Shown here in pieces: positions 1 through 64,000 of a stretch of 64,000 nucleotides of DNA. Below the pieces are notes generated by a model. It was given only the letters and a program-made list of their open reading frames with translations, did not search any database and had not been told where the DNA came from. Origin of the DNA: Oceanimonas sp. GK1 (GTDB lineage: Bacteria; Pseudomonadota; Gammaproteobacteria; Enterobacterales; Aeromonadaceae); assembly GCF_000243075.1 (NCBI RefSeq), contig NC_016745.1, positions 492,501-556,500 of the forward strand, written 5' to 3'. How positions within the stretch are numbered: the stretch's first letter is position 1; every line of letters starts with the position of its first letter. A program made the translations under genes and the position numbers.

Positions 1-897
<897 letters not shown>

Positions 898-984
898 TAC
901 AACACCCAAGAAGTGTGAGGCCTTGCAGGCTCAAGAGCACAACCAAATTCATCATCAAAAAGCTTTTTTCGAATTACGATTTTA

Positions 985-1102
985 TGCCTGGCGGCCATAG
1001 CGTTGTGGAACCACCTGATTCCATGCCGAACTCAGCAGTGAAACGCAACCGCGCCGATGATAGTGTGGCAGCTGCCATGTGAAAGTAGGTCACTGCCAGG
1101 CA
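985..1102 (+). rRNA. rrf: 5S ribosomal RNA, first copy
   Basis: A 118-base unit with the standard 5S core, including the CCATGCCGAACTCAG segment and the GAAAGTAGGTCA segment near the end. The ends pair to form helix I (TGCCTGGC at 985-992 with GCCAGGCA at 1095-1102). It lies 87 bases after the 23S end in the same transcription unit. The spacer between 23S and 5S holds no tRNA. The core is nearly identical to the second copy at 1193, but helix I is different. Confidence 0.96.
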
Positions 1103-1111
1103 CCCAATTCC

Positions 1112-1187
1112 GCTGATATAGCTCAGATGGTAGAGCGCACCCTTGGTAAGGGTGAGGTCCCCAGTTCGATTCTGGGTATCAGCACCA
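1112..1187 (+). tRNA. tRNA-Thr (anticodon GGT)
   Basis: A 76-base cloverleaf: acceptor GCTGATA pairs with TATCAGC, the anticodon stem CCCTT/AAGGG encloses GGT, the T arm has GTTCGAT, and an encoded CCA lies at 1185-1187. The GGT anticodon reads ACC/ACU threonine codons. It sits between two 5S genes in the distal part of the rRNA operon, an arrangement also known from E. coli rrnD (5S-tRNA-Thr-5S), so it is probably processed from the rRNA transcript. Confidence 0.96.
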
Positions 1188-1192
1188 GAATT

Positions 1193-1310
1193 TGTTTGAC
1201 TGCCATAGCGTTGTGGAACCACCTGACCCCATGCCGAACTCAGAAGTGAAACGCAACCGCGCCGATGATAGTGTGGCAGCTGCCATGTGAAAGTAGGTCA
1301 CAGTCAAACA
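1193..1310 (+). rRNA. rrf: 5S ribosomal RNA, second copy
   Basis: A second 118-base 5S gene follows the tRNA after five bases. Its core matches the first copy apart from a few positions, but the terminal helix has diverged: TGTTTGACTG at 1193-1202 pairs with CAGTCAAACA at 1301-1310. The changes on the two arms compensate, so helix I is kept and the gene looks functional. The stop of the transcript is the hairpin at 1324. Confidence 0.95.
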
Positions 1311-1323
1311 CTCTATTCCGATA

Positions 1324-1351
1324 AGCCCGATACTGATGTATCGGGCTTTTT
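1324..1351 (+). terminator. rRNA operon terminator
   Basis: A perfect 10-bp stem (AGCCCGATAC with GTATCGGGCT, loop TGAT) runs straight into a T tract, 14 bases after the second 5S gene. This is the classic form of a factor-independent terminator and ends the rrn transcript ahead of cueR. Confidence 0.9.
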
Positions 1352-1372
1352 CGTATGGGCTGAATAACCGGC

Positions 1373-1403
1373 TTGACCTTGCCCAGGGGGGAAAGGTTAT
1401 GGT
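1373..1403 (+). promoter_or_regulatory. cueR promoter with MerR-type 19-bp spacer
   Basis: TTGACC (1373-1378) and TATGGT (1398-1403) are separated by 19 bp, the over-long spacer typical of MerR-family targets. Between them ACCTT and AAGGT form an interrupted dyad like the CueR operators known from copA and cueO. Since the promoter reads into cueR, the gene is probably controlled by its own product. The assignment rests on pattern match only. Confidence 0.7.
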
Positions 1404-1430
1404 GGTACTTTGCCGCTTACGGAGTCGGGC

Positions 1431-1844
1431 ATGAATATCAGCAAAGTGGCCGAGTTGACCGGGCTGACCAGCAAAACCCTTCGTTACTACGAGGCTATCG
1501 GCCTTATTCCCAGCCCCGAACGGGGCGAAAATGGTTACCGCAGTTACAGTGACGCCTTGATCCGTCGTATTCGTTTTGTGAAAAACGCCCGGGAGGCGGG
1601 GTTCAACCTGGACGAATGCCGGGAACTGCTGGCGTTGCAGGATAAAGAGAGTCGGACCAGTGCCGAAGTCAAGGCACTGACGCTGGCCAAGATCAACGAT
1701 ATCGAGCAACGCATTGCTCATATGCAGATGATGCTGCAGGGTTTACGCCGTTTGGCTGATCAATGTCATGGAGACGCCAAGCCGGAGTGCCCTATTATGG
1801 AAGCACTGGGCGGACCCGCCGTCGCCCCTTCGGCAAAAGAGTGA
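1431..1844 (+). CDS. cueR: Cu(I)-responsive transcriptional regulator CueR
   Basis: A 137-residue MerR-family activator expected to sense cytoplasmic Cu(I) and switch on copper export and oxidation genes. The N-terminal winged helix (MNISKVAELTGLTSKTLRYY) is followed by a dimerisation helix and the metal loop. Cys112 and Cys120 lie at exactly the E. coli CueR positions, and residue 77 is Ser, which in this family marks the CueR type that binds monovalent metals; divalent sensors have Cys there. The start at 1431 is preferred to one seven codons upstream because a GGAG lies six bases before it and the protein then begins like E. coli CueR. ccoG follows on the same strand after 131 bases. No copA or cueO is in the window. 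A stem (TGGCGC at 1872-1877 with GCGCCA at 1883-1888) in the gap may be a weak terminator. Confidence 0.9.
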   Translation: MNISKVAELTGLTSKTLRYYEAIGLIPSPERGENGYRSYSDALIRRIRFVKNAREAGFNLDECRELLALQDKESRTSAEVKALTLAKINDIEQRIAHMQMMLQGLRRLADQCHGDAKPECPIMEALGGPAVAPSAKE

Positions 1845-1975
1845 TTTGGATCACCTTTTCCGTTTCGCTTTTGGCGCAGAATGCGCCATAAGTCGTATTT
1901 TATCTGCATGTTAACAAGGGGTTACATCTTGTAGGCAGATTCAGGCAGCAACCAGAGCAAAGATTGTGAGCATCA

Positions 1976-3397
1976 ATGAACGATAAAAAAAGCAGAATAG
2001 ACGTCAAGGACGTTACTCCAAAACCGCGTTCTCACCGGCCCGCCGATGACGGTCATATTTACGTTAGGGCACAAACCGGAAGATGGCAGCGCCTGCGCAA
2101 GCAGATGGGCTGGCTGCTGATGCTGGTATTCCTGCTGGGTCCCTGGATCCAGTGGAACGGCAATCAGGCCATTCTGCTCAATGTGGAGCAGCAGCGCTTT
2201 CATGTGTTCGGTACCACCCTGTGGCCCCAGGATCTGACCCTGCTGGCCCTGCTGTTTATGGTGGCGGCCTTTGCCCTGTTTTTTCTGACCACCTTTCTGG
2301 GGCGGGTATGGTGCGGCTACCTGTGTCCGCAGACGGTATGGACCTTTATCTTTATCTGGTTTGAGGAAAAGTTTGAGGGCAGTGCCAACAAGCGCCGCCA
2401 GCTCGACAAGGCGCCCTGGAGTTTCAACAAGATCTGGCGCAAGGCCGCCAAACATACCGGCTGGCTGGCGGTATCGCTGCTGACCGGTTTTACCTTCATT
2501 GCCTACTTTATTCCCGCCCAAGAGCTGGCCTGGGGACTGCTGACCTTTTCCGCCAGTTTCTGGGCCGGCTTCTGGGTGCTGTTTTTTGCCTTCTGCACCT
2601 ACGGCAACGCCGGCTTTATGCGCACCATAATGTGCACCCATATGTGTCCTTATTCCCGTTTCCAGTCGGCCATGTTCGACAAGGACACCTATATCGTCAG
2701 TTACGATGCCGAACGGGGTGAAACCCGTGGACCCCGTCCCCGCAAAAAGGATCCGAAGGAGTTGGGCCTGGGGGACTGCATCGACTGCGACATGTGTGTG
2801 CAGGTGTGCCCGGCCGGCATCGATATTCGCGATGGCCTGCAGTATGAGTGCATCAACTGTGGCGCCTGTATCGATGCCTGTGATCAGACCATGGAGCGCA
2901 TGGGTTATGAGCCGGGTTTGATCAGCTATACCACCGAGCACAAGCTGGTGCACAAAGAGACCCATGTGGCTCGCCCTAAGCTGATTGGCTACGGCATCGT
3001 CATGGTGATCATGCTGGCGGCCTTTGCCTTTATGGCCACCCGCATCATGCCCATGGGGCTGGAGGTGATTCGGGATCGCAACCAGCTTTACCGGGAAACC
3101 GCCGAGGGCCTGGTGGAAAACACCTATACCCTGAAGCTGCTGAACAAGACTCTGGCGCCGGCCACCTACCAGCTGAGTGTGGAAGGCATGGACGACGCCG
3201 AGTGGATTGGCCCGGCGGAAGTCAGCATTGATGGCGGCGAGGTGCTGAGCCTGCCGGTCAGCCTGTCCGCAGATCCCTACCTGCTGGATTCACCGGTGCG
3301 GGACATTACCTTTGTGATGCGTCGCAAGGGCGCGAATGCCGACGAGGCCAAGTCTTCGGTACGTACCGAGAGCAAGTTCTTCAGCGCCCTGCGCTGA
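1976..3397 (+). CDS. ccoG: Cytochrome c oxidase accessory protein CcoG (RdxA/FixG family)
   Basis: A 473-residue membrane iron-sulphur protein. Members of this family act as cupric reductases that supply Cu(I) for cbb3 oxidase assembly. About five hydrophobic segments are visible (roughly residues 42-58, 82-108, 160-180, 190-215 and 337-358). Two ferredoxin-like clusters follow: C268, C271, C274, C278 and C292, C295, C298, C302, each ending in a fourth Cys three or four residues on. The C-terminal third is a periplasmic Ig-like FixG domain. Elsewhere the gene usually sits with ccoNOPQ or ccoHIS; none is next to it here. Its neighbour cueR also deals with copper, which fits the reductase role. 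I see no CueR-type site directly before ccoG. Confidence 0.93.
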   Translation: MNDKKSRIDVKDVTPKPRSHRPADDGHIYVRAQTGRWQRLRKQMGWLLMLVFLLGPWIQWNGNQAILLNVEQQRFHVFGTTLWPQDLTLLALLFMVAAFALFFLTTFLGRVWCGYLCPQTVWTFIFIWFEEKFEGSANKRRQLDKAPWSFNKIWRKAAKHTGWLAVSLLTGFTFIAYFIPAQELAWGLLTFSASFWAGFWVLFFAFCTYGNAGFMRTIMCTHMCPYSRFQSAMFDKDTYIVSYDAERGETRGPRPRKKDPKELGLGDCIDCDMCVQVCPAGIDIRDGLQYECINCGACIDACDQTMERMGYEPGLISYTTEHKLVHKETHVARPKLIGYGIVMVIMLAAFAFMATRIMPMGLEVIRDRNQLYRETAEGLVENTYTLKLLNKTLAPATYQLSVEGMDDAEWIGPAEVSIDGGEVLSLPVSLSADPYLLDSPVRDITFVMRRKGANADEAKSSVRTESKFFSALR

Positions 3398-3421
3398 CGT
3401 CCGGTAAAGCATGCTAGAGTA

Positions 3422-3447
3422 AGCCGCAGCGACCCTGCGGCTTTTTT
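3422..3447 (+). terminator. Terminator after ccoG
   Basis: An 8-bp stem, AGCCGCAG with CTGCGGCT around a CGACC loop, is followed by T residues. It lies 24 bases after the ccoG stop and just before the srkA ribosome binding site, so srkA may need its own promoter or read-through. Confidence 0.85.
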
Positions 3448-3458
3448 ATTGGAGATCT

Positions 3459-4427
3459 ATGGATTACTACCAACTGACCCCGGACGTGATCGCCGATGCC
3501 CTGGCCAGCGTGGGCATTTATGTGGATCGTGGGCTGATGGCCCTGAACAGTTACGAGAACCGGGTATATCGCTTTCAGTCCGAGGACGACGGCACCCTGG
3601 TGGCCAAGTTCTATCGTCCCGGCCGCTGGAGCCGTGCCCAGGTGGAGCAGGAGTTGTCCTTTGTGTCCGCCGCCGCCGCCCAGGGCGTGCGGGTGGCCGA
3701 GCCGCTGCAGCGGGACGGTCACAGCCTGTTTGAATACCAGGGCCTGTTGTTTTCCGTATGGCGCTCGGTGCCGGCCCGCGCCTTTGAACCGGACAACCTG
3801 GAGCAGCTGGAGGCCCTGGGGGAGCAACTGGCCCGGCTGCACTGCGTGGGGGAAACCCTGTCGCTGGATCTGCGCCCGGTATTGGATCCGGCGACAGAGC
3901 TTGCTCGTTCCCGCAGCGTGCTGGAACGGCAGGCCCGCATTCCCGCGGCATTGCGACAGGGGTTGTTCAGCGCTCTGGAGCGGCTGATTGACGGGGTAAG
4001 CGAACATTACCGGAGCGCTACCCTTATCGGTATTCACGGCGATTGCCACGGCGGCAACCTGTTGTGGCATCAGGGGCCCTGGCTGCTTGACTTCGATGAC
4101 TGCCGGCGCGGCCCGGCGGTGCAGGACTTGTGGATGATGCTGAGCGGCTCCCGCCAGGAGCAGCTGGTGCAGCTCGATACCCTGCTCGCGGGCTATGAAA
4201 CCGTGCGGGAGTTCAATGCCGCCGAACTGGCGCTGATCGAGCCGCTGCGGGCCACCCGCATGGTCAACTACATGGCCTGGCTGGCGGCGCGCTGGGATGA
4301 TCCGGCTTTTCCGGCCGCCTTTCCCTGGTTTAACAGCGAGGATTACTGGCAGCAGCAGATACGTGCACTGACGGAGCAGGCCCAGAGCCTTTCGGCACCG
4401 CCGTTGTCCTTGACCTCATGGAGCTGA
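3459..4427 (+). CDS. srkA: Stress response serine/threonine kinase SrkA (YihE)
   Basis: A 322-residue eukaryotic-like kinase of the APH/choline-kinase fold. In E. coli, SrkA phosphorylates protein Ser/Thr and counters MazEF-linked death under stress. The catalytic-loop motif HGDCHGGN lies at about residues 193-200, followed by the metal-binding LLDFDDC segment. The length is close to the E. coli protein (328 residues). A GGAG lies just upstream of the ATG. dsbA begins 42 bases downstream on the same strand; srkA-dsbA is the conserved enterobacterial order, where srkA is co-transcribed with dsbA under Cpx control. I did not identify a CpxR box here. Confidence 0.93.
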   Translation: MDYYQLTPDVIADALASVGIYVDRGLMALNSYENRVYRFQSEDDGTLVAKFYRPGRWSRAQVEQELSFVSAAAAQGVRVAEPLQRDGHSLFEYQGLLFSVWRSVPARAFEPDNLEQLEALGEQLARLHCVGETLSLDLRPVLDPATELARSRSVLERQARIPAALRQGLFSALERLIDGVSEHYRSATLIGIHGDCHGGNLLWHQGPWLLDFDDCRRGPAVQDLWMMLSGSRQEQLVQLDTLLAGYETVREFNAAELALIEPLRATRMVNYMAWLAARWDDPAFPAAFPWFNSEDYWQQQIRALTEQAQSLSAPPLSLTSWS

Positions 4428-4469
4428 TTCCTTAACTTGGGTCAGCCTTAAACAAACGGGATTCACCCT

Positions 4470-5072
4470 ATGAAAACGCTGATTTTTGCCTTTGTGACAA
4501 TGTTGCTGGTACCCCTGGCTCAGGCCGCTTCCGAGTTTCAGGAAGGGGTGGAATACACCGTGGTTGCCGAGGTGCCCAGCAGCAAGCCGGAAGTAACCGA
4601 ATTTTTCTCTTACGTGTGCCCCCATTGCTACAGCTTTGAGCCGCTGATGGACAAGCTGGCCGAGCGTCTGCCCGAGGCCGACATTAACAAGGTGCCGGTG
4701 GCGTTCCTTGGCCGGGACATGGGGCCGGTGCTGCAGCGTGCCTACGGTGCCGCCCTGCTGCTGAAGGTGGAAGACAAGTTGACACCGGTGATGTTTGACC
4801 GTATTCACCGCCAGAAGAAGATGCCGGCGTCTCTTGAGGACGTGAAAGAGGTGTTTGTGGCCAATGGTGTGGACGCCAAGGACTTCGATGGAGTGATCAA
4901 CAGCTTTGCCCTGAATGGCATGATCGCCAAGTACGACAAGCTCACCGAGAAGTACAATGTGCGCGGCACGCCCACCGTTATCGTGCGTGGCAAATACCAG
5001 CTGAACATGGGTGAAATTGGCTCGGAAGAGCGTTTTTACCGCGTGGTGGAATACCTGCTTTCCGCCAACTGA
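4470..5072 (+). CDS. dsbA: Periplasmic thiol:disulfide oxidoreductase DsbA
   Basis: A 200-residue secreted oxidase that introduces disulfides into exported proteins and is re-oxidised by DsbB. The first 19-20 residues form a typical signal peptide ending in AQAA. The active site CPHC is at residues 50-53 in a thioredoxin fold with an inserted helical domain, and the cis-proline loop reads VRGTPTV near residue 167. The length is close to E. coli DsbA (208 residues). It follows srkA closely and ends at a strong symmetrical hairpin. Confidence 0.96.
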   Translation: MKTLIFAFVTMLLVPLAQAASEFQEGVEYTVVAEVPSSKPEVTEFFSYVCPHCYSFEPLMDKLAERLPEADINKVPVAFLGRDMGPVLQRAYGAALLLKVEDKLTPVMFDRIHRQKKMPASLEDVKEVFVANGVDAKDFDGVINSFALNGMIAKYDKLTEKYNVRGTPTVIVRGKYQLNMGEIGSEERFYRVVEYLLSAN

Positions 5073-5092
5073 GCACCCACACAATGACCAGG

Positions 5093-5117
5093 CGGCCGGT
5101 GATCACCGGCCGTTTTT
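5093..5117. terminator. Bidirectional terminator between dsbA and the gene at 5116
   Basis: CGGCCGGTGA and TCACCGGCCG (5093-5112) form a perfect 20-base palindrome followed by five T residues. It ends the dsbA transcript. On the minus strand there is no matching U tract, so termination of the convergent small gene is less certain. Confidence 0.8.
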
Positions 5118-5406
5118 ATTGCTCGCCGGGTGAGTCATGGCTGAGCGGCAGGTCGATATCGTCGTGGCCCAGGGCCCGCCAGTGGGTGCTGGGCAGGTGG
5201 AACAGGTAGAACTTTTCCCGGTGGGTGTCGGTCACAAAGCCCATGCCCAGCAGGCTCAGCTCAAAGTGTACGTCCGACACGAATTGCTGGTTGAAACGCT
5301 GTCGACCCGACAGTTCGGCAATGTCGCTTCGGGTCAGGTATACCCCTTCCTGATGCCGGCCAAAACGCTCCTGCAGCCATTCGGCAAATTCCCTGGCGCT
5401 TTTCAT
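5116..5406 (-). CDS. Hypothetical protein, small, unknown function
   Basis: A 96-residue protein I do not recognise. It has no signal peptide or membrane segment. Alternating charged and hydrophobic helices in the first 60 residues (an EFAEWLQERFG segment, then a TRSDIAELSG helix-turn-like segment) and a short beta region with FYLF are compatible with a small winged-helix fold; this is a guess from composition. It lies 28 bases upstream of yifB on the same strand but downstream in transcription order, so yifB and this gene may form a two-gene unit. Codon use is like its neighbours, supporting a real gene. Confidence 0.6.
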   Translation of the reverse strand: MKSAREFAEWLQERFGRHQEGVYLTRSDIAELSGRQRFNQQFVSDVHFELSLLGMGFVTDTHREKFYLFHLPSTHWRALGHDDIDLPLSHDSPGEQ

Positions 5407-5434
5407 CGCTAGCTCCTTGTCGGTTGAGAGACGG

Positions 5435-6946
5435 TTATTGCCGCAGCCGGGCCAGCAGCCGGTCCATGGCCCGGTAACCCAGGGCTTCCATCAGGTGAGG
5501 CCGGCCGATATGGGGCTCGCCGGCCAGATCGGCGATGGTGCGGGCTACCCGGATCAGTTTATGCCAGGCTCGAATGGACAGCTTCATGCGATGCAGTGCC
5601 TGCTCCAGGAAGGCGGCATCGTCGGCACTCAGCGGGCACAGCCGGTCGAGATCGGCAGCACCCAGGCGTGCGTTGGGTTTGCCGGCCCGGGCCTGTTGGC
5701 GTTGCCGCGCAGCCAGCACCCGGGCGCGAACCTCGGCCGTGCTGGCGGACTTTTGCCGTGGCCGGCTCAGCTCGCCCGGTGGCAGCAGGGGAATTTCCAC
5801 CGACAGATCGAAACGGTCGACAAAGGGGCCGGATATCTTGCCGAGATAACGCAATATCTGCTCCGGCGAGCTGCGGCTCAGGCCGTCCTGATAGTGGCCA
5901 CAAGGACTGGGGTTCATGGCGCCGATCAACTGAAAGCGGGCCGGAAAGGTCACGCTGTGGGCGGCCCGGGAAATGCTGATGGTACCGGTTTCCAGCGGTT
6001 CGCGCAGGGCATCCAGCACTCGGCGTTCAAACTCGGTGAGTTCGTCGAGAAACAGCACCCCGCGGTGGGCGAGGGATATCTCCCCCGGTCTGGGATGGCT
6101 GCCGCCCCCTACCAGGGCGGCAGCCGAGGAAGAGTGGTGAGGCTGGCGAAAGGCTCGCTGCCGCCAGTGCTCGGGGTCAAGGGGCTGGCCGCTGATGGAA
6201 CGAATGGCGGCCGCCTCCAGTGCTTCGGTTTCGGTCATGGGTGGCAGCAGGCCCGGCAGGCGTGCCGCCAGCATGGTCTTGCCGGTACCGGGCGGACCGA
6301 GAAACAACAGGTTATGTTCGCCGGCGGCGGCAATCTCCAGCGCCCGTTTGCCGGTTTCCTGGCCGATCACCTCACTCAGACAGGGGGTGATGGCATCCTC
6401 ATGAATGGGCACAGGCTCGGGGTGGGCCAGCTCGCCCTGCTGTTGCAACCAGGCGGTAATGGCCAGCAGGTGGGGAGCCAGCAGGGCCGGGCAGGGAGTA
6501 ATTAGCCCGGCTTCGCGGCCGTTGGCGGCGGGCATGATCAGCCGGCGATCGCTGGCGCGGGCGGCCAGCACCGCCGGCAGGGTCCCCTTGATGCCGCGCA
6601 GTTCACCGGTCAGTGCCAGCTCTCCGAGGAACTCCAGGCCGTCCAGGGACGAGGCCGGGATCTGCTCCGAGGCGGCGAGAATGGCCATGGCGATGGGCAG
6701 GTCGAAGCGACCGCCGTCCTTGGGCAGATCCGCCGGCGCCAGGTTGACGGTAATGCGCCGGGCGGGAAATTCAAAGCCGGCGTTGATCAGGGCACTGCGT
6801 ACCCGATCCCGGGCTTCCTTGACCGTGGTTTCGGGCAAACCGACGATGTTGAAGGCCGGCAGGCCGTTGGCCAGGTGAGCTTCTACCGTCACCAGGGGGG
6901 CGGTCACGCCCAGGCTGGCCCGTGCAAACACAACGGCAAGTGACAT
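5435..6946 (-). CDS. comM: YifB/ComM family Mg-chelatase-like AAA+ ATPase
   Basis: A 503-residue protein with the three-part YifB layout: an N-terminal Lon-protease-like domain (about 1-170), a central AAA+ domain, and a C-terminal Mg-chelatase helical domain. Walker A reads GPPGTGKT at about residue 218 and Walker B reads GVLFLDELTEF. ComM of Vibrio and Haemophilus is a branch-migration helicase that helps integrate DNA during natural transformation; in E. coli the orthologue is YifB. The gene is divergent from the ilv operon, the same neighbourhood as E. coli yifB-ilvL. The 195 bases between it and ilvL must hold both promoters. Confidence 0.93.
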   Translation of the reverse strand: MSLAVVFARASLGVTAPLVTVEAHLANGLPAFNIVGLPETTVKEARDRVRSALINAGFEFPARRITVNLAPADLPKDGGRFDLPIAMAILAASEQIPASSLDGLEFLGELALTGELRGIKGTLPAVLAARASDRRLIMPAANGREAGLITPCPALLAPHLLAITAWLQQQGELAHPEPVPIHEDAITPCLSEVIGQETGKRALEIAAAGEHNLLFLGPPGTGKTMLAARLPGLLPPMTETEALEAAAIRSISGQPLDPEHWRQRAFRQPHHSSSAAALVGGGSHPRPGEISLAHRGVLFLDELTEFERRVLDALREPLETGTISISRAAHSVTFPARFQLIGAMNPSPCGHYQDGLSRSSPEQILRYLGKISGPFVDRFDLSVEIPLLPPGELSRPRQKSASTAEVRARVLAARQRQQARAGKPNARLGAADLDRLCPLSADDAAFLEQALHRMKLSIRAWHKLIRVARTIADLAGEPHIGRPHLMEALGYRAMDRLLARLRQ

Positions 6947-7141
6947 GGCATCATCCTTGGTTTTTTGTTTTACATTTAATTTTTTTTGCAGTTTTTATTG
7001 CTGTCAGGATACGGCGGCTGACCGGCTTTTTTTGTGATCCGGGTTTAAGAAAGTCTTGAGTAGTGTAGAACACTATGCTAGTTCTATAGGCCAGCCGCGC
7101 CGGGGACCCCGGCACACAGCACATATTTTTGGGTCGGTTTT

Positions 7142-7237
7142 ATGAATTCCATCGTACGCATCGTCAACATTATCGTGGTCCTAGTGGTGATTATTAAATC
7201 TCCGCTCGGGGCACTGTGGTCTGACGATAGCCGATAA
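7142..7237 (+). CDS. ilvL: ilv operon leader peptide IlvL
   Basis: A 31-codon reading frame starting at ATG 7142 and ending at TAA 7237, too short for routine gene calls. It encodes 6 Ile, 6 Val and 3 Leu; the run from codon 10 to codon 18 is Ile-Ile-Val-Val-Leu-Val-Val-Ile-Ile. This is the expected composition for a leader that senses charged tRNAs for the three end products of the pathway. It precedes a terminator hairpin and ilvG. The E. coli peptide has 32 residues with a similar Ile/Val/Leu bias. A weak TTGAGT (7056-7061) is the best -35-like element I see upstream, but no convincing -10 is spaced correctly. Confidence 0.92.
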   Translation: MNSIVRIVNIIVVLVVIIKSPLGALWSDDSR

Positions 7238-7288
7238 CCGGCCGACAACAACACACAAACCCCCGAGCAAGCTCGGGGGTTTTTTTTT
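7204..7288 (+). promoter_or_regulatory. ilv attenuator with antiterminator and terminator
   Basis: The terminator is CCCCCGAGC (7260-7268) pairing with GCTCGGGGG (7271-7279), followed by nine T residues. Inside the leader peptide gene, GCTCGGGG at 7204-7211 is a perfect 8-base complement of CCCCGAGC at 7261-7268, the left arm of the terminator. A ribosome stalled on the Ile/Val codons just upstream would leave 7204-7211 free to pair and block the terminator. A ribosome reaching the stop at 7235-7237 would cover it. This is a complete attenuation switch readable from the sequence. Confidence 0.85.
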
Positions 7289-7324
7289 ACATCATTTTGG
7301 CAGCAATACAGGGACAGCAAACAC

Positions 7325-8974
7325 ATGAATGGCGCACAGTACATTGTCCAGGCACTGAAACAACAAGGGGTAACCCAGATCTTCGGCTACCCCGGCGGCG
7401 CCATCATGCCGCTTTACGACGCCCTCTACGACGGCGGTGTGGACCATTTGCTGTGCCGGCACGAGCAGGCTGCCGCCCTGGGCGCAGTGGGTTATGCCAG
7501 AGCCAGTGGTCAGGTAGGGGTGTGCATGGCCACCTCCGGCCCCGGTGCCACCAACCTGATCACCGGTCTGGCCGATGCCATGCTCGACTCCATTCCGGTG
7601 GTGGCCATCACCGGCCAGGTGCCCATGGCCGCCATCGGCACCGATGCCTTTCAGGAAGTGGACGTGCTGGGCATGTCGCTGTCCTGCACCAAACACTCCT
7701 ATCTGGTCGAGAACGTGGAAGATCTTGGCGATATCATCGCCGAAGCCTTTGAAGTGGCCCGAACCGGCCGCCCCGGACCGGTGCTGATCGACGTGCCCAA
7801 GAACGTGCAGGTGGCCCTGGTGGAGCCGCGTCCGGCCGTGCCCTGCACCACGGCACCCAGTACCCTCGACGAGGCCGCCCTGGCCGAAGCCAGGGCCCTG
7901 CTGGCCGAAGCGCGGCAGCCGGTGCTCTACGTGGGCGGTGGCGTCGGCATGGCCAACGCCGAGGCAGAATTACGTGCTTTTGCCGAGCAAAGCGGCATTC
8001 CTGCGGTGACCACCCTGAAGGGAATCGGCACCCTGGATCCGGACCATGAGCTGTTTTTGGGCATGCTGGGCATGCACGGAACAAAAGCGGCCAACCTGGC
8101 CGTTCAGCAGAGTGATCTGCTGATGGTGGTGGGCGCCCGTTTTGACGACAGGGTCACCGGCAAGCTGGATGCCTTCGCGGTCAATGCCAAGGTCATTCAC
8201 CTGGACAAGGACGCCGCCGAATTCGGCAAGGTACGCCGGGCCCAGGTGGGTATCGACGCCGAGCTGAAAGACGTCCTGCCGCGGCTCACCGGCGAGCGCC
8301 TGGCCATCGACGCCTGGCGTGAACAGTGCAAGGCGCTCAAGGCCGAGCATCAGTGGCGCTACGATCACCCGGGCGAGGCCATTTACGCCCCGCTGATGCT
8401 CAGGCAACTGAGCGACGCTCTGGCAGACACCGCCATGGTCAGCTGTGACGTGGGTCAGCACCAAATGTGGGTGGCCCAGCACATGCGCTTTACCAGCCCG
8501 CGCAATCACCTCAGTAGCGCCGGCCTGGGCACCATGGGTTTTGGCCTGCCCGCCGCCATCGGTGCCAAGCTGGCCCGGCCCGAGCACGAGTCGGTGCTGG
8601 TCTCCGGCGACGGCTCCTTCATGATGAACGTACAGGAGCTGGGCACCCTCAAGCGCGCCCAGCTGCCGGTGAAGATGGTGCTGCTCGACAACCAGCGCCT
8701 GGGCATGGTGCGCCAGTGGCAGGAACTGTTCTTTGACGGCCGCTTCAGTGAAACCATTCTCACCGACAACCCGGACTTTGTGGCCATGGCCGCCGCCTTT
8801 GGCATTCCGGGCGAAACCATTACCCGTAAGGAGCAGGTGCAGCCCGCCATCGCGCGCATGCTGCAGTCCGACAGCGCCTACCTGCTGCACGTGCGTATTT
8901 CAGAGGAAGAGAACGTCTGGCCCCTGGTGCCGCCGGGCGTTGCCAACGATCAGATGATGGAGAGCAAAGCATGA
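7325..8974 (+). CDS. ilvG: Acetolactate synthase isozyme II, large subunit IlvG
   Basis: A 549-residue catalytic subunit of acetohydroxyacid synthase II, which condenses pyruvate with pyruvate or 2-oxobutyrate in the first shared step of valine, leucine and isoleucine synthesis. It needs thiamine diphosphate, FAD and Mg2+. The conserved catalytic Glu is in RHEQAAA (about residue 47), and the ThDP motif GDGSFMMN is near residue 430. The frame is intact, unlike E. coli K-12, where ilvG is frameshifted. An AGGGAC lies before the ATG. It overlaps ilvM by ATGA, indicating coupled translation of the two subunits. Confidence 0.97.
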
Positions 8975-9231
8975 ACCAGCACAGTTTGCAGATAGAAGCC
9001 CAGTTTCGCCCGGAAGTGCTTGAGCGGGTACTGCGCATGACCCGCCACCGCGGCTTTCGCGTGGACGACATGGAAATGTCCACCTCCGCCGATTGTCAAA
9101 ACCTGAGCATCAGGGTTACTGTCAGCAGTGAACGTCCCATTCAGCTGCTGAGCCGCCAGCTCGAAAAACTGATGAACGTGACCCGCGTTGAGACGCACAT
9201 CATGGAGCAACCGCTGAAAAAATCGGCCTGA
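8971..9231 (+). CDS. ilvM: Acetolactate synthase isozyme II, small subunit IlvM
   Basis: An 86-residue ACT-domain protein that forms the regulatory/stabilising subunit of isozyme II with IlvG. The ACT-like core ([12 protein letters not shown], then a beta strand [12 protein letters not shown]) and the length match E. coli IlvM (87 residues). It starts within the ilvG stop (ATGA at 8971) and ends 11 bases before ilvE. Isozyme II of E. coli is largely insensitive to valine; whether this holds here cannot be read from the sequence. Confidence 0.93.
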
Positions 9232-9242
9232 GGATAACAACA

Positions 9243-10166
9243 ATGTCTACCGCCAAGTACATCTGGTTTAATGGAGATCTGGTGCCCTGGGACAAGGCCC
9301 AGGTGCATGTGATGACCCACGCCCTGCATTACGGTTCGTCGGTGTTTGAGGGCATTCGCGCCTACAACACCCCCAAGGGGCCGGTGGTGTTCCGGCTGGA
9401 AGAGCACGTGCAGCGGCTGTTCGATTCCGCCAAGATCTACCGGATGAACATTCCCTTTACCAAGGCGGAGCTGATGGATGCCTGCCGAGCGGCGGTAGCC
9501 AAGAACGACCTCGACAGCGCCTACCTGCGCCCGCTGGTGTTTATCGGCAATGTGGGCATGGGGCTGAATGCCCCGAAGGACGTGCCCTGTGAAGTGATCA
9601 TCGCCGCCATTCCCTGGGGCGCCTACCTGGGCGAGGAAGGGCTGGAAAACGGCGTCGACGTCTGCGTCACCTCCTGGAACCGTCTGGCCCCCAACACCAT
9701 GCCCACCGGCGCCAAGGCGGGGGGCAACTACCTGTCGTCCCAGCTGATTTCCGGCGAGGCCAAGCGCCACGGCTACAGCGAGGGCATTTCCCTCGATGTG
9801 CACGGCCACCTCAGTGAAGGCGCCGGTGAAAACCTGTTTCTGATCAAGAACGGTGTGCTCTACACGCCGCCGGTCACCGCCTGCATACTGCCGGGTATCA
9901 CCCGTGATACCCTGATGACCCTGGCGCGGGACGCCGGTTATGAGGTGCGGGAAGAAGCCATTGCCCGGGAAGCCCTGTACCTGGCCGACGAAATGTTCAT
10001 GACCGGCACCGCCGCCGAGGTCACCCCGGTGCGCAGCGTGGACGGCATCACTCTTGGGGAAGGCAAGCGGGGCCCCATCACCAAGGAGCTGCAGCAGGCG
10101 TTTTTCGGCCTGTTTGACGGCACCACCCAGGACAAGTGGGGCTGGCTCACCCCGGTCAAAGACTAA
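9243..10166 (+). CDS. ilvE: Branched-chain amino acid aminotransferase IlvE
   Basis: A 307-residue class IV PLP aminotransferase that makes the last transamination in isoleucine, valine and leucine synthesis using glutamate. The PLP lysine is in the conserved GAKAGGNYLSS segment (about residue 159), and SEGAGENLF is the class signature. The length matches E. coli IlvE (309). It sits third in the ilv operon, directly after ilvM, and is followed by a GC-rich hairpin before ilvD. Confidence 0.97.
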   Translation: MSTAKYIWFNGDLVPWDKAQVHVMTHALHYGSSVFEGIRAYNTPKGPVVFRLEEHVQRLFDSAKIYRMNIPFTKAELMDACRAAVAKNDLDSAYLRPLVFIGNVGMGLNAPKDVPCEVIIAAIPWGAYLGEEGLENGVDVCVTSWNRLAPNTMPTGAKAGGNYLSSQLISGEAKRHGYSEGISLDVHGHLSEGAGENLFLIKNGVLYTPPVTACILPGITRDTLMTLARDAGYEVREEAIAREALYLADEMFMTGTAAEVTPVRSVDGITLGEGKRGPITKELQQAFFGLFDGTTQDKWGWLTPVKD

Positions 10167-10182
10167 TTTAACTTATCGAGAT

Positions 10183-10200
10183 GGGGCGCGCTTGCGCCCC
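10183..10200 (+). other. GC-rich hairpin between ilvE and ilvD
   Basis: GGGGCGC and GCGCCCC enclose a GCTT loop. The bases that follow (GTTGTTC) are not a T tract, so this is a poor terminator. It may instead protect the 3' end of the upstream mRNA or lower expression of ilvDA relative to ilvGME; that is inference. Confidence 0.5.
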
Positions 10201-10232
10201 GTTGTTCTCACGCAATATCAGGAGTAAAAGGA

Positions 10233-12083
10233 ATGCCAAGGTATCGTTCAGCCACCACCACCCACGGCCGCAACATGGCCGGCGCCCGCGCTCTGTGGCG
10301 CGCCACCGGCATGACCGAAGCGGATTTCGGCAAGCCGATTATCGCCGTGGTGAACTCCTTCACCCAGTTTGTGCCCGGCCATGTGCACCTGAAAGACATG
10401 GGTCAGCTGGTGGCCCGGGAAATTGAAGCCGCCGGCGGTGTGGCCAAGGAATTCAACACCATAGCGGTGGATGACGGTATCGCCATGGGTCATGGCGGCA
10501 TGCTTTACTCCCTGCCCAGCCGGGAGCTGATCGCAGACTCGGTTGAGTACATGGTCAATGCCCACTGTGCCGACGCCATGGTGTGCATCTCCAACTGCGA
10601 CAAGATCACCCCCGGCATGCTGATGGCCGCCCTGCGGGTCAATATTCCGGTGATCTTCGTCTCCGGCGGCCCGATGGAAGCGGGCAAGACCAAGCTGTCC
10701 GATCAGCTGATCAAGCTGGATCTGGTGGACGCCATGATTCAAGGGGCCGATCCCACCGTGTCCGACGCCCAGAGCGAACAGGTGGAGCGCAGCGCCTGCC
10801 CCACCTGCGGTTCCTGCTCCGGCATGTTTACCGCCAACTCCATGAATTGCCTGACCGAGGCCCTGGGCCTGTCCCAGCCCGGCAACGGCTCCCTGCTGGC
10901 CACCCACGCCGACCGTGAAGCACTGTTCAAGACCGCCGGCCACCGCATCGTCGAGCTGACCAAGCGTTACTATGAAGGTGAAGACGCCGCCGTGCTGCCG
11001 CGCAACATCGCCACCAAGGCCGCGTTTGAGAACGCCATGGTGCTGGACATCGCCATGGGCGGCTCCACCAATACCGTGCTGCACCTGCTGGCCGCCGCTC
11101 AGGAAGCGGACGTGGACTTCACCATGGACGACATCGACGCCCTGTCGCGCCGAGTGCCCCAGCTGTGCAAGGTGGCGCCGTCCACCCAGAAGTACCACAT
11201 GGAAGACGTGCACCGTGCCGGGGGCGTGATGGGCATTCTGGCCGAGCTGGCCCGGGCCGGCCTGCTCAACACCGAGGTGAATACCGTGCTGGGCATGACC
11301 CTGGCCGAGCAGCTGGCCCGCTACGACATCATGGTGACCGACGACGAGGCGGTGAAAACCATGTTCCGCGCCGGTCCGGCGGGCATTCGCACCACCAAGG
11401 CATTCAGCCAGGACTGCCGCTGGGACACCCTGGATGACGACCGCGCCGAGGGCTGTATTCGCAGCATCGACAACGCCTACAGTCTGGAAGGCGGCCTGGC
11501 GGTGCTGGCCGGCAATCTGGCCATCGACGGCTGTATCGTCAAGACCGCCGGCGTGGCCGACGACAACCTGACCTTCCGCGGCCCGGCCCGGGTGTTCGAG
11601 AGCCAGGACACCGCGGTGGCCGGCATTCTCGGCGGCGAGGTCAAGGCCGGCGAAGTGGTGGTGATCCGCTACGAAGGTCCCAAGGGTGGCCCGGGCATGC
11701 AGGAAATGCTGTATCCCACCACTTACCTCAAGTCCATGGGGCTGGGCACCCAGTGCGCCCTGATCACCGACGGTCGTTTCTCCGGCGGTACCTCCGGCCT
11801 GTCCATCGGCCATGTGTCTCCCGAGGCGGCCAACGGCGGCACCATCGGCCTGGTGCAGAATGGCGATCTCATCCACATCGACATTCCGGCCCGCAAGATC
11901 GAGCTGGAGGTGTCCGATGCCGAGCTGGCGGCCCGCCGGGAAGCCATGGAGGCCAAAGGTGAACAGGCCTGGCGCCCGGTAGACCGCGAGCGCGAAGTGT
12001 CCTTTGCCCTGCGTGCCTACGCCTCCCTGGCCACCAGTGCCGACAAGGGCGCGGTGCGCGATCGCAGCAAACTGGGAGGCTGA
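10233..12083 (+). CDS. ilvD: Dihydroxy-acid dehydratase IlvD
   Basis: A 616-residue iron-sulphur dehydratase converting 2,3-dihydroxy-isovalerate and 2,3-dihydroxy-methylvalerate to the 2-oxo acids. The cluster ligands are visible in the NCDKITPGM segment (Cys about 122) and the [17 protein letters not shown] segment (about 189-205). The length equals E. coli IlvD (616). An AGGAG precedes the ATG. ilvA follows after three bases. Like E. coli IlvD, it is probably sensitive to oxidants through its exposed cluster. Confidence 0.97.
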
Positions 12084-12086
12084 GCC

Positions 12087-13643
12087 ATGGCACAACCGGC
12101 ATTGAAGGAAGCAAAAAGCACGCCCCGCTCGGCTACCGAGTACCTGCGCCACATTCTGTTGTCGCCGGTGTACGAGGCTGCCCGGGTGACGCCACTGACC
12201 CCACTCAAGAAGATTTCCGAGCGGTTGGGGCACCCGGTGTCGCTCAAGCGGGAAGACATGCAGCCGGTGCATTCTTTCAAGTTGCGGGGTGCCTACAACA
12301 AGATTGCCCAGCTCACCCCCGAGCAGCAGCAGCGGGGGGTCATTGCCGCCTCCGCTGGCAACCATGCTCAAGGGGTGGCGCTGTCAGCGGCCAAGCTGGG
12401 CATTGACGCCACCATCGTCATGCCCACCGTGACGCCCGATATCAAGGTGGAATCGGTGCGCCGCTTTGGCGGCAAGGTGGTGTTGCACGGCAACAATTTC
12501 GACGAGGCCTACGCCCGTTGCCTGGAGCTGGCGCAGCAGAAGGGCGCCACCCTGATACCGCCGTTCGATGACGAGGACGTGATCGCCGGTCAGGGCACGG
12601 TGGGCCGCGAGCTGTTGGAGCAGGACACCCGCCTGACCCACGTGTTCGTGCCTGTGGGTGGCGGCGGTCTGGCCGCCGGGGTGGCGGTGTACATCAAGCA
12701 GCTGCTGCCTCAGGTCAAGGTGATCGGGGTCGAGGCCGAGGGCTCCGCCTGCCTCAAGGCGGCGCTCAACGCCGGTGAACTGGTCACCCTCGACCGGGTC
12801 AGCATGTTTGCCGACGGGGTGGCGGTGAAGCGCATGGGCGTAGAGACCTTTCGTCTGTGCCGGGAATACCTGGACGGCGTGATCACCGTCACCACCGACG
12901 AGATCTGTGCCGCCCTCAAGGATATCTTTGAAGATACCCGGGCCATCGCCGAGCCCTCGGGGGCGCTGTCGCTGGCCGGGCTGAAGAAATACAGTCAGGC
13001 CGGAGACTATGCCCACGCCCGCATGGCGGCGGTGCTGAGCGGCGCCAACGTCAACTTCCATTCCCTGCGCTACGTGTCTGAGCGGTGCGAGCTGGGGGAA
13101 AAGCGGGAAGGGGTGCTGGCGGTGACGATCCCTGAGCGCAAGGGCGCCTTTCTGCAGTTTTGCGAGGTGCTCGGCAACCGCATGGTGACCGAGTTCAACT
13201 ACCGCTATTCCTCGGAAGACAAGGCGGCGCTGCTGGTGTCGGTGCGGTTGACCGACGGCGATCGGGAGCTGGCGCAGATCATGGCGGAGCTGGAGCAGGC
13301 CGGGTACCCGGTGGCCAACATGACCGACAACGATCTGGCCAAGTCCCATGTGCGCTACATGGTGGGCGGCCGGCCGCCCAAGCCGCTGCAGGAACGGCTG
13401 TACGGTTTCCAGTTTCCGGAGCAGCCCGGTGCCCTGATGCGCTTTTTGCACACGCTTGGGACCCACTGGAACATCAGCCTGTTCCATTACCGCAACCACG
13501 GCGCCGAATATGGCCGGGTACTCTGTGCCTTTGAACTGCCCGACGCAGATCTGGCATCGTTCGAGCGCCATCTGGCGGAGCTGGGCTACACTTGGTACGA
13601 CGTCACTCAGGATCCGGCTTACCGCTTTTTCCTGGCCCACTGA
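12087..13643 (+). CDS. ilvA: Biosynthetic threonine ammonia-lyase IlvA
   Basis: A 518-residue PLP enzyme that deaminates threonine to 2-oxobutyrate, the committed step to isoleucine, and is normally inhibited by isoleucine. The PLP lysine lies in HSFKLRGAYNK (about residue 60) and the phosphate-binding loop is PVGGGGLAAG. The C-terminal third carries two ACT-like regulatory domains, as in the long biosynthetic form (E. coli 514 residues), not the short catabolic TdcB. It is the last gene of the operon and is followed by a terminator. Confidence 0.97.
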   Translation: MAQPALKEAKSTPRSATEYLRHILLSPVYEAARVTPLTPLKKISERLGHPVSLKREDMQPVHSFKLRGAYNKIAQLTPEQQQRGVIAASAGNHAQGVALSAAKLGIDATIVMPTVTPDIKVESVRRFGGKVVLHGNNFDEAYARCLELAQQKGATLIPPFDDEDVIAGQGTVGRELLEQDTRLTHVFVPVGGGGLAAGVAVYIKQLLPQVKVIGVEAEGSACLKAALNAGELVTLDRVSMFADGVAVKRMGVETFRLCREYLDGVITVTTDEICAALKDIFEDTRAIAEPSGALSLAGLKKYSQAGDYAHARMAAVLSGANVNFHSLRYVSERCELGEKREGVLAVTIPERKGAFLQFCEVLGNRMVTEFNYRYSSEDKAALLVSVRLTDGDRELAQIMAELEQAGYPVANMTDNDLAKSHVRYMVGGRPPKPLQERLYGFQFPEQPGALMRFLHTLGTHWNISLFHYRNHGAEYGRVLCAFELPDADLASFERHLAELGYTWYDVTQDPAYRFFLAH

Positions 13644-13668
13644 CCGGGCGCCACGGTTCAACGATCAA

Positions 13669-13694
13669 GGCCGGGCTTGTCCCGGCTTTTTTTT
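13669..13694 (+). terminator. Terminator of the ilv operon
   Basis: A short GC-rich stem (GCCGGG with CCCGGC, loop CTTGT) is followed by eight T residues. It lies 26 bases after the ilvA stop. Confidence 0.9.
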
Positions 13695-13794
13695 GCCTGG
13701 GTGGAAGGCGAATAACGGATTAACATCATCACAACATGAGGGTTTTCTATTGAAACCCTGATAACGCGGATACAACACTGTTCACAATTATATA

Positions 13795-13823
13795 TTGACC
13801 AGTTTTCGCTCTGCTGGTCTAAT
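13795..13823 (+). promoter_or_regulatory. Strong sigma70-like promoter for the urea transporter gene, with a dyad
   Basis: TTGACC (13795-13800) and TCTAAT (13818-13823) are separated by 17 bp, a near-consensus promoter. GACCAG (13797-13802) and CTGGTC (13814-13819) form an inverted repeat covering both elements, a possible operator. The promoter overlaps a TTG that would otherwise be taken as the start of the next gene, which argues for a start further downstream. Confidence 0.6.
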
Positions 13824-13869
13824 CGCGCCGTTCTCTGTGTTTCTTGCCCTTGGTACAGGAGTGTCTTTC

Positions 13870-14712
13870 GTGGCGCTGTTGTCTTCCCTGCTGGCCGCCA
13901 TCGGCCAGATATATTTTGTAAACAACCGCCTGGCCGGTGCCCTGATTGCACTGGGGGTGCTCTGGGTGTCTCCCTGGATGGCCGCCACCATGATGCTGGC
14001 CACCCTTGCCGCTACCCTGCTGGCGCAGCTCGGCAAATGGGAGCCGGACGCCTGGCGCGACGGCCTGTTTGGTTTTAACGCCGCCCTGGTGGGGCTGGCC
14101 TTTGGCCTGTTTGCCGAGCACACGCCGTTCTGGCTGCTGATGTCGGCGCTGGGCGGCATGCTTTCTGCCTGGCTGTATTACCGGCTGCGCCGGCTGGCCG
14201 CCATTCCCTGGTATACCCTGCCGTTTAACCTGGTGGTGCTGCCCTGGCTGTATTTTGTGGGCCAGCGGGTGGCCGACGAGGTGCCTCAGGGCTACAACTT
14301 TTCGCTGTCGGCCATCGGACAGGTGGTATTTCTGCCCGATACGGTGCCGGCGGTGCTGATCTGCGCCGCCCTGCTGCTGGCCGGCATCGGCATGCTGGGC
14401 TGGGCCTTTGTGGGCGCCCTGGTATCCAGTGGCGCGGCGCTGCTGCTGCTGGTCAATCCGGATTACATCAACTTTGGCCTCACCGGCTATAACGGCGTAC
14501 TGGCGGCCATCGCCATGTTCTGGCACGGCAGCAGACAGGTCTGGATGCTGCTGGCCGCGGCCTTGGCCGGGTTGATGACGGCGGTGATGCTCAAGCTGGG
14601 CCTGCCCATGCTGACCATGCCTTTTGTGCTCAGTTGCTGGCTGTGCCTGGCAATGCAAAAGGGCCTGTGTTATTACCGGGCGGCACACATGACTGACAGG
14701 GAGAAAGTATGA
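13870..14712 (+). CDS. Urea transporter family protein
   Basis: A 280-residue integral membrane protein of the urea transporter (UT) family, which forms a trimeric urea channel. The two internally repeated halves are visible: GFNAALVGLAFG in the first and LTGYNGVLAAIA in the second, the paired selectivity-filter regions of the family. About ten hydrophobic segments are predicted. I place the start at GTG 13870, eight bases after AGGAG (13857-13861). A TTG at 13795 would add 25 residues but falls on a promoter. The dehydrogenase that follows overlaps by four bases. No urease genes are in the window, so the substrate could be urea or another small amide. Confidence 0.8.
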   Translation: MALLSSLLAAIGQIYFVNNRLAGALIALGVLWVSPWMAATMMLATLAATLLAQLGKWEPDAWRDGLFGFNAALVGLAFGLFAEHTPFWLLMSALGGMLSAWLYYRLRRLAAIPWYTLPFNLVVLPWLYFVGQRVADEVPQGYNFSLSAIGQVVFLPDTVPAVLICAALLLAGIGMLGWAFVGALVSSGAALLLLVNPDYINFGLTGYNGVLAAIAMFWHGSRQVWMLLAAALAGLMTAVMLKLGLPMLTMPFVLSCWLCLAMQKGLCYYRAAHMTDREKV

Positions 14713-15578
14713 AACTGGGATTTATCGGCATCGGCCTGATGGGCAAACCCATGGCCGAGCGACTGCTGGCCGCCGGTTATGATGTCACCGTATGGAACCG
14801 TAGCACCGATAAGCTGGCCGAGGTGGCTGCCGCCGGCGCGCGGGTGGCCGGCAGCATCGGTGAGCTGACCGAGCAGGTGGATCTGGTGCTGCTGTGCCTG
14901 GCCAACACCGCCGTGGTGGAAAGCGTGGTGTTCGGCAAGGGCGGCGTGATCGAGCATGGCCGGGCCGGCCAGTTGCTGGTGGACTTCTCCAGCTCCGACC
15001 CGGACGCCACCCGCGATTATGCCGCCCGTTTGCAAGCCGCCTGCGGCATGGGCTGGGTCGACTCGCCGGTGTCCGGCGGTGTGGCCGGTGCTGAGGCCGG
15101 CACCCTGGCCATTATGTGCGGTGGTGAGGAAGCCGATATCGAGCGCATTCGCCCGGTGTTGGCGCCCCTGTCCCAGCGGGTGACCCGCATGGGCGGCGTG
15201 GGCGCCGGCCAGGTCACCAAGGTGTGCAACCAGATGATCGTGGGCTGCAACCTGATGGTGCTGGCGGAAATGATGGCCCTGGCCAAGGCCTGCGGGGTGG
15301 ATGCCGAGCAGATCCCTACGGCACTTGCCGGCGGTTTTGCCGACTCCAAACCCATGCAGATCACCGGTCCCTTGATGGCGGAAGAGTCCGATCCTGATCC
15401 CAAGTGGCATGTGCGCACTTTGCTTAAAGATCTGGATATGGCGGTGGCCCAAAGTCTGCGCGCCGGCAGCGCGACTCCCATGTCGGGCCTGGCGGCTCAG
15501 CTGATGCGCCAGCACGGCAGCAAGGGCTTTCTGGAGCGGGATCCGGCGACCCTGATCAAGCTGTATAAAGACGTCTGA
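14709..15578 (+). CDS. NAD(P)-dependent beta-hydroxyacid dehydrogenase family protein
   Basis: A 289-residue member of the 3-hydroxyisobutyrate/tartronate-semialdehyde reductase family. The Rossmann motif GFIGIGLMGKPMA is at residues 4-16, the substrate-binding DSPVSGGVAGAEAGT segment near residue 117, and the catalytic Lys in GAGQVTKVCNQ near residue 171. Its start overlaps the urea transporter stop, so the two are translated together. The family is broad; 2-hydroxy-3-oxopropionate reductase (GarR-like) is a reasonable guess, but the substrate cannot be fixed from sequence. Nothing in the pairing with a urea channel points to a known pathway. Confidence 0.85.
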   Translation: MKLGFIGIGLMGKPMAERLLAAGYDVTVWNRSTDKLAEVAAAGARVAGSIGELTEQVDLVLLCLANTAVVESVVFGKGGVIEHGRAGQLLVDFSSSDPDATRDYAARLQAACGMGWVDSPVSGGVAGAEAGTLAIMCGGEEADIERIRPVLAPLSQRVTRMGGVGAGQVTKVCNQMIVGCNLMVLAEMMALAKACGVDAEQIPTALAGGFADSKPMQITGPLMAEESDPDPKWHVRTLLKDLDMAVAQSLRAGSATPMSGLAAQLMRQHGSKGFLERDPATLIKLYKDV

Positions 15579-15588
15579 TCCGCAATGT

Positions 15589-15702
15589 GAAGCAACAGCA
15601 GGGTTGCCTCCACCGACACGCTCCAAGCCCATCCTTGGGACGCTCGGCAAATGCCGTCCTTGGCATTTGACGGTCGGTTCCGGCAAACCCTGCTGCTGCT
15701 TC
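15589..15702. repeat. Branched inverted-repeat element A
   Basis: A long imperfect stem (15589-15608 with 15682-15702) encloses a second stem (ACCGAC 612-617 with GTCGGT 673-678, offset 15000) and two hairpins: CCAAG/CTTGG at 15623-15638 and CAAATGCC/GGCATTTG at 15648-15669, with loops CCCATC and GTCCTT. It lies in the gene-free stretch 15579-15926. No reading frame of note is present. The form suggests a structured repeat, and a second one in opposite orientation follows. Confidence 0.75.
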
Positions 15703-15762
15703 CTGAAATATCGGTTCCGTTAGCTGGTCACTGATAGACAATTCAGTTCGTGATCAGGAGGG

Positions 15763-15859
15763 CAAAGGGCACTGCTTCGTCGTGCCCTCTGCGCCACGGA
15801 TGGCGCAGCGGAGCCCCCATGGATGGGTTCACGGCGTGCCGAAGAAGCAGTGCCCTTTG
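15763..15859. repeat. Branched inverted-repeat element B
   Basis: A perfect 16-bp stem (15763-15778 with 15844-15859) encloses two hairpins: TGCGCC/GGCGCA at 15790-15807 (loop ACGGAT) and GAGCCC/GGGTTC at 15811-15830 (one G-T pair, loop CCATGGAT). The plan (outer stem plus two hairpins) is that of element A read from the other strand. Its function is unknown. Confidence 0.75.
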
Positions 15860-15881
15860 ACCGACGAAAGTGCACGATCAA

Positions 15882-15909
15882 AAAAAGAGGAGCCTAGGCT
15901 CCTCTTTTT
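15882..15909. terminator. Bidirectional terminator after hemY
   Basis: A perfect palindrome: AAAAAGAGGAGCC and GGCTCCTCTTTTT flank TA. Either strand gives a stem followed by a U tract. It ends the minus-strand hemCDXY transcript, 18 bases past the hemY stop, and would stop plus-strand transcripts from the 14-15 kb genes. Confidence 0.9.
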
Positions 15910-15926
15910 GCGTTTATGGCTGTGGC

Positions 15927-17105
15927 TCAGGCCGTGCCCAGGGCCAGACTGTGTTTGTAGTAGTCGTTGGCCTTGCTCAGATCCTTGCGTTTTTCCGCCA
16001 GCTCGGCGAGCAGCACATAATCCTGCGCGTCGGGCTTTTGCGCCACCGCCTGTTGCAGTTGCTGCTCGGCCTGGTCGTGCTTGCCGTCCTTCAGATACAA
16101 CCTGCCCAGGGCCGAATGCAGCTCGGGCAGGTTTTCCTTCTTCGCCTTTTTCTCCAGCACGCTCAGTAGCGGATGGTAGTCGCTCAGCTGCAGCCGGGTG
16201 GCGCACAGCAGCAAGCCGGCATCGGTTTTCTTGTCGAGGCCTTCCAGCAGCAGCTGCTGGGCTTCCTTGTGGGCCTTGAGGCCGATCAGCCGATCGCACA
16301 GAGGCAGCAGCAATTCGGGGTGGTACTTGTCCTTGCGCGGCAGTGCCTGCCACACCTTGATCAGACCATCGCTGCCTTCATCGTGGGCGGCCTGGTCAAA
16401 GCGACCAATCCAGCATTGCCGATGCAGCGCGTCCTTTTCGTCGGCGTCGATCAGGCCCTTGTTGCTCAGGCTGTCGAGAATGCCGAGCAGGGCTTGCCAT
16501 TGACCGGTAGCCACATACACGTCCTTTTGCAGCTTGAGCAGGGCCGGCTGATGACCATAGCTGGCTTCCAGCGCCTGCACGCCCGCCAGGGCCTGCTCGA
16601 ACTGGCCCTGCTGGTACTGCAGCCGGGCCTGGGTAATGCCCACCGCCAGGCTGGCGGCCGGGTGCTGCTCCTGGGCCTGGCGCAGGTAGTCGTCACGTTT
16701 TTCTTCATTGCCCTGGGCCTGGGCCGCGCTGGCGGCGTTCAGGTAGTTGAGCAGGGCCAGATCGTTGCCCTTGGTGCCCTTGAGCAGCATTTTTTCGGCG
16801 GTGGCATAGTCTTCCGCCACCAGCGCCTGCATGCCGCTCTGGGTATAGTTCAGGGCCTTGCGCCGGCGCCGGCCCATAAACCAGCCGCGGGTGCGGTGGC
16901 TGAGGCCGAACACCCGGCCCAGCAGCCATTCGATAAACAGCAGCAGCAGGTAGAACAGCACGGCGGCCACCAAAAACACGGTAACCGTGGTTTCAATGGT
17001 GTAGTTGCCGGCGGCCACCAGTACATAGCCCTGACGGCCCATGAATTCGGGGCCCGCCACCAGGCCGGCGGCCAGAATGGCGATGATAATCGCAAGACGT
17101 ATCAT
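15927..17105 (-). CDS. hemY: HemY family protein (heme biosynthesis operon, TPR)
   Basis: A 392-residue inner-membrane protein. Two hydrophobic segments near the N-terminus (about residues 3-23 and 38-62) are followed by a long soluble part made of tetratricopeptide-like helix pairs. This is the enterobacterial HemY of the hemCDXY operon, unrelated to the protoporphyrinogen oxidase that bears the same name in Bacillus. Its role in tetrapyrrole synthesis is still unclear; coupling to late heme enzymes has been proposed. It begins nine bases after hemX ends and is the last gene before the palindromic terminator. Confidence 0.92.
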   Translation of the reverse strand: MIRLAIIIAILAAGLVAGPEFMGRQGYVLVAAGNYTIETTVTVFLVAAVLFYLLLLFIEWLLGRVFGLSHRTRGWFMGRRRRKALNYTQSGMQALVAEDYATAEKMLLKGTKGNDLALLNYLNAASAAQAQGNEEKRDDYLRQAQEQHPAASLAVGITQARLQYQQGQFEQALAGVQALEASYGHQPALLKLQKDVYVATGQWQALLGILDSLSNKGLIDADEKDALHRQCWIGRFDQAAHDEGSDGLIKVWQALPRKDKYHPELLLPLCDRLIGLKAHKEAQQLLLEGLDKKTDAGLLLCATRLQLSDYHPLLSVLEKKAKKENLPELHSALGRLYLKDGKHDQAEQQLQQAVAQKPDAQDYVLLAELAEKRKDLSKANDYYKHSLALGTA

Positions 17106-17114
17106 GAGTCCCCC

Positions 17115-18221
17115 TTACAGGCCGGTGAGCAGGCGTTGCAGCCGGTCATCCAGCAGCTGTTGCAGGCGCTCCTGAGCGGCGAACTGCTCCGGATAGTCCA
17201 CGTTGATCTGCTGGCCTTCGAGCTGATTGATTTGCTCCAGCATAAACTGGCGCACGCTGTCGTCGGCAAAGTAGTCCTGCAGCCATTGTTCGGACTGGGC
17301 CAGGGCGCTGTCGAAGACTTCCTGCTGCTCCCGGTACACCGCCAGCTGGGCCTGCAGCAGCTTGCCCTTGAGGTTCTCGCTCAGGTACCAGTGCTGCTGG
17401 GGCGAGAGCAGGGCTTCCACGTTACCGTCGCGGCGGCGCACGGTCACGAAGTCGTCGGTAAAGCTGGCCCAGCTCTTTTTCAGGTTTTCCTTCCAGTCGC
17501 TCACCGACTCGGACACGGTAAAGTCGGGCTCTTCGGCCCGGGCCATGATCACCCCGGCGAGCTTAAGCTTGTCGACCTGATCGTTGATGCTGTTGAGCTT
17601 GATCACCAGGCCCTCGCGGTCGACCTTTTTCACCGACTTGATGCTGGCAATGTCGTCGGCCAGGGCCTTGCGGATGGGCACCAGGGTGGGATCGTTGAGG
17701 GCGGCCAGGCGTTCGTCGGCGTTGGCCAGCATCATGGCGGCGGACACGGCGTCATGCTCCAGCCACAGCTTGCGGCCGGCCATGCGCACCAGGTATTCGG
17801 CTTCGGCCAGCATCCAGTCGTTGGGACGTTTGCTGTCGAGATCCAGCACCTTGCGCGACAGCCCTTCCACCTGCTCGGTGACGCTGCTCTGGGCGCTTTC
17901 CAGCTGGCCGAGGGTGGCGCTCTGTTCGCGCTTGAGGGCATCCAGGCTGGCCTGCTGCTGGGCCAGGCGGGCTTCCATGGCCGCGAGCTGGCCGGCCTGG
18001 GCCACGCCCTGCTGATGGCCGTGCCAGTACAGACCGCCGGTCAGTACCACCGCCAGCACAATGGCCACCGTGGCCAGTCCCTTGCCGGAAGAAGGTTGTT
18101 TTTCCTTGGCCGGCGCCGCGGCCTGTGCCGGCTGGGCCTCGGTTACCGGGGCTTGCGCTTGGGTATCGGCGGTGTCGGCCACTTGCTTGTCGTCCTGTTG
18201 ATCTTGTTTATTGTCTGTCAT
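17115..18221 (-). CDS. hemX: HemX family protein (putative uroporphyrinogen-III C-methyltransferase-like)
   Basis: A 368-residue protein with a hydrophilic Gln/Asp/Ala-rich N-terminus, one membrane segment at about residues 49-68 (LATVAIVLAVVLTGGLYW), then a long coiled coil and a helical domain exposed to the periplasm. HemX is annotated in databases as a methyltransferase-like protein, but a catalytic fold is not evident here, and its function in the hem operon is not settled. I use the ATG at 18221, which has AAAAGGA before it; 19 further codons upstream are open. It overlaps the end of hemD by 14 bases. Confidence 0.9.
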   Translation of the reverse strand: MTDNKQDQQDDKQVADTADTQAQAPVTEAQPAQAAAPAKEKQPSSGKGLATVAIVLAVVLTGGLYWHGHQQGVAQAGQLAAMEARLAQQQASLDALKREQSATLGQLESAQSSVTEQVEGLSRKVLDLDSKRPNDWMLAEAEYLVRMAGRKLWLEHDAVSAAMMLANADERLAALNDPTLVPIRKALADDIASIKSVKKVDREGLVIKLNSINDQVDKLKLAGVIMARAEEPDFTVSESVSDWKENLKKSWASFTDDFVTVRRRDGNVEALLSPQQHWYLSENLKGKLLQAQLAVYREQQEVFDSALAQSEQWLQDYFADDSVRQFMLEQINQLEGQQINVDYPEQFAAQERLQQLLDDRLQRLLTGL

Positions 18222-18963
18222 TCCTTTTCCTCTCATCCAGGGCGCTGAGCAACGCCGGGTTGGATGCACCTTTGGCATTGATGATATGAGTGAAGCCCAA
18301 GGCCTTCGCCTGTTCGGTCACGCGAATGCTGGGCACAATCAATAAACGGCTTAGCAGCCAGTCCTTTGCGCTGTCGGCCGCAAGCTGAAACAGGTGCTGC
18401 AGCAGGCCGCCACTGGTGATGATAATACTGTCCACCCCCTGGCGTTGCCACTCTTTCACCAGTTGTTCACCGGCATCATCACGATAGCAGCGCCGGTAGA
18501 CTTCGCAGTAGGCCACCTGAGCCCCCCGCTGTGTCAGGGTGGGGGCCATCATGTCCCGGCCGCCGTCGCCGCGCAGGATCAAGACGCGGCATCCGGCCGG
18601 GTTCTGCAGCTCGGGCAGGGCCGCCATGCCCTCGGAGCGGGGGTCGTCCGGCACCAGTGCATGGGGCACGCCCACGGCGGCCAACGCCCGGCCGGTGGCT
18701 TCACCCACCGCCACATAGGTGACGTCGGGCCAGGGCTGTCCGCGCGTTTTGAGGGCATTATCGGCGAAATTCACCGCCGCTACGCTGACCGCAATCACAT
18801 AATCCCGGCTGCCGAGCTCCCCCAGCAGACGGGGCGCCTGCGCCAGCTCGGCGCCGGGGGCAAAGCTCAGCAGGGGCGTGGCCACCGGCTGGTGGCCGGC
18901 CTGGCGCAGGGCCTCGCACAGGCGGTGGTTTTGCGGCTCGGGACGCACCACCAGCGGGATCAC
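18208..18963 (-). CDS. hemD: Uroporphyrinogen-III synthase HemD
   Basis: A 251-residue two-domain enzyme that closes and inverts ring D of hydroxymethylbilane to give uroporphyrinogen III. Sequence conservation in this family is low; the opening VVRPEPQN, the [12 protein letters not shown] region and the SIIITSGG segment near residue 180 support the call, and context is decisive. It starts within the last codons of hemC (four-base overlap) and overlaps hemX at the other end, so the operon is tightly coupled. Confidence 0.92.
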
Positions 18964-19889
18964 GACGAATAGACCTCGGCCAGGATTTTGTCGGCGCCGG
19001 CGGCCAGCAGGCGTTTGGCCAGTTCGGCGCCCAGGGCCTTGCCCTGCTCGGCGGGGCCACGGACTTCATCAAACAGTACTTCGGTGCCGTCGGGGCGGCC
19101 CACCAGGCCACGCAGCCAGAGCTGGTCGCCTTCCAGTAGGGCGTAGGAGCCAATAGGCACCTGGCAGCCGCCCTGCAGGCCCTGGTTCATGGCCCGCTCC
19201 GCTTCCACCCGCAGCCGGGTGTCGCGATCGTCCAGCGGCGCCAGCAGTTCCAGCAGCTCGGCGTCCTCGAGCCGGCATTCAATGCCCACGGCGCCCTGGC
19301 CGTTGGCGGGCAGGCTGTCTTCCGGGCTCAGCAGGCCGGCGATGCGCTCCTCAAGCGCCAGCCGCTTGAGGCCGGCGGCGGCCAGAATAATGGCATCGTA
19401 TTCGCCGTCATCCAGCTTGCGCAGCCGGGTCTGTACGTTGCCGCGCAGGGTTTTGACCACCAGGTCGGGGCGACGGGCGCGGATCTGGCATTCCCGGCGC
19501 AGGCTGGCGGTGCCCACCACGGCGCCGGCGGGCAGTTCGTCCAGGCTTTGGTAATGATTGGAGACAAAGGCATCGCGGGGATCTTCCCGTTCGCAGATCA
19601 CCGTCAGCCCCAGCCCCTCGGGGAACTCCACCGGCACGTCTTTCATGGAGTGCACGGCGATGTCGGCGCGGCCGTCGAGCATGGCCTGCTCCAGCTCCTT
19701 GATGAACAGCCCCTTGCCGCCGATCTTGGACAGGGGGGTGTCGAGTAGCACGTCACCCTGGGTGGTCATGGGCACCAGTTCGACGGTGACATCCTCATGC
19801 AGCGCTTCCAGCCGATCCTTGACATAATGGGCCTGCCACAGGGCCAGCAGACTTTTGCGGGTGGCGATACGAATGATGCGATTTGCCAT
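18960..19889 (-). CDS. hemC: Hydroxymethylbilane synthase (porphobilinogen deaminase) HemC
   Basis: A 309-residue enzyme that polymerises four porphobilinogens into hydroxymethylbilane on a covalent dipyrromethane cofactor. The cofactor Cys is in [10 protein letters not shown] (about residue 242), and the substrate-binding [11 protein letters not shown] and [11 protein letters not shown] segments are present. The length is close to the E. coli protein (313). It is first in hemCDXY and divergent from cyaA, the same arrangement as in E. coli. The 196-base intergenic region holds both promoters. Confidence 0.96.
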
Positions 19890-20000
19890 ATGAATCTCGT
19901 TGTTTGTCGACTATTGCTGAGAATGTTATCACTCTCGGGGGGCCATTTCAGGGGGGAAAGCGGCCGCGGCGGCATGTTACGACAATGTACACGGCGGATA

Positions 20001-20036
20001 TTGTTCATTTACTGACTAATTGTTACCATGATCACA
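20001..20036 (+). promoter_or_regulatory. Probable cyaA promoter with overlapping CRP site
   Basis: TTGTTC (20001-20006) and TACCAT (20024-20029) have a 17-bp spacer. TGTTA-CCATGA-TCACA at 20021-20036 matches the CRP consensus TGTGA-N6-TCACA at nine of ten half-site positions and covers the -10. E. coli cyaA is repressed by cAMP-CRP bound at such a position, so negative feedback is likely here too. The -10 is weak, and the assignment is by pattern. Confidence 0.6.
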
Positions 20037-20085
20037 CTTTTTGACCCGCTAGGGTCTGTGTCGGTCCAACGAAGGCCTGAACTCA

Positions 20086-22596
20086 TTGCACGCTAATTTT
20101 CATCGGCTCGTCGAGCGGTGTGAGCAATTCAACCAGCAGAAACAAGCGCGCGCTCTGGCGGTGATGAGTCGCTATGGCCAGCAGGTGTTTCAGCTGCTGC
20201 CGGTCTTGCTGCACTACCACCACCCCCTGCTGCCGGGTTATGTGCCCGGTGACGTGCCGGCGGGCATCTGCCAGTTCACCCCCAATGGCTGCCAGCGGGA
20301 GTTTATCGACGAGTTGTGCCGGGCGGCCAACGGCCATCAGGGACTGGTGCAGCAGCAGTGCGAGATCCTGGGGCTCTATGCCATGGGCAGCACCTCGTCC
20401 ATTGGCCAGTGCCGCGGCTCCGATCTGGATATCTGGGTGTGCTATTCCCATCATATGGCCCCCGAACGGGTGGAGCGGCTGCAACAGAAATGCCTGCTGA
20501 TTTCCAAATGGGCCGAGCAGCGCCGGGTCGAGCTCAACCTGTTTCTGATCCCCGACAACAAGTTCCGCACCGACAACCAGCAATGGGTGGAGGGAGAAAG
20601 CTGCGGTAGTGCCCAGCATCTGTTGTTGCTGGACGAATTCTATCGCAGCCATCTGCGCATTGCCGGCAAGCGGCTGGTGTGGATGTTTGCCCCCGGCAAG
20701 CTGGGCCCCGACTACGACCGTTTTGTGGCCGAGCAGTTTGCCAACGGCACCCTCAATCACGACGAATGGCTGGATCTGGGCGGCTTCGCCCGCATTCCGG
20801 CGGAAGAGTACTTCGGCTCCGCCCTGTGGCAGCTGTATAAAAGCATCGATTCCCCCTACAAGGCGGTGCTGAAAACCGTGCTGATGGAAGCCTATTCCCA
20901 CGAATACCCCGACACCCAGTTGCTGTGCCGCCAGTTAAAGAGCGTCTTTCAGAGCGCCGAACAACTGGACGGACGGCAGGATCACTATGTGCTGATGCTG
21001 GAAAAGGTGACCGATTACCTGAAATCCATCAACGATCACAAGCGCCTCGACCTGGTGCGGCGCTGTTTCTACCTCAAGGTGTCGGAAGGGCTGGATCCGG
21101 AGCAGCGTGACGGCGCCCAGTTCGCCTGGCGCCGTGACATCATGGAACGGCTGATCGGCATCTGGAGCTGGCCGGCGGAAAAGCTGGCCTGGCTGGACAA
21201 CAGGGCCAACTGGAAGGTGGATGAGGTCAAGGCCGCCTACGGCGAATTGCTCGAGGCGCTGATGCAGAGCTACCGCAGCCTGATCCAGTTTGCCCGGCGC
21301 AACAACATCAGCGAGTCCATCAACCCGGAAGACATCGGCATACTGTCGCGCAAGCTGTATGCCGCCTTTGAAAACCTGCCGGGCAAGGTACAGCTCATCA
21401 ACCTGCGCATCGCCCCGGATCTGAGCGAGCCCGACATCAGCCTGGTGCAGGTGCCCGAAGGCAGAACCAACCAGGCCGGCTGGTATCTGTACAAGTATGG
21501 CCTGGCGCCGGCCGACATCATTGGTCGCCGGCCATTGGAGCACAGCGGCTATGCCGCCCAGCTGGTGGCCTGGGCCCACTTTAACGGCCTGCTGACCGAG
21601 CACAGCCGCTGGCACCTGTTTAACCAGAGCACCGATCTGGAATTGCGCCAGTTGCAGGAATGCAGCCGGGATCTGGCGCGGGTGTTTCCGGTGCGCATGC
21701 CGTCTCCCACCAACCTGGCCCTGAGCCGGCCCTGCGAGGTGCGCAACCTGGCCATTTTCCTCAACCTGGAGCGGGATCCCACCGCCCTGCGGCGGGAGCG
21801 CACCATCGAATTTGGCGCCGGCACCAGTGATCCCTTCAGCTTTGGTCGTCAGCGGGAAAACCTGGCGGGCTCGGTGGACATCATTTACCGCAATTCCTGG
21901 GACGAAATCCGCACCCTGCATTTTGACGGCGACACCGCCGTGGTCGACGCCCTCACCGCCATGCTGGGCAAGATGCACCAGGGCTCCAGCCCGCCCGATA
22001 CCCTGGATGTGTTCTGTTACAGCCGTCATTTTCGCAGCCTGCTGCGCACCCGCTTTGAGCAGCTGGTCAAGGAATGCATTCGGCTGCGACTGGAGCCCAT
22101 TCAGGGGCATCAGCTAAAACGACTGACCCTGGGCACCGAGAAGGTTGGCATTTTCTTTGAGCGGCGGGGGGTCAGCGTGCAGCGCATGGAGGGCGAGCCG
22201 GACAGCCGGCGTCCGGCGTCCGGGCAGTCGTTTCATGCCCTGCGTCTGGAGCGGCACCAGCGCCAGCCGGTGCCCGAGGTGGTGGACACCTACGCCAGCG
22301 AGGGCCTGATGCAGTTTTTCTTTGAGAACAGCGGCGAGGGTTACAACCTCTATATTCTGGACGAAGCCAACCGCACCGAGGTCTATCACCAGATTGCCGG
22401 CAGTAAGGACGAGCTGGTGCAGAGCATCAATCGCTTTTATACCGCCAACCAGGAGCAGGAAAACGGGCAAAGCCATTTCAGCCACTTCAACCTGCCCCAG
22501 TATTACGAAATTGTGCGGGTGGACGGCGAGGTACAGGTATTGACCTACCGCACCAGCAAGGACGACCGGGACCCGCTGCGGGCGGGCCCGGCCTGA
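20086..22596 (+). CDS. cyaA: Class I adenylate cyclase CyaA
   Basis: An 836-residue enterobacterial-type adenylate cyclase making cAMP from ATP (E. coli 848). The nucleotidyltransferase-like motif [17 protein letters not shown] is at about residues 102-118 in the N-terminal catalytic half; the C-terminal half is the glucose-sensitive regulatory part that responds to the PTS. The start is TTG at 20086, with GAAGG ten bases upstream. E. coli cyaA also uses the poor TTG codon, which limits synthesis. It is divergent from hemC and convergent with cyaY. Confidence 0.96.
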
Positions 22597-22621
22597 GGCC
22601 CGGGTCAACAGACCCCGACGG

Positions 22622-22933
22622 TTATAGCGCCAGCTCCACGCCACCCTGGCGCTTGGCCTGCAGGCTGAGCCAGCTCAGCAGCTCAACTCCCTGGCGGTTG
22701 TCGATCCATTTATCGCCCTGCAGGGCGAAGTGGTGGCCGTTTTCACGGGTAGCCAGCCAGATCTGGTGCAGCGGCTCCTGGCGGTTAATCACGAACTTGA
22801 CCCCGTTCTCAAAGGTCAGGTTCATCACGCCGCCCACGGTTTCACATTCAATGTCTTCGCCGCTGTCGTCGATACGTGCCTCGATATGCTCGTAAATGGC
22901 GTCCGCCAGAGCGTGGAATTCGCTGTCGTTCAT
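22622..22933 (-). CDS. cyaY: Frataxin-like iron donor CyaY
   Basis: A 103-residue bacterial frataxin that binds iron and modulates IscS in iron-sulphur cluster assembly. The acidic first helix (the segment EFHALADAIYEHIEAR, then DDSGEDIECE) carries the iron-binding carboxylates, and the beta sheet with NRQEPLHQIWLAT is conserved. The length matches E. coli CyaY (106). It is convergent with cyaA and divergent from lptM, as in E. coli. Confidence 0.95.
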   Translation of the reverse strand: MNDSEFHALADAIYEHIEARIDDSGEDIECETVGGVMNLTFENGVKFVINRQEPLHQIWLATRENGHHFALQGDKWIDNRQGVELLSWLSLQAKRQGGVELAL

Positions 22934-23004
22934 ACCCGCTTCCTATTGCTTTTGAGAATGTGAATGCGATTATAAGAGCCCTGAACCATATTCACAGTCA
23001 TACG

Positions 23005-23127
23005 ATGAACAAATTCAAGCTGACCGCACTGGTTGCGCTGGTTCTGGGCCTGTCGGCCTGCGGCCTCAAAGGTCCGCTGACCCTGCCCGAGCCCGAACAG
23101 CAACCCACTCAGGTTGAGCAGTCGTAA
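23005..23127 (+). CDS. lptM: LPS translocon maturation chaperone LptM (YifL lipoprotein)
   Basis: A 40-residue lipoprotein. The first 18 residues are a signal sequence ending in the lipobox LSACG, so Cys19 would be lipidated; the mature part GLKGPL with a Pro/Glu/Gln tail is typical of YifL. E. coli LptM helps LptD assemble and form its disulfides by mimicking LPS binding. ATG 23005 is chosen because the signal peptide begins there; an upstream in-frame extension has no signal character. It is followed after 11 bases by lysA. Confidence 0.9.
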   Translation: MNKFKLTALVALVLGLSACGLKGPLTLPEPEQQPTQVEQS

Positions 23128-23138
23128 AGGAAACAACC

Positions 23139-24395
23139 TTGGATTATTTCAATTATCAGGATGATGGCCGCCTGTACGGTGAAGCCTGCGATCTTTCCCG
23201 CCTGGCCGAACAATACGGCACCCCGCTCTACGTCTACTCCCGGGCCACCCTGGAGCGCCACTGGCATGCCTTTGACCGGGCCGCCGGCGAGGTAGACCAC
23301 CTGGTGTGCTACGCGGTCAAGGCCAATTCCAACCTGGCGGTGCTCAATGTGCTGGCGCGGCTGGGCTCGGGCTTTGACATCGTCTCCGGCGGTGAGCTGA
23401 GCCGGGTGATTGCCGCCGGCGGCGACCCGAAAAAGGTGGTCTTTTCCGGCGTTGGCAAGCGCGATGATGAAATCCGCTTTGCCCTGGAGCAGGGGATTTT
23501 CTGCTTTAACGTGGAATCGGTGGCGGAGCTGGAGCGCATCAACCGGGTGGCAGGCAGCATGGGCATGAAAGCCCCGGTGTCCATTCGAGTGAACCCGGAT
23601 ATTGACGCTGGCACCCACCCCTACATCTCCACCGGCCTGAAGGAAAATAAGTTCGGCATTCCCATCGAGCAGGCCCGGAGCATCTACCGCCAGGCCGCGG
23701 CCCTGGGCAACCTAGAAATCCACGGCGTGGACTGCCACATCGGCTCCCAGCTCACCGAACTGTCGCCCTTTCTGGAAGCGGTGGACAAACTGCTGGCGCT
23801 GATTGACCAGCTGGCCGCCGACGGCATTCATATTCGCCACCTGGACGTGGGCGGCGGTCTGGGCGTGCGCTACGACGACGAAACCCCGCCGGAGCCGAGC
23901 CATTACGCCGAAGAGCTGAAAAAGCGCCTGCAGGGCCGCCACCTGACCCTGGTGTTTGAGCCGGGCCGGGCCATTGCCGCCAACGCCGGCGTGCTGCTGA
24001 CCAAAGTCGAGCACCTCAAGCCCGGCGAAGCCAAGAACTTCGCCATTGTCGACGCCGCCATGAACGATTTGATTCGTCCTGCGCTTTATAGTGCCTGGCA
24101 GGCCATTATTCCGGTGGACAAGACCCTTGAGCGTGACGCCGCCGTTTATGACATCGTGGGCCCCATCTGCGAGACCGGCGACTTTATCGGCAAGGACCGT
24201 ACACTTTCGATCACCGAAGGGGATCTGCTGGCGGTGCGCTCTGCCGGTGCCTATGGCTTTGTGATGGCGTCCAACTACAACAGCCGCCCCCGCGCCGCCG
24301 AGGTGATGGTGGACGGCGACCAGGCCTATGTGGTGCGCGAGCGCGAGCAGCTGGCGGATCTGTGGCGGGGCGAGCACCTGCTGCCCGAGGCCTGA
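23139..24395 (+). CDS. lysA: Diaminopimelate decarboxylase LysA
   Basis: A 418-residue PLP enzyme that decarboxylates meso-diaminopimelate to L-lysine. The PLP Lys is in CYAVKANSN (about residue 64), HIGSQ binds cofactor, and GPICETGD supplies the active-site Cys near residue 345. The start is TTG at 23139, with AAAGGAAAC upstream. E. coli has lysA elsewhere, next to lysR; here, as in many other gammaproteobacteria, it joins lptM and dapF so that the last two steps of lysine synthesis are adjacent. Confidence 0.96.
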   Translation: MDYFNYQDDGRLYGEACDLSRLAEQYGTPLYVYSRATLERHWHAFDRAAGEVDHLVCYAVKANSNLAVLNVLARLGSGFDIVSGGELSRVIAAGGDPKKVVFSGVGKRDDEIRFALEQGIFCFNVESVAELERINRVAGSMGMKAPVSIRVNPDIDAGTHPYISTGLKENKFGIPIEQARSIYRQAAALGNLEIHGVDCHIGSQLTELSPFLEAVDKLLALIDQLAADGIHIRHLDVGGGLGVRYDDETPPEPSHYAEELKKRLQGRHLTLVFEPGRAIAANAGVLLTKVEHLKPGEAKNFAIVDAAMNDLIRPALYSAWQAIIPVDKTLERDAAVYDIVGPICETGDFIGKDRTLSITEGDLLAVRSAGAYGFVMASNYNSRPRAAEVMVDGDQAYVVREREQLADLWRGEHLLPEA

Positions 24396-24398
24396 GCC

Positions 24399-25232
24399 AT
24401 GAGCACGCTTCATTTCTCCAAGATGCAGGGGCTGGGCAACGACTTCATGGTGGTGGACGGCGTCACCCAGAAGGTCTTTTTCAATCCCGAGGTGATCCGC
24501 CAGCTGGCGGATCGTCACTTTGGCGTGGGCTTTGACCAGCTGCTGCTGGTGGAGCCGCCCTATGATCCCGAGCTCGACTTTCACTACCGCATCTTCAATG
24601 CCGACGGCTCCGAGGTGGAGCAGTGTGGCAACGGCGCCCGCTGCTTTGCCCGTTTTGTGCGGCTCAAGGGCCTGACCAACAAGGACCGTATTGCCGTCAG
24701 CACTCAAAAGGGCAATATCGTGCTGCAGCTGGAAAAGGACGATCAGGTCACCGTTAACATGGGGGTGCCCGAGTTCGATCCGGCGCATATTCCGTTCAAG
24801 GCCCAGAAGGCGGAAAAAACCTACCTGGTGCGCGCTCAGGAGCAGACGGTGCTGTGCGGCGCCGTGTCCATGGGCAACCCCCACTGTGTGGTGGAAGTGG
24901 ACGACATCAACACCGATATGGTGGCGACTCTTGGGCCGGAGCTGGAAAATCACGAGCGTTTTCCGGCCCGGGTGAACGTGGGCTTTATGCAGATCGTCAA
25001 TGCCCGGGAAATCAAACTCCGGGTGCACGAGCGCGGCGCCGGTGAAACCCTGGCCTGCGGTACCGGCGCCTGTGCGGCGGCGGTGATGGGCATGAGCTGG
25101 GGCAAGCTGGCGGAGCGGGTGAAGGTACAACTGCCCGGCGGCACGCTCACCATCGCCTGGCAGGGGCCGGGCAAGCCGGTGTTCATGACCGGCCCGGCCA
25201 AGCACGTGTTTGACGGACAGATCAGCCTATGA
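24399..25232 (+). CDS. dapF: Diaminopimelate epimerase DapF
   Basis: A 277-residue cofactor-independent epimerase interconverting LL- and meso-diaminopimelate, needed for lysine and peptidoglycan. The two catalytic cysteines are seen in EQCGNGARC (about residue 76) and [10 protein letters not shown] (about residue 221). It begins three bases after lysA and overlaps the DUF484 gene by four bases. Confidence 0.97.
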
Positions 25233-25912
25233 CCGACAAAAGCGCCCTGGCCGAGGCCGGGCTCGATGAAAGCCAGCTGGCCGATTACCTGGCCAGCCAG
25301 CCGGACTTTTTTGTTCGCCACCCGCAACTGCTGGACGCCTTGCGCCTGCCCCACGAGCAGCGGGGCAGCGTGTCGCTGGTAGAGGCCCGCATGGAGCGCC
25401 AGCGCCAGCGCATTCATCAGCTGGAAGAGGAAATCACCCAGCTGATGACGGTGGCCGGCGAGAACGAGCGCATTTTCCGCGTTTACCTGGATTTGTACCC
25501 GCGCTTGTTTGACTGCCGGACCCCGGCGGAGCTGGAGCAGCGCATTGCCCATGCCCTGAGGGAGCGCCTGCGGGTGACGGCGGTGCGGCTGGTGCCGGAC
25601 GCGCGCTGGTGCGACCTGCCCCGGGCGCTGCCGGGCGAGCAGCTGGACAAGCTGTACCGGGAGCGCATGGCGGGCCAGGACGTGTACCTGGGGCGCCTGG
25701 GCCGGGAAGAAAAGCAGCGGCTGTTCGGCGATACGCTGGTCAACTCCTGCGCCCTGATCCGCATCGGGGCCAGGGGAGAAATGGGCCTGCTGGCCTTTGG
25801 CAGCGCCGACAGCAGCCACTACCGCTCGGGCATGGACACCCTGATCATTCGCCAGCTCGCCGGGTTTCTTGCCCTGCTGCTGCCGCGCATGGTGGACGAT
25901 GACCACGCCTGA
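25229..25912 (+). CDS. DUF484 family protein
   Basis: A 227-residue soluble protein of the DUF484 family, a GAF-like fold found between dapF and xerC in many gammaproteobacteria (the E. coli counterpart yigA is in the same place). An N-terminal segment [15 protein letters not shown] and a coiled coil at about residues 45-75 precede the GAF-like domain. The function is not established; conserved placement suggests a link to xerC. It overlaps dapF and xerC at its two ends. Confidence 0.88.
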
Positions 25913-26813
25913 GCTGGCCGAGACGGTGGCCGACTTTCTCGACTACCTGCGGGTGGAGCGCCAGCTCAGCCCCCATACCCTGGATAACTACCGTCGCCAC
26001 CTGAGCGCCATGGGCGAACAGCTGGCCGAGCTTCACCTGGCCGACTGGCGGCAATTGTCGGTCAGTCATGCCCGGGGCCTGGCTACCCGCCTGCACAAAC
26101 AGGGGCTGTCGCCCCGTTCCATCGCCGCCAAACTCAGCGCCCTGCGCAGCTTCTGCGACTGGCTGGTGCTGACCGGCCGGCTGGACGCCAATCCCGCCAA
26201 GGGGGTGAGTGCCCCCAAACAGGGGCGGCCCCTGCCCAAAAACCTGGATGTGGACGAGCTGCACCAGCTGATGAATCTGGACGAAACTGATCCATTGGCG
26301 GTGCGGGACAGGGCCATGATGGAGCTGATGTATTCTTCCGGCCTGCGCCTGGCGGAGCTGGTGGCCCTTAATCTGGGGGATGTGCAGTTCGCCGAGCGGC
26401 AGGTGCGGGTGCTCGGCAAGGGCAACAAGGAGCGCATTCTGCCGGTGGGGCGCATGGCGCTGGACTGGCTGCAAAAATGGCTGAGCGTGCGCGGCGAGCT
26501 GGCCGGCCCCGACGAGCCGGCGCTGTTCGTGAGCCAGCAGCGCCGGCGCATCACCCCCCGCAGCGTGCAGCTGCGCCTGAGCAAGCGGGGCCGGCAGCAG
26601 GCGCTGGCCGGTCATGTGCACCCCCACAAGCTGCGTCACTCCTTTGCCACTCACATGCTGGAGTCGAGCGGCGACCTGCGGGCGGTGCAGGAGCTGCTGG
26701 GCCATGCCGATCTGGCCACCACCCAGATCTACACCCACCTCGACTTTCAGCACCTGGCCAACGCCTATGATCAGGCCCATCCGCGCGCCAAGCGGCGCAA
26801 GGATGAGGAGTAA
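25899..26813 (+). CDS. xerC: Tyrosine recombinase XerC
   Basis: A 304-residue integrase-family recombinase that resolves chromosome dimers at dif with XerD. The N-terminal SAM-like domain is followed by the catalytic residues: Arg in SSGLRLAEL, Lys in GKGNKER, HKLRHSFATH, and the late His and Tyr in GHADLATTQIYTH. I use ATG 25899, giving the start [10 protein letters not shown] typical of XerC; ten more open codons upstream lie inside the preceding gene. The reading frame overlaps DUF484 by 14 bases. Confidence 0.95.
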   Translation: MTTPELAETVADFLDYLRVERQLSPHTLDNYRRHLSAMGEQLAELHLADWRQLSVSHARGLATRLHKQGLSPRSIAAKLSALRSFCDWLVLTGRLDANPAKGVSAPKQGRPLPKNLDVDELHQLMNLDETDPLAVRDRAMMELMYSSGLRLAELVALNLGDVQFAERQVRVLGKGNKERILPVGRMALDWLQKWLSVRGELAGPDEPALFVSQQRRRITPRSVQLRLSKRGRQQALAGHVHPHKLRHSFATHMLESSGDLRAVQELLGHADLATTQIYTHLDFQHLANAYDQAHPRAKRRKDEE

Positions 26814-26901
26814 GACCCGTCCCTAATCCCCAGTCCCGGGATTTTTCCCCGGTTTTACGGTTAGAATGCATTCACTTCAGGCTCAAAACCGGAATTCATG
26901 G

Positions 26902-27609
26902 ATGCGCTTTTACAAACGAATGGCACCGATCAGCGTGCTCAGCTTTGATCTGGACGATACCCTCTACGACAACGTGCCGGTGATGGCGGCGGCCGAACAC
27001 TGGCTGCTGCGGGCGCTGCGCGATGATTATCCCGAGTCCACCCTGCTGGGAGCGGACAACCTGGCGGCCATCAAACGCCGGTTGATCGCCGAACATCCCA
27101 TGCTTGCCCACGACGTCAGCGCCTGCCGCCGGCGCGTGCTGACCGAGGGCCTGCGGCAGCAGGGGGTGGCCCCGGCGCGGGCCGGGGAGCTGGCCGAGCG
27201 TTTCTACCAGGGCTTTATCGAGCAGCGCGGCAAGATAGTGGTGCCCGACGCCACTCATCGTGTGCTCTCGACCCTGAAACAGAAATACCGGCTGGCGGTG
27301 ATCACCAACGGCAACATGCCGCTGGAGCGCACCGAGCTGGCGCCCTATTTCGAGATTGTGCTCAAGGCCGGGCCCGACGGCCGCATGAAGCCGGCGCCGG
27401 ATCTGTTTCAGCGGCTGGCGGAGCGAGCCGGAGTGAGTCTGAATGAGATCCTGCATATCGGTGATCACATTAACACCGATGTGGCCGGCGCCGTGCACAG
27501 TGGCTGCCAGGCGGTGTGGCTGAACGACAACGGCCGCACCGAAGCAGACCTGCAGTGCCTGCCCCAGGTGACCCTGACGCGGTTGGAGCAGCTGCTCGAG
27601 CTGTTATAA
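26902..27609 (+). CDS. yigB: HAD family phosphatase YigB
   Basis: A 235-residue haloacid dehalogenase-like hydrolase. E. coli YigB is one of the phosphatases that remove phosphate from the riboflavin precursor ARPP and can also act on FMN. Motif I is FDLDDTLYDN (about residues 14-23), motif II VITNGN, motif III around the Lys of RMKPAPD, and motif IV HIGDHINTD. ATG 26902 gives the usual MRFYK start; 12 extra codons upstream look non-coding. It lies between xerC and uvrD, the E. coli order. Confidence 0.93.
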   Translation: MRFYKRMAPISVLSFDLDDTLYDNVPVMAAAEHWLLRALRDDYPESTLLGADNLAAIKRRLIAEHPMLAHDVSACRRRVLTEGLRQQGVAPARAGELAERFYQGFIEQRGKIVVPDATHRVLSTLKQKYRLAVITNGNMPLERTELAPYFEIVLKAGPDGRMKPAPDLFQRLAERAGVSLNEILHIGDHINTDVAGAVHSGCQAVWLNDNGRTEADLQCLPQVTLTRLEQLLELL

Positions 27610-27644
27610 TCGCCGTCATACTGTAAATATTCCCAGGAGTTGTG

Positions 27645-29813
27645 ATGGATGTATCCAGCCTGCTTGACGGCATGAACGACAAGCAACGCGAGGCGGTGGC
27701 CGCCCCTTCCCAGAACATGCTGGTGCTGGCGGGTGCCGGCAGCGGCAAGACCCGGGTGCTGGTGCATCGCATCGCCTGGCTGATGCAGGTGGAGCAGGTG
27801 CCGGCCTCGGGCATACTGGCGGTGACCTTTACCAACAAGGCCGCCGCCGAAATGCGCCGCCGGGTAGAGCAACTGCTGGGCGGCCGGCTGTTCGGCCTTT
27901 GGCTCGGCACCTTTCACGGTCTGGCGCATCGCCTGCTGCGGGCCCACCACCTGGACGCCAACCTGCCCCAGGACTTTCAGATCCTCGACTCGGACGACCA
28001 GCTGCGCCTGCTCAAACGCATTCTCAAAAGCCTGAACCTGGACGAGAAGCAGTGGCCGCCGCGCCAGGTGGCCGGCTACATCAATGGCCGCAAGGACGAG
28101 GGCCTGCGCCCGGGCGATATTCAGGTGCTTAACGATCCGCTGCAAAAGACCTACCGGCAGATCTACCAAGTGTATCAGGACACCTGCGACCGGGCTGGCC
28201 TGGTGGACTTCGCCGAGCTGTTGCTGCGCGCCCATGAGCTGTGGCTGCACAAGCCGCACATTCTGGCGCACTACCAGCAGCGCTTTCAGCACATTTTGGT
28301 GGACGAGTTTCAGGACACCAACAGCATTCAGTACGCCTGGCTGCGCATGCTGGCCGGCGACAGCGCCCGGGTGATGATAGTGGGGGACGATGACCAGTCC
28401 ATCTACGGCTGGCGCGGTGCCCGGGTAGAAAACATCGCCCGGTTTCTGGCCGACTTTCCCGGCGCCGAGACGGTACGCCTGGAACAGAACTACCGCTCCA
28501 CCGGCACCATTCTCAAGGCCGCCAACCAGCTCATTGCCAACAACGCCGAACGCATGGGCAAGGAGCTGTGGACCCAGGGCACCGAGGGCGAGCCCATTGC
28601 CGTGTACAGCGCCTTCAACGAAGTGGACGAGGCCCGTTTTGTGGTGGAGCGCATCAAGCAGTGGCGCCAGCAGGACGGCAGCCTGAGCGATAGCGCCATT
28701 CTCTATCGCAACAATGCCCAGTCCCGGGTACTGGAAGAAGCGCTCATTCAGGAGCGTATTCCCTACCGCATTTACGGCGGCCTGCGCTTTTTTGAACGAC
28801 AGGAAATCAAGGACGCCCTGGGCTACCTCAGGCTGATTAACAACAGAGGCGACGAGGCCTCGTTTGAGCGTATCGTCAACACGCCTACACGAGGCATTGG
28901 CGAGCGTACGCTGGGGTTAATCCGCGAGGCAGCCCGGGATCGGGAAGTTACCCTGTGGCGGGCGGCCTGGGCGCTGGTGGAAGACAAGGTGCTTACCGGC
29001 AGAGCCGCGGCGGCGGTGAGCCGGTTCATTAACCTTATCAATCAGCTGGAAGACGACACCCGCGAGCTGCCGCTCCATGTGCAGACCGACCGGGTGATCG
29101 AGCTGTCCGGGCTCAAGGCCATGTATCAGGCAGAAAAAGGCGAAAAGGCCCAGTCCCGGGTGGAAAACCTGGAGGAACTGGTGTCCGCCACTCGGCAGTT
29201 CACTCCGTCGGAAGAAGAAGACATGTCGCCGCTGTCGGCGTTTTTGTCCCACGCCGCCCTGGAGGCGGGCGAGGGCCAGGCGGATCAGTTTGACGACGCC
29301 GTGCAGCTGATGACCCTGCACTCCGCCAAGGGCCTGGAGTTCCCACTGGTGTTCATGGTGGGGGTGGAAGAGGGCATGTTTCCCAGCCAGTTGTCGGCGG
29401 AAGAAAGCCGCCGGCTGGAGGAAGAACGCCGGCTGGCCTATGTGGGCATGACCCGGGCCATGGAAAAGCTCTATCTCACCCATGCCGAGAGCCGCCGGCT
29501 CTACGGCCGGGAAATGTTCCACCGGCCCAGCCGCTTCATCAAGGAGCTGCCCGCCGACTGCCTGGAGGAAATCCGCTTAAAGGCCAAGGTCACCCGGGCC
29601 ATTCCCAACGGCCGCTTCAGCCAGGACAGGGTGCAGGACACCTTTAACCAGACCGGCTTTCGCCTGGGGCAGCGGGTGCTGCATCCCAAGTTCGGCGAGG
29701 GCATAGTGCTTAACTTCGAGGGCGCCGGCGCCCAGAGCCGGGTCCAGGTCAACTTCGACGACGGCGGCGCCAAGTGGCTGGTCACCGCCTATGCCCGGCT
29801 GGAAGCGCTTTAG
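27645..29813 (+). CDS. uvrD: DNA helicase II UvrD
   Basis: A 722-residue SF1A 3'-5' helicase for nucleotide excision and mismatch repair (E. coli 720). Motif I reads AGAGSGKT near residue 32, motif II VDEFQDTN near 220, with GDDDQSIYGWRGA and the C-terminal motif VMVGVEEGMFPS also present; a C-terminal Tudor-like segment HPKFGEGIV follows. ATG 27645 has AGGAG at the right distance; a GTG one codon earlier is possible. In E. coli the gene is LexA-regulated; I did not find a convincing SOS box here. Confidence 0.96.
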   Translation: MDVSSLLDGMNDKQREAVAAPSQNMLVLAGAGSGKTRVLVHRIAWLMQVEQVPASGILAVTFTNKAAAEMRRRVEQLLGGRLFGLWLGTFHGLAHRLLRAHHLDANLPQDFQILDSDDQLRLLKRILKSLNLDEKQWPPRQVAGYINGRKDEGLRPGDIQVLNDPLQKTYRQIYQVYQDTCDRAGLVDFAELLLRAHELWLHKPHILAHYQQRFQHILVDEFQDTNSIQYAWLRMLAGDSARVMIVGDDDQSIYGWRGARVENIARFLADFPGAETVRLEQNYRSTGTILKAANQLIANNAERMGKELWTQGTEGEPIAVYSAFNEVDEARFVVERIKQWRQQDGSLSDSAILYRNNAQSRVLEEALIQERIPYRIYGGLRFFERQEIKDALGYLRLINNRGDEASFERIVNTPTRGIGERTLGLIREAARDREVTLWRAAWALVEDKVLTGRAAAAVSRFINLINQLEDDTRELPLHVQTDRVIELSGLKAMYQAEKGEKAQSRVENLEELVSATRQFTPSEEEDMSPLSAFLSHAALEAGEGQADQFDDAVQLMTLHSAKGLEFPLVFMVGVEEGMFPSQLSAEESRRLEEERRLAYVGMTRAMEKLYLTHAESRRLYGREMFHRPSRFIKELPADCLEEIRLKAKVTRAIPNGRFSQDRVQDTFNQTGFRLGQRVLHPKFGEGIVLNFEGAGAQSRVQVNFDDGGAKWLVTAYARLEAL

Positions 29814-29916
29814 TACTATTCATCTTGTGCAAATTTGAATTTTATAATGCAAAAGGGTTGCATCGTTCGAGTCCGATCGGACAAAATCTGACGCTCTATC
29901 AAAAAGGAGCGAAGGG

Positions 29917-30657
29917 ATGAAAAGCGGAATGAAAAAAATCGTTGGTATCAGCTTGCTGGCCTCAATACTGGCCTTGAGTGGTTGCTCTGCCATGCACACA
30001 GCGATAAAAAAGCGTGATCTGGAAGTGAAAACCCAGATGAGTGACACCATCTGGCTGGATCCGGTTTCCGGTAGTGCAAAGACGGTTTATCTGCAAATCC
30101 GCAATACCAGCGACAAGGATGTACAGATTGCAGAAAAGCTGCGTCAGAACTTTGAACAGAAAGGTTATACCGTTACCACAGATGCCAACAGTGCTTACTA
30201 CTGGGTTCAAATGAATGTACTCAAAGTCGACAAGATGGATTTGCGCGAAGCCAATAGCTACCTGTCCAGCGGTTATGGTGCCGGGTTAACCGGCGCGGCA
30301 GCCGGTGCTCTGGCTGCCGGCTATGGGTATAACTCATCAGGTGCTGCTGTGGCTGGTGGTATTGTTGGCGGTATTATTGGAATTGCGGCTGATGCCATGG
30401 TTGAAGACGTGAATTATACCATGATTACTGATTTGCAGATTTCTGAAAAAGTAAACGGTAAGGTCAGCGTTAATAGTCAGGGAGCTCTGGCACAGGGTAA
30501 TGCCGGTCGCACTAACGTCTCTTACAGTAAGGAAAGCAACCGTATGCGCTACCAGACTCGTGTAGTGAGCACAGCAAACAAGGTTAACCTTGAGTTTGAA
30601 GAGGCCAGAGTGGCACTTGAGGATAACCTGGCCCGTTCAGTGGGCGGAATTTTATAA
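29917..30657 (+). CDS. traT: TraT-family outer-membrane lipoprotein (complement resistance / surface exclusion)
   Basis: A 246-residue lipoprotein closely resembling TraT of F-like plasmids (about 244 residues). The signal peptide ends in the lipobox LSGCS. The mature protein has the AIKKRDLEVKTQMSDTI start, the SSGYGAGLTGAAAGALAAG glycine/alanine-rich stretch and the DLQISEKVNG segment characteristic of the family. Plasmid TraT blocks entry of related plasmids and gives serum resistance. No transfer genes flank it, so the role of this chromosomal copy is unknown. The gene is visibly richer in A and T than its neighbours. A TATAAT -10 lies at 29843-29848, 69 bases upstream. Confidence 0.9.
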   Translation: MKSGMKKIVGISLLASILALSGCSAMHTAIKKRDLEVKTQMSDTIWLDPVSGSAKTVYLQIRNTSDKDVQIAEKLRQNFEQKGYTVTTDANSAYYWVQMNVLKVDKMDLREANSYLSSGYGAGLTGAAAGALAAGYGYNSSGAAVAGGIVGGIIGIAADAMVEDVNYTMITDLQISEKVNGKVSVNSQGALAQGNAGRTNVSYSKESNRMRYQTRVVSTANKVNLEFEEARVALEDNLARSVGGIL

Positions 30658-30687
30658 ACAAAAGGGCCTCATAAGAGGCCTTTTGTT
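30658..30687 (+). terminator. Terminator after traT
   Basis: ACAAAAGGGCCTC and GAGGCCTTTTGT pair with one bulged G around an ATAA loop, immediately after the traT stop. The T-rich right arm makes it a fair factor-independent terminator. Confidence 0.8.
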
Positions 30688-30712
30688 ATCGGTCGTCAAC
30701 CCGGCTTTTCGT

Positions 30713-30735
30713 ATTCCCACGTTCTGTGTGGGAAT
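30713..30735. repeat. Palindromic intergenic repeat (TTCCCAC type)
   Basis: ATTCCCAC (30713-30720) and GTGGGAAT (30728-30735) flank a GTTCTGT loop. Palindromes of this TTCCCAC...GTGGGAA form are common extragenic repeats in gammaproteobacteria. Only one copy is seen in this window, so its repeat status is from general knowledge. Confidence 0.5.
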
Positions 30736-30799
30736 GCGTAGTCTGTTCAGCCCTGCGCTTTGCCTGACGTGATTGCACGGCCAAACATACCCGCTGGCT

Positions 30800-31702
30800 T
30801 CACCCCTCACCCCTCACCCGCTTGACCCGCCGTCGCTGGCGCAGGCCGTCGGCAGAGTAGATGGCCAGTGCGGTCCAGATCAGGGCAAAGGTAATGGCCT
30901 TGTCGGTGGTAAAGGCTTCTTCGTAGACCAGCACCCCCAGCAGCAGCGCCAGGCTGGGGGCCAGGTACTGAAAAAAGCCCAGGGTCGACAGCCGCAGCCG
31001 GCTGGCGGCGCCGGCGAACAACAGCAAGGGAACCGTGGTCACCAGGCCGGCCGCCAGCAGCAGCAGATTCAGGCCGGCGGGGTTGGTGGTCAGGTTGCCG
31101 GTCATGGAGTCCAGTCCCCACAGCCACCACAGGGCGGGCACCAGCAGCACAGCCGTTTCCAGCAGCAGGCCGGTAAAGGGATCCACCGGCACCTGCTTGC
31201 GAATAAGCCCATAGGTGCCGAACGACAGCGCCAGCACCAGCGCCACCCAGGGCAGGCGGCCAAACACCAGCAACTGCACCAGCACCCCCAGCGCCGCCAG
31301 CCCCACCGCCAGCCATTGCAATGGGCGGTAACGCTCCTTCAGGAACACCATGCCCAGCACGATATTGAGCAGCGGGTTGATGTAATAACCCAGGCTGGCA
31401 TCGAGAATGTGGTTGTTGTTTACCGCCCAGATAAACACCAGCCAGTTGGTGCCGATCACCAGCGACGAGACCAGCAGTAGCAGCAATAACGCTGGACGGC
31501 GCAGCAGGGCCCGTACGCGGGTCCAGTAACCCAGGGCGGTGATAAGCATAAGCAGCAACAGGCAGGACCACACCACCCGGTGGGCTAGAATTTCCGGTGC
31601 CGGCACCGCGAGCAACTGCTTGAAATACACCGGGGCCAGGCCCCACAGCAAATAGGCGCACAGGGCGAGCAGGGCGCCGCGGGCGGATTGATCCTGTTCC
31701 AT
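30800..31702 (-). CDS. rarD: EamA/DMT family transporter RarD
   Basis: A 300-residue membrane protein with ten predicted hydrophobic segments in two EamA repeats. The opening GALLALCAYLLWGLAPVYFK and the INPLLNIVLGMVFLKERY segment are typical of RarD, named for chloramphenicol sensitivity in Pseudomonas; the substrate is unknown. It is divergent from recQ with 150 bases between the starts; rarD and recQ are also near neighbours in E. coli. Confidence 0.92.
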   Translation of the reverse strand: MEQDQSARGALLALCAYLLWGLAPVYFKQLLAVPAPEILAHRVVWSCLLLLMLITALGYWTRVRALLRRPALLLLLLVSSLVIGTNWLVFIWAVNNNHILDASLGYYINPLLNIVLGMVFLKERYRPLQWLAVGLAALGVLVQLLVFGRLPWVALVLALSFGTYGLIRKQVPVDPFTGLLLETAVLLVPALWWLWGLDSMTGNLTTNPAGLNLLLLAAGLVTTVPLLLFAGAASRLRLSTLGFFQYLAPSLALLLGVLVYEEAFTTDKAITFALIWTALAIYSADGLRQRRRVKRVRGEG

Positions 31703-31852
31703 ATTGGCTAATCAAAAGCGGGAAAAATGCAGTGTAAGCCCTGCGACCGGTACTCATCCAGTAACAGATGCAACTTTACCGGTCGGAGCCGCGGTTTATT
31801 GTTGTCGTCCCCTGTCTTACAATGCCCGTTCATTTTTGCCCGGCTGACCGAG

Positions 31853-33679
31853 ATGAATCCCGAAACCGACGACATCGCTTCCGTTCCCATTCCCGACACT
31901 CCCCATGGCGTGCTGCAGCAGGTGTTCGGCTATCAGGACTTTCGGGATGGTCAGCTGGAAATCGTGGAAGCGGCGGTGGCCGGACGCGATGCCATGGTGA
32001 TCATGCCCACCGGCGGCGGCAAGTCGCTGTGCTATCAGATCCCGGCATTGCTGCGGCCCGGCCTGACGGTGGTGGTGTCGCCGCTGATCTCGCTGATGAA
32101 GGATCAAGTAGACACTCTGGTGGCCAACGGTGTGGCGGCGGCCTACATCAACAGCTCCCTCAGCCGGGACACCATGCTGCGTCATTTCACCGCCCTGCGC
32201 CGGGGCGAGATCAAGCTGCTCTATGTGTCGCCGGAGCGGCTGCTGCAGCACGAGTTCATGGAGCGGCTGGGGGAGCTGGAGTTGGGGCTGTTCGCCATCG
32301 ACGAGGCCCACTGCATCTCCCAGTGGGGCCATGATTTTCGCCCCGAATACGCCGAGCTGGGCCGGCTCAAGCAGTGGTTTCCCCATATTCCGGTGATGGC
32401 GCTCACCGCCACCGCCGACGAGGCCACCCGCCAGGACATGCTGGGCCGGCTCAACCTCACCGCGCCGCTCATTCATATTGCCAGTTTCGACCGGCCCAAC
32501 ATTCGCTACACCCTGGTGGAAAAGTTCAAGGGGCTGGATCAACTGGTGCGGTACGTGGCCGAGCAGAACGGTCAGTGCGGCATTGTCTACTGTTCCAGCC
32601 GCAAGCGGGTGGAAGAGGTGGCCGAGCGGCTGCTGGCCAAAGGCCACAGGGCCGCCAGCTACCATGCCGGCCTGCCCCTGGAGCTGCGCCAATCGGTGCA
32701 GGAGCGCTTTATTCGGGACGATCTCGACATCGTGGTGGCTACGGTGGCCTTTGGCATGGGCATCGACAAGCCCAATGTGCGCTATGTGGTGCACTACGAC
32801 ATTCCCAAGAACATCGAGTCCTACTATCAGGAAACCGGCCGGGGCGGGCGTGACGGCCTGCCGTCGGAAGCGCTGCTGCTCTACGACCCGGGCGACGTGG
32901 GCCGGGTGCGACGGCTGCTGGAAAACAGCGACAACGAGCAACAGTTGCAGGTGGAGCTGTACAAGCTCAACGTGATGGCGGCCTTTGCCGAATCCCTCAC
33001 CTGCCGTCGCCAGGTGCTGCTCAACTACTTCGGCGAATACCAGCGCGAGCCCTGCGGCAACTGCGATATCTGTCTGGATCCGCCCAAGCGTTACGACGGC
33101 ACCGAGGACGCGCAAAAGGCGCTGTCCTGCGTGTATCGCACCGGTCAGCGCTTTGGCGTGCTGTACGTGGTGGAAGTGCTGCGCGGCGCCGACACCCAGC
33201 GGGTACGCGAGCACGGTCATGACAAACTCTCGACCTACGGCATCGGCAAAGACAAAAGCCAGGAGCACTGGGTGAGCGTGCTGCGCCAGCTCATTCACTC
33301 CGGCCTGCTGACCCAGAACATTACCCGCAACATGGTGTTGCAGCTCACCGAGGCGGCCCGGCCGGTGCTGCGCGGTGACGTCGCCCTGGAGCTGGCCGAA
33401 CCCCGGCTGGTGCGGGTAAAGCAGAAGGACAAGGCGGAAAGCGGCCTGACCCGCGCCGAAGATCGGGCCCTGTTCAAGGCGCTGCGGCAGTTGCGAAAAC
33501 AGCTGGCCGAAGAGGCCGATGTGCCGCCCTATGTGGTGTTCAACGACGCCACCCTCACCGAGCTGGCCCGTTACCGGCCCAAAACCGAAGCGGAGTTGCT
33601 GGGCATCAACGGCGTGGGGGTGCGCAAGCTGGAGCGTTTTGGCGAGGCGTTTCTGGAGTTGCTGCGGCGGGAAGGCTGA
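31853..33679 (+). CDS. recQ: ATP-dependent DNA helicase RecQ
   Basis: A 608-residue 3'-5' helicase of the RecF recombination pathway (E. coli 609). Walker A is PTGGGKSLCYQ near residue 53, the DEAHCISQWGHDFR motif includes the aromatic-rich loop, the RQC zinc ligands are seen in CRRQ and CGNCDIC, and a C-terminal HRDC domain covers about residues 530-605. ATG 31853 is used because 42 further upstream codons show no family similarity. It converges with the cytochrome c gene. Confidence 0.96.
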   Translation: MNPETDDIASVPIPDTPHGVLQQVFGYQDFRDGQLEIVEAAVAGRDAMVIMPTGGGKSLCYQIPALLRPGLTVVVSPLISLMKDQVDTLVANGVAAAYINSSLSRDTMLRHFTALRRGEIKLLYVSPERLLQHEFMERLGELELGLFAIDEAHCISQWGHDFRPEYAELGRLKQWFPHIPVMALTATADEATRQDMLGRLNLTAPLIHIASFDRPNIRYTLVEKFKGLDQLVRYVAEQNGQCGIVYCSSRKRVEEVAERLLAKGHRAASYHAGLPLELRQSVQERFIRDDLDIVVATVAFGMGIDKPNVRYVVHYDIPKNIESYYQETGRGGRDGLPSEALLLYDPGDVGRVRRLLENSDNEQQLQVELYKLNVMAAFAESLTCRRQVLLNYFGEYQREPCGNCDICLDPPKRYDGTEDAQKALSCVYRTGQRFGVLYVVEVLRGADTQRVREHGHDKLSTYGIGKDKSQEHWVSVLRQLIHSGLLTQNITRNMVLQLTEAARPVLRGDVALELAEPRLVRVKQKDKAESGLTRAEDRALFKALRQLRKQLAEEADVPPYVVFNDATLTELARYRPKTEAELLGINGVGVRKLERFGEAFLELLRREG

Positions 33680-33702
33680 CGGCGTCAGCCTCTGGCGGAG
33701 TA

Positions 33703-33725
33703 AAGGTCCGCCGGGGCGGACCCTT
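33703..33725. terminator. Possible bidirectional terminator between recQ and cytochrome c
   Basis: GGTCCGC (33705-33711) and GCGGACC (33716-33722) form a 7-bp stem with a CGGG loop, in the 51-base gap between convergent genes. There is no long T tract, so strength is doubtful. Confidence 0.5.
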
Positions 33726-33730
33726 CAGCC

Positions 33731-34030
33731 TTACAGGCTGGCGTAGTAGGCCGCCAGGTCTTCCATGTCCTGATCGGACAGGGGCATGGCCATGGGCGCC
33801 ATGATGGGATCGTTACGCTCACCGGCCTTGAACGCTTTCAGTTGTTTGACCAGGTAGGCGGCTTTCTGGCCGGCCAGGTTGGGGTAGATGTCCATGGGGG
33901 AAATGCCATCGGCGCCGTGGCAGGCCGCGCAGGCGGCAGACTTGGCCTTGCCGGCGTCGGCATCGCCGGCGGCAAAGGCAGGAGTGCCGAACATGGCCAC
34001 GAGGGCGGCGGCTGTCATCAATTTCTTCAT
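33731..34030 (-). CDS. Periplasmic class I cytochrome c (c553/c4-like)
   Basis: A 99-residue secreted cytochrome. A signal peptide of about 20 residues ends in PAFAA, followed by a single heme-binding CAACH motif (about residues 35-39) and a Met-rich segment near the C-terminus ([10 protein letters not shown]) that supplies the axial Met. Small cytochromes of this type carry electrons to terminal oxidases or peroxidases. The gene stands alone between recQ and selO; its partner cannot be told from context. Confidence 0.9.
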
Positions 34031-34149
34031 TATTGAACTCCGTTGTTATCGAATTGCTAGTTGCTTCCGAGCTCAGCTTTTGAGCTGTCGCAGTATAAGT
34101 TAAGCTGTGCTTAAAAAGGAAACCCGCATGCGAGCTTCAGGGTGATAAT

Positions 34150-35583
34150 GTGTTATTAGACAATCAATATGCAAGTTTCAATTGGGCAGGATCTTTGGTC
34201 GAACCCACTCCCCTCGATTCGCCCAGTCTGCTGCTCGTGAATTATGACCTTGCCGAGTCGCTGGGCATTTCACTGGATGATCGCCAGTGGCTGGAGATCA
34301 CCAGTGGTCACCGGCTGCTGCCGGGCATGACGCCCTTTGCCCAGGTGTATGCCGGTCACCAGTTTGGCGGTTTCAGCCCGCGGCTGGGAGACGGGCGCGC
34401 CCTGCTGCTGGGGGAAGTCGTCGCCCCGGGCGGTGCGCGCTGGGATCTGCACCTCAAGGGCGCGGGCAAGACCCCTTATTCCCGCTTTGGTGACGGCCGG
34501 GCGGTATTGCGTTCTTCCCTCAGGGAATACCTGGCGTCGGAGGCCCTGCATTATCTGGGGATCCCCACCACTCGGGCATTGTGCCTGGTGGGCAGTGGCG
34601 AGCCGGTGTACCGGGAACAGGTGGAGCCCGGCGCCGCCCTGCTGCGCGCCGCTCCCAGCCATCTGCGCTTTGGTCATTTCGAATACTTTTATTACAGCGG
34701 CCAGCCCGAACACATCCCCGCCCTGCTGGACTACCTGATCGACACCCAGTGGCCGGATCTGGAGAAGGGGCCGCAGGGCTACGGGGCCCTGTTTGAGCGG
34801 GTGGTCACGCGCACCGCCGAGCTGATTGCCCGGTGGCAGGCGGTGGGGTTTTGTCACGGCGTGATGAACACCGACAACATGTCGATGCTGGGCCTGACCC
34901 TGGACTATGGCCCCTACGGGTTTCTCGATGCCTACGATCCCGGCCATATCTGCAACCACTCCGATCCGGCCGGCCGCTACGCCTACGATCAGCAGCCGGC
35001 GGTGGGGCTGTGGAACCTGCAACGACTGGCCCAGGCGCTGTCGGGTCACATTGAACTGGACGCGCTGCAGCAGTCGCTGGGGCAATATGAGCACCAGTTG
35101 CTGACCGCCTATTCCGAGCATATGCGCCAAAAACTGGGGCTTGAGCAGTGGCACGAGCAGGATCCGGCGCTGTTCCGGGACATGTTCAGCCTGCTGGCCG
35201 AGCACGGGGTGGACTACAGCTGCTGGTTCCGCCGGCTGGCCCTGCTTGACGCCGAAGGCGACCTGCCGGCTCCCCTGGCCGCGCTGCTGCCCAAACCCGA
35301 TGCCTGGCACGACTGGTTTGCCCGTTACCGGGCCCGGCTGGTGCTGGAAAGCCGTACTCAGGCCGAGCGCCGGGCGGCCATGGATGCGGTCAACCCCAAC
35401 TACGTATTGCGCAACCACCTGGCCCAGCGTGCCATTGAACGGGCCGAGCAGGGCGACATGGCCGAGGCCGATACCCTGCTGCAACTGCTGGCACGGCCCT
35501 TTGACGATCGGCCCGAGTTTAATGATTATGCCGAGCCGGCCCCGGCGTGGGCGGCATCCCTTTGTATTTCCTGTAGTTCATGA
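34150..35583 (+). CDS. selO: Protein adenylyltransferase SelO (YdiU family)
   Basis: A 477-residue pseudokinase-fold enzyme that transfers AMP to Ser, Thr or Tyr of proteins, linked to redox stress (glutaredoxin is a known E. coli target). The glycine-rich loop region YAGHQFGGFSPRLGDGRA, the KGAGKTPYSRFGDGRAVLRSS segment and the GVMNTDNMS segment with the metal ligands are all present. The C-terminus CISCSS has Cys in the redox pair where some homologues have selenocysteine. The start is GTG 34150; no good Shine-Dalgarno is visible, so it is somewhat uncertain. It overlaps the next gene by ATGA. Confidence 0.93.
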   Translation: MLLDNQYASFNWAGSLVEPTPLDSPSLLLVNYDLAESLGISLDDRQWLEITSGHRLLPGMTPFAQVYAGHQFGGFSPRLGDGRALLLGEVVAPGGARWDLHLKGAGKTPYSRFGDGRAVLRSSLREYLASEALHYLGIPTTRALCLVGSGEPVYREQVEPGAALLRAAPSHLRFGHFEYFYYSGQPEHIPALLDYLIDTQWPDLEKGPQGYGALFERVVTRTAELIARWQAVGFCHGVMNTDNMSMLGLTLDYGPYGFLDAYDPGHICNHSDPAGRYAYDQQPAVGLWNLQRLAQALSGHIELDALQQSLGQYEHQLLTAYSEHMRQKLGLEQWHEQDPALFRDMFSLLAEHGVDYSCWFRRLALLDAEGDLPAPLAALLPKPDAWHDWFARYRARLVLESRTQAERRAAMDAVNPNYVLRNHLAQRAIERAEQGDMAEADTLLQLLARPFDDRPEFNDYAEPAPAWAASLCISCSS

Positions 35584-35843
35584 CCATGACCCCCTTAAAG
35601 AGCCAACCACCGCTTACCCTTGACCGTTTTCCCGACTGGGCCAATGAGCTGGCTCAGGCGCTGGAGCTGACCGTGCTGGAGCGGGAGCAAGGCGCCGACT
35701 ATCACCAGTGGCTGGTGGATTTTGAAGGCAGTCGGCTGCTGCTGTGTTTTCAGCACTATGCCGACTGCGCCTGGCTGCAACCCATGAGCGGGCAGGATGA
35801 GGACGTGGCCGCCTGGCTGACCGCACAATGGAACCGACGCTGA
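35580..35843 (+). CDS. DUF3630-like small protein
   Basis: An 87-residue soluble protein starting within the selO stop codon, so translation is coupled. It is acidic and Trp-rich (HQWLVDFEGSRLLLCFQHYADCAWLQP), a pattern I associate with the DUF3630 family of Vibrionaceae and Shewanella-type bacteria. No catalytic motif is evident and no function is known. A second ATG lies two codons in. Confidence 0.65.
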   Translation: MTMTPLKSQPPLTLDRFPDWANELAQALELTVLEREQGADYHQWLVDFEGSRLLLCFQHYADCAWLQPMSGQDEDVAAWLTAQWNRR

Positions 35844-35855
35844 ACGAAAATTTCA

Positions 35856-35893
35856 CTTCACGTGAAGACAAGTGGTCGAAAAACGACTAGAAT
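35856..35893 (+). promoter_or_regulatory. yhhQ promoter with 12-bp palindrome
   Basis: AAGACA (35865-35870) and TAGAAT (35888-35893) lie 17 bp apart. The perfect palindrome CTTCACGTGAAG (35856-35867) overlaps the -35 and could be an operator. A transcript starting near 35900 would have a leader of about 57 bases before the yhhQ ATG. Confidence 0.5.
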
Positions 35894-35912
35894 AGCGCCG
35901 TTTTTTATTGCT

Positions 35913-35953
35913 AACCCTCATGGGTTCCCTCACCCCATTCATCAAAAAGGTGA
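35913..35953 (+). promoter_or_regulatory. Candidate structured leader of yhhQ
   Basis: AACCC/GGGTT (35913-35917 with 35922-35926) forms a 5-bp hairpin. Downstream TCACC (35930-35934) can pair with GGTGA (35949-35953), which would hide the AAGG ribosome binding site (35947-35950) of the queuosine-precursor transporter. This has the shape of a translation-control leader, possibly responding to preQ1 or preQ0; it does not match the preQ1 classes I can recall. Confidence 0.35.
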
Positions 35954-35956
35954 TGC

Positions 35957-36616
35957 ATGATTTCCTCTGAACAATACCGTACGGCGCTGATCCGCCTGTC
36001 GTTGTTTCATATTGCGGTGATCGCCGCCAGTAACTATCTGGTGCAGTTGCCCTTTACCCTGTTTGGTTTTCATACCACCTGGGGCGCGCTCAGTTTTCCC
36101 TTTATCTACCTGGCCACGGATCTGACGGTGCGCATCTTTGGCGCCGGACTGGCCCGGCGCATCATTTTTGCGGTGATGCTGCCGGCCCTGGCCAGCTCCT
36201 ATGTGCTGTCAGTGCTGTTTTTTGAGGCCAGCTACCAGGGCCTGGGGGCGCTGTCTGAATTCAACCTGTTCGTGGCCCGCATCGCTCTGGCCAGTTTTAT
36301 GGCTTATGTGCTGGGGCAGATCATGGATGTATCGGTATTCAACCGGCTGCGTCAGATCAAGGCCTGGTGGGTGGCGCCCACCTGCTCCACCATTTTCGGC
36401 AATCTGGTCGATACCCTGGCCTTTTTCAGCCTGGCGTTCTGGCGCTCGCCGGATCCCTTTATGGCCGAGCACTGGGTGGAGATCGCCTGGGTGGATTACG
36501 GTTTCAAGCTGGTGTTCAGCTTAGGCCTGTTTGTGCCCGCCTACGGCCTGCTGCTGAAATACCTGAGCCGCAAGATGCTGGGCGAGGAGCAGGCGGCGCT
36601 GCAAACCAGCCGCTAA
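35957..36616 (+). CDS. yhhQ: Queuosine precursor transporter YhhQ
   Basis: A 219-residue inner-membrane protein with about six hydrophobic segments, of the YhhQ/ECF-like vitamin uptake family. E. coli YhhQ imports the 7-deazaguanine precursors preQ0 and preQ1 for tRNA queuosine. Conserved features seen are SFPFIYLATDLTVRIFG and the WWVAPTCSTIFGNLVDTLAFF segment. AAAAAGG precedes ATG 35957 by six bases. A short structured leader lies upstream. Confidence 0.92.
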   Translation: MISSEQYRTALIRLSLFHIAVIAASNYLVQLPFTLFGFHTTWGALSFPFIYLATDLTVRIFGAGLARRIIFAVMLPALASSYVLSVLFFEASYQGLGALSEFNLFVARIALASFMAYVLGQIMDVSVFNRLRQIKAWWVAPTCSTIFGNLVDTLAFFSLAFWRSPDPFMAEHWVEIAWVDYGFKLVFSLGLFVPAYGLLLKYLSRKMLGEEQAALQTSR

Positions 36617-36648
36617 AAATGTTTGAGGTGAGACGTTGGATGTAAAAA

Positions 36649-36703
36649 TCTCACGTCTCACGTCTCACGTCTCACGTCTCACGTCTCACGTCTCACGTCT
36701 CAC
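36649..36703. repeat. Heptanucleotide tandem repeat (TCTCACG)n
   Basis: Nearly eight perfect copies of the 7-base unit TCTCACG run from 36649 to 36703. GTGAGACGT at 36628-36636 is an inverted copy of the unit just upstream, so a hairpin can form that may serve as the yhhQ terminator. A perfect array of this kind is prone to slippage and copy-number change. Confidence 0.9.
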
Positions 36704-36709
36704 CGGCCA

Positions 36710-37291
36710 TCACAGCGCCGACAGGGCTGCCACATCCAGGGCGCCGGCGTAGGCTTCCAGTTCGTCCATGGTGAGCTCGCTGCCGCTTCCGCTCAGCTGC
36801 ACCAGGGTGGTGTTGGCCACCAGCATCATCAGCTCCTTGCTGTTGCCCTCTTCCTTGACCATGGCGGTCTGCTCATGGATACGTCGGATCTTGTAGCCAC
36901 TCATGGTGGCCATGCTGGGATTGGTGAACAGCATGGCCATGGTCTGCAGCAGGGGCGAGTTTTTGGTGATGGTCATCTCCAGCCGGGCATTGTCTTTACG
37001 GTAGTGCCGGGAGGCGTGAATACCGCCGCCAAAGAGGGCGGCACCGCCGGCCTGGGTATTGGCCTCGTCGGCCTGCCAGCCGGGCAGGGGCTCGGGAAAC
37101 AGCTCCCCGAGCTGGCCGGCCTGCAACTGGCGCACCAGGGTGGCGGCATAGTCAAGCTGGGCGGCGGCCCGGGACCATTCTCCGGCCTCGTAGGCCTGGG
37201 TGCCTTCCTCAATGGCCCGGCGAATTTCGGCATCATCGGCCCACAGCAGGCCTGGCAGCAGCAGGCTCATCCATAACCACGGTTTGTGCAT
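36710..37291 (-). CDS. Secreted protein of unknown function
   Basis: A 193-residue protein with a signal peptide (residues 1-19, ending LLWADD), so probably periplasmic. A helical stretch with TPR-like character (AIEEGTQAYEAGEWSRAAAQLD) comes first, then a domain with a TITKNSPLLQTMAMLF segment and repeated references to small beta strands. I do not recognise the family with certainty. ATG 37291 has GGAGAG before it; 13 further codons upstream lack a signal. The RyhB Fur box lies about 107 bases upstream of this start, so iron control is conceivable. Confidence 0.7.
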   Translation of the reverse strand: MHKPWLWMSLLLPGLLWADDAEIRRAIEEGTQAYEAGEWSRAAAQLDYAATLVRQLQAGQLGELFPEPLPGWQADEANTQAGGAALFGGGIHASRHYRKDNARLEMTITKNSPLLQTMAMLFTNPSMATMSGYKIRRIHEQTAMVKEEGNSKELMMLVANTTLVQLSGSGSELTMDELEAYAGALDVAALSAL

Positions 37292-37383
37292 GGGGTGCTC
37301 TCCGGTAGGGGATGGTTTCAGTGTAGCCAAGGGGCGGGGAAAGACGGCAGGGGAAAAAATGATCGAAATCGGAGCGACAGGGG

Positions 37384-37416
37384 TTGCAATAATAAATGAT
37401 AACGATTATCGTTAAC
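37384..37416 (+). promoter_or_regulatory. ryhB promoter with Fur box
   Basis: TTGCAA (37384-37389) and TATCGT (37407-37412) are 17 bp apart. GATAACGATTATCGTTAAC at 37398-37416 matches 15 of 19 positions of the Fur consensus and covers the -10, so Fe-Fur would block transcription when iron is plentiful. Confidence 0.85.
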
Positions 37417-37419
37417 TTG

Positions 37420-37533
37420 CTTTCCGAACAGTGCCGCCCATTCAGACGTTGGCGCAGGCAGCTTGCGAAGGCACGACATTGCTCACATTGCTTCCAGAGT
37501 TTTTCAGGCCGGCTTAATGCCGGCCCTTTTTTT
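37420..37533 (+). ncRNA. ryhB: RyhB small RNA
   Basis: Positions 37471-37497 carry the signature core of RyhB (CACGACATTGCTCACATT, then GCTTCCAG), the part that pairs with target mRNAs. A Rho-independent terminator follows: GGCCGGC (37507-37513) with GCCGGCC (37519-37525) and seven T residues. A Fur box covers the promoter. RyhB acts with Hfq to shut down iron-using proteins under iron starvation. The 5' end is inferred from the promoter; the RNA would be about 110 bases, longer than the 90 of E. coli. Confidence 0.92.
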
Positions 37534-37574
37534 GTGCTGACAAGCGAGCTGCTGCGCTCAGCCATGCGTCGTTG

Positions 37575-37620
37575 AAAAGCGGCTCAAAATGCTCATGTAC
37601 TACAAGTACACTCCGCTTTT
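37575..37620. repeat. Nested hairpin downstream of elbB
   Basis: AAAAGCGG (37575-37582) pairs with CCGCTTTT (37613-37620), and inside it TGTACT (37596-37601) pairs with AGTACA (37605-37610). Either strand ends in a T-rich arm. It lies 68 bases past the elbB stop and between convergent ryhB and elbB, so it may terminate elbB; the nested form looks like a dispersed repeat. Confidence 0.6.
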
Positions 37621-37687
37621 TCGCCACTTTTCGCCTCGCCTGGCTTTCGCTCGCGACGCTCGTGAAACACTGGCTGTGACTGAACTT

Positions 37688-38335
37688 TTACATCTCCAGC
37701 AGGCGTTTCACCAGTTTGCCGATGCCGGTGTCGGCCTCGGTAATGCGCTGGGCCAGCATGTAGGCGGGGGTGGAGATCACCTTGTAGTGCGCGTCTTCCA
37801 CCACGTCGGTAACGGCGCAGCCAATGTGTTCGCCCCCCATGGCGGTAAAGGCCTCGGCGGTGGCGGCGTCTGTGCCTATGGTGCCCTTGACGCCGGCCGG
37901 GTAAATACGCGGGATCAGCACCGGTGCAATGCAGCAATAGCCGGCGGGTTTGCGGGCCTGGGCAAAGGCGTGGCAGGCGGCCAGCACCTCGTTGTCGACC
38001 TCGCATTCGGCCCCTTCAAAGGCAAAATTACACAGGTTTTTGGCCACGCCAAAACCGCCCGGCAGCAGCAGGGCGTCAAAATCACTGGCGTTGAGCGCCG
38101 ACAACGGCTGAATGTCGCCCCGGGCAATGCGGGCGGCTTCGGTCAGCATATTGCGCTGCTCGTCGCTTTCCTGGCCGGTGCGGTGATCGATGACGTGATG
38201 CTGGGGCTGGTCGGGAGCAAAACACTGGTAGCGAGCTCCGTGGCGGTCCAGGTGTAACAGGCAGAGCACGGCCTCGTGAATTTCCGCGCCGTCATACACG
38301 CCGCAGCCGCTCAGAATAACGGCAACTTTTTTCAT
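37688..38335 (-). CDS. elbB: Isoprenoid biosynthesis glyoxalase ElbB
   Basis: A 215-residue class I glutamine amidotransferase-like protein (DJ-1/PfpI superfamily). E. coli ElbB has glyoxalase activity and was named for an effect on isoprenoid synthesis. It opens MKKVAVILSGCGVYDGAEIHE; the nucleophile Cys lies in a GYCCIAP segment near residue 135, and LLLPGGFGVAKNL is the conserved loop. The length matches E. coli (217). The gene is divergent from polA, with 312 bases between the starts. Confidence 0.94.
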   Translation of the reverse strand: MKKVAVILSGCGVYDGAEIHEAVLCLLHLDRHGARYQCFAPDQPQHHVIDHRTGQESDEQRNMLTEAARIARGDIQPLSALNASDFDALLLPGGFGVAKNLCNFAFEGAECEVDNEVLAACHAFAQARKPAGYCCIAPVLIPRIYPAGVKGTIGTDAATAEAFTAMGGEHIGCAVTDVVEDAHYKVISTPAYMLAQRITEADTGIGKLVKRLLEM

Positions 38336-38354
38336 TTTGCGCTCCTTGTTCGAG

Positions 38355-38568
38355 GATCGGGGTTGGTGATCCGGGTCGGACTGAAGGGGTCAGCGTGTGC
38401 CAGGATCAGCTGTGGTTGATTTTTATGCAAGATTCCCTTGCTGTCGATTTTCCACAATACCGGATCCCTTATCAAGATCCGACATTAAAATATAAGTTAA
38501 TGATATTTAAGTGTTATTTAATCCGCACTAGATCTTGATCGGATCGCTCTTTCACAGAGTTATCCACA
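38355..38568. promoter_or_regulatory. GATC-rich, A+T-rich region with DnaA box between elbB and polA
   Basis: This gene-free stretch has eight GATC sites in 191 bases (38355, 38368, 38404, 38463, 38476, 38531, 38537, 38542), far above the density expected by chance. It also has an A+T-rich run at about 38486-38523, one perfect DnaA box TTATCCACA at 38560-38568 and a near match TTTTCCACA at 38448-38456. SeqA and DnaA could act here on polA. It has too few DnaA boxes to be called a replication origin. Confidence 0.5.
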
Positions 38569-38647
38569 GGCTGGTCATGGTGCCGCCGTGGAGTCCGCCG
38601 GCCCGCTGTGGCATGCTAGCGGCCAACGCATTAACGAGAACAACACC

Positions 38648-41383
38648 ATGGTTGCCATTCCTGCCAAACCCCTGATCCTGGTTGATGGATCCTCCTATCT
38701 TTATCGTGCTTATTTTGCGTCCCAGCAAGCCGATCTGCGCACCAGCGACGGCCGGCCCACCGGCGCCATTCGCGTGGTGACCAACATGCTGCGCAGCCTG
38801 CACAAGCAGTTTCCCGAATCCAGGGTGGCGGTGGTGTTCGATGCCAAGGGCAAAACCTTTCGCGACGACATTTACCCGGAATACAAGGCGCACCGGCCGT
38901 CCATGCCGGACGATCTGCGCAGCCAGATACAGCCCATTCACGACATCATTCGCGCCATGGGGCTGCCGCTGCTGATCGAGGAAGGGGTGGAGGCGGACGA
39001 CGTGATTGGCACCCTGGCCCGGCAGGCCACCGAGCAGCGGCTGGACGTGGTGATCAGCACCGGCGACAAGGACATGGCCCAGCTGGTGTCGGATCACGTG
39101 CTGCTGATGGACACCATGAAAAACAGCTTTCTCGATCGGGACGGCGTGGTGGAAAAATTCGGCGTGCCGCCGGAGTCGATTATCGATCTGCTGGCGCTGG
39201 TGGGCGACAAGGTAGACAACATTCCCGGCATGCCGGGGGTGGGCGAGAAAACCGCCCTGGCGTTGTTGCAGGGGCTGGGCTCCATCGACGACATCGCCGC
39301 CAACACCGACAAGATTGCCAGCCTCGGCTTTCGCGGCGCCAAGTCCTTTGCGCCCAAGTTCGTCGAGCACGAGGAGATGGTGCGGCTGTCCTACACCCTG
39401 GCCACCATCAAGACCGATGTGGCGCTGCATGTGGGCCCCGCGGATCTTCAGCAGACGGCGCCGGACACCGAGGCCCTGCGCGCCCTCTATCAGGAATTTG
39501 AATTCCGCAATCTGCTGGCGGAGCTGGAGTCGGACTCGGCCGGGGAAGCCGTACCGGCGGCACCGGCGCTGGAGACCGACTATCAGACCGTAACCGGCCA
39601 GGCCGAGCTGGATGAATGGATTGCCCGGCTCAAGGCGGCGCCCTATTTCGCCTTTGATACCGAGACCACCAGCCTCAGCTACCGGGATGCCCGGGTGGTG
39701 GGGGTGTCGTTTGCGGTGGAGGCGGGCCAGGCCGCCTATGTGCCCTTTGGCCACGATTACCTGGATGCCCCCGAGCAGCTGAGCGAAGCGCAGGTGCTCG
39801 GGGCCCTCAAGCCGTTGCTGGAGGATGAAAGCCGCATCAAGCTGGGCCAGAACCTCAAATACGACATCAACGTGCTGAAAAACCACGGTATTGCGCTGAA
39901 GGGCGCGCTGCTTGATACCATGCTGGAGTCCTATGTGCTCAATTCGGTACAGACCCGGCACGACATGGACAGCATGGCGGCCTTTTTCCTCAATCACAGC
40001 ACCACATCCTTTGAGTCCATTGCCGGTAAGGGTGCCAAACAGCTCACCTTTAACCAGATCCCTCTGGAGCAGGCGGGGCCCTATGCGGCGGAAGACGCCG
40101 ACATTACCCTGCGGCTGCATCACCATCTGAGCGAAAAACTGGCTGCCGAGCCGGTGCTGGAAAGCGTGTTCAATGATATTGAGATGCCGTTGGTGCCGAT
40201 TCTGGCCCAGATGGAATACACCGGCGTGCGCATCGACAGCCAGCTGCTGGCCATGCAGAGTGAGGAAATAGCCAAGCGGCTGAAGGAGCTGGAGCGGGAG
40301 GCGTTTGAGCTGGCCGGTGAGCCCTTTAACCTGAGCTCCACCAAGCAGCTCGGCGAGATCCTGTTCACCAAACTGGCACTGCCGGTGATCAAGAAGACCC
40401 CCAAGGGAGCGCCGTCCACCGCCGAAGAAGTGCTGCAGGAGCTGGCGCTGGATTACCCGCTGCCCAAACTGCTGATGGAATACCGGGGCCTGAGCAAGCT
40501 CAAGTCCACCTACACCGACAAGCTGCCGCTGATGGTGAATGAGCACAGCGGGCGCATTCATACCTCCTACCACCAGGCTAACACCGCCACCGGCCGGCTG
40601 TCGTCGTCGGATCCCAATCTGCAGAACATTCCCATCCGCACGCCGGAAGGGCGGCGCATTCGCCAGGCTTTTGTGGCCGAGCCCGGCTACAAACTGGTGG
40701 CGGCGGACTACTCCCAGATCGAGCTGCGCATCATGGCGCACCTGTCCCAGGATCAGGGGCTGCTGGACGCCTTTGCCCACGGCCAGGACATTCACAAGGC
40801 CACCGCCGCCGAGGTGTTCGGGGTGGCGGTGGAGCAGGTGTCTGCCGAGCAGCGCCGCCGGGCCAAGGCCATCAATTTTGGCCTGATCTACGGCATGAGT
40901 GCCTTTGGTCTGGCGCGCCAGCTGGGCATTGGCCGCAACGAGGCCCAGGACTACATGAACATCTACTTTGAACGCTACCCCGGGGTGCTGCGCTACATGG
41001 AGACCACCCGGGAGCAGGCCAGTGAACAGGGCTATGTTTCCACCCTGTTCGGCCGCCGGCTCTACCTGCCGGAAATCAAATCCAAGAACGGCGCCCGGCG
41101 CAAGGGTGCCGAGCGGGCCGCCATCAACGCGCCCATGCAGGGCACTGCCGCCGACATCATCAAGCAGGCCATGATTCGAGTGAATGACTGGCTGGGTGAG
41201 CTGCCCGAGGGCGAGGTACGCATGCTGATGCAGGTGCACGACGAACTGGTGTTTGAAATTCGTGAAGACAAGGTAGACGCCCACCGGGAAACCATCTGCG
41301 CGCTGATGCAGCAGGCCGCCAGTCTGGATGTGCCCCTGCTGGTGGAAGCCGGGGTGGGTGACAACTGGGATCAGGCTCACTAA
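38648..41383 (+). CDS. polA: DNA polymerase I PolA
   Basis: A 911-residue polymerase with all three activities. The 5'-3' exonuclease domain spans about residues 1-300, the 3'-5' proofreading domain starts with [10 protein letters not shown] near 337 and keeps its acidic residues, and the polymerase domain has motif [15 protein letters not shown], motif [15 protein letters not shown] and motif [13 protein letters not shown] 38648 is chosen because the protein then begins like other PolA ([17 protein letters not shown]); 20 open codons upstream cover the leader. Spot 42 RNA follows, as in E. coli. Confidence 0.97.
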
Positions 41384-41452
41384 TCTGACAACAAAATAAC
41401 GATAATGAAATAATATTACGTATCTCGACTTTTCTCTGCTTTCCTTCGGGAG

Positions 41453-41567
41453 TAGAGTGTCATCAGGTACAGAGGCAGGGTAAATCACCCTGTCACGCTT
41501 TTTGCATTTACTTCATATGCTGCTCAGGCCGCCTTCAGCCAGAATGCTGAAGGCGTTTTTTTATGCC
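41453..41567 (+). ncRNA. spf: Spot 42 small RNA with its -10 element
   Basis: Downstream of polA, the sequence AGGTACAGAGG at 41465-41475 matches the conserved 5' end of Spot 42, ACTTCA follows in the middle region, and GCCGCC leads to a terminator: a perfect 10-bp stem (41530-41539 with 41546-41555) and seven T residues. TAGAGT at 41453-41458 is a suitable -10, placing the RNA at about 41465-41562. E. coli Spot 42 is a CRP-repressed regulator of galK and other carbon genes, and lies directly after polA. Confidence 0.88.
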
Positions 41568-41590
41568 CGCTGTTCGGCTGTACACAGGTG

Positions 41591-41600
41591 TTGTATACAA
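41591..41600. promoter_or_regulatory. Palindrome TTGTATACAA upstream of thiD
   Basis: A perfect 10-base palindrome of the kind bound by FCD-type GntR regulators. The same half-site (TTGTATA) occurs at 57754. It may also simply contain the -10 element (TATACA) of the thiD transcript. Confidence 0.35.
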
Positions 41601-41689
41601 TCCAACTCCATTTTTGTTGTTAAGTTACATTTTTGTGAGTGAATGCGTCGACTGGCATTTGGCCAGTGGGCTGGGTATTATCGTGCGAT

Positions 41690-41777
41690 TGGTCGGGGAG
41701 CCGAAAGGCCGAGACGGCAGTGATATGCCGAACCCGTTGAACCTGATCCAGTTAACACTGGCGTAGGGAACCGATGG
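41690..41777 (+). promoter_or_regulatory. TPP riboswitch (THI element)
   Basis: The segment holds the conserved THI-box parts in order: GGGGAGCC, CCGAGA, GAACCTGATC, GTTAACACTGGCGTAGGGA and a closing stem CCGA against TCGG. It would bind thiamine diphosphate and lower expression of the next gene. Between its end and thiD are only about 45 bases, with no clear terminator, so control is probably at translation. A separate perfect hairpin ACTGGC/GCCAGT lies upstream at 41651-41667. Confidence 0.95.
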
Positions 41778-41821
41778 CCGATGGCCTTGTGGTTTTCACG
41801 CCTTACAAGGACCATAAGGAC

Positions 41822-42628
41822 ATGCACAGCAGCAAAGCCATTATTCTTTCCATTGCCGGCTCCGACAGCGGCGGCGGCGCCGGTATTCAGGCCGACATCA
41901 AGGCCATCTCCGCCACCGGCGGCTACGCCTGCTCGGTGATCACCGCCATTACCGCCCAGAACACGCAGCGGGTGACCGCCGTGCACCCGGTACCCCAGGA
42001 GATCATTCGTGCCCAGCTCGACGCCGTGTTCAGCGATCTGCCGGTCATGGCGGTGAAGGTGGGCATGCTGGGGGATACCGACACCATCAATACCGTGGCC
42101 GACGCCCTGGAACAATACCGGCCACAACACCTGGTGGTGGATCCGGTGATGGTCAGCGCCAACGGCGACATGCTGCTGGCCCCCGAGGCGGTGGATTGCC
42201 TCAAGCAGCGGTTGCTGCCGCTGGCGGACGTGATCACCCCCAACCTGCCGGAAGCCGCCTGCCTGGTGGAACGGCCGGTGCCGGCGTCACTGCGTGAGGT
42301 AGAGCCCCTGCTCACCGCCCTTAATGAGCTGGAGTGCCGGGCGGTGCTGCTCAAGGGCGGCTTTCTGCAACAGGAGCCGCGCAGTCCCGACTGGCTGCTG
42401 CACCATGGCGAGGTGCGCTGTTTCGACACCCCCAGAGTGATCACCGCCAACACCCACGGCACCGGCTGTACCCTGTCCGGGGTGCTGGCTTCCTACCTGG
42501 CGCAGGGCCTGACACTGGAGCTGGCGGTGGCCTCGGCCAAGCACTATATCGAGCGGGCCATCGAGGCCGGTGCTCACTTGAAAATCGGCCAGGGCCGGGG
42601 CCCGGTGGAGCACTTTTTCGCCCGCTGA
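41822..42628 (+). CDS. thiD: Hydroxymethylpyrimidine/phosphomethylpyrimidine kinase ThiD
   Basis: A 268-residue ribokinase-family enzyme that phosphorylates HMP and HMP-P in the pyrimidine branch of thiamine synthesis. Seen are the substrate loop SIAGSDSGGGAGIQADIKA (residues 10-28), VDPVMVSANGD, and the C-terminal anion hole NTHGTGCTLSG. ATG 41822 follows AAGGAC; an upstream in-frame start at 41774 falls in the riboswitch. It stands alone after a TPP riboswitch. In E. coli thiD is with thiM; here it lies beside Spot 42, where E. coli has engB. Confidence 0.95.
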   Translation: MHSSKAIILSIAGSDSGGGAGIQADIKAISATGGYACSVITAITAQNTQRVTAVHPVPQEIIRAQLDAVFSDLPVMAVKVGMLGDTDTINTVADALEQYRPQHLVVDPVMVSANGDMLLAPEAVDCLKQRLLPLADVITPNLPEAACLVERPVPASLREVEPLLTALNELECRAVLLKGGFLQQEPRSPDWLLHHGEVRCFDTPRVITANTHGTGCTLSGVLASYLAQGLTLELAVASAKHYIERAIEAGAHLKIGQGRGPVEHFFAR

Positions 42629-42708
42629 TCCCGGCATTAGTGTCCCGGTTTGCTTGCGTCCGGCCGGGGCGGCTTGTAGTATGCGTATCGCTAATAATCA
42701 ATAAAAAA

Positions 42709-42755
42709 TGGATTAACTTCCTGATAGTTAATCCAATTATGTTCACTGCTATAGT
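42709..42755 (+). promoter_or_regulatory. Inverted repeat and possible promoter before mrpA
   Basis: TGGATTAACT (42709-42718) and AGTTAATCCA (42726-42735) form a perfect 10-bp dyad with a 7-base centre. A TATAGT -10-like element lies at 42750-42755, so the right arm of the dyad falls at the -35. No T tract follows, which argues for a protein-binding operator over a terminator. Confidence 0.45.
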
Positions 42756-42830
42756 CTGCATTCAGAGTCTCTCCTTTCATCTTCGCCGATCCTGACGCCC
42801 CGTTCACGGGCATGAAAAGGAGCCTTGCGT

Positions 42831-45128
42831 ATGCTTGTTGCCGTATTGGCAGGTTTTGTTCTGGCCGCCCTGGTGCCGCTGTTAAGTCCCCGCCTCGGTC
42901 GGCATATCGGCGGGTTTCTGGCGGTGTTGCCGGCGGCGCTGTTCGGTTATTTCGCCAGCTTCTGGCCCCGGGTCACCGGCGGTGAAGCGGTGCAGTTTCA
43001 CTACGACTGGATCCCCAGCCTCAATATCAGCCTGAGCTTTCTGCTGGATGGCCTTGGCCTGATGTTCGCCCTGCTGATCACCGGCATCGGCACCTTCATT
43101 CTCATCTACGGCGGCCGCTACCTGGAAGGCAACAAGGACAGGCACAAGCTGCTGATGTACCTGCTGGCCTTTATGAGCGCCATGCTGGGGGTGGTGCTGT
43201 GCAGCAACCTGATTGGCCTGTTCGTGTTCTGGGAACTCACCAGCATCACCTCCTACCTGCTGATCGGTTTTAACCACGAGCAGGAAAAGGCCCGCAAGGC
43301 GGCGCTGCAGGGACTGTTCGTCACCATGGGCGGTGGCCTGGCACTGATGACCGGGCTGATTATGCTGGGCTGGATGGCCGGCAGTTTTGAGCTGACCGAG
43401 GTGTTGACGCAAGGGCCGGCACTGCAGCAGCACCCGCTGTTCCTGCCGATGATGGGCCTGGTGTTGCTGGGCACCTTTACCAAGTCGGCCCAGTTTCCGT
43501 TCCATTTCTGGCTGCCCAATGCCATGGCCGCGCCCACCCCGGTGAGCGCCTATCTGCATTCGGCCACCATGGTCAAGGCCGGGGTGTTTCTGATGGCCCG
43601 GCTGCAACCGGTGATGGCGGGCAGCGAGGCCTGGCTGCTGACGCTGTCGGCGGTGGGCGCCCTGACCATGACGGTGGGCGCCGTGATGTCGGTGTGCAGC
43701 ACGGATCTCAAGCGCATTCTGGCCTTTTCCACCATCATGGCCCTGGGCACCCTGACCTTGCTGATTGGCATCGGCACCCCGGTGGCGCTGAAGGCGGCCA
43801 TGGTGTTCCTGCTGGCCCATGCCCTGTACAAGGGGGCGCTGTTTATGGCCGCCGGCACCCTGGATCACGCCACCGGCACCAAGGACGTGCGCGAGCTGGG
43901 CGGACTGCGCCCCCACATGCCGCAGACGGCGCTGTTTTTGTGGGTGGCGGCGCTGTCCCTGGCCGGCATTCCGCCGCTGTTCGGCTTTATCGCCAAGGAG
44001 CTGATGTTTGAGGCGGCCCTGGGGGCCAGCGCCCTGTCCACCCTGCTGGTGGTACTGGCGATGATCACCGCCGTGTGCATTGTCGCCGCCAGCGCCCTGG
44101 TGGCCATCAAACCCTTCTGGGGTGACCACAAACCCACACCCAAAACGCCCCATGAGGCGCCGGCGGCCATGCGCCTGGGCTTCAGCGTGCTGGCAGTCTT
44201 GAGCCTGGTGCTGGGGCTGGTGCCCGGGCTGGCCGAGCCGCTGCTGGCGGCGGCGGTCACCGCCATTAGTGGTGCGCCGGCCGCCGACCTGGATCTGGCG
44301 CTGTGGCACGGCATCAATCTGCCGCTGCTGTTCAGCGCGGTGGCACTGGTGGCCGGTGGCTTGCTGTATCGCCGCTGGAACCGGGTGTATCAGCCGCTGG
44401 GTAACGCCATTTATCCTCTGGCTTACGGCCCCGAACGGGGTTATGAGCACATGATGGACGGCCTGGTGCGGCTGGCCCGCTGGCAGACAAAGCTGCTGCA
44501 GAACGGCTACATGACCAATTACATTCTGACCATACTGATCACCGCCATCGGCCTGCTGGTGTATGCCTTCTGGGCCCACGACGCCTTTGTGTATTCCCTG
44601 TCGTTCGAGGGGGTGTATTTCTACGAGGTGATGATTGGCCTGCTGATGCTGGTGGCGGTGGTGTATGCCAGCGCCACCCATCTGCGGCTGGGCTCGGTGG
44701 CGGCGGTGGGCGTGCTGGGCTTTGCCATGGCGCTGATCTACGTCTTCTACAGCGCCCCGGATCTGGCCATTACCCAGATGCTGGTGGAAACCTTGACGGT
44801 GATCCTGCTGGTGCTGGTGCTGTTCCGCCTGCCCGGTTTTCAGGATTTGTCGAGCCCCGGGATACGCTGGCGTGATGCCGCCGTGGCCGGGACCTTTGGC
44901 GTGCTGGTTACCATGATGGTGCTGACCGTCAACCAGTCTTCCCTGGGCGGGGGCATCAGCGACTACCTGGTGGCCAACAGCTACGCCGTGGCCCAGGGCC
45001 GCAATATTGTCAACGTGATCCTGGTGGACTACCGGGCCCTGGATACCCTGGGGGAAATTTTCGTACTGGCCCTGGCGGCCATTGGGGTCAGTGCCATGAT
45101 CCGCTTTCGCTGGGAGGACTACCGATGA
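42831..45128 (+). CDS. mrpA: Na+/H+ antiporter Mrp subunit A
   Basis: A 765-residue polytopic membrane protein, the largest Mrp subunit, related to NuoL of complex I. The conserved proton-channel segments [26 protein letters not shown] and [15 protein letters not shown] with key Lys and His residues are visible, and the C-terminal part carries the MrpB-like domain joined in long A subunits. ATG 42831 has AAGGAG eight bases upstream. It is the first of seven overlapping genes; the complex exchanges cytoplasmic Na+ for protons and supports pH and salt homeostasis. Confidence 0.95.
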
Positions 45129-45556
45129 TGTCCGGCTCTTCGCTGATCCTGCAGACCGCCACCCGTTTTCTGGTGCCGCTGCTGTTTCTGTTTGCGGTGT
45201 TTTTGCTGCTGCGCGGCCATAACGAGCCGGGGGGCGGCTTTATTGCCGGCCTGGTGGCGTCGGGGGCCTTTGCCCTGCACCTGTTTGCCTTCGATGCCAG
45301 CAGCACCCGCAAGCTGATGGGGGTGGACAGCCAGCTCTTGATGGGCTGTGGCCTGTTGCTGGCGCTGGCGAGCGGCGTGGTGGGCATGGTGCTCAACGGC
45401 CAGCCGTTCCTGTCCAGCCAGTGGTGGACCCTGTATGTGCCCGGTATCGGTGAGCTCAAGCTGAGCACGCCGCTGTTTTTCGATATCGGCGTATTCCTGG
45501 TGGTGATCGGTGTGGTCACCACCATCATGCTGTCCCTGGCCAAGGTGGAGGAATAA
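45125..45556 (+). CDS. mrpB: Na+/H+ antiporter Mrp subunit B
   Basis: A 143-residue membrane subunit with four hydrophobic segments and the conserved [13 protein letters not shown] segment near residue 32 that marks MrpB. It overlaps the mrpA stop by four bases (ATGA) and is followed without gap by mrpC. Confidence 0.95.
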
Positions 45557-45904
45557 ATGGAAAACCTGTTTGCCTTTGTGGTGGGCGGCCTTTATGCCAC
45601 CGCCCTGTTTATGATGCTCAGGCGCAGCGTGGTCAAACTGCTGATCGGCCTGATTATTCTGTCGAACGCCGCCAACCTGCTGATTTTTACCAGCGGCGGC
45701 CTGGTGCGGGGCGCGCCGCCGCTGATTCCGGAAGGGCTTTACCAGCCTGCCGGGGTGATTGCCGATCCGCTGCCGCAGGCGCTGATCCTGACCGCCATCG
45801 TGATCAGTTTTGGGGTGCTGGCCTTTGCGGTGGTGCTGATCCACCGGGCTTATGAAGTGATTGGCGCCGACGATGTCAACGAAATGAAGAGCACCGATTC
45901 GTGA
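45557..45904 (+). CDS. mrpC: Na+/H+ antiporter Mrp subunit C
   Basis: A 115-residue membrane subunit homologous to NuoK, with three hydrophobic segments. [17 protein letters not shown] and the [16 protein letters not shown] segment are diagnostic. It starts directly after the mrpB stop and overlaps mrpD. Confidence 0.95.
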
Positions 45905-47403
45905 ACGCAGAAGTGATTATTCCCATCCTCATTCCCATGCTGGCCGGCGCCCTGTGTCTGGCCTGCTGGCGCTGGCGGCTGGTACAGCGCTGGATTTCCG
46001 TGCTGTCCGGCGCCGGCCTGCTGGCGGCCTCCCTGGTGCTGCTGCATCAGGTGCAGACCCAGGGCATTCAGGTGGCCTACATGGGTGCCTGGCCCGCTCC
46101 TTACGGCATTACCCTGGTGGCGGATCTGCTCAGCGCCATCATGGTGGTGGTGACCGGTATCATCGGGCTGGCGGTGGCGGTGTATTCGCTCGCCACCATG
46201 TCTCGCAGTCACGAGGCCTTTGGCTACTACCCGCTGTTGCACCTGATGCTGGCGGGGGTGGCCGGGGCCTTTTTGACCGGCGATATCTTCAATCTCTATG
46301 TCTGGTTCGAGATATTGCTCATCGCCTCCTTCGGCCTGATGATTCTGGGGGGCGAACGGGCCCAGATGGAGGGGGCGATCAAGTACGTGACCCTCAACCT
46401 GATCTCTTCGGCCATGTTCCTCACCGCCGTGGGCCTGCTGTACGGCCATGCCGGCACCCTCAACATGGCGGATCTGGCGGTGAAGCTGAACGGCGCCGAG
46501 CAGGCCGGGCTGGTCACGGTGATCGCCATGCTGTTTCTGGTGGCCTTTGGCATCAAGGCGGCGGCGTTTCCGCTGTTCTTCTGGCTGCCGGCGTCCTACC
46601 ACACGCCGCCGGTGGCCATTTCGGCGGTGTTTGCCGGCCTGCTCACCAAGGTGGGGGTCTATGCCCTGTACCGGGTATTCAGCCTGATCTTCGTGCAGGA
46701 CACCGGCTTTACCCACGGCACCGTGCTGATGGCCATGGGCATTTTCACCATGGTCACCGGGGTGCTGGGGGCGGCGGCCCAGTTCGAGGTGCGGCGCATT
46801 CTGTCCTTTCACATCATCAGTCAGATCGGCTACATGCTGGTGGGGCTGGCGCTGTTCACGCCGCTGGCGGTGGCCGGCGGGGTGTTCTACATCTTTCATC
46901 ACATTATCGTGAAGACCAACCTGTTCCTGGTGAGCGGGGTCATGTACCGCTACCACGGCAGCTATGATCTGGCGCACCTGGGCGGCCTTTATCGCTCGGC
47001 GCCCTGGCTGGCGGCCCTGTTCATGATCCCGGCCATGTCGCTGGCGGGGCTGCCGCCGCTGTCGGGCTTTTTCGCCAAGTTCACGGTGATCAAGGCGGGC
47101 GTGCTTGAAGGCCACTGGCTGATGGTGGCGATGGCGCTGATCGTGGGTCTGCTGACCCTGTATTCGATGATCAAGATCTGGGCCGAGGCATTCTGGAAGG
47201 GGCTGCCCGAAGACGCCAAGCCCATGCGGGGCCAGCAGGATCCGCACCTTTACGTGTTGTATGCGCCCATCGCCGGACTGGCGCTGATCACCCTGACCAT
47301 CGGTTTTGGCGCCGAGTGGTTTGTGCAGCTGGCCATGGCCACGGCGGAACAACTGCTGTCGCCGGCGGGTTATATCGACGCCGTACTGGGAGAAAGCCGA
47401 TGA
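45901..47403 (+). CDS. mrpD: Na+/H+ antiporter Mrp subunit D
   Basis: A 500-residue subunit homologous to NuoN/NuoM, with about 14 hydrophobic segments. The key Glu lies in [14 protein letters not shown] (about residue 137), and [19 protein letters not shown] is the conserved proton-channel Lys region. It starts with GTG at 45901, overlapping mrpC by four bases. Confidence 0.95.
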
Positions 47404-47873
47404 AAGCCTTTGGATGGAACATGCTGCTGGCCCTGGCCTGGGTGGTGCTGTCGGGCACCTACAGCATCAGCAACCTGGTGGTGGGTATTTTGCTCAGTTA
47501 CCTGGTGCTGGCCTACGTGGGCCGGGACAAGCCCACCTTCGCCCGTTATTTCGGCAAGGCACCGCGCATCGTCAGTTTTGTACTGTTCTTTATCTGGGAT
47601 CTGATCAAGTCCAACGCCCGGGTGGCGTACGACGTGCTGACCCCGACCCACCTGATGCGCCCCGGGGTGATCGCCATTCCGCTGGACTTAAAGGACGAGG
47701 GCGGCATCACCATCCTCGCCAACCTGATCACCGCCACCCCCGGCTCCCTGACCCTGGACGTGTCGAGCGATCGCAAGGTGCTGTACGTGCACCTGATGTA
47801 CCTGGAAGACGAGTCCCGCCAGCTGGCGGAATTCAAGGCCCTGGAGGCCCGTGTTATCGATTTGCTGGGGTGA
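47400..47873 (+). CDS. mrpE: Na+/H+ antiporter Mrp subunit E
   Basis: A 157-residue subunit with two or three hydrophobic segments near the N-terminus and a cytoplasmic C-terminal part; [13 protein letters not shown] is the family signature. The ATG at 47400 overlaps the mrpD stop; an earlier in-frame start lies inside mrpD and is unlikely. Confidence 0.94.
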
Positions 47874-47877
47874 ATCC

Positions 47878-48153
47878 ATGTTTGACCTTGTTCTTACTCT
47901 GTCGTTTGTATTTCTGAGCCTGGGGCTGGTGCTGGCCACCATTCGGCTGCTGATTGGCCCGACCCTGCCGGACCGGGTGGTGGCACTGGAGGTCATCGCC
48001 TCCATGACCATGGGCTTTATTCTGCTGTACAGCGTGGCCTTTGACACCCCGGTGTTGATCGATGTGGTGATCGTGCTGGCGCTCACTTCCTTTATGGCGG
48101 CGGTGGGCTTTGCCCGCTACCTGGAGCAGGGAGGCCAGCGCGATGATGACTGA
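47878..48153 (+). CDS. mrpF: Na+/H+ antiporter Mrp subunit F
   Basis: A 91-residue subunit with three hydrophobic segments. The conserved GPTLPDRVVALE segment lies after the first, with an Asp-containing DVVIVLALTSF in the third. It begins four bases after mrpE ends. Confidence 0.94.
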   Translation: MFDLVLTLSFVFLSLGLVLATIRLLIGPTLPDRVVALEVIASMTMGFILLYSVAFDTPVLIDVVIVLALTSFMAAVGFARYLEQGGQRDDD

Positions 48154-48517
48154 ACTCATTACCAGCCTGTTTTTGCTGCTGGGCTCCTTTCTGATGCTAT
48201 TGGCCGGCATCGGCATTATTCGCATGCCGGATCTGCTGACCCGCATGCACGCCACCAGCAAGGCCGGCGCTCTTGGGGCCGGGCTGATGGCCTGTGGTTT
48301 TGCCGTGTATTTTCCCGAGGCCAGCCTGGTGGTGCGGGCGATGGCGGTGGTGGTGTTTGTGATCATGACGGCGCCGGTGGCCGCCCATGTGCTGGCCCGG
48401 GCCGGCTATTTCGTGGGCATCAGACTTTGGGAAGGCACGGTCAAGGACGTGATCAAGGAGCGTTACGATCTCAAGACCCACAAGCTGGGCAGTTCCGCCC
48501 GCAAGCGGGATGACTGA
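48143..48517 (+). CDS. mrpG: Na+/H+ antiporter Mrp subunit G
   Basis: A 124-residue subunit with three hydrophobic segments and the GIIRMPDLLTRMHATSKAG signature. It overlaps mrpF by 11 bases and completes the A-to-G set, in the canonical order of a group 1 Mrp operon. No clear terminator is seen before the convergent response-regulator gene at 48571. Confidence 0.94.
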   Translation: MMTELITSLFLLLGSFLMLLAGIGIIRMPDLLTRMHATSKAGALGAGLMACGFAVYFPEASLVVRAMAVVVFVIMTAPVAAHVLARAGYFVGIRLWEGTVKDVIKERYDLKTHKLGSSARKRDD

Positions 48518-48570
48518 TAAAGCGCTGGCAGCGCCAATGCTGGCGAGCCGGCTGCGCTCCGGCGGGTGGC

Positions 48571-48966
48571 TTAGGCCACTGCCTTGCGCCAGATAGTCCG
48601 TATTTGCTCCGGCAGAGTCATGGGATCAAAGGGTTTGGCGATTACATCCGTCGCGCCCATTTCCTTGTAGGTGGCAATTTCCTGAGGCTGTATTTTGGCG
48701 GTCATAAAGGCCACTGGCGTATGGCTGACCGCCGGCTGCCGGCGTAGGGCGGCGAGGGTGGACGGGCCGTCCATGCCCGGCATCATCACGTCCAGCAGTA
48801 TGATGTCGGGATTAAAAGCGGTAGCACTGGCCACGGCTTGTTCGCCCGACGCACACAGCATCACCTCAAATCCGCCCACCAGCTCCAGCGCCAGTCGGGC
48901 GATTTCACGAATGTCTTCGTCGTCTTCCACATAGAGTATGCGCTTGGGCTCGGTGCTCGGTTGCAT
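48571..48966 (-). CDS. Single-domain response regulator (CheY-like receiver)
   Basis: A 131-residue stand-alone receiver domain. The phosphoacceptor is Asp59 in IILLDVMMPGMDG, the acidic pair is Asp15/Asp16, and the conserved Lys is in VIAKPFDP. With no output domain it should act by protein-protein contact or as a phosphate shuttle. It is the last of three minus-strand signalling genes, 27 bases after the receiver-HDOD gene, and probably shares kinases with them. Confidence 0.92.
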   Translation of the reverse strand: MQPSTEPKRILYVEDDEDIREIARLALELVGGFEVMLCASGEQAVASATAFNPDIILLDVMMPGMDGPSTLAALRRQPAVSHTPVAFMTAKIQPQEIATYKEMGATDVIAKPFDPMTLPEQIRTIWRKAVA

Positions 48967-48993
48967 GTGCAGTCCTTGGTGTCATGGTGTGAG

Positions 48994-50151
48994 TCAGGCC
49001 GGCGTATCCAGCCATTTTGCCGGATCCAGCCCGGCGCGGCGTAGCAGGCGTTCGGCGTCGGGGCCATGCAGTTTCGAGGCTACTCGTAGCCCGGCCAGAT
49101 GCATGATAAGCAAGGTCTTGCGAGGGGCGTGAGACGGCATCATGTGTACGGCGCCGGCCAGTTCTCGCAGAGGAATGGGTAGGCCCCACTGAATCTTCAG
49201 GCGGTTGCCGTAGCGGGGGCCCCACTCGCGCAGCAGGGCGTCGAGGCTGGCTTCGTCGGGCTGGCCGCCCCTATCGACATAGGCTTGCAGGGTGCGCAGC
49301 ACTGCCAACTCGCCGCAGCGGCTGAGCAGGCCGGCGGCGTGGCAGCTGGCGCCGTCCAGGTTCAGGCTGATGGCCATGGCCCGGGCAATGGCGGCTACCT
49401 GCTCGCAATGGGTCTGGTAGTTTCTGGCGCGGGCTTGCAGGGCGGGCGTGCTCAGACTGCCGGTAATGTTCAGCGCCATGGCCATGGCGCAGTTAAGGGC
49501 CATGGGTATGCCCAGCAGAGCGATGGCTTCACTCGGCTTTGAGAGCGGCTGGCCGCTGCGCTTGAGGGAAATGTTGTTGGCCAGTTGCAGCAACCGGGCG
49601 GTCAGGGCAGTGTGGTTTTTCCACTGGCTGGCCAACTCCACCGCGGTCAGCTCTTCGGCGCGGCCCAGCAGCGGCAGTACCTGATCGGCGGCGAGCTCGC
49701 CCGGCAGTTGTAGCCGCTCACTCAGGGCCTGCTCCAGCCATTGCTCCAGGGGCGGTACCGAGGGCCCATTGGCCTGGTTTTGCTGGTGTATTTGGTGCAG
49801 CACTGGTTGCAGCCGCTGGTGCAGGGTGGTCACCTCAAAGGGCTTGGCGATAAAGTCGGTAATGCCTTGGTGCAGGGCCAGTCTGACGTGCTCCCGGTCG
49901 GAGCGGGCGCTGATGATGATGATGGGGGTATGTTTGTCATCATGGCGAATAAGACGCACCAGCTCGAGCCCGGAGCCGTCGGGCAGGTTCCAGTCGCACA
50001 GCGCCAGATCGGCACCCTGCCGTTGCCAGGCGTGACGGGCAGCGGTGAGGGTGGTGGCGTGAGTAACGCGAATGTTCGGGTTCAGCCCGGTGACCACGGT
50101 TTCCACCAGATCGGCGATCAGTTCATCGTCTTCAAGCAGCAGTATATTCAC
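48994..50151 (-). CDS. Response regulator with HDOD output domain
   Basis: A 385-residue protein: a receiver domain at about 1-120 with phosphoacceptor Asp53 (LCDWNLPDGSG) and Lys in IAKPFE, then an HDOD domain at about 145-345. HDOD proteins resemble HD phosphodiesterases but usually lack the metal-binding HD pair, and several regulate surface behaviour or c-di-GMP-linked responses. It lies nine bases after the diguanylate cyclase gene on the same strand, so the two are probably co-transcribed. Confidence 0.9.
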   Translation of the reverse strand: MNILLLEDDELIADLVETVVTGLNPNIRVTHATTLTAARHAWQRQGADLALCDWNLPDGSGLELVRLIRHDDKHTPIIIISARSDREHVRLALHQGITDFIAKPFEVTTLHQRLQPVLHQIHQQNQANGPSVPPLEQWLEQALSERLQLPGELAADQVLPLLGRAEELTAVELASQWKNHTALTARLLQLANNISLKRSGQPLSKPSEAIALLGIPMALNCAMAMALNITGSLSTPALQARARNYQTHCEQVAAIARAMAISLNLDGASCHAAGLLSRCGELAVLRTLQAYVDRGGQPDEASLDALLREWGPRYGNRLKIQWGLPIPLRELAGAVHMMPSHAPRKTLLIMHLAGLRVASKLHGPDAERLLRRAGLDPAKWLDTPA

Positions 50152-50159
50152 TGAAATAC

Positions 50160-51818
50160 CTACTCATTTGATTCCGGAAGACAGAGTTCAGCATAGTCGG
50201 TTACGCCATTCCGGCCGCCTCGTTTGCGCTGGTACAGCGCCTCGTCAGCGGCGTTCAGTCCCTGCTCGGCACTGGTGAAGTCGTTGAGCCGGGCCAGGCC
50301 CACACTGACGGTGACATGAAACGCCTGCTGCGGCCCGCGAAAGCCGAGGGCGGCAAAGTCCCGGCACAGCTGTTTAAACAAGGCGCGGGCCTGCTCTGGC
50401 TCACAGTCGGGCAGTACCGCCACAAACTCCTCGCCGCCGTAGCGGCCCAGGCTGTCGGTATGGCGCAGGCGCCGTTTCAGCAGGTGGGCCAGAGTGCGGA
50501 TCACCAGATCACCGGTGGCATGGCCGTGGGTGTCGTTGACTTGCTTGAAATGATCCAGATCGAGCATGGCCAGCATGGTGGTATGTCCCAGCCGCCGTAC
50601 TCGGGCGTGTTCCTGGACCAGTGCCTGCTTGATGTGAGGGTGGTTGAGCAGGCCGGTGAGGCCATCACAGGACAGCAGCTGAGCCAGTTGGCGGGCACGA
50701 TGGCAGAGAATGCTAACGGTACGGATCAGCCGCTGATCGGAAATGGGTTTGGTGATAAATTCGTCGGCTCCCTGGGCCAGGGCGTTGAGCTGACGGTCCC
50801 GATCCTGCTCGGAAGACAGGTAAACGATGGGCAGGCTCAGCCATTGGGGGTCAAAACGAACCATGCGCGCCAGGGTGGTGCCTGACCAGGGCGGCATATG
50901 AATGTCCATCAGCAAAATATCGGGACGGAATTCGGCCAGCATTGTCATCAGGGTCTCGGGGCAATTCAGCACCCGTATCTCCATGCCGGCATCGGTCAGA
51001 ACCAGGCGGTAACGCTCGGCCAGATCCTCGTCGTCATCCAGCAGCAGCACTCGGGCCCTGCCGGTTTCGAGACGCTCCTGGCGCAGCCGTTCGATGCGCG
51101 CCACCAGTTCGGGCACGTCCGCCGGCAGGGTAAACAGGCCATCTACCCCCAGCTTGGCCAGTTGGTAACGGCTGGCAAAGTCGGTGCCGGCACCGGCGCA
51201 TAGCAGGGGCGCCGGCTGGCGGGCGGCTCGGGCAGCCTGTTGCCGGTTCCAGTCAGAGACCGTCTGTAACTGGTCATCGTCGGTGAGAATGATCAGGTTG
51301 TGGTGCCAGTCCGCGGCCTGTAAGTGGCCGGCGTCGCTAATCTCACTTAACGCAAAGCCATAATGGTGCAGGGCGCCGGCCAGGGCGCCAAGCCGCTTGC
51401 CCAGTACCAGCAATTCGCTGCCGATCGTGGCGGGTGTGGCAGAGGGCTGGGGGTGAGGAATGGGCACCGGCTGCGGGGACGGCTGTAGCAGGCTCACCAG
51501 CAGGGTCATATCCTGCCGCGCTTGATCGAGCAGGGCGGCGGCCTCTTCGCCAGCTGTCTCTCCCTGAGCCAGCCGGGCTTTGAGCGCCAGCTCCTGAGCG
51601 GCGGCTTGCCGGCCCAGCTCGTTCAGGCCAAAGGTGCCGGACGAACCGGCCAGCCGGTGCTGCAGCTGGTTTACTTCCTCCAGCAGCGGCCGGGGCGGTT
51701 GCGCCGGCTGCCAGGTACTGAGCCGTTCCAGCTGTGCCCGTAGCTGGTGCAGGGTTCGCTCGGTAAAGCGTTCCCGCAGCAGCGCAAGCTGTTGTTCCAG
51801 CGGCGTGGTGTCGAACAT
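50160..51818 (-). CDS. HPt-receiver-GGDEF diguanylate cyclase
   Basis: A 552-residue protein with an unusual order. An HPt domain comes first (His54 in LQHRLAGSSGTFGL). A degenerate receiver-like segment follows at about 125-245, lacking a clear phosphoacceptor. An intact receiver spans about 258-375 (acidic LLLDDDED, acceptor Asp in ILLMDIHMPP, Lys in ITKPIS). A GGDEF domain ends it, with active GGEEF at 461-465 and an RxxD inhibitory site (R452, D455) five residues before. It should make c-di-GMP in response to phosphorylation, with product feedback. It is divergent from the sensor kinase at 51965. Confidence 0.9.
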   Translation of the reverse strand: MFDTTPLEQQLALLRERFTERTLHQLRAQLERLSTWQPAQPPRPLLEEVNQLQHRLAGSSGTFGLNELGRQAAAQELALKARLAQGETAGEEAAALLDQARQDMTLLVSLLQPSPQPVPIPHPQPSATPATIGSELLVLGKRLGALAGALHHYGFALSEISDAGHLQAADWHHNLIILTDDDQLQTVSDWNRQQAARAARQPAPLLCAGAGTDFASRYQLAKLGVDGLFTLPADVPELVARIERLRQERLETGRARVLLLDDDEDLAERYRLVLTDAGMEIRVLNCPETLMTMLAEFRPDILLMDIHMPPWSGTTLARMVRFDPQWLSLPIVYLSSEQDRDRQLNALAQGADEFITKPISDQRLIRTVSILCHRARQLAQLLSCDGLTGLLNHPHIKQALVQEHARVRRLGHTTMLAMLDLDHFKQVNDTHGHATGDLVIRTLAHLLKRRLRHTDSLGRYGGEEFVAVLPDCEPEQARALFKQLCRDFAALGFRGPQQAFHVTVSVGLARLNDFTSAEQGLNAADEALYQRKRGGRNGVTDYAELCLPESNE

Positions 51819-51964
51819 TGGCGGCTCCCGGGAAATTAATTGAAAATGACGCAGAACCTGTTCCGCATGGCCATAGCCAGTATATGTTGATAAGGTTTCT
51901 TACGGGACCATTTTGCAGAAAGTGGGTTCCATTTTTCCTCGCCATTGCACAAGGAAAGGGCCGA

Positions 51965-53749
51965 ATGAGATTATCTCTCAAGGGGCGTATCGCCCTGATC
52001 ATGCTGGCCGGTGCCCTGCTCACCGTGCTCGGCGTGCTGGCCACTGCCTATCACTCACTGGTGGACGATTTTGAACAGCTATACAGTCAGCGTCAGTTCA
52101 ATGCAACCGTGCGTGCCGCCGAGCAGGTGGAAGAAACCCTGGCGTTGCGGCTGAATACCCTGGAAAGCCTGTCTCCACAGTTGTCAAATGGCACTAACCT
52201 GTATCCGGTCACACAGCTGCTGACCAAGCTGGAGCGTCAACCCGCGCTGCGCCGGCTGTTTCCCGATGGCCTCATGGTGTTTGACGCCACCGCCACCGCC
52301 ATTGCCGAAACCACCCTGGTGCCGGGCCGGCTGGGTACCAATTATGCCGACCGACCCCATTTCAGGAAGCTGATACGCAGCCGTAAGCCGGTGATCAGTC
52401 ATCCCATTATCGGTCGGACCACCGGCACGCCATTGGTGTCCTTTTTGAGTCCAATTTTGTCCGATGACGGCGACCTGCTGGGCATGTTGGGGGGCGTGCT
52501 CAATCTGGCCACCACCTCCATTCTGCCCGAGCAACGACTGAGCGAGGCGCGCCTGGAAGGGGTCAGTTTCAGGATCCTCGATACCAAGAACCGGGTATAT
52601 GTGTATAACGGCCAGGCTCTGGCGGGCGCGCTGCAGCCGCTGCCGGCACCGGGAGAGGATCCCCTGATTGATGCTGCCCTGACCGGCCAGCACCTGGGCG
52701 TGCTCGAGCACAATGGCGAAAAACAATGGGTTTACGCCACCACCCACCTGCAGCAGCTGGGCTGGCTGTTTGTGCGCGCCCTGCCGCACAAGCAGGTGGT
52801 GGCGCCGGCCCGGGCCTTTTTTATGCGGTTTGCCGGCATCAGCCTGGTGATCGGCGGAGGACTGTCGCTGATTGCCTTCTGGATGGCCTGGAGCGCCATG
52901 CGGCCGCTGGAGGCCATGACCCGGCGTATTCACACCATGGCGTCCCGAGCCGGCAATGAGCAACCGCTGCCGGAAACCGGCGTGCCCGAGCTGGCGCGCC
53001 TGGCCCGGGCCTTTAACCGGCTGACCGCCGAGCGGCGGGCCCTGAGTCAGGTAAAGGACGACTTCTTGGCTGTGGTCAGCCATGAGCTGCGTACGCCGCT
53101 AACCTCCATCAACGGTGCCCTGCGACTTTTGGATTCCGGCGTATCTGGTTCGCTGTCGGAGAAAACCGGCGAGCTGGTGAGGCTGGCCCTGCGCAACGGT
53201 GAGCGGTTGCAGCATCTGATCAACGATCTGCTGGATTTCAGCAAGCTCAGTGCCGGCAAGCTGGAGCTGGCGCCGGTGCCCTGCTGTCTCAATGCCCTCA
53301 TCGACGAAGCCATCAGCGGTAATGGCCCTATGGCCCAAGAGTATCGAGTGACCTTGCGCAATGGTTACGGTCGTTCCCTGCCGGTGGTGCTGGACCCGCT
53401 GCGGATGCGCCAGTTGCTGGATAACCTGATCAGCAATGCCATCAAGTTTTCCCCCGCCGGCGGCCGGGTGACCATATCGGTAGAGCGGACCGGGCCGGAC
53501 TGGCTGCGGTTGACCGTCAGCGATCAGGGCGACGGCATTCCCGCGGCCTTTGCCGACCGGCTGTTTGATCGCTTCGCCCAGGCCGAGCACGGCACCATGC
53601 GTGCGGTCAGCGGCACTGGTCTGGGGCTGGCCATCTGTAAGGAGCTGGTGGAGCTGATGGGGGGACACATCGGTTTTTACAATCAAAGCGGCGCCCACCT
53701 GTGGATTGAATTGCCGGCCGAAACCGGCCCAATCGAAGGTAGCCCTTGA
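51965..53749 (+). CDS. Membrane sensor histidine kinase (Cache-HAMP-HisKA)
   Basis: A 594-residue kinase. TM1 lies at about residues 9-30, a periplasmic double-Cache-like sensor domain at about 31-280, and TM2 at about 285-307, followed by HAMP, a HisKA domain with His373 (VVSHELRTPL), and a HATPase domain (LLDNLISNAIKFSP, GTGLGLAICKEL). There is no receiver, so it must pass phosphate to a separate regulator. ATG 51965 is used; an open stretch of 49 codons upstream is not conserved in character. The next kinase gene overlaps its stop. Confidence 0.91.
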   Translation: MRLSLKGRIALIMLAGALLTVLGVLATAYHSLVDDFEQLYSQRQFNATVRAAEQVEETLALRLNTLESLSPQLSNGTNLYPVTQLLTKLERQPALRRLFPDGLMVFDATATAIAETTLVPGRLGTNYADRPHFRKLIRSRKPVISHPIIGRTTGTPLVSFLSPILSDDGDLLGMLGGVLNLATTSILPEQRLSEARLEGVSFRILDTKNRVYVYNGQALAGALQPLPAPGEDPLIDAALTGQHLGVLEHNGEKQWVYATTHLQQLGWLFVRALPHKQVVAPARAFFMRFAGISLVIGGGLSLIAFWMAWSAMRPLEAMTRRIHTMASRAGNEQPLPETGVPELARLARAFNRLTAERRALSQVKDDFLAVVSHELRTPLTSINGALRLLDSGVSGSLSEKTGELVRLALRNGERLQHLINDLLDFSKLSAGKLELAPVPCCLNALIDEAISGNGPMAQEYRVTLRNGYGRSLPVVLDPLRMRQLLDNLISNAIKFSPAGGRVTISVERTGPDWLRLTVSDQGDGIPAAFADRLFDRFAQAEHGTMRAVSGTGLGLAICKELVELMGGHIGFYNQSGAHLWIELPAETGPIEGSP

Positions 53750-56583
53750 TGAAAACCCCAGACCTGCCTTTTGATGAGCTACAACGGCTAGAGGCATTGC
53801 GGCGTACCGGTCTGCTCGACACGCCACCCGAAGCCCGTTTTGACCGGCTGACCCGCATTGCTCAACAAAGCTTTGGCGTCGATATCGCCCTGGTGTCGCT
53901 GGTGGACAGCGAACGCCAGTGGTTCAAGTCGACCCAGGGCCTGGATGCCTGTGAAACTCGCCGAGACATTTCCTTTTGCGGCCACGCCATTCTCGACAGC
54001 CGGGTTTTTGTGGTGGAAGACGCGCTGCAGGACGAACGCTTTGCCGATAACCCCCTGGTGACAGCGGCGCCCCATATTCGCTTCTATGCCGGCGCCCCCC
54101 TGCACAGCATCGAGGGCTTTCGCATCGGTACCCTGTGCGTGATCGACAGCCGCCCCCGCCGTTTTGACGAGCAGGACGGCGAGCTGTTGCGCAATCTGGC
54201 CGATTGTGTGGAAGAGCAGCTCAGCCGGCAGCGGCTGGACGAGTTGCGCAAAAGCCTGGCCGAGAGCGAATACCGGGCCCGGCTGATCATCGAGGGGGCC
54301 AATATCGGCACTTGGCAGTGCGACATGCAGACGGGCCAGTGCCGCTTCAACGACCGCTGGGCCGAGATGCTGGGTTGGCGGCTGGACGAGCTGGGTGATA
54401 CCAATATCGATACTTGGAAAAGCCGGGTACATTCAGAGGATCTGGCGCCGGCCGAGGCCATGCTGGAGCGCCATATTCAAGGGCTGGAGCCGGTCTACGA
54501 ATGCCGAATAAGAATGCGGCACAAAGACGGCCACTGGGTCTGGGTGCACAGCCGAGGCCGCCTGCTCGATTGCGGTGCCGATGGCAAGCCGGGCATCATC
54601 TACGGCACCCATATCGACACCAGTGCCGAGCAAGAGGCGCTGGCCCAGCTGGAGCGGCGCAACCGGGCGCTGGCCATGCTCAACCGCATGGCCTTCAAGC
54701 TGACTGGCTCGGTCGACGAGCGGATTACCCAGGCGCTGGCGCTGGGCCGGGAATTTCTGCAGCTGGATGTGGCCATTGCCAGCGAGATCATCGGCGATGT
54801 GTATGTGGTGCGCTGGGTGTCGGTGCCCGGCGAGGCCAGCATCGCTCCCGGCCTGCAGTTTAAGGTGGATCAGACCTATTGCCGGCTGATGCTGGCCCAG
54901 GACGGGGTGATGGCCATCAACCACATGGGCCGATCGGAGTATTCCGATACTGCCTGTTATCGCACCATGGGGCTGGAGTCCTATATCGCCACCCGGCTGC
55001 TGGTGGACGGCGAGCTGTTCGGTACCCTCAACTTTTCTTCCGCCGGCGTGCGGGATACGCCGTTTGACGACACCGACCGCATGTTCCTGGCGCTGATGGC
55101 TCGCTGGCTGGGCGACCAGCTCAGCCGCCAGCGTCAGCAGGCCCGGCTCGACAAGCTGGCCACCCAGTTGCCCGGCATGATCTACCAATACCGGCGTTGG
55201 CCCGACGGCCGTAGCGCCTTTCCCTACAGCAGTGCCGGCATCGAGCAGGTATACCGGCTCGATGCCGAGGTGGTACGGAACAATGCTGAGGCGGTGTTTG
55301 AACGTATTTATCCGCCGGATCTCGAGGCGGTGGCCGAGAGCATTGTCCGTTCCGAACAGGGGCTGTCGGACTGGCATGCCCAGTATCGGGTGCTGCAGGC
55401 CGATGGCGGTACGCACTGGGTGGAAGGCCGGGCCAGGCCCGAACGACTGGAAGACGGCAGTACCATCTGGCATGGCTACCTCACCGATATCGAGCACGAG
55501 AAACAGGCGGAGCTGGCCCTGGTCGTCAGCGAGCAACGATTGCGGGGGCTGTTTGAGCTGTCGTCCATCGGTATTGCCCTGAGCGATGCCGGCAGTGGTC
55601 GCATTCTGGATGTTAACCGGGCCCTGCTGGAAGCCAGCGGTTACGGCAAGACCGAACTGCTGGGCCTGACGCTGCCGGCGCTGACGCCGACGGAGCATCA
55701 GCCGCATGATGCTGTCGCTCAGGCCACCCTGAACGAGGCTGGTCGTTATGCCCCCTTTGAAAAGGAACTGCTGCACCGCAGCGGTGCCCGTTTCCCGGTG
55801 CGCCAGCAGGGCATGCTGATTAGGGATGCGGGAGGCCGGCAACTGGTGTGGACCCTGATAGAAGATATCACCGAGCTGAAAAAGGTGGAGCGGATGCAAA
55901 AGGAATTTGTGTCCACGGTCAGCCACGAGTTGCGCACGCCGCTCACCGCCATCAGTGGCGCCCTTGGCTTGCTGTCACAGGGCGCCATGGGCGAGTTGGC
56001 GCCTTCGGCGTTGCGGCTGGTGGCGCTGGCCCATGCCAACAGCCAGCGGCTTAACCTGCTGATCAACGACCTGCTCGACATGGAAAAACTGGTGGCTGGA
56101 AAGATGCAGTTTGATGTGCAGCCTCTGGCGTTGCATGAGTTGGTGCAGGACGCCGTGGAAGGCCACCGCCCGCTGGGCGAGAGCAGAGGCGTGAGGCTGA
56201 CGCTGGGCGCTCAGCTGGACGGGGACCGGGTGCTGGCAGATCGGGATCGGCTGTTTCAGGCGTTGGCCAATTTGCTCTCCAATGCGGTCAAGTTTTCCCC
56301 CGACGGCGGCGAGGTGCGCATCAGCACCGAAAGCGCCGGTAACGGCCGAGTGCGGCTCAGAGTACAGGATCAGGGTGAGGGGGTGCCTGAGGCGTTCCGG
56401 GGGCGGATTTTCGAGAAATTCGCTCAGGCCGACAGCTCCGACACCCGCAAAAAAGGCGGCACCGGGCTGGGGCTGGCCATTACGCGGGAGCTGATGGAGC
56501 GAATGAACGGTGCCGTGGGTTTTGAGTCAACCGAAGGCGAGGGCGCCTGCTTCTGGCTGGATATTCTTGTAGCCAAATACTAA
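53746..56583 (+). CDS. Soluble multi-sensor histidine kinase (GAF-PAS-GAF-PAS-PAS-HisKA)
   Basis: A 945-residue cytoplasmic kinase without membrane segments. In order: GAF at about 25-165 (ISFCGHAIL, then GAPLHSIEGFRIGTLCVID), a short coiled coil, PAS/PAC at about 175-300, a second GAF at about 305-460, PAS at about 465-590, PAS at about 597-715, HisKA with His727 (VSHELRTPLTA) and a HATPase. The PAS-rich front suggests sensing of internal redox or small-molecule signals. Its ATG overlaps the stop of the membrane kinase, so the two are made together. Confidence 0.9.
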   Translation: MMKTPDLPFDELQRLEALRRTGLLDTPPEARFDRLTRIAQQSFGVDIALVSLVDSERQWFKSTQGLDACETRRDISFCGHAILDSRVFVVEDALQDERFADNPLVTAAPHIRFYAGAPLHSIEGFRIGTLCVIDSRPRRFDEQDGELLRNLADCVEEQLSRQRLDELRKSLAESEYRARLIIEGANIGTWQCDMQTGQCRFNDRWAEMLGWRLDELGDTNIDTWKSRVHSEDLAPAEAMLERHIQGLEPVYECRIRMRHKDGHWVWVHSRGRLLDCGADGKPGIIYGTHIDTSAEQEALAQLERRNRALAMLNRMAFKLTGSVDERITQALALGREFLQLDVAIASEIIGDVYVVRWVSVPGEASIAPGLQFKVDQTYCRLMLAQDGVMAINHMGRSEYSDTACYRTMGLESYIATRLLVDGELFGTLNFSSAGVRDTPFDDTDRMFLALMARWLGDQLSRQRQQARLDKLATQLPGMIYQYRRWPDGRSAFPYSSAGIEQVYRLDAEVVRNNAEAVFERIYPPDLEAVAESIVRSEQGLSDWHAQYRVLQADGGTHWVEGRARPERLEDGSTIWHGYLTDIEHEKQAELALVVSEQRLRGLFELSSIGIALSDAGSGRILDVNRALLEASGYGKTELLGLTLPALTPTEHQPHDAVAQATLNEAGRYAPFEKELLHRSGARFPVRQQGMLIRDAGGRQLVWTLIEDITELKKVERMQKEFVSTVSHELRTPLTAISGALGLLSQGAMGELAPSALRLVALAHANSQRLNLLINDLLDMEKLVAGKMQFDVQPLALHELVQDAVEGHRPLGESRGVRLTLGAQLDGDRVLADRDRLFQALANLLSNAVKFSPDGGEVRISTESAGNGRVRLRVQDQGEGVPEAFRGRIFEKFAQADSSDTRKKGGTGLGLAITRELMERMNGAVGFESTEGEGACFWLDILVAKY

Positions 56584-56586
56584 TGG

Positions 56587-56642
56587 AAACCGCCCAGTGG
56601 GTGCTGCACTGAATATATGCTGACTGATTGGCTGGGCGGTTT
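56587..56642. terminator. Long-loop hairpin between convergent genes
   Basis: AAACCGCCCAG (56587-56597) and CTGGGCGGTTT (56632-56642) form a perfect 11-bp stem around a 34-base loop, in the 76-base gap between the sensor kinase and the epimerase gene. T residues at the right arm suggest termination on the plus strand. Confidence 0.55.
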
Positions 56643-56659
56643 GAGTACAGTGTTATTTT

Positions 56660-57661
56660 TTATTTAACTTCAAAGCCATAGGCATAAGGGTCCTCGCTGT
56701 CTACCCATATGGTATTGTGACCGGTGACCCGGGCCCAGCCCTGAATGCTGGGCATGATGGCCGGATAGTTTCCGACGCTGGATTCACTTTCTACCCGGCC
56801 AACAAACAGGCTGCCGATAATGCTTTCGTGCACGAATTCCTCGCCAATGCCGAGCTTGCCTCTGGCCACCCACTGGGCCATGCGAGCGCTGGTACCGGTA
56901 CCACAGGGTGAGCGATCGATCGCCCTGTCACCATAAAATACCGCGTTACGGGCATGAGCACCGGGCTGAGTTGGCTTACCGGTCCACATTACATGGCTGG
57001 CGCCGCGAACGGTTGGATCCAGAGGGTGGACGCAATCTACCACCTTGTTGATGGCTTCCCGGACTTTGGGTGAATAATGCAGAACCTGATCGGCAGTGAA
57101 TGATTCCAGGCCAGGAAAGTTGGCCTGGGGATCGACGATAGTGTAGTAATTGCCGCCATAAGAGACATCCACGGTCAGTTCGCCCAGTCCTTCCACCGCT
57201 ATGGTGACATCCCTGTGCGCCAGATAGCTGGCGACGTTATAGATGCGCACCTTCTCCACTTTGCTGCCGTTTTGCTCATAGTCGATACGGATCTGCCCGG
57301 CGGGCACATCCAGGATCAGCTTGCCCGGGGTTTTGGGTTTGAGCAGGCCGTGCTCTATGGCGCTGGTGACGGTGCCAATGGTGCCGTGGCCGCACATGGG
57401 CAGGCAACCACTGGTCTCTATAAACAGGATGGAGGCATCGGCCTGCTCACTGCAAGGGGGGTAGAGAATAGAGCCAGACATCATCGAATGGCCACGCGGT
57501 TCAAACATCAATGCCTGACGTATCCAGTCGTGATGGGCCAGGAAGTCCTGTCGCTTCTCACTCATGTTGCTTCCTTGTAGTGCAGGGTAACCACCTGCAA
57601 CCAGACGAACAGGATTCCCACATGTATGGGCATCTATACAGAAAAAAGTGCCTTCTCTCAT
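56660..57661 (-). CDS. 4-hydroxyproline 2-epimerase (proline racemase family)
   Basis: A 333-residue cofactor-independent epimerase that interconverts trans-4-hydroxy-L-proline and cis-4-hydroxy-D-proline. Both catalytic Cys are present: Cys90 in PMCGHGTIG and Cys253 in RSPCGTGTSA. The related trans-3-hydroxyproline dehydratase has Thr at the second position, so an epimerase is favoured over a dehydratase. The divergent gene at 57799 encodes the dehydrogenase that would use the D-product. Confidence 0.9.
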   Translation of the reverse strand: MREGTFFCIDAHTCGNPVRLVAGGYPALQGSNMSEKRQDFLAHHDWIRQALMFEPRGHSMMSGSILYPPCSEQADASILFIETSGCLPMCGHGTIGTVTSAIEHGLLKPKTPGKLILDVPAGQIRIDYEQNGSKVEKVRIYNVASYLAHRDVTIAVEGLGELTVDVSYGGNYYTIVDPQANFPGLESFTADQVLHYSPKVREAINKVVDCVHPLDPTVRGASHVMWTGKPTQPGAHARNAVFYGDRAIDRSPCGTGTSARMAQWVARGKLGIGEEFVHESIIGSLFVGRVESESSVGNYPAIMPSIQGWARVTGHNTIWVDSEDPYAYGFEVK

Positions 57662-57753
57662 TTAATTGTTCTCCTTGTGGTTGTTTATTCTATTGAGATC
57701 TAGATCATGTTTTTACAAGTATTTAACTATCATCTCTGGCGTTTAGGTATAGG

Positions 57754-57770
57754 TTGTATATTTTATACAA
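57754..57770. promoter_or_regulatory. GntR-type operator candidate in the hydroxyproline gene divide
   Basis: TTGTATA and TATACAA flank TTT, a perfect 7-bp inverted repeat 29 bases before the ATG of the dehydrogenase gene and in the region divergent to the epimerase gene. Hydroxyproline clusters are often controlled by GntR-family regulators that bind such sites. No regulator gene is in the window. TATACAAT could also be the -10 itself. Confidence 0.5.
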
Positions 57771-57798
57771 TCAAGATGTTTGGGAAAGGGATATCCAG

Positions 57799-59109
57799 AT
57801 GCAAGACCTGAATCACGATTTGGTAGTGATTGGTGGTGGAATTATCGGGGTCACCTGCGGCTGGCAGCTGACCCAGGCCGGTTACAAGGTGCTGTTACTG
57901 GAAAAAAGCGAGATCGGGCAGGGCGCTTCCTTCGGCAATGCAGGCCATATTGCCACCGAGCAGGTGCTGCCGCTGGCTTCTCCCGCCATACTGCGGCAGC
58001 TACCCCGCATGCTGCTGGATCCACTTGGCCCTTTACGTCTGGACTGGCGTTATTTACCTCGCATAGTTCCCTGGTTATTAAGGTTGGTTGTAAACATGCG
58101 TTCTCAGGCCCAGTGCGCCAGCAGTGCCGGATTGCGCTCTCTCAACGAGGCCAGCCTGTCGGCCTGGCAGCAATTATTGAAACAGGCTGGATTGAGCCAC
58201 TTGCTGAAAGAAGATGGTTCCCTGCTGGTATGCGAAAGTGATGCTGCCTTTGCCGAGCTGCTTCATCATATTGAGACGCTTAAGCAACTCGGTGTTCAGG
58301 GTGAACCCTGGTCTGCATCACTCTTGCATCAACGGATCCCCGGTCTGGCTCCGGCGATAAGCGGGGGAATATTTTTTCCTGCCACGGGCCATGTGCTTGA
58401 TCCCTACCAACTGGTTATTCAGCTTTTTACCCAGGCACAGGCGGCCGGGCTGGTGCACATGCAGGCCGAGGTATACGGCGGCCGCTGCCTGGATGATGGC
58501 ATCGAGCTGAATACCTGCAAAGGCAAGCTGCTCGCCAAACGGGTGCTGGTTGCCGCCGGAGCCTGGGCTAAACCTCTGGTCCGGGAACTGGCCGGAATTA
58601 ATATCCCGCTGGATACCGAGCGGGGATATCACCTGATGCTGCCAGCCGAGCCCGATCGTCTTCCTATGGCGATCAGCTCTCTGGAGCGCCGCTTCATTAT
58701 GACTCCGATGGCAGGAGGGCTGCGTCTGGCAGGAACGGTAGAATTTGCCGGCCTGCACAAGGCGCCGGATTACCGTCGGGCCCAGGGGCTGCTGCGTCAT
58801 GCGGATGCGTTGTTTGAACGGCAGCTGGATACCGAAGGGGCGAGCCCCTGGATGGGCTGCCGCCCTTCACTACCAGATTCATTACCGGTCATCGACAGGG
58901 TTGGCCCGCAAGGACGCCTGTTGCTGGCGTTGGGCCATCATCACCTGGGGCTGACGCAAGCTGCGATCACCGCCCAACTTATTCAGAGCCTGTTGTCGGG
59001 AACACCGTCCGGGCTCGATACCACCCCTTACCGCTTGGCGCGGTTTGGGCAACTACCCCCCACGCATAACTTTAACAACAGTGTTTGCCTGCCCGGCTCA
59101 GAAGGTTGA
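57799..59109 (+). CDS. FAD-dependent D-amino acid dehydrogenase (D-hydroxyproline dehydrogenase)
   Basis: A 436-residue DadA-family flavoprotein. The dinucleotide-binding motif VVIGGGIIGVTCGW is at residues 8-21, and the family C-terminal FAD contact LALGHHHLGLTQA is present. In this cluster its likely reaction is oxidation of cis-4-hydroxy-D-proline to 1-pyrroline-4-hydroxy-2-carboxylate with electrons passed to the respiratory chain. ATG 57799 is used; an earlier TTG coincides with the operator at 57754. The gene is A+T-richer than the ilv or hem genes, suggesting the cluster may be of foreign origin. Confidence 0.85.
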   Translation: MQDLNHDLVVIGGGIIGVTCGWQLTQAGYKVLLLEKSEIGQGASFGNAGHIATEQVLPLASPAILRQLPRMLLDPLGPLRLDWRYLPRIVPWLLRLVVNMRSQAQCASSAGLRSLNEASLSAWQQLLKQAGLSHLLKEDGSLLVCESDAAFAELLHHIETLKQLGVQGEPWSASLLHQRIPGLAPAISGGIFFPATGHVLDPYQLVIQLFTQAQAAGLVHMQAEVYGGRCLDDGIELNTCKGKLLAKRVLVAAGAWAKPLVRELAGINIPLDTERGYHLMLPAEPDRLPMAISSLERRFIMTPMAGGLRLAGTVEFAGLHKAPDYRRAQGLLRHADALFERQLDTEGASPWMGCRPSLPDSLPVIDRVGPQGRLLLALGHHHLGLTQAAITAQLIQSLLSGTPSGLDTTPYRLARFGQLPPTHNFNNSVCLPGSEG

Positions 59110-59140
59110 CCGGGTTCGTATTATCACAGGGAGAACATAT

Positions 59141-60604
59141 ATGGATATCAAGCAGTCAACCCCGGCGGATCGGATCCGCCTGCCCAGCAGTTTTGAAGTT
59201 CTGGGTTTGCTGGCGGCCTTTATCGGCGTCATGTATTTGTTTTTGAATGTATGGGCTCTGCCCATACAGCTGGCCCTGTTCGTGTCCTGGTTCCTGGTGA
59301 TCGGACTAGGTATTCGTTTGGGTCTGTGTTATGAAACCATCCAGAAAGGCTTGTTGAAAGGGATCCACAACGGTATGGAAGCCGTGCTGGTGCTGATCAC
59401 CGTGGGTGCGCTGATCGGGACCTGGATTGCAGGTGGAATTGTGCCCAGCATCATCTATTACGGCCTGTCGGTGATGAGTCCCAGCATCTTTCTGTTTGCG
59501 GCCTTTATCATCTGTGCCCTGACCTCGCTGGCGACTGGCACTTCGTTCGGTACCGCGGGTACCGCCGGCATCGCCATGATGGGCATAGGCCACAGCTTCG
59601 GCATTCCGATGCCGCTGGTGGCCGGCGCGGTTATTTCCGGCGCCTATGTGGGGGACAAGCTGTCTCCCCTGTCCGACACCACAGTGATGACCGCCTCCCT
59701 GTGCCGGGTTGATCTGATCGACCACATCAAGTCCATGTTGCATGTCAGTGCTCCTTCCGCCCTGATTGCCAGCCTGCTGTTCCTGGGTGTGGGCTATTTC
59801 TATGTCGACGGAGCCGTTGACACCAGCCGGGCAGATGCAGCCATGGTGGCCTTGGCCGAGCAGTTCAATATCAGCTGGTATCTGTTGTTGCCGACGGTGG
59901 CGGTGATCGCCTTGCTGGCCATGCGCAAGCCGTCCATTCCGGTGATCAGCTTCGGTGCCGTACTGGGCATTATTTGTGCCGTGCTGTTCCAGGATATGGC
60001 GACGCTGGATGCGGTCAACACCGCCTATTTCGGCAATGCCATGAGCTCCGAGGTGGATTTCCTCAATACCCTGCTGAATCGCGGCGGTATCGAGTCCATG
60101 TTCGGTGTTATCGCCCTGGTGCTGTTTGCGCTTGGACTGGGTGGGCTGATGGATCGCATTGGTATTCTGACCGTTATCTGTAACGGTTTCCTGTCCTGGG
60201 CCAACAATGCCGGCAGACTGACCTTGTCGACCCTGCTGGGTGGTTTCTTCGGCAACTTCTTCGGTGGCGCGGCCTATGTTTCGCTGATCACCGCCAGCAC
60301 CATCACCGAGAAAAACTATGACAAGCAGGGTATCGACCGTCGGGTGCTGTCCCGCAATGCCGAGGCCGGCGGTACCGTCACCACACCCATGGTGCCCTGG
60401 TCCGATGGCGGTGTCTTTATGGCCACCACTCTGGGAGTGAGCACCCTCAGCTATCTGCCGTTCCTCTGGTTCCATTTTCTGGTGCTGATCATCTCGCTGA
60501 TTTACGGCTACGCCAACATTGCGGTCTGGCGCACCGCGCCGGCCTGCCCGCAGCCTACCACTGAATCCGAAGACAGTCTGGCGCTGGCAAAGGCGTCTTC
60601 ATAA
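59141..60604 (+). CDS. nhaC: NhaC-family Na+/H+ antiporter-type carrier
   Basis: A 487-residue membrane protein with about 12 hydrophobic segments. The GAVISGAYVGDKLSPLSDTT stretch is a signature of NhaC carriers. ATG 59141 follows GGGAGA. Family members include Na+/H+ antiporters and Na+-coupled uptake systems such as malate/lactate exchange. Placement between the dehydrogenase and deaminase genes suggests it brings in hydroxyproline or balances Na+; transport of hydroxyproline is inference. Confidence 0.88.
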   Translation: MDIKQSTPADRIRLPSSFEVLGLLAAFIGVMYLFLNVWALPIQLALFVSWFLVIGLGIRLGLCYETIQKGLLKGIHNGMEAVLVLITVGALIGTWIAGGIVPSIIYYGLSVMSPSIFLFAAFIICALTSLATGTSFGTAGTAGIAMMGIGHSFGIPMPLVAGAVISGAYVGDKLSPLSDTTVMTASLCRVDLIDHIKSMLHVSAPSALIASLLFLGVGYFYVDGAVDTSRADAAMVALAEQFNISWYLLLPTVAVIALLAMRKPSIPVISFGAVLGIICAVLFQDMATLDAVNTAYFGNAMSSEVDFLNTLLNRGGIESMFGVIALVLFALGLGGLMDRIGILTVICNGFLSWANNAGRLTLSTLLGGFFGNFFGGAAYVSLITASTITEKNYDKQGIDRRVLSRNAEAGGTVTTPMVPWSDGGVFMATTLGVSTLSYLPFLWFHFLVLIISLIYGYANIAVWRTAPACPQPTTESEDSLALAKASS

Positions 60605-60628
60605 CCTCTTTTTTGTCACTCACTTTTC

Positions 60629-60650
60629 GGGCCTGTGCTCAGGCCCTTTT
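60629..60650 (+). terminator. Intra-cluster terminator
   Basis: GGGCCT and AGGCCC flank a GTGCTC loop and are followed by TTTT. It lies 25 bases after the NhaC gene and just before the DapA-like gene, so the downstream genes may be expressed at a lower level or from another promoter. Confidence 0.7.
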
Positions 60651-60671
60651 ATCACGATAAGGATATGCATA

Positions 60672-61547
60672 ATGAAAATTGAAGGTGTAATGGTTCCGGT
60701 TGTTACTCCGTTCGCTCAGAACGGTCAGATCGATTACCCGGCGCTGGCGGCGCTGCTGGCCCACCAACTGGACGCCGGCGTTACTGGTATCGTCGCCTGC
60801 GGCACCACTGGCGAGTATTACGCCCTGAGCCAGGCCGAGCGCCGTGAGCTGATGGCCTTTATCGCCAGGGAAGTGGGTGACAAGGCGCTGCTGGTCGCCG
60901 GTGTCAATGACACCCACTCGGCGGGATCCATTGCCAAGGCGCAGGAGGCGAAGGAGCTGGGCTATCAGGCGCTGATGCTGGCTCCCCCCATCTATTGTCT
61001 GCCGGAGCAGGACGAAATTATCGCCCATTACCAGACCGTGAGCCGTGAAGTGGACATGCCCATCATCATGTACAACTTCCCGGCCCGCTCCGGCGTGGAG
61101 ATTGGCATCGAGGCGGTCAAGGTACTGGCCAGGGATCCCAATATTGTTGGCATCAAGGAAAGCAGTGGCGATTTCACCCGTGCTGTCACCCTGCTCAACC
61201 TGGGGCTGGAAGACTTTGAAGTGGTCTGTGGCTCCGATGACCAGGGAGCCGATTACCTGTTCTGGGGCGCCCGCTCCTGGATCGGTGGTGGCGCCAACTA
61301 TCTGGCCGCCGATCACGTCAACATGATCGAAGCGGCCAAGGCCGGCGACTGGCAGCAGGTAAGGAGCATCATGGCCCGTATTCTGCCCGTGCTGCAGAAC
61401 ATGGAATCCGGTGGTTATAACCAGAAAGCGAAGCTGGGCTGTGGCCATATCGGTTATCCGGTGGGTCCGGTCAGGGCGCCCCTGTACCCGGTGAGCCAGC
61501 AGGATGAAGAGGACTTTCTGGCTCTGCTGACCCAGGCGCTGAAATAA
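60672..61547 (+). CDS. DapA-family 1-pyrroline-4-hydroxy-2-carboxylate deaminase
   Basis: A 291-residue class I aldolase-like lyase of the dihydrodipicolinate synthase family. The Schiff-base Lys162 (VGIKESSGD) and Tyr134 (MYNFPARSG) are in the expected places, and CGTTGEYYALS is the substrate loop. In hydroxyproline pathways a member of this family deaminates 1-pyrroline-4-hydroxy-2-carboxylate to 2-oxoglutarate semialdehyde, which fits the genes on both sides. A true DapA for lysine is less likely from the context. The aldehyde dehydrogenase follows 10 bases later. Confidence 0.87.
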   Translation: MKIEGVMVPVVTPFAQNGQIDYPALAALLAHQLDAGVTGIVACGTTGEYYALSQAERRELMAFIAREVGDKALLVAGVNDTHSAGSIAKAQEAKELGYQALMLAPPIYCLPEQDEIIAHYQTVSREVDMPIIMYNFPARSGVEIGIEAVKVLARDPNIVGIKESSGDFTRAVTLLNLGLEDFEVVCGSDDQGADYLFWGARSWIGGGANYLAADHVNMIEAAKAGDWQQVRSIMARILPVLQNMESGGYNQKAKLGCGHIGYPVGPVRAPLYPVSQQDEEDFLALLTQALK

Positions 61548-61557
61548 GGAGACAGAC

Positions 61558-63042
61558 ATGTCAGTACAAGTGCAAAACGTCTTTGCCAGGGCCAGGCAGG
61601 GAGAACTGCGGGCCGAGGCCATTATCGTTGGCTATACCCCCGGCAATCAGACCCTGGAGACCCGGGATCCCTTTGATGAATCGGTTATTGGTCAGGTTGA
61701 AGCCTGTACCGAAGCGCAGGTGAACCTGGCGGTGGCTGCCGCTCGGACCAGCTTCGAGCGGGGCGAGTGGCGCAAGCTGGCCCCGGCCGAGCGCAAGCAA
61801 CGGATGCAGGCCTGGATCGCGCTGCTGGAGCAACATCAGGAAGAGCTGGCGGCACTGGATTGTGTCGATGGCGGCAAGCCGATCACCGAATGCCTGAATA
61901 CCGACATTCCGGAAACCATCAATACCCTGGCCTGGTACGCAGAAGCGGTAGACAAGGTGTTCGGCAAGGTAGCACCGACCGGGGATGACACCTTGGGGCT
62001 GGTGGTCAACGAGCCCATCGGTGTGGTAGCTGCCGTGCTGCCGTGGAACTTTCCGGCGCAGATGTTCGCCTGGAAGGTGGGGCCGGCTCTGGTGACCGGT
62101 AACTCGGTGATAGTGAAACCGGCCGAACAGACCTCCCTGAGCGCCTGGCGCATGGTGCAGCTGGCCCATCAGGCGGGGATTCCGGAGGGAGTGCTGCAGC
62201 TGGTAACCGGTCTGGGTGAGCAGACCGGTATGCCGCTGGGCCTGCATCCGGATGTGGATATGGTGTCTTTCACCGGTTCAACCGAGGTTGGCCGTCTGTT
62301 TCTGCAGTACTCGGCTCAGAGCAACCTGAAAGAAGTGGTGCTGGAATGTGGTGGCAAGAGCCCGCAGCTGGTGTTCGATGACGTGGAAGACCTGGATGCC
62401 ATCGTCGACGATGTGCTGGCGGCGGCCTTTTGGAATATGGGTGAAAACTGCAGTTGCGGATCCCGCCTGCTGGTGCAGAAGGGCATGAAGGAACCGCTGC
62501 TGGACAAGCTGTGTTCTCGTTTGTCCGGCTGGAAGCTGGGTGATCCCAAGGATTCAGACACCATGGTCGGCCCCATGGTAGAGCCGGTGCACTTCAGCAA
62601 GGTGAAGGCCATGGTTGAGCAGGCCAGAGAGCAGGGTGCCCGATTGCGTTACGGCGGCAATACCCCCGACCTTGGTGCCGGCCTGTTTGTGGAGCCGACC
62701 ATTTTCGATGATGTCCGGCCCGACATGACCCTGTTCCGGGACGAGGTCTTTGGTCCGGTACTGGCGGTAACCGAATTCACCAGCGAAGAAGAGGCAGTGT
62801 CCCTGGCAAACCAGACCCAGTATGGTCTGGCCGCCTCCCTCTATACCAGCAATATCGGGCGGGCCCACCGGGTTTCCCGGGCCCTGAGGGCGGGCACCGT
62901 TTCCATCAACTGCTTCAGCGAAGGTGATATTACCACCCCCTTCGGCGGCTACGGTCAGTCCGGTTTTGGCGGTAGAGACAATGGCCTGGAGGCCATGGAG
63001 CAATATCTGCAAAAGAAAACTATCTGGTATAACCAGGCCTGA
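61558..63042 (+). CDS. Aldehyde dehydrogenase (probable 2-oxoglutarate semialdehyde dehydrogenase)
   Basis: A 494-residue NAD(P)-dependent aldehyde dehydrogenase. The catalytic Cys298 is in GENCSCGSR, the general-base Glu in LECGGKSPQ near 264, and the cofactor loop is FTGSTEVGR. The sequence type is near PuuC (gamma-glutamyl-aminobutyraldehyde dehydrogenase), but the cluster position predicts oxidation of 2-oxoglutarate semialdehyde to 2-oxoglutarate, the last step of hydroxyproline breakdown. It is co-transcribed with the deaminase. Confidence 0.88.
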   Translation: MSVQVQNVFARARQGELRAEAIIVGYTPGNQTLETRDPFDESVIGQVEACTEAQVNLAVAAARTSFERGEWRKLAPAERKQRMQAWIALLEQHQEELAALDCVDGGKPITECLNTDIPETINTLAWYAEAVDKVFGKVAPTGDDTLGLVVNEPIGVVAAVLPWNFPAQMFAWKVGPALVTGNSVIVKPAEQTSLSAWRMVQLAHQAGIPEGVLQLVTGLGEQTGMPLGLHPDVDMVSFTGSTEVGRLFLQYSAQSNLKEVVLECGGKSPQLVFDDVEDLDAIVDDVLAAAFWNMGENCSCGSRLLVQKGMKEPLLDKLCSRLSGWKLGDPKDSDTMVGPMVEPVHFSKVKAMVEQAREQGARLRYGGNTPDLGAGLFVEPTIFDDVRPDMTLFRDEVFGPVLAVTEFTSEEEAVSLANQTQYGLAASLYTSNIGRAHRVSRALRAGTVSINCFSEGDITTPFGGYGQSGFGGRDNGLEAMEQYLQKKTIWYNQA

Positions 63043-63050
63043 ATGAATTA

Positions 63051-63093
63051 ATGATGATATGGCGCTAGCAGTTTGTCTGGCGTCATATTTTCA
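63051..63093 (+). other. Hairpin between the aldehyde dehydrogenase and TRAP genes
   Basis: ATATGGCGC and GGCGTCATAT pair with one mismatch or bulge around a loop, and TTTT follows. It may reduce read-through into the TRAP gene. Evidence is the base pairing only. Confidence 0.45.
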
Positions 63094-63188
63094 TGAAGCT
63101 GTGCCGAATAAAATAAATATTCTCTTTCTTCGGCGTTGGTGTTTACTCCCATGAATGGGGGAGTGTTAATTTTTCAAAGGAGATGAAA

Positions 63189-64000
63189 ATGAAACTCGCC
63201 AGCTCTTGTGGTGCAATTTTTGCTGCCTGCGCTATTTTTGTAGCACCTATTTCAGCGGCTAAAGAAGTAATTTGGAAGGTCCCAACATCTGTCCCTGAAG
63301 GATCTTTTTTCTACAATAACTTCCTGCAACGTTTCAGTGAGCATCTAAAAGTATATACAGAAGGGGAATTAAAGTTGAGAACCTTCGGTGCCGGTGTTGT
63401 GGTACCGGCATTTCAGGTATATGAAGCGGTTCAGGATGGTATTGTAGAAGCAGGACATTCAACCCCGTCTTATCTGGTCAACCAGGATCCGGCCAATGCC
63501 ATTTTCGCCGGTTTTCCGGGCGGCATGTCGCCCGAGGCCACCATTACCTGGCTGTATGAGGGGAGCGGGTTGGAAAGCCTGCAGCAGTACCGGCAGGAAA
63601 CCATGGGCCTGCATACCATGGTAGTTGGGCTGGGTACATCGGAAATACTGGCGCATGCCAATAAACCGATTAACAGCATCGCCGATTTTGAAAATCTCAA
63701 ATACCGGACCTCCGGCGCCTGGGCCGGGGTATTGAAGAACTACCTGAAGGGGGTGCCCACGGTCGTGCCTCCCGGAGAGATTTATACGCTGCTGCAACGC
63801 AAGGGGGTCGATGCGGTGGAATGGGCGACCCCGGGTTCAAATATCATGGAGGGATTCCATGAGGTTGCGCCCTACATCATCACTCCGGGCATTCATCAGC
63901 CGACCTTTGTATGGGAGTTCTTTGTCAAACAGGAAACCTGGGATGCCCTGTCTCCCGAGCTGCAGGGGCGCATCGAAGATGCTGCCCGCCTGACCACCCT
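63189..64000 (+). CDS. TRAP transporter substrate-binding protein, DctP family (partial)
   Basis: The first 270 codons of a periplasmic solute receptor, running off the right edge. The signal peptide (residues 1-22, ending ISAA) is followed by the DctP fold: WKVPTSVPEGSFFY at the front, a long helix with LKVYTEGELKLRTFGAG, and the conserved Arg in KYRTSGAWAG that pairs with the substrate carboxylate. ATG 63189 is six bases after AAGGAG; an in-frame ATG at 63183 sits too close. It should feed a DctQM permease beyond the window; in this context the ligand may be hydroxyproline or a related acid. Confidence 0.9.
   Translation, partial: MKLASSCGAIFAACAIFVAPISAAKEVIWKVPTSVPEGSFFYNNFLQRFSEHLKVYTEGELKLRTFGAGVVVPAFQVYEAVQDGIVEAGHSTPSYLVNQDPANAIFAGFPGGMSPEATITWLYEGSGLESLQQYRQETMGLHTMVVGLGTSEILAHANKPINSIADFENLKYRTSGAWAGVLKNYLKGVPTVVPPGEIYTLLQRKGVDAVEWATPGSNIMEGFHEVAPYIITPGIHQPTFVWEFFVKQETWDALSPELQGRIEDAARLTT

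Follow-up and report, generated by a model that had tools for sequence, protein, structure and literature searches.

In this study, we analysed a window of 64,000 nucleotides from the genome of Oceanimonas sp. GK1 (the window being the whole stretch of DNA analysed) and found in it a locus which, on its sequence, is a complete and ordinary member of the known RyhB family. RyhB is a small RNA (sRNA) produced by many bacteria under iron shortage. With high confidence, we regard the locus as an orthologue of RyhB, a Fur-repressed, Hfq-dependent and iron-sparing sRNA, whose best supported target is sodB, the gene of the Fe superoxide dismutase, through a site in the mRNA leader. The locus itself is routine and gives a marine genus one more annotated iron-sparing sRNA; of greater weight is the comparative result that one sRNA-target pair is traceable across several families with differing site positions. 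Its features are collected in Table 1.

Table 1. Features of the ryhB locus and its syntenic neighbours, in window coordinates
Feature	Position	Strand	Basis or remark
yhhQ, queuosine precursor transporter, syntenic neighbour	35957..36616	+	NF008406, 365.1 bits
-35 element TTGCAA	37384..37389	+	sequence; 4/6 to TTGACA
Fur box GATAACGATTATCGTTAAC	37398..37416	+	16/19 to GATAATGATAATCATTATC
-10 element TATCGT	37407..37412	+	sequence; inside the Fur box, 17 nt after the -35
Predicted RyhB transcript, ~114 nt	37419..37532	+	start set by the -10 and by the conserved hairpin's first base
5' stem-loop	37419..37472	+	folds and pair counts, 22 genus sequences
Rfam RF00057 RyhB match	37467..37532	+	model positions 1-67, 73.5 bits
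Pairing core GACATTGCTCACATTGCTTCC, two near-repeats of ACATTGCT	37475..37495	+	sequence
Intrinsic terminator, 7-bp G+C stem and T7	37507..37533	+	terminator scan and sequence
elbB, syntenic neighbour	37688..38335	-	NF008747, 325.3 bits
polA, DNA polymerase I, syntenic neighbour	38648..41383	+	NF004397, 1210.9 bits

The initial annotation had described a full RyhB locus with a Fur box and had proposed a covariance-model search as a check. This search matched the Rfam RyhB model (RF00057) in the 64-kb window at 73.5 bits against a gathering threshold of 55 (E 7.1e-12), the single match reported for the model in the whole 3.53-Mb host genome; together with the Fur box, promoter-like elements and the terminator, it bears the description out. 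The 27 letters at 37471-37497, put forward as identical to the E. coli pairing region, equal the RF00057 consensus in the model alignment. With 37467-37532 as BLAST query, a place was found in 5374/5426 E. coli genomes; identity was 95-99% in 5366 records, and all but 4 covered less than 80% of the query, a pattern which fits a core common to both. The remark that the locus is absent from protein-based annotation is true, but it would be true of any sRNA, and an Rfam scan finds ryhB at once. At the same locus, the suhB/mmgR, Hrs12 and SorX models scored far under their gathering scores. In the open-licence literature, no paper was found on RyhB in Oceanimonas or Oceanisphaera, and the matches listed for Aeromonas held no dedicated study of RyhB, which was otherwise mentioned in reference lists.

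The Fur box is the top-scoring 19-mer of the 64-kb window and covers the -10 element; the next-best 19-mers match at 14/19, one of them being an overlapping register of the same box. A box in this position had been proposed with 15 of 19 matches; box and position stand, and the best register does one better against the 19-bp consensus as printed in PMC2964681. At the place of the -35 element, TTGC was kept in 30/30 ryhB loci compared. The predicted start, at about 37419, is the first base of a hairpin found in most genus relatives. Downstream, the terminator agrees with the earlier description of a 7-bp stem and seven T residues: the stem (37507-37525) encloses a loop of 5 and is followed by C and by T7 at 37527-37533, and the scan found one terminator-like site against a mean of 0.5 in shuffles. 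The host genome carries genes for both putative protein partners, fur (159.4 bits) and hfq (100.3 bits). It encodes two Hfq-family proteins (L218 at C1:1168621 and L219 at C1:981250), and the second Hfq-family protein is divergent, with a charged, His/Asp-rich tail, and scores 76.8 bits to TIGR02383.

RNA structure was assessed on a genus alignment of 22 of 26 places; L013, L047 and L050 were set aside for a long 5' arm or an additional core unit, and L045 for a score under the threshold. In the outer helix of the 5' arm, 37419-37424 (GCUUUC) pairs with 37467-37472 (GAAGGC), and 95.4% of cells were paired over nine pairs; in the terminator helix all cells (100%) were paired, one pair changing from G-C to A-U in 7 of the 22 sequences, and the inner part of the 5' arm was unpaired in the consensus structure. 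The RyhB and sodB-leader structures were derived from the same alignments as were counted, which favours them over slid controls. For the whole RyhB structure, covariation score and double-change cell count lay above all 500 column shuffles; its two pairs with double-sided changes (reached by 481/500 shuffles) and its further pair types (reached by 472/500) did not exceed the shuffles. The core GACATTGCTCACATTGCTTCC was invariant across the 22 sequences, save an extra repeat unit in L051. Such a third 9-nt unit (CACATTGCT three times, not twice) is present in L050 (G059) and L051 (G053), the similar loci L004 as well as L005 and L012 have two units, and the pairing core looks to have expanded independently. 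The Rfam model spans the 3' 67 nt and does not include the 5' arm. From its difference to E. coli, the initial annotation had argued that the target set may differ; the divergence holds, but what changes is mostly a hairpin with a conserved outer helix, and sequence change alone is no argument for other targets. Both terminal stem-loops of E. coli RyhB are required for its activity on both targets tested (PMC4231740), and because these end stem-loops are needed there, the divergent 5' arm is, by analogy, best read as a scaffold.

In named genomes, an exact 33-base search hit 12 stretches; these belong to Oceanimonas, Zobellella and Oceanisphaera, the named genera of the host's group, and to one Aeromonadales metagenome bin. 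Under stricter filters, by which weak matches may be missed, RyhB was present in 59/75 genomes of the host's family, Aeromonadaceae (23/23 in the host genus, 36/37 in g2, and 0/1, 0/3 and 0/11 in three other groups), and 110/295 genomes of the order sample had a match at E <=0.001, 80 of them over threshold. Group names here and below are inferred (the sister group g2 is taken as Aeromonas and f22 as Vibrionaceae; the name of f19 is likewise inferred). The gene order in the window is ydiU-yhhQ-(a gene without family match)-ryhB-elbB-polA. elbB adjoins 23/26 genus ryhB places, the 3 exceptions being extra copies (L010 in G056, L044 in G050 and L045 in G049); yhhQ adjoins 23/24 g2 loci read, and polA adjoins ryhB in 5/5 f22 loci examined among the best-scoring order matches. 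In Vibrio and Shewanella, ryhB lies downstream of VC0106 and its orthologue SO4716 (PMC2964681). The window order joins the yhhQ-linked and polA-linked arrangements, which speaks for vertical descent, and the host ryhB thus looks vertically inherited.

Several further observations concern extra copies and the surrounding sequence. The second ryhB copies in G050 and G056 (L278 3269-3330 and L279 3796-3859, both on the minus strand) lie upstream of, and codirectional with, transporter genes, which by a family scan of L278 include those of a ZnuA-family binding protein and of an ABC ATPase, and these genomes are the two whose sodB site is without the 9-mer described below. In G049, L280 carries at about 2785-2850 (+) a diverged RyhB core with a terminator, below the Rfam threshold, directly after a putative esterase gene and ahead of a TonB receptor gene; no Fur box of its own was found there, and it is perhaps a 3'-UTR-derived RyhB relic. 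Within the window, the stretch 3' of the ryhB terminator (37553-37652) matches three places of a 1.8-Mb Halomonas record at 81%, and 30 of its bases recur exactly next to ryhB in G058; it is likely a dispersed intergenic repeat, and a search for internal repeats within 37533-37700 was negative. A TPP riboswitch (41684-41786, 69.2 bits) is located downstream of polA, and 987-1309 covers the last part of a ribosomal RNA operon, in which a 5S gene stands on each side of a tRNA. Among the records consulted, NZ_AP026896.1, a chromosome-sized 4.9-Mb record of Aeromonas caviae, is filed as a plasmid.

Comparison of sodB leaders supports the target prediction of the initial annotation. AGCAATGTC, a 9-nt complement of the RyhB core, was located at -49 to -56 in 21/23 genus genomes, a count which takes no account of relatedness and does not stand for 21 independent events. 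The host leader GAAGCAAGCAGCAATGTC is complementary to both core repeats, with 7 and 9 pairs. The two leaders missing the 9-mer, G056 (7 nt) and G050 (6 nt), both retain AATGTC; in the leader alignment, no other six consecutive columns ahead of the Shine-Dalgarno are all invariant. By the longest perfect complement, a measure chosen with its 8-nt cut-off after the sites had been seen and not blind, an 8-nt complement occurred in 5.2% of shuffled sodB leaders, and control leaders had none of at least 8 nt (polA 0/26, yhhQ 0/12 and elbB 0/26, rows which count some genomes twice, and Mn-SOD 0/3; longest 6). This measure with control genes replaced a test of duplex energies (duplexfold, 200 shuffles per leader), in which large bulges opened and the p-values were uneven: the host sodB-RyhB duplex reached -27.5 kcal/mol (p 0.03 vs shuffled leaders), p ranged from 0.005 to 0.27 over 23 Fe-SOD leaders, with G055, G041 and G044 near 0.25, and from 0.12 to 0.16 for 3 Mn-SOD leaders. 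The Fe-SOD leaders of g2 carry GCAATGTC at -51 to -54 in 12/13 cases, and in the thirteenth (L201) the site is at a similar distance. In addition, a short hairpin lies between the sodB site and the Shine-Dalgarno; counted on the alignment from which it was derived, 4/5 of its pairs changed on both sides, which 3/500 shuffles reach. By comparison, sodB is the best supported target, and well supported, and the relatives suggest that RyhB shuts it off via a site well upstream of the start codon.

The sodB site could instead serve as the start of a leader peptide, as a protein site or as part of the hairpin itself, the match to the core being a matter of chance. An ATG does lie within the site in 23/23 genomes, and its frame continues into sodB in 8/23; yet this ATG occurs in all three phases relative to sodB, so that coding does not explain it, and the frames vary in length and sequence. 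Other families weigh further against such a role, since their complements differ in place and sequence yet match the core. In 18 genomes of other families, hand-picked for a RyhB match (several under the Rfam threshold) and compared without regard to relatedness, with the window's RyhB core applied to all and SOD types assigned from first residues, a core complement of at least 8 nt was found in 14/16 leaders of Fe-SOD type (two of uncertain metal type), the two without it being those of G150 and G089. Leaders of Mn-SOD type had none (0/9), and random 100-nt windows of retrieved loci had one in 2.4%. We therefore consider a role of the site apart from RyhB unlikely, and pairing of RyhB with the sodB leader remains the preferred reading.

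The position of the site differs among these families. In E. coli (L277), AGCAATGTC lies over the sodB start codon (-4), and the f19 genome has its site over the start codon as well; in the two genomes of f13 it is at the start codon or the Shine-Dalgarno. In f22, the site was found at the start codon in 4/5 genomes and at -49 in 4/5, and f11 has both; elsewhere it was at -45 (f2, both genomes), -31 (f16, 1/2), -42 (f17, 1/2) and -18 (f5). The part of the core used for the complement also varies between families. This pattern fits site turnover around an older sRNA-target pair. On balance, we lean slightly towards the view that RyhB-sodB control predates the enterics and that the site wandered while the pairing stayed, from the start codon (E. 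coli), through the start codon together with -49 (most f22 genomes read), to a leader-only site at -49 to -56 in Aeromonadaceae, with a route outside the ribosome footprint and a covarying hairpin. In PMC4114697, all RyhB mRNA sites of its set were inferred to have arisen after the Enterobacteriales split, with site turnover allowed for; if true, an older RyhB-sodB control would revise this origin of known RyhB sites. The pair would also offer a natural test of RyhB's reach from the start codon and of sRNA site turnover.

Other candidate targets fared less well. First, two further predictions of the initial annotation, sdhC and fumA, found little or no complement: sdhC had none of at least 8 nt between -80 and +20 in 22/22 genus genomes, a measure blind to gapped or distal pairing, and class I fumarase had one in 0/21 leaders, with a 6-nt match, GGAAGC, over the Shine-Dalgarno in 20/21 that is too short to claim. 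Second, the host genome holds 25 occurrences of AGCAATGTC and 9 of a backward control; of the 25, 6 belong to copies of a single repeated frame and one to ryhB, and given these the excess was not counted as a sign of selection. The six near-identical host stretches (L170, L171, L173, L176, L178 and L184), each with AGCAATGTC inside the one frame, are a repeated element, perhaps a transposase gene. Third, an ORF-based look at same-strand leaders outside frames left two sites, that of sodB and that of a gene for whose 495-aa part propionate-CoA ligase is the best match, under the curated cut-off. The site of this ligase-like gene was kept in 6/8 orthologues, several with much leader in common, and the gene is a weak candidate target. 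A third site (L189) overlaps the possible start of an uncharacterised frame.

The locus might also be a decayed or silent RyhB, kept in sequence by recent descent after loss of expression and function. A strict promoter scan called no promoter at the locus, because the -35/-10 pair (TTGCAA, 17-nt spacer, TATCGT) has 8/12 consensus letters where at least 9/12 are required, and a relative does hold a relic-like extra copy (L045 in G049, with 5 core mismatches and a best Fur match of 11/19). Against decay, among the 50 of 62 family RyhB places read for core and Fur box, the core 25-mer was unchanged in 41/50, whereas the 5' arm diverges, and a Fur box of at least 13/19 was present in 49/50; the terminator, the outer helix and the sodB site are kept as well. 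A relic is thus very improbable. Less probable still is a dual-function RNA that doubles as the message for a RyhP-like peptide, the proposal made for EHEC ryhB with its nonapeptide MAHIASSIT from an ATT start (PMC5331693): the core here has the corresponding ATT frame, but it reads IAHIASRVFQAGLMPALFLC and passes through the terminator and so through the whole predicted transcript without meeting a stop, so that the nonapeptide frame is not kept. A different Fur-controlled iron sRNA, of PrrF type or otherwise, that merely resembles RyhB can practically be dismissed, since the PrrF model (RF00444) aligns over 37385-37534, mostly along the Fur box region and terminator, at only 25.5 bits (E-value 0.026) against a gathering score of 90, while RyhB scores 73.5 and the neighbouring genes place the locus with other RyhB loci.

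For an orthologue of RyhB, we infer from the sequence that the RNA is expressed, that Fur binds the box and Hfq the RNA, and that sodB is repressed. When iron is present, Fe-Fur on the box over the -10 would silence ryhB. Under iron shortage, transcription would yield the ~114-nt RNA, comprising the 5' hairpin, the open core, a U-rich stretch and the terminator, and its core would pair with mRNAs of iron-using proteins. In the sodB leader, the first core repeat, GACAUUGCU, would pair with AGCAAUGUC, some 50 nt ahead of the AUG; the second, UUGCUUC, would pair with GAAGCAA immediately 5' of AGCAAUGUC, and the conserved hairpin follows downstream of the site. The usual ribosome footprint extends from about -20 to +19. 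Because the sodB site lies outside this footprint, start-codon blocking is less likely, and repression would more likely proceed via mRNA decay, a ribosome standby site or the leader hairpin.

Compared with known systems, the host RNA shares with E. coli RyhB (RF00057, 90 nt) the core, a promoter with a Fur box, stem-loops at both ends and sodB as target, which is a predicted one in the host (PMC2964681, PMC4231740). It differs in a longer predicted transcript with a 5' arm outside the Rfam model, in a sodB site about 50 nt upstream of the AUG where E. coli has AGCAATGTC over the start codon, and in the RyhP frame, which is not kept. RyhB of Shewanella oneidensis (168 nt) likewise has a core homologous to that of enterics and a Fur box of 15/19, and sodB is repressed on its overexpression; it did not control sdhCDAB or acnA in the account given by PMC2964681, which agrees with the lack of a match in host sdhC, but its transcript is longer and its neighbourhood, downstream of SO4716, is its own (PMC2964681). 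Vibrio cholerae RyhB, at 215 nt, is much longer than the host RNA (PMC2964681), and its pairing with sodB uses regions other than in E. coli (PMC4114697); gene order is shared between the host and f22, in which polA adjoins ryhB. RyhB is among the RNAs predicted by genome annotation for A. salmonicida (PMC8780938), and g2, taken as Aeromonas, has the same yhhQ-ryhB order, a Fur box and a sodB site at -51 to -54.
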